Origin: a virus
Length of the DNA stretch: 29,342 nt
IMG/VR virus record: IMGVR_UViG_3300023272_000009
Location: 1-29,342 of that record
Reading direction: 5' to 3' (one strand)
Part shown: piece by piece, positions 1-29,342 of the stretch
Numbering within the stretch: the first letter of the stretch is position 1
Layout of the letters: the number at the start of each line of letters is the position of its first letter
Translations under genes and position numbers: made by a program
Notes under the pieces: model-generated
Database searches by the model: none
Seen by the model: the letters and a program-made list of their open reading frames with translations, nothing else
What the model was told of the DNA's origin: nothing

Positions 1-288
1 GACTCTGGCGAGAAGCGCGAAGAGGTGACGTTCGTCGATGTGACGCTGTGGGGAAGGGTCGCTGAAATCGTCGGCGAGTATTGCAAAAAAGGCGCGTCCA
101 TCTTCATCGAAGGCCGCTTGCAACTGGAATCGTGGGATGACAAGCAGACCGGCCAGAAGCGCAGCAAGCTCAAGGTGATCGGCGAGAACATCCAGTTTCT
201 TGGCGGGAAGAAAACGGGCGAGCAACCGCCGCGCACCGAGAAACCACGCGCCGAGCGCGACAACGGAGGCGACGAAATCCCATTTTGA
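1..288 (+). CDS. ssb: Single-stranded DNA-binding protein (5'-truncated by window edge)
   Basis: C-terminal 95 residues of a bacterial-type SSB; the reading frame is open from base 1, so the N-terminus lies upstream. The OB-fold strands are recognisable (TFVDVTLWGRVAE, then GASIFIEGRLQLESW and SKLKVIGENIQFLGG), followed by a short disordered charged linker and the acidic tip GGDEIPF, the standard C-terminal peptide by which SSB recruits replication and recombination proteins. It coats single-stranded DNA during phage replication and recombination. The RecE-like exonuclease three genes downstream makes a phage recombination cassette likely. The next ORF starts two bases after the stop. GTG at 25 is internal to the OB fold and is not the true start. 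Very confident. Confidence 0.95.
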   Translation, partial: DSGEKREEVTFVDVTLWGRVAEIVGEYCKKGASIFIEGRLQLESWDDKQTGQKRSKLKVIGENIQFLGGKKTGEQPPRTEKPRAERDNGGDEIPF

Positions 289-289
289 T

Positions 290-451
290 ATGAGCGATAA
301 CAATTCATCAGGAGGCGGCTGCGGATGTGTCGGACTTATCCTCCTGACCGTTCTTTTCTGGACGCTGTTTTTCGGACTCCAGACACCATGGGGGAAGCTG
401 AACCTAGACGTTTTTCCGCCGCGCGTCTGGAAAATGGAGGAGGCCAAATGA
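290..451 (+). CDS. Small single-pass membrane protein, unknown function
   Basis: 53 aa beginning at ATG 290, directly after the ssb stop, and ending in a TGA that overlaps the next ATG. The N-terminus is a Ser/Gly/Cys-rich stretch (SSGGGCGC), followed by a strongly hydrophobic helix of about 18 residues (VGLILLTVLFWTLFFGL, about residues 14-30) and a polar tail. An in-frame ATG at 200 would put the start inside ssb and is unlikely. No homologous family recognised. It could be an inner-membrane peptide, but nothing shows a specific role. Support comes from the tight spacing on both sides and the clear TM segment. Confidence 0.6.
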   Translation: MSDNNSSGGGCGCVGLILLTVLFWTLFFGLQTPWGKLNLDVFPPRVWKMEEAK

Positions 452-714
452 GCGACACGAACTACCCGCCAGCATTTCCCGGCACCCCGCCCAACAACAT
501 TCCCGGCATGAGCCTGCGCGATTACTTCGCGGCCGAGGCGATGCACGCGGAACTGATGACATGCGGGGTGCCGGGAGAGGCCTGTGAAGCCATGTTAGAC
601 GCCGCTGATAAGGCGGGAAGAAGCCCTGAACTTCACATGGCCATGAACGCATACGAAATGGCCGACGCCATGCTTCGCGCCCGCTTCGCGACAACCAAAG
701 ACGCGACCAGATGA
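448..714 (+). CDS. Hypothetical phage protein, 88 aa
   Basis: Start ATG 448 is preceded by a good Shine-Dalgarno (GGAGGAGG, 436-443) and overlaps the previous stop by 4 nt. Residues 1-22 are Pro/Asn-rich and probably disordered. The rest is predominantly helical and rich in Ala, Met and Glu (SLRDYFAAEAMHAEL, then GEACEAMLDAADKAG). The segment MSLRDYFAAEAM resembles a widespread phage hypothetical protein with 'GMSLRDYFAA' near its N-terminus, whose function is unknown. Its stop overlaps the exonuclease start, so it is probably co-translated with it. No catalytic or binding motif seen. Confidence 0.75.
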   Translation: MSDTNYPPAFPGTPPNNIPGMSLRDYFAAEAMHAELMTCGVPGEACEAMLDAADKAGRSPELHMAMNAYEMADAMLRARFATTKDATR

Positions 715-1520
715 GCGAGCACCGAATCATAAACGGGATGCCGGCGGACTCGTACCACAAAGAGCCGGGAGTGTCGGCGTCACTTATCTGCGAGGCGCAC
801 ACGTCGCTGGCGCACGCGAAGGCGTACATGGACGGCAAGATCAACCGAGACACCAAGGCGCTCTCACTTGGTACGCTGGTGCATTCGATGGTTCTGACGC
901 CGCAAGACTTGGCGAGCTACGCCGTGAAGCCTGCTGGGATGAAGCTGAACACGAAGGCTGGCATGGCTTGGGAGGCCGAGCAGCAAGGCAAGGAGATAGT
1001 GTCAACGCCAGAGTGGGATTGCGCCAAAGGGATTGCCGACGCGATCGCAGCCAATCCGGACGCCATGCAGTTCCTGACTGACGGCCTGCCAGAGCAATCG
1101 CTGTTCGTTCAAGACTCTCACGGAACGCTGCGCAAGAGCCGGTTCGACTATCTGCAAACGGCTGGCTCGGCGCTGGTGGATCTCAAGAAAACGCGAGACT
1201 GCAGCCCGTCGGGATTCGAGAAGGTGATTCTCAATTACAACTATCACATTCGCGCCGCGTATTACATCGACAACGCGAACCTCGCGGGTCTGGAAAAAGA
1301 GGACTTCGTATTCATCACCGCCGAGCCAGAGCCGCCGTATTGCGTGAGCGTCTATAGGCTGGACCCGGTCGTGATCGACTACGGAAGGATGCTTTACAAG
1401 GCCGCGCTGCAACGCCTGAGGAACGCCCAGGAGAGCGGACACTGGCCCGGTTACGTCGAAGGCGTGACGATGATCCAGCTTCCGCCGTGGGAGCAGAAAA
1501 TTGCGGAGGACGTAGCATGA
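711..1520 (+). CDS. RecE/exodeoxyribonuclease VIII-like PD-(D/E)XK exonuclease
   Basis: 269 aa. Matches the phage ExoVIII C-terminal-type nuclease family (PF12684-like): N-terminal 'YHKEPGVSASLI', LGTLVHSMVL with the GxxxH motif (His58), RFDYL with acidic Asp146, ALVDLKKTRD with the D-x-K active-site pair (Asp157, Lys159), and helix YNYHIRAAYYID. The family degrades one strand of duplex DNA 5'-to-3', giving 3' overhangs for a partner annealase such as RecT or Red beta. No annealase is in the window; with ssb upstream it may lie just beyond the left edge. The protein is free-standing, unlike the much longer E. coli RecE. Overlaps both neighbours by 4 nt. Family assignment is confident, exact polarity is inferred. 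Confidence 0.88.
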   Translation: MSEHRIINGMPADSYHKEPGVSASLICEAHTSLAHAKAYMDGKINRDTKALSLGTLVHSMVLTPQDLASYAVKPAGMKLNTKAGMAWEAEQQGKEIVSTPEWDCAKGIADAIAANPDAMQFLTDGLPEQSLFVQDSHGTLRKSRFDYLQTAGSALVDLKKTRDCSPSGFEKVILNYNYHIRAAYYIDNANLAGLEKEDFVFITAEPEPPYCVSVYRLDPVVIDYGRMLYKAALQRLRNAQESGHWPGYVEGVTMIQLPPWEQKIAEDVA

Positions 1521-1735
1521 GCAAGTGGATTCCAGCGAGCAGTGCGCCAGATAAGGGCATTTCAGTCATCGTTTGGGGCGTTCTCGAAGGCGAGAATTCT
1601 CTGGCGGCACACGAGGCGTTCTGGTCAGGGAAAGCATGGACGAGCATCCGTAGTGACTTAGACGGATTCGACGGATTGCGGTGGATGAGAATGTCGCTCG
1701 TCACGCACTGGCAGCCTATGCCCGAAAAGCCATGA
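1517..1735 (+). CDS. DUF551 domain-containing protein
   Basis: 72 aa starting at ATG 1517, overlapping the exonuclease stop. It has the hallmarks of DUF551, a small family found mostly in phages and prophages: an N-terminal 'WIPASSAPDKG' (W-I-P...LP-D), a central hydrophobic strand (ISVIVWGVLE), and the C-terminal signature THWQPMPEKP (normally hW-M-P-L-P-x-P). The biochemical role of the family is unknown. It is usually found among early or recombination-module accessory genes, as here. An upstream in-frame ATG at 1487 would lie inside the exonuclease gene and is not preferred. Confidence 0.85.
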   Translation: MSKWIPASSAPDKGISVIVWGVLEGENSLAAHEAFWSGKAWTSIRSDLDGFDGLRWMRMSLVTHWQPMPEKP

Positions 1736-1857
1736 AGCGCTGTTTTCACCCTAACTGCTCCATCTGCCGGAATCTCGGCATCGGCTGGTCGCGCCTATGG
1801 GCCGCGGTAGCTGGCGGGCTGGTTCTGTCGGTCGTCTTTTACGTGTGCAAGCTATGA
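1732..1857 (+). CDS. Tiny membrane protein with N-terminal cysteine cluster
   Basis: 41-aa ORF bounded by 4-nt overlaps with both neighbours, which supports it despite its size. The N-terminus reads MKRCFHPNCSICRN, with Cys4, Cys9 and Cys12 (a C-x4-C-x2-C arrangement that might bind metal). It is followed by one hydrophobic segment (WAAVAGGLVLSVVFYVC, about residues 23-39) that should span the membrane and then CKL. No family recognised. The combination of a cysteine-rich head and one TM helix suggests a small membrane-anchored phage peptide; function is unknown. Confidence 0.6.
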   Translation: MKRCFHPNCSICRNLGIGWSRLWAAVAGGLVLSVVFYVCKL

Positions 1858-2390
1858 GCATTACCGGCACCATTCAGACGCCAGTTGTCGAAAGCCTCAC
1901 ACACTCGTTGCTTATCGATCAGGCCGCAAAATGGCTACGGCGGCAGGGTTGCGCAATTGTCATCACGGACATGGCGCACCAAGGCCCAGAGATCCCTGAC
2001 GCCATCGGCTGGCGTGGGCGCTTCGCAATCCTTGTTGAGTGCAAAGCTTCGCTGGCCGATTTTCGCGCCGACGCCAAGAAACCATTTCGCCAAGAACCGT
2101 CGCGTGGCCTTGGGACGCACCGTTATTATTGCGCGCCGCGCGGGCTGCTGAGAACCGACATCCTGCCACCTCAATGGGGACTTTTGGAATGGGACGGAAG
2201 GTCAATGTGGGTCTCGCGCAAGGCTGAAATCCAACGCCACGAAGAGGGCGCACGCGAAGAAATACAGCTTCTCATATCGGCAATGCGCCGAATCGCTGGC
2301 GACGCTCCGAAAGGCATTAGCGTGAAATGCTACACATTCGAAACCAAGAACCGCGCAACGCTGGGATTCCAGACCGCAGATACCGTATGA
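1854..2390 (+). CDS. PD-(D/E)XK nuclease-like protein
   Basis: 178 aa from ATG 1854 (overlapping the previous stop). The sequence shows a restriction-nuclease-like core: Glu46-Ile-Pro-Asp49 followed by FAILVECKASLADFRADAKK with Glu62 and Lys64, that is D...E-x-K, then THRYYCAPRGLL and PPQWGLLEW. This order (ECK-DF-D-KK, then YY-aP-GL, then WGLlE) is typical of a family of phage/MmcB-like hypothetical proteins predicted to be PD-(D/E)XK nucleases. It sits between the recombination exonuclease and the adenine methyltransferase, so it could act in DNA repair or recombination; a modification-dependent nuclease is an alternative. The fold call is fairly confident, the substrate unknown. Confidence 0.75.
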   Translation: MSITGTIQTPVVESLTHSLLIDQAAKWLRRQGCAIVITDMAHQGPEIPDAIGWRGRFAILVECKASLADFRADAKKPFRQEPSRGLGTHRYYCAPRGLLRTDILPPQWGLLEWDGRSMWVSRKAEIQRHEEGAREEIQLLISAMRRIAGDAPKGISVKCYTFETKNRATLGFQTADTV

Positions 2391-3058
2391 AACGCGATCC
2401 CGACGATTACGCCGACCGCATGGAAGATGCGAAGGACGCCGGTTACAGCAACAGCGAGGCGCGCAGCTTGGCTGGCTCTGGGCTGAGACGAGGAAAGTTC
2501 GCTGATGTTGAGCTGGATCGGAAGCCAGCGAGTCAGGCTGTACTCGATATAGGATTCGCGCACGATCGAACAACAGGAAAAGAGGATTGGTTGACGCCAC
2601 CTGAAATCGTTCGCGCGCTTGGGCCTTTCGACTTAGATCCATGTTCGCCGCTGCCGCGGCCTTGGGACACTGCGCAGAGACATTACACGATCGCGGACAA
2701 TGGCCTTTTAAAGCCCTGGGGTGGTCGAGTGTGGATGAATCCACCTTACGGTAATGAGACCGAACGCTGGATGCGCCGACTCGCGAACCATGGGAACGGC
2801 ATTGCGCTTATTTTTGCCCGAACCGAGACGAAATCGTTTTTCCCGTGGGTGTGGGATTATGCGACCGCGCTATTTTGGATCAAGGGACGGGTGAACTTTT
2901 TCACGAAGGAAGGAAAACGAGGCGGAACGGCTGGTGCTCCTTCAGTGCTGGTTGCGTATGGCCAGTACAATGCAGAAAGGCTGAAGAAATGCGGCTTTGA
3001 AGGCCATTACTCTACGAATGTCGGTGTGGCTGGAACTGAGAGCGGAGGAGCGCATTGA
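2387..3058 (+). CDS. Dam-like phage DNA N6-adenine methyltransferase
   Basis: 223 aa starting at ATG 2387. Belongs to the phage 'DNA N-6-adenine-methyltransferase' (Dam, PF05869) family: DWLTPPEIVRALGPFDLDPC (substrate/SAM region, residues 68-86), the catalytic motif WMNPPYG with N-P-P-Y at 118-121, and the C-terminal GRVNFFTKEGK and GAPSVLVAYG. The enzyme transfers a methyl group from SAM to the N6 of adenine in a short target. An extra ~60-residue N-terminal segment is charged and probably partly disordered. No restriction partner is visible, so it is an orphan methyltransferase that may protect phage DNA or mark it for regulation. Overlaps both neighbours by 4 nt. Confidence 0.9.
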   Translation: MKRDPDDYADRMEDAKDAGYSNSEARSLAGSGLRRGKFADVELDRKPASQAVLDIGFAHDRTTGKEDWLTPPEIVRALGPFDLDPCSPLPRPWDTAQRHYTIADNGLLKPWGGRVWMNPPYGNETERWMRRLANHGNGIALIFARTETKSFFPWVWDYATALFWIKGRVNFFTKEGKRGGTAGAPSVLVAYGQYNAERLKKCGFEGHYSTNVGVAGTESGGAH

Positions 3059-3240
3059 GCGACGCGCAACTCACATCCAAAGCACACGCCGCAATAGCCG
3101 CCCGCGTTTCAAAGATCCTTGGCCGAGAAATCACGCCAGAGCGCGTCCGGCAGGTTGACGTTGAACACGACTGGCAGGCGTCGCATCCGGTGGACGCTCT
3201 GATTCTGTCGGAGTTAGATCACAGGGGGGAAGGCCGATGA
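3055..3240 (+). CDS. Small hypothetical protein, HTH-like
   Basis: 61 aa starting at TTG 3055, which overlaps the preceding TGA (TTGA). A strong Shine-Dalgarno (GCGGAGGAG, ending about 5 nt upstream) supports the unusual TTG start. The sequence AHAAIAARVSKILGREITPER followed by VRQVDVEHDW is helical and has the feel of a small DNA-binding helix-turn-helix, but I cannot place it in a named family. It is co-translated with the two methyltransferase genes on either side. Function unknown. Confidence 0.65.
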   Translation: MSDAQLTSKAHAAIAARVSKILGREITPERVRQVDVEHDWQASHPVDALILSELDHRGEGR

Positions 3241-3731
3241 GCGCGAAACCTGTTCTCGATGTGTGCTGCGGTTCTCGCATGTTCTGGTTCGATCGTCAGG
3301 ACTCGCGTGCCTTGTTTGCAGATAATCGTCGGGAGACGCATGTGTTGCTCGACAAGTCGAGCGCAGGCGGAAACCGTATTCTTGAAGTTAATCCGGACGT
3401 GCTTGCTGACTTCACAAGCCTGCCTTTTGCAGATGGGTGTTTTGCGATGGTCGTGTTTGATCCGCCGCATCTCGTCCGCGCTGGGAAGAAAGGATGGCAG
3501 GCAAAGAAATACGGCAAGCTTGAGGGCGACTGGCAGAAGATGTTGCGTCTTGGGTTCGCTGAATGCTTCCGTGTACTGAGGCCGGAAGGAACTCTCATCT
3601 TTAAGTGGAACGAGCATGAGGTTCCAGTTTCACAAGTCCTAGCACTGACCCCAGAGCGGCCACTTGTTGGTCAACGGTGCGGAAAGTCAGCTAAGACGCA
3701 TTGGCTGGTTTTCATGAAGGGAGCCGAATGA
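3237..3731 (+). CDS. Class I SAM-dependent methyltransferase (phage type)
   Basis: 164 aa. N-terminal SAM-binding motif LDVCCGSRMFWFD (residues 7-19) is the diagnostic opening of a widespread phage methyltransferase family. It is followed by VNPDVLADFTSLPF, the catalytic-type motif VVFDPPHLV (DPPH at 75-78), FAECFRVLRPEGTLIFKW and a C-terminal THWLVFMKG. DPPx motifs occur in amino-methyltransferases, so an N6-adenine or N4-cytosine DNA target is plausible, but RNA or other substrates cannot be excluded. It is the second of three methyltransferases in 4.6 kb with no visible cognate endonuclease. Start ATG 3237 and stop both lie in 4-nt overlaps. Confidence 0.85.
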   Translation: MSAKPVLDVCCGSRMFWFDRQDSRALFADNRRETHVLLDKSSAGGNRILEVNPDVLADFTSLPFADGCFAMVVFDPPHLVRAGKKGWQAKKYGKLEGDWQKMLRLGFAECFRVLRPEGTLIFKWNEHEVPVSQVLALTPERPLVGQRCGKSAKTHWLVFMKGAE

Positions 3732-3850
3732 ACACACCCACTTTTCGCGCGCAGGAACAACTTGCACCAGTCACGGGCTCGGGAGTGCCCACGCTGGAAA
3801 CTCCGATGCCTGATGGCTTAGGGGCGCGGAATACTTTTACACTGCTATGA
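3728..3850 (+). CDS. Very small hypothetical ORF (40 aa)
   Basis: A 40-codon ORF from ATG 3728 to TGA 3848-3850. It overlaps the methyltransferase stop upstream and the ASCH gene start downstream by exactly 4 nt each, which makes it a plausible real gene. Composition is Thr/Pro/Gly-rich with no hydrophobic segment or cysteine motif. It is too short for family assignment and could be a translational-coupling leader for the ASCH gene. It fills the only otherwise empty stretch in this module. Confidence 0.45.
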   Translation: MNTPTFRAQEQLAPVTGSGVPTLETPMPDGLGARNTFTLL

Positions 3851-4551
3851 AAGAGCGCCCCATCCTTTTCAGCGGACCCATGGTCCGCGCCATCCTCGCC
3901 GGCACAAAAACTCAGACCCGGCGGATTGTAAAAGATACGAGTCAGCTTCACGGACTAATTCATCCCGCGGTCAAAGCAATCACTCACCGCGGCGAGGGAT
4001 GGTACGGCTTCGATGCGAGCGAAAGAGTCAAGACGCAGTACATCACAACATTCCCGCTGCATACGATCAGGTGCCCCTACGGGGTGCCCGGTGATCGTCT
4101 TTGGATAAAGGAGACGTGGAAAGTCGCCTCGAATCTTGACGAATTCACACCTACCCAGTTGGGCGAAGGGTTGGCCGGTCGCGCCGATATCCGGTATTTG
4201 GCAGATCCAGATACAGATCTGAACGGAAAAACTCGGGTCTCCATCCATATGCCCCGCTGGGCGTCCCGGCTGAATCTTGACATCACCGGCATCCGCATCG
4301 AGCGCTTGCAGGAGATCAGCGAAGCCGATGCGAAGGCGGAGGGCATCGAGGGAGTGAAGGCGGTCGATGATCGGCGCATCACGGTGTGGAGAGATTACCA
4401 GACCAAGTGCGGCTTTCTCAATCAGACAGACCCGGCGACCAAAGGCCCGATCGCGAGTTATCGAACGCTGTGGGATTCCATCAACGAAGAGCGCGGCTTT
4501 GGGTGGGAGAAAAACCCGTGGGTGTGGGTCGTCGAATTCAAACGGCTATGA
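3847..4551 (+). CDS. ASCH-domain phage protein
   Basis: 234 aa. The opening RPILFSGPMVRAILAGTKTQ followed by TRRIV is the textbook start of phage ASCH/PUA-like proteins; later elements include VPGDRLWIKETW, SIHMPRWASRL, ITGIRIERLQEISEADAKAE and a closing NPWVWVVEFKRL. The ASCH fold resembles PUA domains and is thought to bind RNA or modified nucleic acid; some family members act on modified cytidines. In phages the role is not established. Its place between three DNA methyltransferases and a VRR-NUC nuclease suggests nucleic-acid modification or recognition, but this is inference. Starts at ATG 3847, overlapping the previous stop. Confidence 0.88.
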   Translation: MKERPILFSGPMVRAILAGTKTQTRRIVKDTSQLHGLIHPAVKAITHRGEGWYGFDASERVKTQYITTFPLHTIRCPYGVPGDRLWIKETWKVASNLDEFTPTQLGEGLAGRADIRYLADPDTDLNGKTRVSIHMPRWASRLNLDITGIRIERLQEISEADAKAEGIEGVKAVDDRRITVWRDYQTKCGFLNQTDPATKGPIASYRTLWDSINEERGFGWEKNPWVWVVEFKRL

Positions 4552-4982
4552 AACTCGCGCCAGACAACATCCCGCAGCATATCGTCGATAAGATGACCTC
4601 GGAGGAACGCAAGTCGCGCGGCCTGTTTTCGAGCGCCGAACGGCTGGCGCTTTCGCGTAAGTCGTCACACCAGGCGGATACGCGGGCAGAGCGTGAGCTG
4701 CAACAGGACATCGCTCAGTATCTCAGACTGCGCGGAATCCCGTTCATCAATCCGCCGATGCATAAGCGCTCCATGCTCCCTGATGGCTGGCCCGATTTCA
4801 CTCTTGCGTATCGCAGTGTTCCAATCGTGATCGAGGTTAAAAACGAGGCGGGCGTTGTGAGCGATGAGCAATCCCGGATGATGGACCTGCTCAAGGCCGG
4901 CGGCTGGGTTGTGCGCGTAGTGCGATCGCTGCCTGAGGTCAAGGAACTGATGGATGGCTTAGAGGATCGGAGGGTTGTGTAA
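4548..4982 (+). CDS. VRR-NUC domain endonuclease
   Basis: 144 aa from ATG 4548, overlapping the ASCH stop. The C-terminal ~100 residues are a minimal VRR-NUC domain (PF08774, PD-(D/E)XK superfamily): helix ELQQDIAQYLRLRG, then GWPDFTLAY with Asp83, IVIEVKNEAG with Glu96 and Lys98, SDEQSRMMDLLKAGG with Gln108, and VVRVVRSLPEV. Stand-alone phage VRR-NUC proteins are structure-selective or Holliday-junction-type nucleases in characterised cases; eukaryotic FAN1 carries the same domain. The N-terminal 40 residues look disordered and basic. It probably resolves branched replication or recombination intermediates. Confidence 0.88.
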   Translation: MKLAPDNIPQHIVDKMTSEERKSRGLFSSAERLALSRKSSHQADTRAERELQQDIAQYLRLRGIPFINPPMHKRSMLPDGWPDFTLAYRSVPIVIEVKNEAGVVSDEQSRMMDLLKAGGWVVRVVRSLPEVKELMDGLEDRRVV

Positions 4983-4983
4983 A

Positions 4984-6930
4984 ATGACCTATTTACCAAG
5001 TACCGATCCTACATCCGTTGGTCGTCGATCCACTAGACCGCTCCGCATTGCGGATTTGTTCTGCGGCGCGGGCGGTACCTCTGCCGGTGCCTGCGAGGCC
5101 GCCATCGAGTGCGGCTATGTACCCGAGCTTACCGCTATCAACCATTGGGAGATCGCCATTGCCACACACGCACTCAATCACCCCGGCGCGCGACACCTTT
5201 GCACGGGCGTGGATAGCGTGAACCCGCGCGATCTTTACGCCCCCGGAGAGCTATCGCTTCTATGGGCATCGCCCGAGTGCACGCACCACAGCGTAGCCCG
5301 CGGCGGCAAACCGATCCACGAGCAAAGCCGCGCCACCGCATGGTGCGTAGTGCGCTGGGCGGATGCGCTGCTTCCTCCCGTGATCCTAATTGAAAACGTG
5401 CCAGAGTTCGTCACGTGGGGGCCGCTTGATTCGAAAGGCCGCCCGTTGCAGCGTCGGAAAGGAGAAATCTTCCATGCGTGGAAATGCGCTATCGAGGCGC
5501 TGGGCTATCGTGTCGATTGGCGAGTCCTGTGCGCTGCTGACTACGGAGATCCCACGACGCGCCGACGCCTCTTCGTGCAATGCGTGCGCGGCCGCCGAAA
5601 GATCGTATGGCCCACGCCTACTCACGCCCCGCAGCAGGAAGACAGCGCTGGTCTTCTCTTCGGTGCCGCGCCCCGAAAACGCTGGCGCGCAGCCCGCGAG
5701 ATAATCGATTGGGACATCGCGGCACAGAGCATCTACGAGCGCAAACGCCCGCTGAGCAACAAGACTATGGCCCGCATCATGGCCGGCTTAAAGAAGTTTG
5801 GCCTAAAGAGCTTCGTTATGTCCGCCGGAGGCCCCGAATGTCCCGCGCGTCCCACCGATCAGCCGATGGGAACAATACTCACTCGCGACCATCGTGCGGT
5901 CGTGGAGCCGTTCATCGTCCCAAACTTCGGAGAGCGTGAAGGCCAGACACCTAGAACGCACTCCGTCAATGAACCACTACCCGCCGTCACCAGCCATGGA
6001 GCGGGTGCATTAGTAGAGCCGTTTATCATTGGGGCTGGCGGGCCGGAATACGCCGCGAAGCCACAGTCCGTGAATGACCCAATGAATACGGTGACCACGG
6101 AAAATCACCGGGCGCTGGTCGAGCCCTTCATCGTCGGCTGCGAACACACGGGCGCCAATGGCTCCGAAGTCCGCCCGATCGACGACCCGCTCTCCACCAT
6201 CACGGCGAATGCGCGCAAGGGACTGGCGCAACCTTTCCTCATCTGCATGGAACATCAGGGCAGCGTTCGTGATGTGGATAAACCAATGCCGACCATCACC
6301 ACGGCAAAAGGCGGCGCAATCGGAGTAGCCGAGCCTTTCCTCGTGAAATTGCGCGGAACGAACGATGCGGCCGACGTGAACCAGCCATCGCCCTCCGTGA
6401 CCGCCAGCGGCGGCACCCTCGGCCTGGCAGAGCCGTTCCTAGTGCATGTCGCCCATGAAGGCGGCGACCGCGGGCGTTCCGTGGATGAGCCGTTGCCAAC
6501 GGTGTGCGGTAATCGCGGGGAAGTCGGGCTATGCGAGCCTTCGCTACTCCCTCAGCATGGCGGCGGTGCCCTGCGTCCAGTGAGCCAGCCTTGCCCCACG
6601 ATCACAACTGATGGGGCAGTCGGGATAGTAGAACCATTCCTTGTCGAGTACTATGGGACTGCGGGCGCGCAAAGCGTTGATGACCCTCTCGATACCGTCA
6701 CAACCAAAGACCGTCACGCTCTGGTCCGTCCTGTCGTCATCATCGACGGCCAGCGGTATCTTCTCGATATCCGCTTCCGAATGCTCCAGCCACACGAGTT
6801 AGCTGGGGCGCAAGGGTTCCCGAAAGACTATAAATTTTCCGGAAACAAAACCCAGCAAGTCAAACAAATCGGCAACGCCGTCCCGCGCAACCTAGCGCGA
6901 GCATTGGTAAGGGCCGTACTCGAGCAATGA
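4984..6930 (+). CDS. DNA (cytosine-5) methyltransferase with nine-repeat target-recognition region
   Basis: 648 aa from ATG 4984 (GGAGGG at 4969-4974 as Shine-Dalgarno; the TTG at 4975 is less likely). C5-methyltransferase motifs in order: I, DLFCGAGGTSAG (24-35); IV, ASPECTHHS with catalytic Cys99 in a PEC rather than PPCQ context; VI, ENVPEF (137-142); VIII, DYGDPTTRRRLF (186-197); and C-terminal IX/X, LQPHELAGAQGFPKDY and KQIGNAVPRNLA. The enzyme flips out a target cytosine and methylates C5 using SAM. Residues 276-587, where the target-recognition domain should be, consist of nine imperfect repeats (listed separately), making the protein nearly twice the usual minimal length. No restriction partner is seen. 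It overlaps the replication gene by 4 nt. Confidence 0.93.
   Translation: MTYLPSTDPTSVGRRSTRPLRIADLFCGAGGTSAGACEAAIECGYVPELTAINHWEIAIATHALNHPGARHLCTGVDSVNPRDLYAPGELSLLWASPECTHHSVARGGKPIHEQSRATAWCVVRWADALLPPVILIENVPEFVTWGPLDSKGRPLQRRKGEIFHAWKCAIEALGYRVDWRVLCAADYGDPTTRRRLFVQCVRGRRKIVWPTPTHAPQQEDSAGLLFGAAPRKRWRAAREIIDWDIAAQSIYERKRPLSNKTMARIMAGLKKFGLKSFVMSAGGPECPARPTDQPMGTILTRDHRAVVEPFIVPNFGEREGQTPRTHSVNEPLPAVTSHGAGALVEPFIIGAGGPEYAAKPQSVNDPMNTVTTENHRALVEPFIVGCEHTGANGSEVRPIDDPLSTITANARKGLAQPFLICMEHQGSVRDVDKPMPTITTAKGGAIGVAEPFLVKLRGTNDAADVNQPSPSVTASGGTLGLAEPFLVHVAHEGGDRGRSVDEPLPTVCGNRGEVGLCEPSLLPQHGGGALRPVSQPCPTITTDGAVGIVEPFLVEYYGTAGAQSVDDPLDTVTTKDRHALVRPVVIIDGQRYLLDIRFRMLQPHELAGAQGFPKDYKFSGNKTQQVKQIGNAVPRNLARALVRAVLEQ
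5809..6744 (+). repeat. Nine tandem ~35-aa coding repeats inside the C5 methyltransferase
   Basis: Nine consecutive units of about 32-37 residues. Each has a variable start, often Gly-rich (SAGGPE, GAGGPEYAA, CEHTGANG, LRGTNDAA, AHEGG, QHGGG), then V-(N/D)-x-P-x-x-T-(I/V)-T, a short variable loop, and a near-constant end (V/A)EPF(I/L)V. The ends read in order VEPFIV, VEPFII, VEPFIV, AQPFLI, AEPFLV, AEPFLV, CEPSLL, VEPFLV, VRPVVI. At the DNA level the units have diverged strongly (different codons for EPF), so this is an old, selected protein repeat rather than a recent duplication. It lies exactly where the target-recognition domain belongs. Confidence 0.88.
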
Positions 6931-7721
6931 ACTGGCTCAACATCCACACCCCCGTACTGCGTTCCCCGGCCTTCATCGGCAGCGATCCCATTGCTCGAGC
7001 AACATGGTTGTACGTGATGGCGTATTGCTGCGAACAAGAAAACGGCGGAAGGATCGTCGGCGCGAAGCTCTGGAAAGACCGCCAGTGGCAGCAAACTTGC
7101 GGTGTGACTCAAGCAGAGCTTGAAGCATCTTCGCCGCTCATTCAGTGGGATGGAAATGACCTTGTGATTCGTGAATATCCGACCGAGAAAGAGGCCGAAA
7201 TTGCTGCAAAAAGAAAGGCGGGACGGAAGGGGGGTAAAAACCGTGCAAAACGGGCAAATCCCGCACAACCTCGTAGCGACGAAAACCAGAGTAATTTAAG
7301 CACTGCTTCAAGCACTGCTTTAAGCATAGCTTCAACGGAAGGGGAAGGGGAAATAGAAAGGAAGGAGAATAGGAAGGGGAATGGGAATAAGAAAGAGAAG
7401 GGGAATGAAAATGGGATCCCGCCTGTGGCGGATTTGTGTTCAATCCCCGAAAGTCTTTCGCGACTCGATGGATTTTCCGATGCCTTGGCTGGCTGGATCG
7501 AATCTCGGAAGAAAATGCGAAAACCGGCAACGCGCCATGCAGTTGAGCTTATCCTTGCCGACCTCGCCAAAACTCCAGAGCGGGCCGTCGCGGCGCTGCA
7601 AGAGTCGATCAAGCGAGGGTGGGTGGGCGTGAAGGTCGAATGGCTCGACCGCGAGGGGAGTCGAGACAAGCGGACCGTGCAAGAAGCCATCCACGACAAA
7701 AAGAGCAAATTCGGAATATGA
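6927..7721 (+). CDS. Replication initiator / phage replisome organizer (O-like)
   Basis: 264 aa starting at ATG 6927. The N-terminal ~95 residues (NWLNIHTPVLRSPAF, IARATWLYVMAYCCE, CGVTQAELEASSPLIQW, VIREYP) resemble the winged-helix DNA-binding domain of phage replication proteins. This is followed by a basic hinge (KRKAGRKGGKNRAKR), a long Glu/Lys/Asn/Gly-rich disordered linker (about 130-170), and a C-terminal helical domain (FSDALAGWIESRKKMRKPAT, TPERAVAALQESIKRGW) like the DnaD/partner-binding part of such proteins. It is directly followed by a DnaC-like loader, the same order as lambda O-P and many other phages. Iteron-like repeats and a purine tract lie within the linker-coding DNA. 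The exact family is not certain. Confidence 0.72.
   Translation: MNWLNIHTPVLRSPAFIGSDPIARATWLYVMAYCCEQENGGRIVGAKLWKDRQWQQTCGVTQAELEASSPLIQWDGNDLVIREYPTEKEAEIAAKRKAGRKGGKNRAKRANPAQPRSDENQSNLSTASSTALSIASTEGEGEIERKENRKGNGNKKEKGNENGIPPVADLCSIPESLSRLDGFSDALAGWIESRKKMRKPATRHAVELILADLAKTPERAVAALQESIKRGWVGVKVEWLDREGSRDKRTVQEAIHDKKSKFGI
7298..7332 (+). repeat. Three phased interrupted palindromes (AAGC-N3-GCTT), candidate origin iterons
   Basis: Three 11-bp units, AAGCACTGCTT (7298-7308), AAGCACTGCTT (7310-7320) and AAGCATAGCTT (7322-7332), each an AAGC/GCTT inverted repeat around 3 bases, separated by one base so that the period is exactly 12 bp. Flanks continue the period with TTTAA before and TTCAAC after. 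They lie inside the initiator gene and directly upstream of a purine-rich tract, the arrangement of lambda-type origins, where the initiator binds iterons in its own gene. Function is inferred; the repeats are seen directly. Confidence 0.65.
7337..7417 (+). other. 81-nt cytosine-free purine tract, candidate origin unwinding element
   Basis: From 7337 to 7417 the + strand contains no C and only seven T (at 7354, 7370, 7382, 7388, 7406, 7412 and 7417); all other bases are A or G. Such a polypurine/polypyrimidine stretch is easily unwound or can form triplex-like structures. It begins four bases after the last iteron and encodes the Glu/Lys/Gly/Asn linker of the initiator. It may be an origin element or merely reflect codon use in a disordered linker. 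Confidence 0.5.
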
Positions 7722-8404
7722 AAAAAACGAACTGTGAGACGTGCAAAGCGCAGTTTGAATACGTGCCGGTGACACTCGGCGGGAAAGAGCTGTTCCCGCG
7801 GCGGTATTGCGACACCTGCACGGCGAGCGCGATAGCTAATAGCGAGGCCCAGGAGCGCGAAATTAAGCGCCGAGAGAGGGAATCCGAGTGGGAGCGCGTT
7901 TGCGCGCCGTCTTACCGCATGACGGATCCGCAGCACCCATCGCTTGCGCAAGCTGCCCTGCGCATGTGCATCGCGTGGGATGGCCCGCGCGGAATCGGAC
8001 TCATGGGAGATACCGGCGTGGGAAAGACTCGCTGCCTGTTCCTCGCGCTCCGTCGTGCTTTTGATGCAGGTAAGCCCGTCGAGTTCGTGAGTCACAATGC
8101 GTTTTCCCGAATTGCTGCGACGGCATACAGCGGCGACGGGAACGAAAAAAAAGACGCGCTCAATTCGATCAAGCGCTTTTCTTCAGTCGCTGTGCTGCTT
8201 CTCGACGACCTTGGCAAGGCTCCATCGACGGAACGCGCAGACGCGGAAATGGAAGAGCTTATCGAGCATCGTACAAGCCATGGGCTTCCGATTCTTTGGA
8301 GCGCCAACGGCTACGGAGAATGGATCAGTGCCAGATTTGGGAAGGATCGCGGACCGGCGTTCGTACGGCGGCTGGCAGAGTTTTCGGACTGCATAAACCT
8401 ATGA
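7718..8404 (+). CDS. DnaC-like AAA+ ATPase, helicase loader
   Basis: 228 aa from ATG 7718, overlapping the initiator stop. The N-terminus carries two cysteine pairs, CETC (6-9) and CDTC (31-34), a probable zinc finger. The AAA+ core has Walker A GDTGVGKT (97-104), Walker B VLLLDDLGKA with Asp163-Asp164, sensor-1-like ILWSANG (Asn197) and a C-terminal FVRRL with candidate arginine finger. These are features of DnaC/IstB-type ATPases that load the replicative helicase. Paired with the upstream initiator it should recruit host DnaB to the phage origin. No phage helicase gene is visible in the window, consistent with use of the host helicase. An in-frame ATG at 7619 would lie inside the upstream gene. 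Confidence 0.88.
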   Translation: MKKTNCETCKAQFEYVPVTLGGKELFPRRYCDTCTASAIANSEAQEREIKRRERESEWERVCAPSYRMTDPQHPSLAQAALRMCIAWDGPRGIGLMGDTGVGKTRCLFLALRRAFDAGKPVEFVSHNAFSRIAATAYSGDGNEKKDALNSIKRFSSVAVLLLDDLGKAPSTERADAEMEELIEHRTSHGLPILWSANGYGEWISARFGKDRGPAFVRRLAEFSDCINL

Positions 8405-8652
8405 CCGTCACCCTCTCCTACGAATCCGACGCCGAGCTCGTGACCAAGTGCCGCGAGATCATCCGCAAACTGGAGCCATGCGTCGAGCGGATGACCGTCG
8501 CGAACCTGGCGCGCCAAGTGAAGCGCAAGGCGGGCTCGGTATCGCGCTCCCTGCATCGTCGTTCGTGCCCCGCGTTCAACGCGATCCGCGGCGAGTCTGG
8601 GCGCATCCTGTGGCTGGATGTGACCGGGGAGCTGATTGACTTCCTGACTTAG
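8401..8652 (+). CDS. Hypothetical protein, possible winged helix
   Basis: 83 aa starting at ATG 8401, overlapping the loader stop by 4 nt. Predicted mainly helical and basic. The middle reads MTVANLARQVKRKAGSVSRS followed by LHRRS, which looks like a helix-turn-helix (T-V-x-x-L-A-x-x-V then S-V-S-R-S-L). A short beta hairpin (SGRILWLDVTGELIDFL) follows as in a winged-helix domain. No named family recognised. It may be a small replication-associated or regulatory DNA-binding protein. Confidence 0.62.
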   Translation: MTVTLSYESDAELVTKCREIIRKLEPCVERMTVANLARQVKRKAGSVSRSLHRRSCPAFNAIRGESGRILWLDVTGELIDFLT

Positions 8653-8669
8653 GCATCAACTCAAAATCC

Positions 8670-8699
8670 ATGAACACACAGGCGAGCCAACTCCCATGA
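8670..8699 (+). other. Nine-codon upstream mini-ORF coupled to the next gene
   Basis: In the 43-nt gap before the ABA-sandwich gene, an ATG at 8670 opens a nine-codon ORF (MNTQASQLP) whose TGA (8697-8699) overlaps that gene's ATG (8696) in the same ATGA pattern used throughout this genome. It could be a leader peptide for translational coupling or chance. Confidence 0.25.
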
Positions 8700-9031
8700 A
8701 ACCAATCTCCCAACTCACCGACGACGAACTGAACGAGGAAGTGGCGAAGCTGTGCGGGTGGAAACTTGTCGAGGGCTCGCAAGTGTGCTGGCGCACAGAC
8801 GACATGCCACCCGGCGCTTTTTGCGTGAAGACTGATGGCATAAACCAACTCCCACCCTACCTCACATGCCTCAACGCCTGTGCCAAAATGGAAGCGACGC
8901 TGACGAATGCGCAAGGCCGGGTGTATGTAGATTTTATACTACAACAAGTCAAAGGGTCGTTTGGAGCCATCTCCGCCTCCCCACGCCACCGCGTCAAGGC
9001 GTTCCTTTTGACTCACGGATTCCAGCCATGA
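8696..9031 (+). CDS. Phage ABA-sandwich domain protein
   Basis: 111 aa. Begins ISQLTDDELNEEVAKLCGWK, continues with a tryptophan/cysteine-containing strand region, and then NQLPPYLTCLNACAKMEATL, a pattern (LPPYLTSLDA..xxE) characteristic of phage ABA-sandwich proteins (PF18066). Ends with VKAFLLTHGF, also typical (R-A-x-AFL). The family is common in phage accessory regions; function unknown. Starts at ATG 8696. No strong Shine-Dalgarno, so it may depend on coupling to the mini-ORF before it. Overlaps the SEC-C gene by 4 nt. Confidence 0.78.
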   Translation: MKPISQLTDDELNEEVAKLCGWKLVEGSQVCWRTDDMPPGAFCVKTDGINQLPPYLTCLNACAKMEATLTNAQGRVYVDFILQQVKGSFGAISASPRHRVKAFLLTHGFQP

Positions 9032-9258
9032 AACAACCACGCAATTCACTCTGCCAATGTGGCAGCAATAAGAAGTTCAAATACTGCTGCGGGAACGAAG
9101 CAGAACTGTCCCGCAAGCACCAAGAGGCAATGAAGCCTCCGATCCCTCCCGTTGAGAGCCAGTCAAACACACCACGTCTGCGACCACGGGAACGGACAAT
9201 GAATCTTCAAGCCGCAATACTCATCGCCGCGTCACTAGGCGGATTTCACCGGAGATAA
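9028..9258 (+). CDS. Small SEC-C motif protein
   Basis: 76 aa from ATG 9028. The N-terminus contains a complete SEC-C zinc-binding motif, CQCGSNKKFKYCCG (C-x-C-x8-C-C), named after the C-terminus of SecA and found in many small bacterial and phage proteins. After about 45 polar, proline-rich residues there is a short hydrophobic tail (LQAAILIAASLGG). Likely a metal-binding adaptor; partner unknown. The stop lies five bases before the next ATG, and GGAG at 9251-9254 within its end serves as Shine-Dalgarno for that gene. Confidence 0.75.
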   Translation: MKQPRNSLCQCGSNKKFKYCCGNEAELSRKHQEAMKPPIPPVESQSNTPRLRPRERTMNLQAAILIAASLGGFHRR

Positions 9259-9263
9259 CCACC

Positions 9264-10088
9264 ATGCCAACACAACCAGAAAGCAAGACGCCAAGGACGG
9301 ATGCCCACCAGTCCTTTCGAGGAACTCGCGGTGAGCTTCTGTGCGAAAAACATTTCGCCCGCCAACTCGAAACCGAACTCGCCGCCGAGAAGGCCCGTGC
9401 GGACGCGGCAGAGAAGGAGCGGGACGCAGAACGAATTGAACGCTGCCTAAAATGGTCAAAGACGGTCGATGAAATTGCGGCTCAACGCGACTCCTTCCGT
9501 TCCCAACTCGAATCCAAAGAGCGTGAGTTGGCGAAAGCAAACCAAGTGGTAGACGCAGCAATTCAAAGTGACGCGCAGCTTCGCCAGCAACTCGAAACGC
9601 TCACACACGAGCGGGACTTGGCGATCAGGGAGGCGAACAGGCGAGATGCGAAGTGGATGGAGGGAATCAACGAGGTCTGCGGGCAGAAGCTAAACTATGA
9701 CACCATCGGCGATCAGGTGAGTCCAGGGCTGGATGACTTTTTGAAAACACTGCGCTCCGAACGCGACACCGCCCTAGCCGACCGCGCCGCGATGCAGGAG
9801 GCGATTGAGGATGCGGAGCACGCGGAAGGGTGTCCGTGCGCTTATGGTGCCCGCCCAATACAGGATTGCACCTGCTTCAAAGTCCGCGCCCTCCAACCCT
9901 CCCCCGGTGCCGAGCTTCTGAAGGACAGGGAGCGGTTGGATTGGTTGGAGAAACATTTTGAGCAAGTGCACAAGAAGGTCTCTGTACCGGAATTCGCGTT
10001 CTGGGATACGGCAACGCTGAAGTATCGGATTGAAGCAACTCTCCGCGCCGCAATCGACCAAGCGCGCACAACACAGGAGAAGGTATGA
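9264..10088 (+). CDS. Coiled-coil hypothetical protein with TPRTDA...FARQLE module
   Basis: 274 aa. N-terminal KTPRTDAH...CEKHFARQLETELAAEKARA is a module I associate with many uncultured-phage proteins of unknown role. Residues ~30-130 form a long, highly charged coiled coil (LAAEKARADAAEKERDAERI; LESKERELAKANQV). A cysteine cluster (GCPCAYGARPIQDCTC, near 190-205) could bind metal. The C-terminus is again helical (KDRERLDWLEKHFEQV and ATLRAAIDQA). The N-terminal module recurs in the gene at 10399. Start ATG 9264 has a good Shine-Dalgarno at 9251. Function unknown. Confidence 0.75.
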   Translation: MPTQPESKTPRTDAHQSFRGTRGELLCEKHFARQLETELAAEKARADAAEKERDAERIERCLKWSKTVDEIAAQRDSFRSQLESKERELAKANQVVDAAIQSDAQLRQQLETLTHERDLAIREANRRDAKWMEGINEVCGQKLNYDTIGDQVSPGLDDFLKTLRSERDTALADRAAMQEAIEDAEHAEGCPCAYGARPIQDCTCFKVRALQPSPGAELLKDRERLDWLEKHFEQVHKKVSVPEFAFWDTATLKYRIEATLRAAIDQARTTQEKV

Positions 10089-10402
10089 GGACTTGTCCGC
10101 ATTGCAGGAAGCACACGGTGATTTCGGATGGATACTGCGGGACGTGTCGCCAATGTACGCAGACTCCATTGAATAGTTCTGTTCCACTATGGAAGGCAAC
10201 ACTCAGAGAAAAACTAAACCGGCTAGATGAGGGGAAATGCCTATGCGGCGGCCCACACGGGTGGAACGACGACGTGATGGAACGAGGCGATTCGATTCCA
10301 GAGATAGGTGTGCAAGAATGCTTAGATTGCGGTGCGATTTGGGACTTCGGCGGCGAATGGCCAACTCTTATTCGCGGAGCTTTTGAAGGCGAAAAACCAT
10401 GA
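10085..10402 (+). CDS. Zinc-ribbon-like hypothetical protein
   Basis: 105 aa. The N-terminus has a dense cysteine arrangement: CPHC at 4-7, CGTC at 18-21 and Cys24, a probable zinc ribbon. Further down are KCLCGGPHGW and ECLDCGAIWDFGGEWP, a second possible metal site. No family assigned. It is sandwiched by 4-nt overlaps between two proteins that share the TPxT module, suggesting one transcriptional unit. It could be a small nucleic-acid- or protein-binding factor. Confidence 0.68.
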   Translation: MRTCPHCRKHTVISDGYCGTCRQCTQTPLNSSVPLWKATLREKLNRLDEGKCLCGGPHGWNDDVMERGDSIPEIGVQECLDCGAIWDFGGEWPTLIRGAFEGEKP

Positions 10403-10605
10403 CCCCTCAACACGTTCAACAGCCACATAACCCGGCAACGCCTGAGACGGAAGAAGTTTGGGAATCGCTAGATGGTCAATGGGACACTCGATGCCATCGC
10501 ATGCGCCTTCTCGCCCGCAAGCTGGAACGTGAGCGCAACAAGGCTCGCGCAGAGATCGCCGAATACCTACGCCGCATAGGAGCCAAGGAGGCAGAGCGAC
10601 GATAA
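10399..10605 (+). CDS. Small coiled-coil protein sharing the TPxT...LARKLE module
   Basis: 68 aa starting at ATG 10399. NPATPETEEVW...CHRMRLLARKLERE aligns with the N-terminus of the protein encoded at 9264 (TPRTDAH...CEKHFARQLETE), so the two look like paralogues or share a module; this one lacks the long coiled coil. The C-terminus is a basic amphipathic helix (ARAEIAEYLRRIGAKEAERR). It is the last gene before the 117-nt gap. Function unknown. Confidence 0.65.
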   Translation: MTPQHVQQPHNPATPETEEVWESLDGQWDTRCHRMRLLARKLERERNKARAEIAEYLRRIGAKEAERR

Positions 10606-10684
10606 GACACGTTTCGCGACGTTATGCACCATAAACGCACCGGATAAGTACCATTTAACTACCGACTGTTACGCATAAGAAAGG

Positions 10685-10714
10685 GTTGACGACTGACTGT
10701 CAACGTACTAAAAC
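10685..10714 (+). promoter_or_regulatory. Candidate promoter with overlapping dyad (operator-like)
   Basis: In the largest early/late gap (10606-10722): -35-like TTGACG at 10686-10691, 17-nt spacer, and -10-like TAAAAC at 10709-10714 (4 of 6 consensus), 9 nt before the ATG at 10723. A perfect 6-bp inverted repeat GTTGAC (10685-10690) / GTCAAC (10699-10704) with an 8-nt spacer overlaps the -35 and could be an operator. This is the only clear transcriptional start signal upstream of the terminase module. The host's sigma consensus is not known, so this is inference. Confidence 0.4.
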
Positions 10715-10722
10715 TCTCAAGC

Positions 10723-11127
10723 ATGCCGAAACTATCAACCCCAGAGCCGCATTACTGGCCGGACCCGATTGATGAGATTGAACCGGAGATCGTGCAGGCC
10801 GATGCGTACCGGGAGGCCGCAAAGATCGGATTGCAACTCATCAACAACTGCCTGCTGTTCATCCTCAAAACTCCGATGAATCGAGAATCACGCATAGCGC
10901 TTTGGCAAGTCGCGTTTGGCATCGGGCTTCCGTTGTGCGCTGGGAGAAGCATGACAGAGATCGCCGAAGAGATTGAAAAACTCGCACCGGGAGACGGACT
11001 TACCAGAGCCTGCATCAGCAAAGGGGCGACGCTATTTCGGCGCATGAACGGCCTGCCTCCAAATGCGTACATGAAGGACGAGGAATCGCTCGGCAGTTAC
11101 TCGGAGGCGCGAAAGGCTCAATTATGA
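10723..11127 (+). CDS. HTH-like DNA-binding protein, first gene after the gap
   Basis: 134 aa from ATG 10723. Residues ~45-75 are hydrophobic and helical (LINNCLLFILKTP; RIALWQVAFGIGLPLC). Next comes SMTEIAEEIEKLAPGDG then LTRACISKGATLFRRMNGLP, which reads as a sigma-factor- or resolvase-type helix-turn-helix (M-T-E-I-A-x-x-I ... T-R-A-x-I-S-K). Its position behind the candidate promoter and ahead of the terminase genes would suit a late-gene regulator or a packaging-associated DNA-binding protein. No named family recognised; role is inference. Confidence 0.6.
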   Translation: MPKLSTPEPHYWPDPIDEIEPEIVQADAYREAAKIGLQLINNCLLFILKTPMNRESRIALWQVAFGIGLPLCAGRSMTEIAEEIEKLAPGDGLTRACISKGATLFRRMNGLPPNAYMKDEESLGSYSEARKAQL

Positions 11128-11642
11128 ATGCTGAACTATCCACATCCCTCGCCGATACCATCAACCGCCTGCATGCTGAATGCACGGGAGTTGATGTGAG
11201 GCTAGAGGAATTGCTTTTGCTGAAGATCAACAAAGCGCGCGAAGTTGGAATCATGCTCATGGAGGCAAAGAGTCAGATCCCGCATGGCGCATTCATCGGG
11301 TGGGTGGATAAGAACATTCGATTCAGCCGAGACCAAGCAGCCCTATTTATGCGATTTGCAAAAGCAAATGTATCGCCGGTAATACATTTGGCCGAGGGTA
11401 TCGCCAGCCTCAAGGACGCAATGATCGCGTGTGGGGCGTTGTCTGTGCCAGCGGGGCATGGCGAGCAGCAGCGCTCCGCATTGACGTTCCTCGACCGCAT
11501 ATCCATCGGAGCACAGAAGGTCATCGAGATGATCATGGCCAAGAAGGAGAAACAGGGCGACGTGACGACGTGGCCTGAGGACGAACGCGAGGCGGCTAAG
11601 GCTCAACTCAAGCCGCTGGTGGAGTTTTATCAGAAGCTGTGA
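11124..11642 (+). CDS. DUF3102-like protein
   Basis: 172 aa. The arrangement LLLLKINKAREVGIMLMEAK followed by SQIPHGAFIGWVDKNIRFSR and DQAALFMRFAKAN matches DUF3102, a phage/plasmid family with the pattern 'G..L.eAK..lpHG.F..W......S...A..yM..A'. Members are thought to be DNA-associated; function is unsettled. The C-terminal half is helical and charged. The stop at 11640-11642 abuts an ATG at 11643. It lies upstream of the terminase small subunit gene. Confidence 0.75.
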   Translation: MNAELSTSLADTINRLHAECTGVDVRLEELLLLKINKAREVGIMLMEAKSQIPHGAFIGWVDKNIRFSRDQAALFMRFAKANVSPVIHLAEGIASLKDAMIACGALSVPAGHGEQQRSALTFLDRISIGAQKVIEMIMAKKEKQGDVTTWPEDEREAAKAQLKPLVEFYQKL

Positions 11643-11867
11643 ATGAATTTGCTCGACACGATCACCGACATAAGTGTATCATCCTACCGAAGGGCCAGAC
11701 ACGGGAACACGCGGTGTCCATTTCGCCATGATGGGAGGATAGAAACTGACCATGCCACCCCCAGTAAGGAATCTTTTCCAGTTGTGACTCATGCAGCAGG
11801 TAGCGGCAGAGAGCAGATAAAAAGCGTGAGCCCCAAGTTTTTTCGAAAAGCACCAATCGCTTCGTGA
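11643..11867 (+). CDS. Doubtful small ORF between DUF3102 gene and terS
   Basis: 74 codons filling an otherwise empty 221-nt stretch. In favour: ATG 11643 directly abuts the previous stop, and its TGA (11865-11867) overlaps the GTG start of terS in the genome's usual 4-nt pattern. Against: the translation is rich in Ser, Arg, His and Pro, has no clear hydrophobic core or motif, and reads like non-coding DNA; there is no obvious Shine-Dalgarno beyond the preceding gene. If it is not a gene, the stretch is a spacer in which I see no convincing promoter or terminator. Confidence 0.35.
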   Translation: MNLLDTITDISVSSYRRARHGNTRCPFRHDGRIETDHATPSKESFPVVTHAAGSGREQIKSVSPKFFRKAPIAS

Positions 11868-12352
11868 AATCGAAACCCAAACGCAAAGCCGCAAGCAGTG
11901 GTGAATCGCGCTGGGCCACATCGATTCAGCAGGCCGCCGCACAGTCTGGATTTCCTGAAGCCGCGCTCAAAGCCGCAAAACGCAAAGGGTGTCCCGCGTT
12001 TCGCAACGGACGCGTATGCCTTCCCGAGTTGCGCGAGTGGCTGGAGGAACACGGCGACGAGCTCAAGGAAGCTGCCGACAAAGACGCCCTGGAATGTCGT
12101 CGACTACTTGCTCAGTGCAAAGGATTGGAACGAAAGAACGACGTGGAGGCGGGTCTTTACATTCCCATCGACACAGTACGCGCCGACCTTCTGCGCATCG
12201 GCTCCGCGACACGGGCGGCGTTCAGCCGTGTACGCGCAGAGGCACCCACGTGGGAAGGGCTCACCGCGGCGCAGATCGAGCAACGAGCGATTGCGCTTGA
12301 AGACTCGGTTTGCGCGGACCTTCACGATGCGACCTCGAAACTCTACGCATGA
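11864..12352 (+). CDS. Terminase small subunit (Nu1-like)
   Basis: 162 aa, GTG start at 11864 because no in-frame ATG exists near the N-terminus. The N-terminal ~60 residues have the winged-helix layout of phage DNA-packaging proteins (SIQQAAAQSGFPEAALKAAK, then GCPAFRNGRVCLPELREWLE). A helical region follows (CRRLLAQCKGLERKNDVEAG; YIPIDTVRADLLRIGSATRA) and the end is LTAAQIEQRAIALEDSVCAD. This agrees with Nu1/TerS proteins that bind the packaging site and stimulate the large subunit, whose gene lies two genes downstream. Charge and length are typical. Confidence 0.8.
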   Translation: MKSKPKRKAASSGESRWATSIQQAAAQSGFPEAALKAAKRKGCPAFRNGRVCLPELREWLEEHGDELKEAADKDALECRRLLAQCKGLERKNDVEAGLYIPIDTVRADLLRIGSATRAAFSRVRAEAPTWEGLTAAQIEQRAIALEDSVCADLHDATSKLYA

Positions 12353-12531
12353 CCATCGAGGAAACTGTGATCGAGAAGATCAAGATTCGCCGCGCGCAAG
12401 GCCTGAACAAGTACGGCGTCACGATGGAGCGCACAGACCTGAACCGCAAACAGTGGCTCCAGCACGCGCAGGAGGAAGCGATGGACTTGGCCATCTATCT
12501 TGAAAAGCTGATCCAGCAGGAAGCCCTATGA
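12349..12531 (+). CDS. Small MazG-like / phage nucleotide hydrolase-like protein
   Basis: 60 aa from ATG 12349. The segment GLNKYGVTMERTDLNRKQWL followed by QHAQEEAMDLAIYLEKLI is the core helix pair of a phage family related to MazG-type nucleotide pyrophosphohydrolases (K-Y-G ... W-L-x-H-A-x-E-E-x-x-D-x-x-x-Y-L), with the metal-binding EE..D pattern. The protein is shorter than catalytic MazG proteins (~100 aa), so it may form higher oligomers or be non-catalytic. Lying between terminase subunit genes is unusual for a metabolic gene but common in accessory-rich phages. Confidence 0.65.
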   Translation: MTIEETVIEKIKIRRAQGLNKYGVTMERTDLNRKQWLQHAQEEAMDLAIYLEKLIQQEAL

Positions 12532-12851
12532 ACGCCGAAGCCGTATCCCTGCTTTCCGAAGAAGTAATTCGCCTCAAGTCCGAAAACGAACGACTGCGCG
12601 GCGGCCTGACCGTCGCTAAGGCGGCGCTGGAACAATTGCGGTCAACAAATGAGATCACCACGACACAGCTGAAGGAAATCCGGAACGAACTTTTGGAGTT
12701 ATACAATCCGTTCGTCGCGGCGATTGCATCACTTGATGCTATCAGCATGGCGCTCGGACTTGAGCCGTTGGACGACAAACAGGCACAGGGCAAAGCGATA
12801 TCGGCGGCCATAGCCGAGTTGTTTGACGCGGCGGCAGCCAAGTTCAGATGA
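12528..12851 (+). CDS. Coiled-coil hypothetical protein upstream of terL
   Basis: 107 aa. The first ~60 residues are a heptad-like coiled coil (EEVIRLKSENERLRGGLTVA, then KAALEQLRSTNEITTTQLKE), followed by a more hydrophobic helical region (NPFVAAIASLDAISMALGLE) and an Ala-rich C-terminus. No family recognised. It overlaps the small MazG-like gene and terL by 4 nt each. It may be an accessory packaging protein, but there is no direct evidence. Confidence 0.65.
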   Translation: MNAEAVSLLSEEVIRLKSENERLRGGLTVAKAALEQLRSTNEITTTQLKEIRNELLELYNPFVAAIASLDAISMALGLEPLDDKQAQGKAISAAIAELFDAAAAKFR

Positions 12852-14656
12852 GCGCCAGTCCCACCCTCGCCGCCTTCGCCGCCGCATGGCGCCCACAGGA
12901 TCGTCGCCCGGTCTGCGAGTGGGGCGAGCAATACGTCCGCCCGCCCGGTAGCGCCCGTGCCACACGCCTCGATGTCAGCGCCACACCGTGGCTGCGCGAG
13001 CCCATCGAATTCTCTGCCGACAACGCCGTGAAGGAGCAAGTCCTCCTCATGCCGACCGGCGCCGGCAAGACCACGCTGTTCGACGTAAAAATTCCGCACA
13101 GCATCAGCGAAGACCCTGGCTCAATTCTCGCCCTCATCCAGACCGACCCCGACGCGAAGGATTACGCCGTCTCCCGCCTCGAGCCAATCCTCACCGGAAT
13201 CCCTCACATCGCGGCCGTAGCCGCCAGCCTCCCGCGCAACCGGCGCAAAGTCGGCGAATGGATCATGCCCCACATGAGCCTCTACGTCCGCGGGCTCAAC
13301 CATTCAAACGTTCAGCGCATCTCCGTCCGCACCGTCCTGATCGATGAAGCATGGACCGCGAAGCATGGGCTCATCGCCGAGGCCCGCGCTCGCACGCACG
13401 ATCGCTGGAACCAGCGCGTCATCATCGTCAGCCAGGGCGGCGACACCCACATCGACATAGCCGCCGAGCGCATCGAGACAGAACTCTACGCCGCATGGAA
13501 ACGCACCGACCAGCGAGAGTGGTCTATTGTTTGTCCAGAGTGCGGCGACGTTTATCCATGGAAATGGGCGGGTCTGAAATACGAAGATGCCACTGACGCG
13601 CACAACGAGATCGACGAAACGGCCATCAGCGAATCAGCACACATGATTTGCATGGGGAGATGCGCGACACGATTCGAGGACAAACCCATCATCCGCCGGC
13701 AACTCGCCACCGATTCCCGCTACGTCGTCACCAAACCGAACCATATGCGCGGCCACATCGGCTGGCACGTCCACGCTTTGAGTCTCTACTATGTTCCATG
13801 GGGAACACTCGCCATCGAGTGGAAGAAAGCGAACATCGCTTGGGAACGCGGCGACCGCACCCCGCGCAAAATCTTCATCCAGAAACGCGGTGCTGAATTC
13901 TGGAAAGACCCGGAAGAGGATGTGAAGATCACCCTATCGGGTGCCGGCTACACCTTCCGAGACTACGAGGACGGCCAGCCCGTAGACGGCGAGGCCTACC
14001 GCTTCTGCACCATCGACCGCCAGCGTGATCACCGCTGGGTGGTTATCCGTGCTTGGCGCGCCGACGGCAGCTCGCGGTTGCTGTTCGCGGGCCGGATCAA
14101 CACGAGCGAAGAAATCAAAGTCCTGTGCGATCGGATGAAAGTGAAGCCGGCGCTCACGTTTCAGGATGCGCAATGGGAAACCGGCGCGGTGTATGACGAG
14201 TGCGTGAAATACGGATGGACCGCGCTCCATGGCGACAAAGCCAGCAGCTACCCGCACATCGACGCGCGGGCAAAGCGCGTGACGCAAAAGTTTTACAGCC
14301 CCATCAAGCGGGCATCCGCGCCGGGCGGTGGACAGTGCCTCTACTTCTTTTGGAGCAACGAGAAGATCAAAGACATTCTGACCAATCTGCGCAACGGGCA
14401 CGGGGCATCTTACGAGATTGCCGACGACACGTCACCTGACTGGCACGAGCAGATGAACAGCGAAATAAAGAAGGACCAGACTGCGAAAATCACGAAAGCG
14501 GTCAGCAGTCGATATGTCCGCATCGGCGGCAGGCCGAATCATCTTTGGGACGGCGAGGCGATGCAGGTCACCGCCGCCGTCGCGTTCGGCGTTCTCTCGG
14601 CCCCGGAGGCGGCGACGTCCGAAGAATCAACGACAGAGGAACACACGACCCAATGA
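12848..14656 (+). CDS. Terminase large subunit (lambda GpA family)
   Basis: 602 aa. ATPase domain: Walker A LLMPTGAGKTT (residues 66-76), Walker B RTVLIDEAW with Asp166-Glu167. A cysteine cluster follows (CPECGDVYPWKW ... MICMGRC), as in GpA-type terminases. The C-terminal nuclease domain starts near residue 380 with RFCTIDRQRDHRWVVIRAW (Asp390 the likely first metal ligand), and FQDAQWETGAVYDECVKYGW supplies the next acidic positions. The enzyme cuts concatemeric DNA and drives it into proheads through the portal. The N-terminus AFAAAWRPQDRRPVCEWGEQ also fits the family. Length is close to lambda gpA (641 aa). Confidence 0.93.
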   Translation: MSASPTLAAFAAAWRPQDRRPVCEWGEQYVRPPGSARATRLDVSATPWLREPIEFSADNAVKEQVLLMPTGAGKTTLFDVKIPHSISEDPGSILALIQTDPDAKDYAVSRLEPILTGIPHIAAVAASLPRNRRKVGEWIMPHMSLYVRGLNHSNVQRISVRTVLIDEAWTAKHGLIAEARARTHDRWNQRVIIVSQGGDTHIDIAAERIETELYAAWKRTDQREWSIVCPECGDVYPWKWAGLKYEDATDAHNEIDETAISESAHMICMGRCATRFEDKPIIRRQLATDSRYVVTKPNHMRGHIGWHVHALSLYYVPWGTLAIEWKKANIAWERGDRTPRKIFIQKRGAEFWKDPEEDVKITLSGAGYTFRDYEDGQPVDGEAYRFCTIDRQRDHRWVVIRAWRADGSSRLLFAGRINTSEEIKVLCDRMKVKPALTFQDAQWETGAVYDECVKYGWTALHGDKASSYPHIDARAKRVTQKFYSPIKRASAPGGGQCLYFFWSNEKIKDILTNLRNGHGASYEIADDTSPDWHEQMNSEIKKDQTAKITKAVSSRYVRIGGRPNHLWDGEAMQVTAAVAFGVLSAPEAATSEESTTEEHTTQ

Positions 14657-15441
14657 GAGCGAACAGCTACGAAGACAAACTGAAGAATCCGCTCTGGCAG
14701 CGCAAGCGTCTGGAAAAAATGGACCAAGCGGGATGGAAATGCGAAGTTTGCTGTGACATGAACGAAGAACTTCATGTGCATCACCGTGAATACTTAGGGG
14801 GATTGGAGCCTTGGTCATATACGCTGGAGGAGTTGGAGTGTTTGTGTTCTACTTGCCACAAACTACGGCACATGCCGAAAGAAAAGCTCAAGACATTCGC
14901 GCAAGCCGCCGGACTAAATATCGAAAATCGAGACTCCCTTAGGCTTCGATATACTCATAAACGCTTGTTCGATATCTGCGACACGGAGGGAATGTATGAG
15001 CTGCACAAACTTATACATCGGTGGGGCTTGGAACTCGAAGCAATTACCGCCCGCTTTGATGCTGAGGTGGCCCAAATTACCACAGCTTCAAACAACCGGA
15101 AAACATCGCAAGACGCCGAAGCTCAGCCAACCACACCATCCGTGTGCGAGGAACCTTCTACCGTGTCGACCCCACGCTCCGAAGAAACCGAACAATCCCT
15201 ATTGTGGACCGAGTTCCTAGCTCGAATTCGCAAAGATCGCCCATTGATACTGAGCTGGGTCCAGAGCGGCTCGTTTCTCGGTCTTGAAAATGGCATCGCA
15301 ACCATTGAATTTAAGCCTTCCGACGACATCGCGCGCGATGGATGCAACCGCCCAAACAATCGAGCTTTGATGGAATCCATACTGTCCGAGACTGCTGGCG
15401 CTCCCATTACTATTCGCTGTGAGCGCCTCGCGCTAGCCTGA
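14653..15441 (+). CDS. HNH endonuclease fused to a DnaX (tau) C-terminal-like domain
   Basis: 262 aa from ATG 14653. N-terminal HNH domain: WKCEVCCDM (Cys30, Cys33), LHVHHREYLGG (His41-His44) and CLCSTCHKLRH (Cys65, Cys68, His69, His73). HNH proteins next to terL often assist packaging, as in HK97 gp74. A ~45-residue Thr/Ser/Pro/Glu-rich linker (145-182) joins a second domain (183-257): LLWTEFLARIRKDRPLILSW, then GLENGIATIEFKP and RPNNRALMESILSETAGAPI. This strongly resembles the C-terminal domain of the clamp-loader subunit DnaX (W..fL..v...rP.l...l, then ledg.l.l.F, then N...le..L.e..G.pv.i). The second assignment is from pattern memory. The fusion would be unusual. Confidence 0.82.
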   Translation: MRANSYEDKLKNPLWQRKRLEKMDQAGWKCEVCCDMNEELHVHHREYLGGLEPWSYTLEELECLCSTCHKLRHMPKEKLKTFAQAAGLNIENRDSLRLRYTHKRLFDICDTEGMYELHKLIHRWGLELEAITARFDAEVAQITTASNNRKTSQDAEAQPTTPSVCEEPSTVSTPRSEETEQSLLWTEFLARIRKDRPLILSWVQSGSFLGLENGIATIEFKPSDDIARDGCNRPNNRALMESILSETAGAPITIRCERLALA

Positions 15442-15459
15442 GTCAACCGACAGATTGAC
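15442..15459. promoter_or_regulatory. Short dyad GTCAA-N8-TTGAC before the head genes
   Basis: Inverted repeat GTCAA (15442-15446) / TTGAC (15455-15459) with an 8-nt spacer, in the gap after the HNH gene stop. The right arm begins a TTGACACC sequence 20 nt before the ATG at 15475. It has the same spacer length as the dyad at 10685-10704 with arm order reversed. Possible regulatory site; no good -10 follows at promoter distance. Confidence 0.3.
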
Positions 15460-15474
15460 ACCTTGGACGGTTTG

Positions 15475-15774
15475 ATGCCGTCCTTCTTTGTCAAAAGCCT
15501 TCTCCGGATCGCTCTACTTCAGGGCCGTGGTGTCTTGCTGGCGATCATCACGGGGCAATTCACGATCATCGCGCAGGACGGCGGAAAACAACTCACCGGC
15601 TCGAGCGGCGGCGGCAAGTCGTTCCAGTTCCAAGTCCCCAGCAAGCTCACGACTGACGAGCTGATGGCGTCGGCGGAAGAGGCGCTTGAATACTTCGACG
15701 GCAACACCACGGCGGCAATCGAGACGATGCTTTCTACGGCCCCGCAGACGCGCGCGGTCGCAACCTTCGCCTGA
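15475..15774 (+). CDS. gpW-position head-tail joining candidate
   Basis: 99 aa from ATG 15475 (a TTG at 15463 would add four residues). It lies between terminase/HNH and portal, where lambda-like phages encode the head-tail joining protein gpW. The C-terminal part SSGGGKSFQFQVPSKLTTDE followed by LMASAEEALEYFDG has a beta hairpin plus helix and is reminiscent of gpW-type proteins ('dGk..sfs..g...f....l...el...a'). The N-terminus is hydrophobic (FFVKSLLRIALLQGRGVLLA). Assignment is mostly positional. Shine-Dalgarno is weak; a TTGACACC element lies 20 nt upstream. Confidence 0.5.
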   Translation: MPSFFVKSLLRIALLQGRGVLLAIITGQFTIIAQDGGKQLTGSSGGGKSFQFQVPSKLTTDELMASAEEALEYFDGNTTAAIETMLSTAPQTRAVATFA

Positions 15775-15779
15775 CGCCG

Positions 15780-15932
15780 ATGAACTATTTCGAACTACGG
15801 CAAGAAGCGTTCAGGCGTCTACTGGTGGACTACGATTGGGAAGCGTGGCGCGCGTCCCTCATCTTCGCGGCAGTCGCGACGGCTCTCCTTTTTTTCATCG
15901 TCATTCGCAGGAGCAAGCCACATGGCCGCTAA
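15780..15932 (+). CDS. Small single-pass membrane protein overlapping portal start
   Basis: 50-codon ORF, ATG 15780 to TAA 15930-15932, overlapping the portal gene start (15922) by 11 nt in another frame. N-terminal polar amphipathic helix (NYFELRQEAFRRLLVDYDWE) then a hydrophobic span (ASLIFAAVATALLFFIVI, about 25-42) followed by a basic RRSKPHGR tail, giving a type of signal anchor with cytoplasmic positive charge. Too short for the ORF lists but well formed. Function unknown; a membrane peptide inside a head module is uncommon. Confidence 0.5.
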   Translation: MNYFELRQEAFRRLLVDYDWEAWRASLIFAAVATALLFFIVIRRSKPHGR

Positions 15933-17520
15933 ACCTCTGGTCGATCAATTCGGGTATCCCGTCAGTTACGGCGGCGGGCGGCGTCTCATCGATGCGGGCA
16001 ACCCGTCAAGCCGCGATATGCCGCAGTGGGATGTTGTCATGGAGGGCATCCACAAGTCCGTCAGCTACACCGATTGGAAAACTCTCGTCTCCGCTTCGCG
16101 CCGGTTGTGGGCGAATTTCGGTGTCATCAAAGGCGCGACCGCCGCGAAGGCAATGCACGCCGTGGGCCGCGCTTGGGAACCTCAGTTCATGGGCGAGGAT
16201 AAGGCATGGGGCGACGCCGCAACCGCATGGCTGCGCGATCAGTGGTACACCGTGTGCGATGTCCGCGGCGAGAACTACGACTTCAAGACCGGCCTCTTTC
16301 TCGACTCCATAAGCATCGATCGTGACGGAGATTTCGGCTGCGTACTCACTGAAACGGAAGACGGCTATCCGCAGATCCAGTACGTCCCCGCGCATCGCGT
16401 CGGCCATCGTTCCGGCTCAGACATCATCCTGCCGCCCACGCTCGCAAACGGCCAGCCAAACCCCTACGCCGGCCTGCGCTGTCTGCTTGGCGTCGTATTC
16501 AACAAGAACGGCCGCCCCGTCGCCTACTCCGTCCTCGGCTCCACCGCCGAACAGGACGAACTGATTTCCGCCCGCGACTTCATCCTGAAGTACGACCCGG
16601 AATGGTACGACCAGGCGCGCGGCTTCCCGAGCTACACTGACAGCATCAACTTTGTCCGCGGCGCACTCGTCTCCCACGAGTGGGAGCAACGCGCCGGCCT
16701 CATGGCATCCGCGCTCGGCCTCATCGAGTACAACGAGACGGGCGCCGCCGAACCGACCGACCCCAAGACCGTGCTCGGCGGGAACGGCGACGGCGCGGGC
16801 GGCGGCGCATTCACACATCAGGCATTCGAGGGCGGAATGATTCGCTACTTCAAAGCCTCATCGCCCGGCTCGAAGCTTCAGCAATTCCAGAATCAGCGAC
16901 CCGGCGAAGAGTGGGACGCCTTTCAGGATCGCGTGATTCGCATCGCGCTGCTCGGACTCGGCTGGCCGTACAGCCTCACATGGAAGCCCGACGGCATGAA
17001 CGGCACACAGGAGCGCAGCGAGATCGAGAAAGCGCGCACCAGCATCAAGGACCGTCAAGACCTCCTGTTCCCCGTCGCGCGCCGCACTGTCGGTTACGCA
17101 GTTTCCAAGGCGATCAACTTGAAGATCCTCCCTCCGTACCGAGGTAGCGACCTTGGCGGCCAGCTCAAGTGGGGCTTCTCCATGCCCCCGCAGTTCTCAA
17201 TCGATCACGGACGCGACGGCAACTCCCGACGCGAGGACTACAAGCTTGGGCACCGCAACCTAGTAGACATCTGGGCATCCGACGGATTGGCGTATCGCGA
17301 CCAGATGAATCGGCGCGATGTGGAGACACGCGACTTGGTTGAGCGGGCACAGAAAATTTCCGCTGATTTGAAGATCCCATTCGGCACCGCGCTTTCACTG
17401 TTCCAGCAGCGCACTGCAACCGCGTCCGCGCCGGGCGGTGTTTTCGGCACCCTTTTGGGCGAAGGCGAAGATGGCGGGCAAGAGAAGAAAGATCAAACAA
17501 CTACCGAGGAAAACGAATGA
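15922..17520 (+). CDS. Phage portal protein, lambda family
   Basis: 532 aa. Matches lambda gpB-type portals (PF05136): N-terminal DWKTLVSASRRLWANFGVIK (region before the stem), WLRDQWYTVCDVRGENYDF, LDSISIDRDGDFGCVLTETE, YVPAHRVGHR, then GLRCLLGVVFNKNGRPVAYS, the clip/stem region with FKASSPGSKLQQFQNQRPGE and WDAFQDRVIRIALLGLGWPY, and a C-terminal segment RRDVETRDLVERAQKIS. Twelve copies form the ring at one capsid vertex through which DNA passes and to which terminase and tail attach. The disordered acidic C-terminus (GEGEDGGQEKKDQTTTEENE) is probably flexible. Overlaps the S49 protease gene by 4 nt. Confidence 0.92.
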   Translation: MAAKPLVDQFGYPVSYGGGRRLIDAGNPSSRDMPQWDVVMEGIHKSVSYTDWKTLVSASRRLWANFGVIKGATAAKAMHAVGRAWEPQFMGEDKAWGDAATAWLRDQWYTVCDVRGENYDFKTGLFLDSISIDRDGDFGCVLTETEDGYPQIQYVPAHRVGHRSGSDIILPPTLANGQPNPYAGLRCLLGVVFNKNGRPVAYSVLGSTAEQDELISARDFILKYDPEWYDQARGFPSYTDSINFVRGALVSHEWEQRAGLMASALGLIEYNETGAAEPTDPKTVLGGNGDGAGGGAFTHQAFEGGMIRYFKASSPGSKLQQFQNQRPGEEWDAFQDRVIRIALLGLGWPYSLTWKPDGMNGTQERSEIEKARTSIKDRQDLLFPVARRTVGYAVSKAINLKILPPYRGSDLGGQLKWGFSMPPQFSIDHGRDGNSRREDYKLGHRNLVDIWASDGLAYRDQMNRRDVETRDLVERAQKISADLKIPFGTALSLFQQRTATASAPGGVFGTLLGEGEDGGQEKKDQTTTEENE

Positions 17521-18329
17521 GATTTCAACGCATTATCGAGCACGTTTATTGCAGCCCGTGGCTTATCAGCGCGGCTGGCTGGGATTCAGTTCACCGGCTT
17601 GTTTCTGAGCGCATCCTGAAGCCGAAAGCAGAGCGTCCTGAGGAAGACTTTTTTGGCGACGAACTTCCGCAAATGAAGATCGTCGGGACGACCGCGATTA
17701 TTCCAGTCGATGGAGTGATCGGGCGCAAGCTCGGTATGATGGAGAAATCATGCGGCGCGACCGATACGCTCGACATCGAAGAGGATTTGAAATCCGCGCT
17801 GGCGAACCCATCGGTCAAAAACATCGTTCTCGATGTGAACAGCCCAGGAGGAACGGTGTCGGGCGTCCCTGAATTGGCGCAGGCAATCGCAAACGCGGAC
17901 AAGAGCAAACCAGTCATTGCGTTCGCAAACGACATGATGTGCAGCGCCGCCTACTGGATATCCGCAGGTGCGCGCCGTGTCGTTGCTACCCCGTCCGCGA
18001 GTGTCGGATCGATCGGTGTTTTCGTACCGTGGGTGGACAAGAGCAAAGCATACGAAGCAATGGGCCTGTCTGTGGACATCATCAAGGCCGGAAAATACAA
18101 AGCAATGGGTTATCCCGGAACATCGCTCACATCGGAACAGCGTGGATTTATTCAGGCAGATGTTGATTCCACTCATGCCGAGTTTCGATCCTTCGTGAAA
18201 CAGTACCGCACCAGCGTTGGTGATGAGTCGATGGAAGGTCAGACATTTAGCGGCAAGGATGCGTCCAGCGTGAAACTTGTGGGCCAACTTGTCAGCAGCA
18301 TGGATGAACTTCTTTCGCAGCTGCGTTGA
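17517..18329 (+). CDS. S49-family prohead protease (lambda gpC-like)
   Basis: 270 aa. SppA-type serine protease: IPVDGVIGRKL, VLDVNSPGGTVSGVPELAQA (oxyanion region), NDMMCSAAYWISAGARRVVA with nucleophile Ser143, SASVGSIGVFV and IIKAGKYKAMGYP with the general-base Lys (Lys193 or Lys195, about 50 residues after Ser, as in short S49 enzymes). In lambda-type phages this enzyme cleaves scaffold and portal proteins during capsid maturation. Here the scaffold is encoded as a separate downstream gene rather than nested in the protease C-terminus. The stop at 18327-18329 lies within a 7-bp hairpin. Confidence 0.92.
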   Translation: MRFQRIIEHVYCSPWLISAAGWDSVHRLVSERILKPKAERPEEDFFGDELPQMKIVGTTAIIPVDGVIGRKLGMMEKSCGATDTLDIEEDLKSALANPSVKNIVLDVNSPGGTVSGVPELAQAIANADKSKPVIAFANDMMCSAAYWISAGARRVVATPSASVGSIGVFVPWVDKSKAYEAMGLSVDIIKAGKYKAMGYPGTSLTSEQRGFIQADVDSTHAEFRSFVKQYRTSVGDESMEGQTFSGKDASSVKLVGQLVSSMDELLSQLR

Positions 18330-18340
18330 CACCTCAACGC
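18323..18340. repeat. Perfect 7-bp hairpin GCGTTGA-CACC-TCAACGC
   Basis: Arms 18323-18329 and 18334-18340 around a 4-nt loop, spanning the protease stop codon, five nucleotides before the scaffold ATG at 18345. It lacks a following T-run, so it is not a classical terminator. It may modulate translation of the scaffold gene or mRNA processing, or belong to the TTGAC dyad set. Confidence 0.45.
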
Positions 18341-18344
18341 CAGC

Positions 18345-18785
18345 ATGACGATTGAGCAAGAACTCACCGCGGCGCAGGCTCGCATTACGCAGCTTGAGGC
18401 GGATTGCGTGGATGCAACCACGAAACACGAGCTCGCCGCGAATCAGGCGAAGGATAACTACGCGAAGCTTCAGACGGTCACCGCGGAACTCGCGCAAGCA
18501 AGCGCAGACCTCGTGACCGCGAAAGCCGAGATCGCCTCGCTGGGCGCATCCAACAAAGACCTTTCCGCGAAGCTCGAAACCGCAACCGCCGACTTCGCGA
18601 ACAAGGTGAACGACGGCGTCACCCGCGCTCTCGCCGCGTCCGGTCACGCTCCGATCGAGGCAGCGATTGACACCGAGACAAAGACCAAGCCGGCCAAGTC
18701 TGATTTGTCAGCGCTGAGCGGCAGAAAGAAAACCGTCGCCTACTTCGCCGAGCGCCAACCGAAACCTCTCCAGCCCGTCAATTGA
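18345..18785 (+). CDS. Scaffold protein candidate (coiled coil)
   Basis: 146 aa from ATG 18345, between prohead protease and major capsid protein, where scaffolds are usually encoded. Residues 1-90 are a nearly uninterrupted heptad-rich coiled coil (IEQELTAAQARITQLEADCV; LVTAKAEIASLGASNKDLSA), then TRALAASGHAPIEAA and a basic, Pro/Lys-rich tail (SGRKKTVAYFAERQPKPLQP) that could bind capsid protein. High Ala/Thr/Lys content fits internal core proteins that are degraded by the protease. No direct homology recognised; the call rests on position and shape. Confidence 0.65.
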   Translation: MTIEQELTAAQARITQLEADCVDATTKHELAANQAKDNYAKLQTVTAELAQASADLVTAKAEIASLGASNKDLSAKLETATADFANKVNDGVTRALAASGHAPIEAAIDTETKTKPAKSDLSALSGRKKTVAYFAERQPKPLQPVN

Positions 18786-18786
18786 C
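18777..18786. repeat. Perfect 10-bp palindrome GTCAATTGAC before the capsid gene
   Basis: Self-complementary 10-mer at 18777-18786 overlapping the scaffold stop codon, followed by ACACC. It is 38 nt before the major capsid ATG. It contains both GTCAA and TTGAC half-sites found paired in other gaps of this genome. Possible operator; chance cannot be excluded. Confidence 0.3.
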
Positions 18787-18823
18787 ACCGCAAATTTTTA
18801 CGTAACCACCGCACTGCTAACAT

Positions 18824-19795
18824 ATGGCCTCTCTCAACTTCCTCGATCTCGCCAAAGCAAACTCGAACGACGCCGTTGGCGGAATCATCGAGGATCTCGT
18901 AAATGTTTCGCCAGAGCTGAGCATCTTTCCGGCGTCGGACGAATTGCTTTCCGCTCCCGGCGACCTCTCATACGAGACGCTGCATCGCACGGCGAGGCCA
19001 ACTGTGGCTTTCGCATCAGCGGGCGAGGGATTCGACGCAAGCAAGAGTGAATTGCGACTCGTTCGTCATGAGTGCTTCCGTTTCGGCGGTCGCATCGAGG
19101 CGGCAAAACATATCGCAGACAACTGGCGGCGCGGCGGTGCTCCGGGGTATCAGCAGTTCGAGGCGAAGGGCGTCGCTGAGGAAGCGATGAAGACCATCGG
19201 CAAGCAGATTTACTACGGCGTCAGCACCGACGCCAAGGGATTCCCAGGCCTGAAGGCATTTACGCCGTTCGGCGGAACCTACACCTACAACGCGGCTGGC
19301 ACGACTGCCACCACGGCATCGAGCGTGTACATGGTGAAGTTCGGCGAGGAGTTCTGCCAGCTCATGCCGGGAGTTGCGCGTAATGGCGCCGGCCTCATCG
19401 ATCTTCCGGATTTCATCATCGAATCCATCCTCGACGCGAACAACAAGAAGATGTGGGGCTACACGAGCGAGCTTTCAAGCTACCTCGGATTGCAAATCGC
19501 TGCACCACACAGCGTGGTTCGTATCTGCAATATCACTGCGGACAGCACCAAGACCTGTACGGATGCGAAGCTCAACGCAGGTATGCGCCTGTTCCCGGCC
19601 AATTTCAAGCCGGATGCAATCTTTATGTCGCGCCGGTCGCAACAGCAGCTCCAGGACAGCCGCACCGTGACGCTCTTTGGAACGGGAACAAATCGCCCGG
19701 ACCAGGAGTTGATAGCACCGCTTCCGACCGTTTTCGAGGGCGTTCCGATCGTCGCTACCGACAACATCCTCAACACGGACGCGATCGAAAGCTAG
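18824..19795 (+). CDS. Major capsid protein
   Basis: 323 aa from ATG 18824. Sequence order typical of a common phage major-capsid family: DAVGGIIEDLVNVSPELSIF, YETLHRTARPTVAFASAGEG, ESELRLV-type segment KSELRLVRHECFRFGGRIEA, IYYGVSTDAKGFPGLKAF, and a C-terminal KPDAIFMSRRSQQQLQDSRT with PTVFEGVPIVATDNIL. The HK97-like fold is expected; it assembles the icosahedral shell. Length is close to lambda gpE (341 aa). No Shine-Dalgarno is evident in front of the ATG although this should be the most highly expressed gene; a TTGACACC element is 42 nt upstream. Confidence 0.9.
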   Translation: MASLNFLDLAKANSNDAVGGIIEDLVNVSPELSIFPASDELLSAPGDLSYETLHRTARPTVAFASAGEGFDASKSELRLVRHECFRFGGRIEAAKHIADNWRRGGAPGYQQFEAKGVAEEAMKTIGKQIYYGVSTDAKGFPGLKAFTPFGGTYTYNAAGTTATTASSVYMVKFGEEFCQLMPGVARNGAGLIDLPDFIIESILDANNKKMWGYTSELSSYLGLQIAAPHSVVRICNITADSTKTCTDAKLNAGMRLFPANFKPDAIFMSRRSQQQLQDSRTVTLFGTGTNRPDQELIAPLPTVFEGVPIVATDNILNTDAIES

Positions 19796-19821
19796 TCGCA
19801 CTGGATTACGGAGTTTTCAAT

Positions 19822-20103
19822 ATGAAACGCGCACTCTATCATCAGGAGTTTCGAGACCCGAAACCTATGGCTGTCCTCAAGGAATACGAGGACGGAACCG
19901 TCGATCTCGGCACCGAAGACGGAAAGCTGATCGTCGGCTCCTGCACTGTTTCTGACCATCCAAATCCCGGCCAAGCAACCATCGTCAAGAAGGCCGAGGC
20001 CGCGAAATCTGATGCTGATTCGGATAAGGCCACCGACAAAAACGCTTCTAAAGCAGATGGCAAAGCCGACGCCACCAAGACCGGCGCACCCAATCATAAG
20101 TAA
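19822..20103 (+). CDS. Small capsid-associated hypothetical protein
   Basis: 93 aa from ATG 19822 with Shine-Dalgarno TACGGAG at 19807-19813. Residues 1-50 form a compact beta-type segment (ALYHQEFRDPKPMAVLKEYE; TVDLGTEDGKLIVGSCTV). The last ~40 residues are a disordered tail rich in Lys, Ala, Asp and Ser (KSDADSDKATDKNASKADGK). Located between major capsid and cement genes, it may be a minor head protein or chaperone. No family recognised. Confidence 0.65.
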   Translation: MKRALYHQEFRDPKPMAVLKEYEDGTVDLGTEDGKLIVGSCTVSDHPNPGQATIVKKAEAAKSDADSDKATDKNASKADGKADATKTGAPNHK

Positions 20104-20106
20104 CCG

Positions 20107-20505
20107 ATGAAACCCTCTTTCAAAGACGCTCGCCTCTCAGTCACTCGCGCACTTCCGACTTCCGACGGAACGGTGACAAGCTCTGATCTCGATCTCGGCT
20201 GTTCGGCTCCCGGCGAAAGTCTGAGCAATGTCGAGCTTCTCATCGAGGTGCCGGCACTGAGTTCCACGCACCTTCCAAGCGCCGACACGCTAACCATCAC
20301 CGTGCAGAGTGGCGAGTCTGCCACGCCGTCCACAACGCTCAATCTGGTGAAAGTCATCACCGGTACCGGCTCAACGATCGCGGCGCAGGATATTCGTTTC
20401 CGCCTTCCGACCACAACTGGCCGCTACGTGAACGTCAAGTTTGTCGCCGCCGGCGGCACTGGCGACATCAGCGGAGTCAGCGCAACGGTGAGTCTTGTTT
20501 TCTAA
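20107..20505 (+). CDS. Bbp16-like capsid cement/decoration protein
   Basis: 132 aa. All-beta sequence with DARLSVTRALPTSDGTVTSS, LSNVELLIEVPALSS, DTLTITVQSGESATPS, then RFRLPTTTGRYVNVKFVAAG and ISGVSATVSLVF. This pattern (L...dG....l.LG, i.vp, lti.ds.d, lP..t.RY..v......g....a) corresponds to the Bbp16 family of capsid cement proteins from Bordetella phage BPP-1, which stabilise expanded heads. It lies directly downstream of the capsid genes and is the last gene before the terminator. The family call is from pattern recognition. Confidence 0.7.
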   Translation: MKPSFKDARLSVTRALPTSDGTVTSSDLDLGCSAPGESLSNVELLIEVPALSSTHLPSADTLTITVQSGESATPSTTLNLVKVITGTGSTIAAQDIRFRLPTTTGRYVNVKFVAAGGTGDISGVSATVSLVF

Positions 20506-20543
20506 CAGCGTCACACACACAAACTCTTTGGCTGTTGGGATAA

Positions 20544-20591
20544 GGCCGGCGCGTTTCTCACCTTGGGCGATGCGCCGGCCATCTCATTTTT
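20544..20591 (+). terminator. Strong hairpin terminator after the head genes
   Basis: Perfect 9-bp, all G/C stem GGCCGGCGC (20544-20552) / GCGCCGGCC (20572-20580), 19-nt loop, then ATCTCA and a run of five T (20587-20591). It sits in the 103-nt gap between cement and connector genes and should work as a Rho-independent terminator on the + strand. The stretch 20506-20543 before it (CACACACAAACTC...) shows nothing else. Capsid mRNA would thus end here, with reduced read-through into tail genes. Confidence 0.82.
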
Positions 20592-20608
20592 AGACGTTCA
20601 CTCGACAT

Positions 20609-20920
20609 ATGAGCCAATACTACACCGCCATGCAGCGAGGCTTCGATGAATCAGTCCTGCAGATGGGCGACAAGATCACCGCCGGCGGCTGGACGATGCC
20701 ATGTCTTCGCACGCCCGCCGCGGAGATGATCGAGCTCGAGCTGAACGGCGAAAAACTCTACGTCGATTGCGAGGCGGATATCCTGCGCGCGGACTTCGTC
20801 GTGATGCAGATCACCGACCGCTCGCAGGTCGTCATCAACGGCCAGGCGTTGCGCGTGCTCAAGATCGCCGATGACACCGCGGAGCCCTGCGTCAAGATCA
20901 TGCTGGCCGCCGCGCGATGA
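20609..20920 (+). CDS. Head-tail connector / head completion protein candidate
   Basis: 103 aa from ATG 20609, immediately after the terminator. Mixed alpha/beta sequence with ELELNGEKLYVDCEADILRA, VVMQITDRSQVVINGQALRV and AEPCVKIMLAAAR. Position between capsid and tail genes and length (~100 aa) match lambda gpFII-like or head-completion proteins. No motif is decisive, so the assignment is positional. No Shine-Dalgarno upstream. Overlaps the next gene by 4 nt. Confidence 0.55.
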   Translation: MSQYYTAMQRGFDESVLQMGDKITAGGWTMPCLRTPAAEMIELELNGEKLYVDCEADILRADFVVMQITDRSQVVINGQALRVLKIADDTAEPCVKIMLAAAR

Positions 20921-21702
20921 CCACCGTCGATACATCGGGCTTTACTGCGATGTGCCGCGGGCTCGCAAAGATCTCCGGCAAAGACCTGCGCGTCCCCGTG
21001 CGATCCGAGACCGGCAAAGTTCTTGAGACGTGCGTGAAGTGGACGAAAGCCGCCAAGGCCAGCGCCTACCCGCGCAACTTCAAAGGCACCCAGAAAGAGG
21101 GCGAATGGAAGTTGCATGTGAACACCGGCCAGAAAGGTCCGGAAGGCCGAGTCTGGCTCTCCGGCCCCGGCAAGAAAGACCCCGTCTATACGCATTTCAT
21201 CATGGGCGGTCCCGGCATGTTGCGCCGGTGGAGCGATGAGAAATGGGCGCGCGCGCAGCGGATGCTACTCGCCGCCGAGCAAGCCAAGGCAAAAGAAGAT
21301 TCGCCGGCAAAAAAAAAGAAACGGAAAGGCCCAAAGCTCACCGGCCGAGGCCTCGCGAAAGCCTCATGGGTGCAGATCGCCGCAAAGCTGGGCCTGTCGC
21401 TGTCGGGCATCCCGTCCTATGTGCTGAAGGCCGTTCCGCAGGATGGGTTGCGCCGGGAGTCGGGCTTCGGTCGCGAAGTCGTCAACGGAAACTCGTTCTT
21501 CATCACGATCGAAAACATTTATCCGATCCTCGTCTCTGGTGGTCACAAGCCGAGTGCCGGAACACTCGGCGCGAAGATCCTCTCGCGGGCCATCAAATCC
21601 CGCGTCACGCATTTCACGCGCGCCGTCAAGAAAGGCTGGATTGACGACATGAAATTCCGAGCCAGCCACTTCCCCGGAGTCTTCATCAATGGCAACTCTT
21701 GA
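20917..21702 (+). CDS. Minor tail / tail-completion-region protein
   Basis: 261 aa. N-terminal DTSGFTAMCRGLAKISGKDL and PVRSETGKVLETCVKWTKAA look like the helical start of HK97 gp10/lambda gpZ-type tail-completion proteins (whose role is joining tail to head). A strongly basic linker (DSPAKKKKRKGPKLTGRG) separates this from a C-terminal part with GIPSYVLKAVP, NSFFITIENIYPILVSGGHK and a helical end (SRAIKSRVTHFTRAVKKGWI). The coding DNA contains a run of nine A (21309-21317) in frame as A-AAA-AAA-AAG. The frame is open throughout. Function by position only. Confidence 0.58.
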   Translation: MTTVDTSGFTAMCRGLAKISGKDLRVPVRSETGKVLETCVKWTKAAKASAYPRNFKGTQKEGEWKLHVNTGQKGPEGRVWLSGPGKKDPVYTHFIMGGPGMLRRWSDEKWARAQRMLLAAEQAKAKEDSPAKKKKRKGPKLTGRGLAKASWVQIAAKLGLSLSGIPSYVLKAVPQDGLRRESGFGREVVNGNSFFITIENIYPILVSGGHKPSAGTLGAKILSRAIKSRVTHFTRAVKKGWIDDMKFRASHFPGVFINGNS

Positions 21703-22207
21703 GCTTTCAACCCTGATGAACGTGGAGGGGCATACCGAGAAGGGGCTTGCGGCCATGCTCGCTCAGCGCACCGGTATTAAGTCGTTCCCAGCGTATTCCA
21801 AAGACCGTCAGGAGATGCCCCGCCTCGAGGTCACGATAGGGCTTGGCGCCGAGACGGGTCACTATTGGCCAAATGCGATCGTGAACGGAAAGAGCGCGCC
21901 GGTACAAGATGCCTGGGACTACACGCTGTCGGTGAAAGTGATCACCAATCGCGAGGCTCGAAACAGCGGCGAATCGAACCAAACGAGCATCACGCACCGC
22001 GCCGCCGTCGGAAAAGTGCGCGCGGCCATGCTCTACATTCTGGAGCTTCTGACGCCGGCTGTGCTGCCATATCACCAGCTCGCGACGGTCGTGCATCAGG
22101 GAGCGAATCCATCCGTCGAGAGCGCCGATGACGAGGATGTCACGGAGATGACTTACACGGGCACAGTGGGCATTCGCTCGGAAGTGTGGGCGTTGACAAT
22201 CGTGTAA
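21689..22207 (+). CDS. Tail terminator-position protein
   Basis: 172 aa from ATG 21689, overlapping the previous gene by 14 nt. Includes LMNVEGHTEKGLAAMLAQRT, PRLEVTIGLGAETGHYWPNA, then AWDYTLSVKVITNREARNSG and a C-terminal EMTYTGTVGIRSEVWALTIV. The pattern of an N-terminal helix, strands carrying 'V.V.T.R' and a closing strand is compatible with tail-terminator (gpU-like) or minor tail proteins. The position between head-completion and tail-tube genes agrees. No confident homologue. Confidence 0.5.
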   Translation: MATLELSTLMNVEGHTEKGLAAMLAQRTGIKSFPAYSKDRQEMPRLEVTIGLGAETGHYWPNAIVNGKSAPVQDAWDYTLSVKVITNREARNSGESNQTSITHRAAVGKVRAAMLYILELLTPAVLPYHQLATVVHQGANPSVESADDEDVTEMTYTGTVGIRSEVWALTIV

Positions 22208-22212
22208 GGAAA

Positions 22213-22752
22213 ATGGCTCGCTCCGTCACCGCCCGCGCAAACAGCACGCTCCTAGCCACGCTGACGAACACTGTTGACGTATCGTCCGCCGGCGCGCAAT
22301 GCGTGTTCGATCCAACGCTGCTCAATATCGCGTGGTCGAGTGGCACCGGTGCCGACCAGTGCAACACCGTTTTTGGAGACGATGTCACGTTGGCGGCGTC
22401 CACAAACAGCGACATCGACCTTTACGATTTCGGCGGCGGAAACGATGCAATGGGCGTCGCGATCACGAACAGCAAAGCGAAGCTGATTCTATTCCGAAAC
22501 ACGACGGCGAACGGCACGGACGCAAAGTTCACCCTCGGCGGCCAGTCCATCGGTACCACGGCTTTCAACTCCATTTTCAACGCTTCCGACACCGCCGAGT
22601 TCGGCCCCATCACGCCGGGCGGCGTCTTTATGATCGTTCTTCCCGATGCCACCGGCGCAGCCGTCGCGGATACCACAAATCACGTCTTGCGCGTACGCAA
22701 CACCGGATCGGCATCGGGCACTTTCTCTTACCTGATTTTGGGAGTCCAATAA
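22213..22752 (+). CDS. Beta-rich structural protein, unknown
   Basis: 179 aa from ATG 22213 (AAGGA just upstream, very short spacing). Nearly all-beta, rich in Thr, Asn, Ala and Gly: TLLATLTNTVDVSSAGAQCV, NSDIDLYDFGGGNDAMGVAI, AKLILFRNTTANGTDAKFTL and VMI/VLPDATGA-type strands, ending LRVRNTGSASGTFSYLILG. The texture is that of a virion jelly-roll or immunoglobulin-like protein, possibly tail decoration. I do not recognise the family. A TTGACA sequence (in the previous coding region) is 20 nt upstream. Confidence 0.6.
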   Translation: MARSVTARANSTLLATLTNTVDVSSAGAQCVFDPTLLNIAWSSGTGADQCNTVFGDDVTLAASTNSDIDLYDFGGGNDAMGVAITNSKAKLILFRNTTANGTDAKFTLGGQSIGTTAFNSIFNASDTAEFGPITPGGVFMIVLPDATGAAVADTTNHVLRVRNTGSASGTFSYLILGVQ

Positions 22753-22753
22753 C

Positions 22754-23110
22754 ATGAGCGCCTTCAAAAACGACGGATCAGTTCAATACGGCAGTCGCGT
22801 CCTGACGATCAATTCAGTGGCGTATGTCGCGGACAATGTCGCAGTGGAGCGCCCTTCGAAGATCATCGAGCGCACGAACGAAATTGACGAGCCGTCCGGC
22901 TGGGTCGGTTATGCCGGGTTCGTTTCTGGCACAGCGCAGATTCAACTCGCCAGCGGTGCAACAGTGATACCCGTTGCCGGTTTCACCTTCAGTACAACCT
23001 TCGTTGCATCGATCGACGCGGAAACCTTCACGCTCACCGATGTCAGCCAGCCCGAGGAAAAGGGCGGCGAGAAGAAAGTCAACATCAGCTTCAAAAAGAA
23101 CTACAACTAG
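22754..23110 (+). CDS. Major tail (tube) protein candidate
   Basis: 118 aa from ATG 22754 with GGGAG Shine-Dalgarno at 22740-22744. Beta-rich, starting NDGSVQYGSRVLTINSVAYV and RPSKIIERTNEIDEPSGWVG, followed by SGTAQIQLASGATVIPVAGF and FTFSTTFVASIDAETFTLTD. Such short beta-sandwich proteins placed directly before the tail-assembly and tape-measure genes are commonly the tail tube. It is small compared with lambda gpV (246 aa) but similar to other short tube proteins. Call is from position and texture. Confidence 0.5.
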   Translation: MSAFKNDGSVQYGSRVLTINSVAYVADNVAVERPSKIIERTNEIDEPSGWVGYAGFVSGTAQIQLASGATVIPVAGFTFSTTFVASIDAETFTLTDVSQPEEKGGEKKVNISFKKNYN

Positions 23111-23131
23111 CGCCATCGCGGCGCGACCGCC

Positions 23132-23773
23132 ATGGACCTTGTTATAGACTGGAGAAAACTTCCCGGATACGCGGAAGCGGAGGGCAAAGAATGCGAGGCG
23201 CGGGACTTCGTATGGAGTGGATGCAATGCGATTGTGTGCGGCGAGCCAATCCGAATCATGACGGTACGCGATTGGCGAATCCTCGCGGTGGCTGGCAACC
23301 CCTATGTGGTCGGCGGCGATGCCCTGGAGGAACACGACTTGATGCTGCTCTGGTGGCTGTCGCCGATGCGCTCGGACAAGAAAAAGGAACGTGCGTCCTT
23401 TTGCCGAAAGATTGCTCAAATCGACGCCGAACAGCGCGCCGATGAAATCTCGGAATACATCGAGCTCATCTTCCTCGACTCACCCCCACGCAGTGACGGC
23501 CCATATCAGGCGCACCGATCGAGCGCGCAGGAGTGCGGCATCGTGGATCGCCTCGCATTCGAGTACGGATGGACTGACGAACATATCCTTTCGCTGCCAT
23601 TGCCGCGGGCGTTCCAGTTGCTGAACAGGATCGACGCGCGCAAGACCGGCGAGAACATCGATTTCCATCCTCTGACCGACAAGATTCGCGGCCAATTCAT
23701 GGCGGCGCTCAATGAGATTCCGGAGCCTGAGCGCGAGGCGTGGCTGACGGAGAAAGGATGCGTGAAGCAATGA
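23132..23773 (+). CDS. Tail assembly chaperone-position protein
   Basis: 213 aa between the tail tube candidate and the tape measure. N-terminal half: CGEPIRIMTVRDWRILAVAG, then NPYVVGGDALEEHDLMLLWW LSP-type segment, as in a recurring phage family where 'mtl..w..L.a.gnPf..gg..~~~di..flW.lsp' precedes the tape measure. C-terminal half: VDRLAFEYGWTDEHILSLPL then PRAFQLLNRID, typical of tail-assembly chaperone-like proteins. No second, frameshifted ORF is visible, unlike lambda G/GT. It probably keeps the tape measure soluble during tail assembly. Overlaps tape measure start by 4 nt. Confidence 0.55.
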   Translation: MDLVIDWRKLPGYAEAEGKECEARDFVWSGCNAIVCGEPIRIMTVRDWRILAVAGNPYVVGGDALEEHDLMLLWWLSPMRSDKKKERASFCRKIAQIDAEQRADEISEYIELIFLDSPPRSDGPYQAHRSSAQECGIVDRLAFEYGWTDEHILSLPLPRAFQLLNRIDARKTGENIDFHPLTDKIRGQFMAALNEIPEPEREAWLTEKGCVKQ

Positions 23774-24894
23774 ATAACGAGACCATCAAAGCCACGCTTG
23801 GGCTGGACACGACGCCGTACAAAGCTGCGCTCACGGATGCCGACCGGCGTGCGCAGTCTTGGGCGGGTCGGTTCAAGGCCTCCATGAAGGGGATGATGGA
23901 ACCCTTCAAGATGCTCAAGGGCGCCGGACTACTTGCGATCGGAACCGCCGTTGCCGATTTCATTAACGACATTCGCGACGCCAAGAAAGAGGCGCGGGAA
24001 CTGGACGCGGCAATTTCCAAGGCGCTTCGTCCAACGGGCGGCCAGGGTACATCAATCACGGAGTTGCAATCGCAGTTGCAGGAAGTCAACGCGCTCATCG
24101 ACAAGCTGTCCGGACCGACAAGCAAGAGCATTGGCGGCCATGTAGCAGATGCCCTGATTGCCGGATGGGATTTGGCAAAGCAGGCTGCGCAAAAGGTAGG
24201 CGACGAATTGAGCGGTGGAGAAGGCAAGCCCTTCAAAGATACTGCCGGCGAAAACGCACAGGCCGCAGCGGATGCGCTGATCAAGAAGCGCGATGAACTC
24301 AACGCGCAGGTAGCTGAGAAACAGAAGGACCAAAATACAATATTGGAACTGCAGCTAGACGGTCAGGAGCATCTTGTCGAAGCCGAGAAACTGAAGCTGG
24401 AATATGCCGAAAAGATACAGGCCGCTTACGCTGCCCAGAATCCAGAGCTTGCCAAGCAGTTAAAGCATCAGCTCGAGCTCAAGGAAAAGCTCGCTCAACA
24501 AACTCGCGAGAAAGAGAAACAAAAAGCCCTCGACGCCGATGAAGCCGAGCGCGCGCAGCAACGCGTTTCCAAGCTGGAAGCGGCTGAGAAGAAGAAGGCG
24601 GAGGCGTTCGACAAGCGCATTGACGACAAACTTAAAACCGCCGATGAACGCCGCGATGAGAAGCGTGCGGAGAGTCGTCGTGGACGGGCCGAGCGAAGCG
24701 CGAAAGCAGCGGACGAATCCGCCGCCAGCACTCGCCGAAAGAATGGCCGGCAACTTAACCGAAACCTAGCGGAGGATGAGCGCGAGACCAAGGACGCGAG
24801 TCGGCAAAAAACCGATCAGGCAATTCTCGATCAGGCGAAGTGGACCAAGGAATTTCTGGACCTCTGCAAACGACGCCTCGGCAAAAACCTGTGA
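23770..24894 (+). CDS. Tape measure protein (short)
   Basis: 374 aa from ATG 23770, overlapping the previous stop. N-terminal KATLGLDTTPYKAALTDADR and RRAQSWAGRFKASMKGMM match the usual opening of tape-measure proteins; one hydrophobic segment (GAGLLAIGTAVADFINDI, 51-68) follows. From about residue 70 to the end it is almost entirely charged coiled coil (QLELKEKLAQQTREKEKQKA; DKRIDDKLKTADERRDEKRA). Tape measures fix tail length at roughly 1.5 angstrom per residue, so a tail of about 55 nm is inferred, among the shorter siphovirus tails. No lytic-transglycosylase or peptidase domain is present. Confidence 0.72.
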   Translation: MNNETIKATLGLDTTPYKAALTDADRRAQSWAGRFKASMKGMMEPFKMLKGAGLLAIGTAVADFINDIRDAKKEARELDAAISKALRPTGGQGTSITELQSQLQEVNALIDKLSGPTSKSIGGHVADALIAGWDLAKQAAQKVGDELSGGEGKPFKDTAGENAQAAADALIKKRDELNAQVAEKQKDQNTILELQLDGQEHLVEAEKLKLEYAEKIQAAYAAQNPELAKQLKHQLELKEKLAQQTREKEKQKALDADEAERAQQRVSKLEAAEKKKAEAFDKRIDDKLKTADERRDEKRAESRRGRAERSAKAADESAASTRRKNGRQLNRNLAEDERETKDASRQKTDQAILDQAKWTKEFLDLCKRRLGKNL

Positions 24895-25499
24895 GCACGG
24901 CCACGACATACGACGGCGACTGGACGATCCCGCAACAGCATGGCGGCTGGCGGTACTCGTTCCCGTTTTCGGGAGAGGCCAACTTTGCGGCGTTCGTGGC
25001 GTCGCGCACCATGATGCAGCGGCTCGACAAGTTCACCCCGCCGACGGCGATGCAAGCCAAGGCGCTCAAGTTCGGTACGGCGTATCTTGTGGAGATCGGA
25101 GACCCGGATTCCATCGGCGGTGGCATTCTGCAATGGGAAGAGAAGTGGGCGAGCCTGCCGGCGAAACGCGTCATTCCGGGATCGATCGTGCACACGTTCC
25201 AGTTCCTGAACTTTGGGACACTCGGCCTTCAGGAGATCACAAAAGGCGTGCCGTGTGAGACGGAGTACGAGTATAAAATCGGCTCGCCGTTGCCGCCACT
25301 CACCGCGCCGCGGGTGCAGAAAAACAACGGCATCGCCTACGTATTCGGCCCCGCGAAGGGACTCAGTGCAGGCGACCGGGTCCTTGCCGAGGACAGCGCG
25401 TCGCGCATTTACATGGGGAGGATTTACGAGCGAGCGGCGACGTTCGTTATCGTTCCGGAGCGCATTGAATCCAGTTCGACAGGGAGCGCTTCCACATGA
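24891..25499 (+). CDS. Distal tail-region protein
   Basis: 202 aa from GTG 24891, which overlaps the tape-measure stop (GTGA); no ATG gives a sensible start without entering the upstream gene. N-terminal DGDWTIPQQHGGWRYSFPFS, then PAKRVIPGSIVHTFQFLNFG and EITKGVPCETEYEYKIGSPL; beta-rich C-terminus KGLSAGDRVLAEDSASRIYM. It lies directly after the tape measure where the distal tail protein is usual, but I do not recognise the family. The C-terminal Ser/Thr tail is likely disordered. Confidence 0.55.
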   Translation: MSTATTYDGDWTIPQQHGGWRYSFPFSGEANFAAFVASRTMMQRLDKFTPPTAMQAKALKFGTAYLVEIGDPDSIGGGILQWEEKWASLPAKRVIPGSIVHTFQFLNFGTLGLQEITKGVPCETEYEYKIGSPLPPLTAPRVQKNNGIAYVFGPAKGLSAGDRVLAEDSASRIYMGRIYERAATFVIVPERIESSSTGSAST

Positions 25500-25777
25500 T
25501 CGAGAAAATCAAAAAGGACGACAGCGACCGCACGATGATGCACGCGGACGTAGCCAACGAGGTGATTGAAGCCGTGAATGGTTTGATGGAGATGTCCCCG
25601 AGCAACGGCGCGAACGGCCGAGACGGATCGGTCGGCGGATGGGAGGTATCGCCGTCTGGAATGGGAGAGTTCGTGGTGGCTGGTTCAACCGTGAAGCTTG
25701 TTCTCAACACGTTTGAAATCCTCATGTGTATGAACGGGCAGCCGGCGTTTTTTACCATCGTGGGAAAACAGAGCTGA
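25496..25777 (+). CDS. Small hypothetical tail-region protein
   Basis: 93 aa, ATG 25496 overlapping the previous stop. N-terminal helix (DDSDRTMMHADVANEVIEAV then NGLMEM), a Gly/Asn-rich linker (SPSNGANGRDGSVGGW) and a C-terminal beta hairpin (GEFVVAGSTVKLVLNTFEIL). No family recognised. The stop overlaps the next start by one base (TGATG). Likely a minor tail component or an assembly factor from context. Confidence 0.6.
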   Translation: MIEKIKKDDSDRTMMHADVANEVIEAVNGLMEMSPSNGANGRDGSVGGWEVSPSGMGEFVVAGSTVKLVLNTFEILMCMNGQPAFFTIVGKQS

Positions 25778-26499
25778 TGGCGCGTTTCATCAGCAAGTTC
25801 CTGCCGTTTTGTTCCGATGGAATCGTGGAGTCGGAATACCAGTATCCGCTCGGGTTATCGCTCAAAGAGCTGGCGGCGATGTACTGGATTGTTCGGCAAT
25901 GGGAATTTGAATTCGACTTTTTCTGGGAGCAGGACGGGAACGACATCACGCTGACCGGCACGGTTCAAGGATTCAACTGCAACTACAGCACAAGCGATAG
26001 AGTCACAGAGGCCATCCCTTCTCGAGAGCAGGCGTTGGCATGCCCGAGATTTTTTGCGATAAGGAATCAGGATCTCGTCTCCACGCTCAATGGACTCCCG
26101 TCAGATGGGTTCATGGATGGATTCGAGATATTCACAGACAACGGAGGCCGCGGCGCAAAGCAATTCAAGGAAACTGCCGGTGGCTGGTCGCCGAGCTTCT
26201 TTTTCAACGCAAACGCGGGTGGATCACTCACCCGGTTTTATATCGACCGATTCTCTCCCGCGGACTTTCAAGGAACAGCAGTCGGGGAGATCATCATACC
26301 GAACGGATACGGCACCAGCACGCACGGGTTCACGATACTCGTTCAGACGACAAGCGGGAATCCGGTAAGCGTCGATGGCAAGCTGACAATCAGGGTGGCA
26401 GGCACAGGCTCCGGCGCGTGGGAGTGGCTGTCGTCTCAAGGACAGCCGCTTTACAGCAACATAACAGGAGTCCAGTTGGCGCAAAACATCGTGAAATGA
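25777..26499 (+). CDS. Hypothetical tail/baseplate protein
   Basis: 240 aa starting at ATG 25777. N-terminal FISKFLPFCSDGIVESEYQY and LKELAAMYWIVRQWEFEFDF (aromatic-rich) are followed by beta-rich sequence: NDITLTGTVQGFNCNYSTSD, SFFFNANAGGSLTRFYIDRF and PVSVDGKLTIRVAGTGSGAW. This looks like a structural virion protein at the tail tip. No named family recognised. It is followed by a 54-nt gap containing TTGACAC (26534) 20 nt before the tail-spike start. Confidence 0.58.
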   Translation: MARFISKFLPFCSDGIVESEYQYPLGLSLKELAAMYWIVRQWEFEFDFFWEQDGNDITLTGTVQGFNCNYSTSDRVTEAIPSREQALACPRFFAIRNQDLVSTLNGLPSDGFMDGFEIFTDNGGRGAKQFKETAGGWSPSFFFNANAGGSLTRFYIDRFSPADFQGTAVGEIIIPNGYGTSTHGFTILVQTTSGNPVSVDGKLTIRVAGTGSGAWEWLSSQGQPLYSNITGVQLAQNIVK

Positions 26500-26553
26500 A
26501 AGTCACACACGGCGACCGACCTGCCGTAGGGCGTTGACACTTGGCAAAAGACA

Positions 26554-28836
26554 ATGCGAACCGACTTCATCGCGGACGCGAATTCGCCGCGCAAGGACAG
26601 GATCTATGAGGACTACATCTCCGCGAACGCCGGGGATATCACTGACTTTGTTCGCAACGATACGCTGATTGAATACAGCGTCCAGCCGGTCGTGCGGACG
26701 CCCGCCGGCAGCCCGACGCCGTTGGTTGCCGACTACGAGTCAACCGATACATTCCGAATCGGCGTCGGCCCCGTGGATACGCAGCCGACCAGCGGGACGT
26801 TTCGGTTGATCGTCAATGGCACCGATACCGGGCTGACGCAGCTGGATTACAATATCACCGCCGCGAACCTTCAGACTGCGCTCTCGGCGCGATTCTCGGC
26901 GAACAGCAAACCGGGATGCACTGTCACTGAGATTGCCGATGGTGTTTACCAGGTCGATGCCATTTCAAATGGCGCTGTCACGGCGGGCTTTCTTGTCAGC
27001 GACAACACGAACCTCGTCCCGTCGTCCGCCGTCACGATCGCCGAGCAAACGCTCGGCAGCGCGTCCAGTAAGTACCAGTACCTCATCGTCATTCGGCAGC
27101 TTCCCATCGCCTACAGTGAGCCCGTGGAAGCGCTGCCGGATGCGGGGGTAAGTAGCGACCCGATCCAGACCGGCAGCGCAACGGAAAACCGCATCGAGGA
27201 AATCAGCTTCGTAGCGCCGGATACCTACGGTGGAGCATTCACGGTGGATGCGGTAGTCGCCCCGCAAACGCTCACGATCGAAAGCGTCAGCGTAGCGAAT
27301 CCGACGGTGATTACATTCACGGGTAACCACGGGCTCGAATCCGGGATGCAAATCCTCATCCCGAACAACAACGGCAGCACGCCCACGATCGCCGGGCTGC
27401 ACACGTTCACAAAGACCGGCGCCGATACCGGAACGATCCCGGTCCATGTGACAATAGCCGGGAGCGCGAGTGTCACGGCGGGGCGGCACCTCGCCGCAAC
27501 GTGCGGCATTGCGAATCCCCTGATGACCGCAGAGGAGTTTTCGACGGTCCTCGCCGGTCACCCACTGATCAAGTATCAGGATTCGAACGGAAGCCCGAAT
27601 AACATCAAGGTCACAAAGCAGAGCGGAAAGTTTCAAATCGAATACATCGGGACTCTCGGCCTTTCCTCGTGGCCGTCCACGGGCGCAACCAATATCGACT
27701 TGCTGGCCCCCAAGGGCCGCATCGGGTTTCTCAATCTCAATACGACGAGCCTCTACAAGTATTCGCTGACGCAGTCTGGTGCCAGTTTTGAGTTACCCTT
27801 TTCGATTCAGCGCGAGCGCGCAAACGGCGAGGTAAAAACGCTCGTTCTGGCGAAGATCACGATCCAGAAAGACATCCTCGACATTACTTCGCTGGTGCCA
27901 GTTCCGACGCCAAGCTATTACACGGCAACGCAGATCAATCAGAAGTTCACGACATCCAATTTGCTCTATGTGGATAAGGCGGGTACCGACTCAACCGGGG
28001 CTCGCGGAAGGTTCGATCTTCCGTTTGAATCCATCGCCGCCGCCGTCGATGCGGCCGAGGCTGGCGATACGATCGTGATCCGACCGGGGACGTATGTGGA
28101 TCCTGCCACGGGTTTGATCGCGATCAAGGCTAGTTGTACTGTGATCGGCCTAGGTGGTGTGACGATCGATGTGAGCGCCGGGGATGGGATCGTACTGGCT
28201 GAGAATGCGTCGATGCGACATGTGGACGTGATCACCAGCGACGATGCAACCTGCCCCGTCTCCATCACGGGCACCGATGGCGCCGTGGAGTTCACGCATT
28301 GCCGCATCACCGGCCTCATCGATGCCGTGATTCACAACGGAAGCAGCCTCGCCATCTTCCGCGGCTGCGAGCTTACGAGCAACCAGGACGCCTATTTCAC
28401 TCAGGGTAGCGCCGGCAATGCGAAGTTCTACAATTCCCGAATCCGCGTGTATGGCGGCAACGGAATCGCCAATACCCTAAAGGCGATCGGTCTCACCAGC
28501 GGCGGTCATGTGGAGTTGTGGAATTGCGATGTGGAAGCCGATGGCCTCGCCGTCGCCCAGCCCGCCTACGCGATCCGCCTCGACACTGGCACCATACGCA
28601 TCGCGAATTCCCGCATCACCGCACGATCTGATGCCGGAACCGCGCTGCCCATCTATGGCGGCACGGAAGTAACCGCGATCCATGCCAGCGTCATTCTCGC
28701 CGGCGACGGCGCCACGTACTCCGTCACGTCGTCCGCACCGAACACCGTAATTCCCGCATTCGCCTCCGTTTTCAACCTCGCCCCCGATTCCAATACCTCA
28801 CTCAAAGGCGCCCTCATCGATGCCGATGCCGCATGA
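26554..28836 (+). CDS. Tail fibre/spike with right-handed beta-helix domain
   Basis: 760 aa from ATG 26554. N-terminal ~460 residues are a string of beta domains (TFRLIVNGTDTGLTQLDYNI; SVANPTVITFTGNHGLESGM; SFELPFSIQRERANGEVKTL), compatible with attachment to the tail tip and a BppU-like upper baseplate role. Residues ~470-760 form a pectate-lyase-like parallel beta helix: NLLYVDKAGTDSTGARGRFD, PFESIAAAVDAAEAGDTIVI, RPGTYVDPATGLI, then regularly spaced turns such as VEFTHCRITGLIDAVIHN, LAIFRGCELTSNQDAYFT and VELWNCDVEADGL. Such domains bind or cleave surface polysaccharide; no catalytic residues can be assigned. It is the likely receptor-binding protein. Confidence 0.75.
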   Translation: MRTDFIADANSPRKDRIYEDYISANAGDITDFVRNDTLIEYSVQPVVRTPAGSPTPLVADYESTDTFRIGVGPVDTQPTSGTFRLIVNGTDTGLTQLDYNITAANLQTALSARFSANSKPGCTVTEIADGVYQVDAISNGAVTAGFLVSDNTNLVPSSAVTIAEQTLGSASSKYQYLIVIRQLPIAYSEPVEALPDAGVSSDPIQTGSATENRIEEISFVAPDTYGGAFTVDAVVAPQTLTIESVSVANPTVITFTGNHGLESGMQILIPNNNGSTPTIAGLHTFTKTGADTGTIPVHVTIAGSASVTAGRHLAATCGIANPLMTAEEFSTVLAGHPLIKYQDSNGSPNNIKVTKQSGKFQIEYIGTLGLSSWPSTGATNIDLLAPKGRIGFLNLNTTSLYKYSLTQSGASFELPFSIQRERANGEVKTLVLAKITIQKDILDITSLVPVPTPSYYTATQINQKFTTSNLLYVDKAGTDSTGARGRFDLPFESIAAAVDAAEAGDTIVIRPGTYVDPATGLIAIKASCTVIGLGGVTIDVSAGDGIVLAENASMRHVDVITSDDATCPVSITGTDGAVEFTHCRITGLIDAVIHNGSSLAIFRGCELTSNQDAYFTQGSAGNAKFYNSRIRVYGGNGIANTLKAIGLTSGGHVELWNCDVEADGLAVAQPAYAIRLDTGTIRIANSRITARSDAGTALPIYGGTEVTAIHASVILAGDGATYSVTSSAPNTVIPAFASVFNLAPDSNTSLKGALIDADAA

Positions 28837-29342
28837 CCACTATGAATAAACTCTTCCTTATACTCTTTGCCATCTGCTACCTTCCATTCGCCGCAGTAGC
28901 GCAGAAAATCACCGTCTTCAATAGCTCGGGAGCGAATGGAAGAATCGTAACCATGAGCGGCGGTGCGACCATCGCCACGGACGGCACGGTGACGCTTGGA
29001 AACATCAGCCTATCGAGCGGAGTGACTGGAATCCTACCCGGCGCAAACGGCGGCACGGGCGTTGCCAACACGAGCAAGACCATCACGCTCGGGGCGAGCC
29101 TCACGACCACCGGCACAAGCGCAACCACACTGGCGTTGCCCTCATCGGGAACCCCCACGTACACCTTCCCGGCAGCGTCACAAACGCTTGCATCGCTCGC
29201 GGGCACCGAGACACTAAGCAACAAGACATTAACAACCCCCGTGATAGGGGCGGCGACAGGCACGAGCCTATCCGTGACGGGATACCTGATGTCAAATAAC
29301 TCAGGAGCGGCGGCCGTATCAGTAGGTGGGCTGGTTGGATCA
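28833..29342 (+). CDS. Fibre-like protein with apparent Sec signal peptide (3'-truncated)
   Basis: Open reading frame from ATG 28833 (overlapping the spike stop) or ATG 28842 to the window edge; 170 codons seen. Residues 4-24 (MNKLFLILFAICYLPFAAVA) look like a canonical signal peptide with basic n-region, hydrophobic core and A-x-A cleavage site before Gln-Lys. The mature part is low-complexity Thr/Ser/Gly/Ala repeats: ILPGANGGTGVANTSKTITL, LTTTGTSATTLALPSSGTPT, ETLSNKTLTTPVIGAATGTS, the texture of phage side-tail fibres ('GGTG', 'NKTLT.P.ig'). A secretion signal on a virion fibre is unexpected. The 3' end lies outside the window. Confidence 0.72.
   Translation, partial: MTTMNKLFLILFAICYLPFAAVAQKITVFNSSGANGRIVTMSGGATIATDGTVTLGNISLSSGVTGILPGANGGTGVANTSKTITLGASLTTTGTSATTLALPSSGTPTYTFPAASQTLASLAGTETLSNKTLTTPVIGAATGTSLSVTGYLMSNNSGAAAVSVGGLVGS

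What the first reader, a model, noticed from the sequence alone, without database searches (positions are those of the whole stretch)
5809..6744. C5 methyltransferase whose target-recognition region is a nine-unit tandem repeat
Seen: a complete set of C5-MTase motifs (I, IV, VI, VIII, then IX/X) flanks nine imperfect ~35-aa units sharing P-x-x-T-(I/V)-T and ending EPF(I/L)V, precisely in the place of the target-recognition domain. DNA sequences of the units have diverged, so the repetition is old and maintained. Known: multispecific phage MTases carry several target-recognition elements between motifs VIII and IX. Inference: each unit could form one blade or hairpin of a solenoid that reads DNA, possibly with unit-specific contacts, giving a modular or multi-specific recognition array.
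Basis: partly seen in the sequence, partly recalled or inferred. Interest (0 to 1): 0.7.

Follow-up and report, generated by a model that had tools for sequence, protein, structure and literature searches.

The report
Phage methyltransferase with nine swappable DNA-readers
A phage gene makes a DNA-methylating enzyme that carries nine short, interchangeable modules where related enzymes carry one DNA-reading module; the same modules turn up, added, dropped and reshuffled, in many other phages, so the enzyme probably protects phage DNA at many different restriction sites at once.

Summary
ORF 4984-6930 (648 aa) is a C5-cytosine methyltransferase whose region between motifs VIII and IX is nine ~33-aa units (aa 276-586), far beyond chance. 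It belongs to a large, mostly phage family (425 INPHARED records match, 302 over most of the length). In 84 distinct relatives I found 489 units, 2-11 per enzyme. Of these, 487 have their closest relative in another protein rather than in their own array, and 24 unit types each recur in at least 5 arrays. Near-identical enzymes differ by exactly one whole unit. Between-type differences sit in two short blocks flanking a shared P-x-x-T-(I/V)-T strand, as expected for a target-recognition domain (TRD) with two recognition loops. Single-unit relatives exist, including a DISARM DrmMII. The TRD region of the multispecific Bacillus phage enzymes carries the same P-x-x-T-(L/V/I) signature. Best reading: a multispecific C5-MTase with about nine modular, swappable TRDs. 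A regular DNA-reading solenoid with a basic face is not supported: AlphaFold gives low confidence for units 1-8 and the array is net acidic. Target sequences are unknown. This is a new, greatly expanded variant of a known kind; no held paper describes it.

The parts
4984..5808 (+). catalytic domain, motifs I-VIII, of a C5-cytosine methyltransferase (aa 1-275)
   Evidence: Pfam DNA_methylase; AlphaFold pLDDT mostly above 90; best PDB matches DNMT1, M.HhaI, M.HaeIII
5278..5280 (+). catalytic Cys99 in the motif IV variant W-A-S-P-E-C-T
   Evidence: invariant in alignment A2; SPEC in 55 of 82 relatives, with no Pro directly before the Cys in any of the 82
5809..5919 (+). unit 1, type G (SAGGPECPARPTDQPMGTILTRDHRAVVEPFIV)
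   Evidence: matches unit 8 of L001 at 0.80
5920..6030 (+). unit 2, type E (FGEREGQ..SHGAGALVEPFII)
   Evidence: 0.82-0.87 similar to units in arrays with only 58-60% core identity
6031..6135 (+). unit 3, type G-like (second of two G units in this array)
6136..6243 (+). unit 4 (rare type 'an')
6244..6345 (+). unit 5, type D (MEHQGSVRDVDKPMPTITTAKGGA)
   Evidence: matches L001 unit 2 at 0.72
6346..6444 (+). unit 6, type C (LRGTNDAADVNQPSPSVTASGG)
   Evidence: matches L001 unit 6 at 0.84
6445..6549 (+). unit 7, type L
6550..6645 (+). unit 8, type B (PQHGGGALRPVSQPCPTITTDGA)
   Evidence: matches L001 unit 9 at 0.77
6646..6741 (+). unit 9, type A (EYYGTAGAQSVDDPLDTVTTKDRHALV), the commonest and usually last unit
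   Evidence: 60 of 84 arrays, last in 53, never twice; last unit confident in the window model and best-resolved unit in the L054 model; resembles the TRD segment shared by the SPbeta-type enzymes
6742..6930 (+). C-terminal part, motifs IX-X (RFRML...QGFPKDYKF...GNAVPRN)

Best explanation
This is a phage-encoded multispecific C5-cytosine methyltransferase. One catalytic domain is fitted with about nine interchangeable target-recognition modules of ~33 aa. Each module has a shared structural strand (S-V-D-x-P-x-x-T-I/V-T) flanked by two type-specific stretches that would contact bases. Each module would direct methylation of its own short site, one module at a time, so that phage DNA escapes many host restriction enzymes. 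Arrays evolve by gain, loss and replacement of whole modules. Shown here: module boundaries, a shared repertoire, whole-unit turnover, two type-specific blocks per unit, and single-unit relatives. Inferred: DNA contact, one specificity per module, one-at-a-time use, and the anti-restriction role.
For: Units lie exactly where the TRD sits, between motifs VIII and IX. 487 of 489 units are closest to a unit in another protein; median best similarity is 0.37 inside the own array against 0.75 elsewhere. 24 types occur in at least 5 arrays. Same-type pairs within one array are depleted: at similarity >0.55, 4 observed against 24.1 expected, minimum of 2000 shuffles 9. Exact one-unit differences between relatives with 93%, 92% and 86% identical cores. 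At ~70% core identity only about a third of units have a counterpart. Type-specific variation concentrates at offsets -14 to -8 and +7 to +10 around the anchor Pro. Single-unit enzymes of ~310-330 aa carry one type-A-like unit, one of them DrmMII beside DrmA and DrmB. In the multispecific SPbeta enzyme the general unit HMM matches only two segments, both in the TRD region, and in SPbeta/SPR-type enzymes the type-A, D, J and R profiles pick specific segments there that reach or nearly reach the floor of 250 shuffles.
Against: No target was measured. A general unit profile and a type-A profile find no C5 methyltransferase in the PDB sequence set, and hhalign of the unit profile with M.HhaI finds nothing, so homology to known TRDs rests on place, signature and weak local matches. 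AlphaFold is unsure about units 1-8. Unit order is mostly conserved among arrays that share three or more units (894 concordant against 52 discordant pairs), so exchange is mainly gain, loss and replacement. Within-array depletion is not significant in the most diverged subset (core <60%), and the window has two type-G units.
Confidence: 0.74

Rival explanations
1. Composite reading: the units act together as a solenoid or bead chain along DNA and define one longer or degenerate site, so unit number sets site length rather than the number of sites.
For: Tandem regular spacing; unit order largely conserved; the last unit is usually type A.
Against: Enzymes with one or two units carry the same or similar unit types; array net charge is -14; AlphaFold shows no continuous solenoid; arrays change by whole units between close relatives.
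Confidence: 0.08
2. Only one or a few units (most likely the last, type A) read DNA; the others are spacers, binders of other proteins, or decayed units kept by drift.
For: Only the last unit is confidently modelled against the core; type A is last in 53 of 60 arrays.
Against: The two blocks that distinguish unit types have low within-type entropy in the 14 well-sampled types, so other units are under type-specific constraint too; many arrays lack type A or have another type last.
Confidence: 0.12
3. The units serve a different purpose, such as binding a host restriction factor (a decoy or anti-restriction surface) or a regulatory role, not DNA specificity.
For: No direct DNA-binding data; acidic array.
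Against: Position in the TRD slot, the signature shared with the TRD region of multispecific Bacillus phage enzymes, and single-unit relatives with no other TRD candidate.
Confidence: 0.06

Closest known systems
Multispecific C5-MTases of Bacillus phages SPbeta, phi3T, SPR, rho11s, H2 (Behrens 1987, Wilke 1988, Trautner 1996; cited in PMC12707154, PMC4081073, PMC8936443)
   Same: One C5 catalytic domain with several TRDs in tandem between motifs VIII and IX. Segments in their TRD region carry the same P-x-x-T-(L/V/I) signature: PTLTTMGGGH and EPAFTVNTIDRHG in SPbeta, PTITTNKGEG in the SPR-like L182.
   Different: Two or a few TRDs instead of 2-11 units; motif IV has Pro directly before the Cys (FPCP, SPCQ) instead of PEC; whole-protein similarity is weak (best piece 21% over 77 aa). 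Units here are more regular and drawn from a repertoire shared by many phages.
DrmMII of DISARM
   Same: Same PEC motif IV and one type-A-like unit in the TRD slot in L162 and L164.
   Different: A single unit; part of a host defence system (DrmA and DrmB next to L162), not a phage array.
M.HhaI
   Same: Same fold: AlphaFold model aligned over 283-287 residues at rmsd 2.4-2.6, Z about 28.8. Lining up its T250-L251 with the unit's T-(I/V) puts Q237, R240, Y254 and G257 (contact residues from my own knowledge) in or at the edge of the two type-specific blocks.
   Different: One TRD; the unit profile finds no significant sequence match to it, so the register is an inference.

Membership tests
C5-cytosine DNA methyltransferases (PF00145) | motifs I, VI (ENV), VIII, IX/X in order, with the TRD between VIII and IX | tested here: met
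   Pfam E 2.9e-32; PDB matches; alignment
C5-cytosine DNA methyltransferases (PF00145) | Pro-Cys dipeptide at the catalytic cysteine | tested here: not met
   Motif IV reads SPEC; none of 82 relatives has Pro directly before the Cys. Cysteine and ENV are invariant and the profile and fold match, so the class assignment stands
multispecific C5-MTases (TRD arrays) | several TRD-like modules in tandem between motifs VIII and IX | tested here: met
   nine units
multispecific C5-MTases (TRD arrays) | T-(L/V/I) signature in each module | tested here: met
   offsets +3/+4 are T then V/I in most types; same signature in SPbeta and the SPR-like enzyme
multispecific C5-MTases (TRD arrays) | each module confers its own target, independently of the others | not testable with these tools
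   needs methylation sequencing; circumstantial support
SPbeta-type clade | close similarity of the catalytic domain | tested here: inconclusive
   both match phrog_116, but the best BLASTP piece is 21% over 77 aa and motif IV differs
DISARM DrmMII | full-length match to a DrmMII model | tested here: not met
   P0001 matches PDLC02654 with best stretch on aa 20-205 only (E 6.4e-40) and scores higher with a type II MTase model
DISARM DrmMII | drmA/drmB neighbours | not tested
   window genes other than this one were not scanned with PADLOC; they look like a phage replication and packaging region

The most novel reading that the evidence does not exclude
Hundreds of phages share a combinatorial library of at least two dozen ~33-aa DNA-reading cassettes, mounted up to eleven at a time on one methyltransferase, each with its own short target. 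Comparing arrays with methylomes would then decode a cassette-to-sequence code. One guess: type A reads GGCC, the target that, from my own knowledge, SPbeta and SPR share, as they share the matching TRD segment.
Probability: 0.55. Interest if true: 0.78.

Novelty: new variant of a known kind. Interest (0 to 1): 0.62.

Why it matters
Multispecific phage methyltransferases have been known since the 1980s, with a handful of TRDs per enzyme. Here the principle seems to be scaled up to nine (in relatives up to eleven) very small modules from a shared repertoire of at least 24 recurrent types. That would let a phage counter many restriction systems with one gene, would explain how such protection evolves (adding or swapping a 33-aa cassette), and gives natural pairs that differ by exactly one unit, so the specificity of each unit type can be read off directly. 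Small portable C5-specificity modules would also be useful tools.

Tried and rejected
(1) Finding known TRDs by sequence: unit profile against PDB sequences, no C5 MTase; type-A profile against PDB, none; hhalign of the units with M.HhaI, nothing; Pfam scan of single units, nothing. (2) Regular solenoid: AlphaFold of the window protein (pLDDT 66.5; units 1-8 mostly under 50) and of the three-unit relative L054 (83.5; only the last unit well resolved) gave no continuous solenoid; alignment quality may be the limit. (3) E. coli prophage alleles of the Eeyore enzyme: 12 near-full-length copies at 98-99% identity, aligned end to end in one piece, so no information on unit turnover. (4) GBS Dcm (PMC10746215) as a characterised relative: it has a PCQ motif, so I left it aside. 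(5) CCWGG methylation by DISARM is stated in PMC5957327 and PMC12926258, but I could not show that the enzyme studied carries a type-A unit, so I do not transfer the target. (6) Host relatives could not be drawn because the window is a virus record.

Full report
What was checked. It is a C5-cytosine methyltransferase (Pfam E 2.9e-32; PDB sequence matches DNMT1, M.HhaI and M.HaeIII; structural matches Z about 24-31). Between the conserved N-terminal part and motif IX lie nine units with anchor prolines at aa 294-568. Nine P-x-x-[TSA]-[IV] with eight regular spacings occur; 20,000 shuffles of the same residues reached at most 6 and 2. At DNA level units share only about 47% around the anchor, so the array is old.

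The family. tblastn finds relatives in 425 phage records, 302 of them over at least 80% of the length, from Gordonia, Streptococcus, Mycobacterium, Pseudomonas, Arthrobacter, Vibrio and others, including Halobacterium phage phiH and E. coli phage Eeyore. Two scans of viral contigs gave 98 loci with relatives. From these, plus the Eeyore gene and the window itself, I extracted 84 arrays with catalytic cores under 99% identical (481 of 489 units; 2 to 11 units per enzyme, most anchors 32-41 aa apart). Motif IV is SPEC in 55 of 82 proteins and none of the 82 has Pro directly before the Cys.

Units behave as interchangeable modules. For 487 of 489 units the most similar unit is in another protein; median best similarity is 0.37 within the own array and 0.75 elsewhere. 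The pattern holds when only proteins with catalytic cores under 70% identical are kept (0.38 against 0.64). Same-type pairs inside one array are rarer than if units were dealt at random (similarity >0.55: 4 against 24.1 expected, minimum of 2000 shuffles 9); this shuffle ignores phylogeny and loses significance for the 24 most diverged proteins. Average-linkage clustering gives 24 types present in at least five arrays; type A (YYG...TTKDR) is in 60 arrays, never twice, last in 53. The window array reads G-E-G-an-D-C-L-B-A; the 52% identical L001 reads unclassified-D-I-E-aj-C-L-G-B-A, so shared types sit at different places. Close relatives differ by exactly one unit: L009/L013 (93% identical cores) by 33 aa, L071/L050 (92%) by 35 aa, L065/L048 (86%) by single units at two places. 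At about 70% core identity only 36% of units have a counterpart. Window unit 2 is 0.82-0.87 similar to units of L025, L021 and L042, whose cores are only 58-60% identical to the window's. A caution: among arrays sharing at least three units, order is mostly conserved (894 concordant against 52 discordant pairs; 33 of 192 array pairs have an inversion), so gain, loss and replacement dominate over transposition.

Anatomy of a unit. Offsets -4 to +6 around the anchor proline are shared by most types (S-V/I-D-x-P-L-P-T-V/I-T-T). Type identity sits mainly in two blocks, offsets -14 to -8 and +7 to +10, where entropy between types exceeds that within types by about 1.5 to 2.7 bits. That is what a TRD with two recognition loops around one strand would look like. 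Aligning M.HhaI residues T250-L251 (sequence checked) with T-(I/V) puts its DNA-contacting residues Q237, R240, Y254 and G257 (my own knowledge) in or at the edge of these blocks. The register is an inference: profile searches did not find M.HhaI.

Links to characterised enzymes. In the multispecific enzyme shared by SPbeta and phi3T, the general unit HMM matches at only two places, PTLTTMGGGH and EPAFTVNTIDRHGV, both in the TRD region. Against shuffled TRD regions, the type-A profile picks EPAFTVNTIDRHG (or EPEFTVNTIDRHG) in all four Bacillus-type enzymes, type D picks PTITTNKG in the SPR-like L182, and types J and R pick PTLTTMGGGH in SPbeta, with p about 0.004-0.008, the floor of 250 shuffles being 0.004. 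Scores are low, about two dozen profiles were tried, and these are short matches, so this is supporting evidence only. hhalign puts type A on SPbeta residues 356-371 with low probability. EPAFTVNTIDRHG is common to SPbeta and the SPR-like enzyme; from my own knowledge the target that SPbeta and SPR share is GGCC, so type A reading GGCC is a guess to test. Single-unit enzymes of ~310-330 aa with ASPECTHH and one type-A-like unit exist in bacterial genomes; L162 and L164 match DrmMII (E 5.5e-83 and 1.4e-86), L162 lies next to DrmA and DrmB, L164 and L168 next to Vsr. One unit therefore appears to be enough for an enzyme.

Structure. AlphaFold of the window protein is confident for the catalytic domain and the last unit but not for units 1-8. 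A three-unit relative (L054, pLDDT 83.5) again resolves the last unit best. No continuous solenoid appears, and the array is net acidic (22 K+R, 36 D+E). I therefore favour independent modules used one at a time over a solenoid that reads DNA along its length.

Known or new. Tandem TRDs in one phage C5-MTase are known (Bacillus phages; papers cited in PMC12707154, PMC4081073, PMC8936443). The searches of the held open-access papers found no description of this family's unit repertoire, but subscription papers and REBASE were not searchable. I file it as a new variant of a known kind.

Noticed in passing
window 2327-3058: A second methyltransferase, Dam-like N6-adenine type (PF05869, E 2.5e-11; phrog_111), so the phage may modify both adenine and cytosine.
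   Followed up: partly
window 4536-4982: Weak VRR-NUC / Holliday-junction-resolvase-like nuclease ends directly upstream of the methyltransferase start.
   Followed up: partly
window 5278-5280: The family lacks the Pro of the canonical Pro-Cys catalytic dipeptide (PEC, LEC, PDC, PSC instead), while ENV is invariant; how this changes catalysis is not explained.
   Followed up: partly
L162:24-5984, L164, L168: Single-unit relatives: DrmMII-like genes beside DrmA/DrmB (L162) or beside a Vsr endonuclease (L164, L168).
   Followed up: partly
L019 and E. coli prophages: In 12 E. coli genomes the stretch matching the Eeyore gene is annotated both as a DNA cytosine methyltransferase and, overlapping it, a phage N-6-adenine-methyltransferase; the window also pairs the two kinds of gene.
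   Followed up: no
window 3847-4551: Conserved phage protein of unknown function (phrog_874) two genes upstream.
   Followed up: no
window 26554-28836: 760-aa protein with a weak right-handed beta-helix match below Pfam's cut-off, perhaps a tail spike.
   Followed up: no
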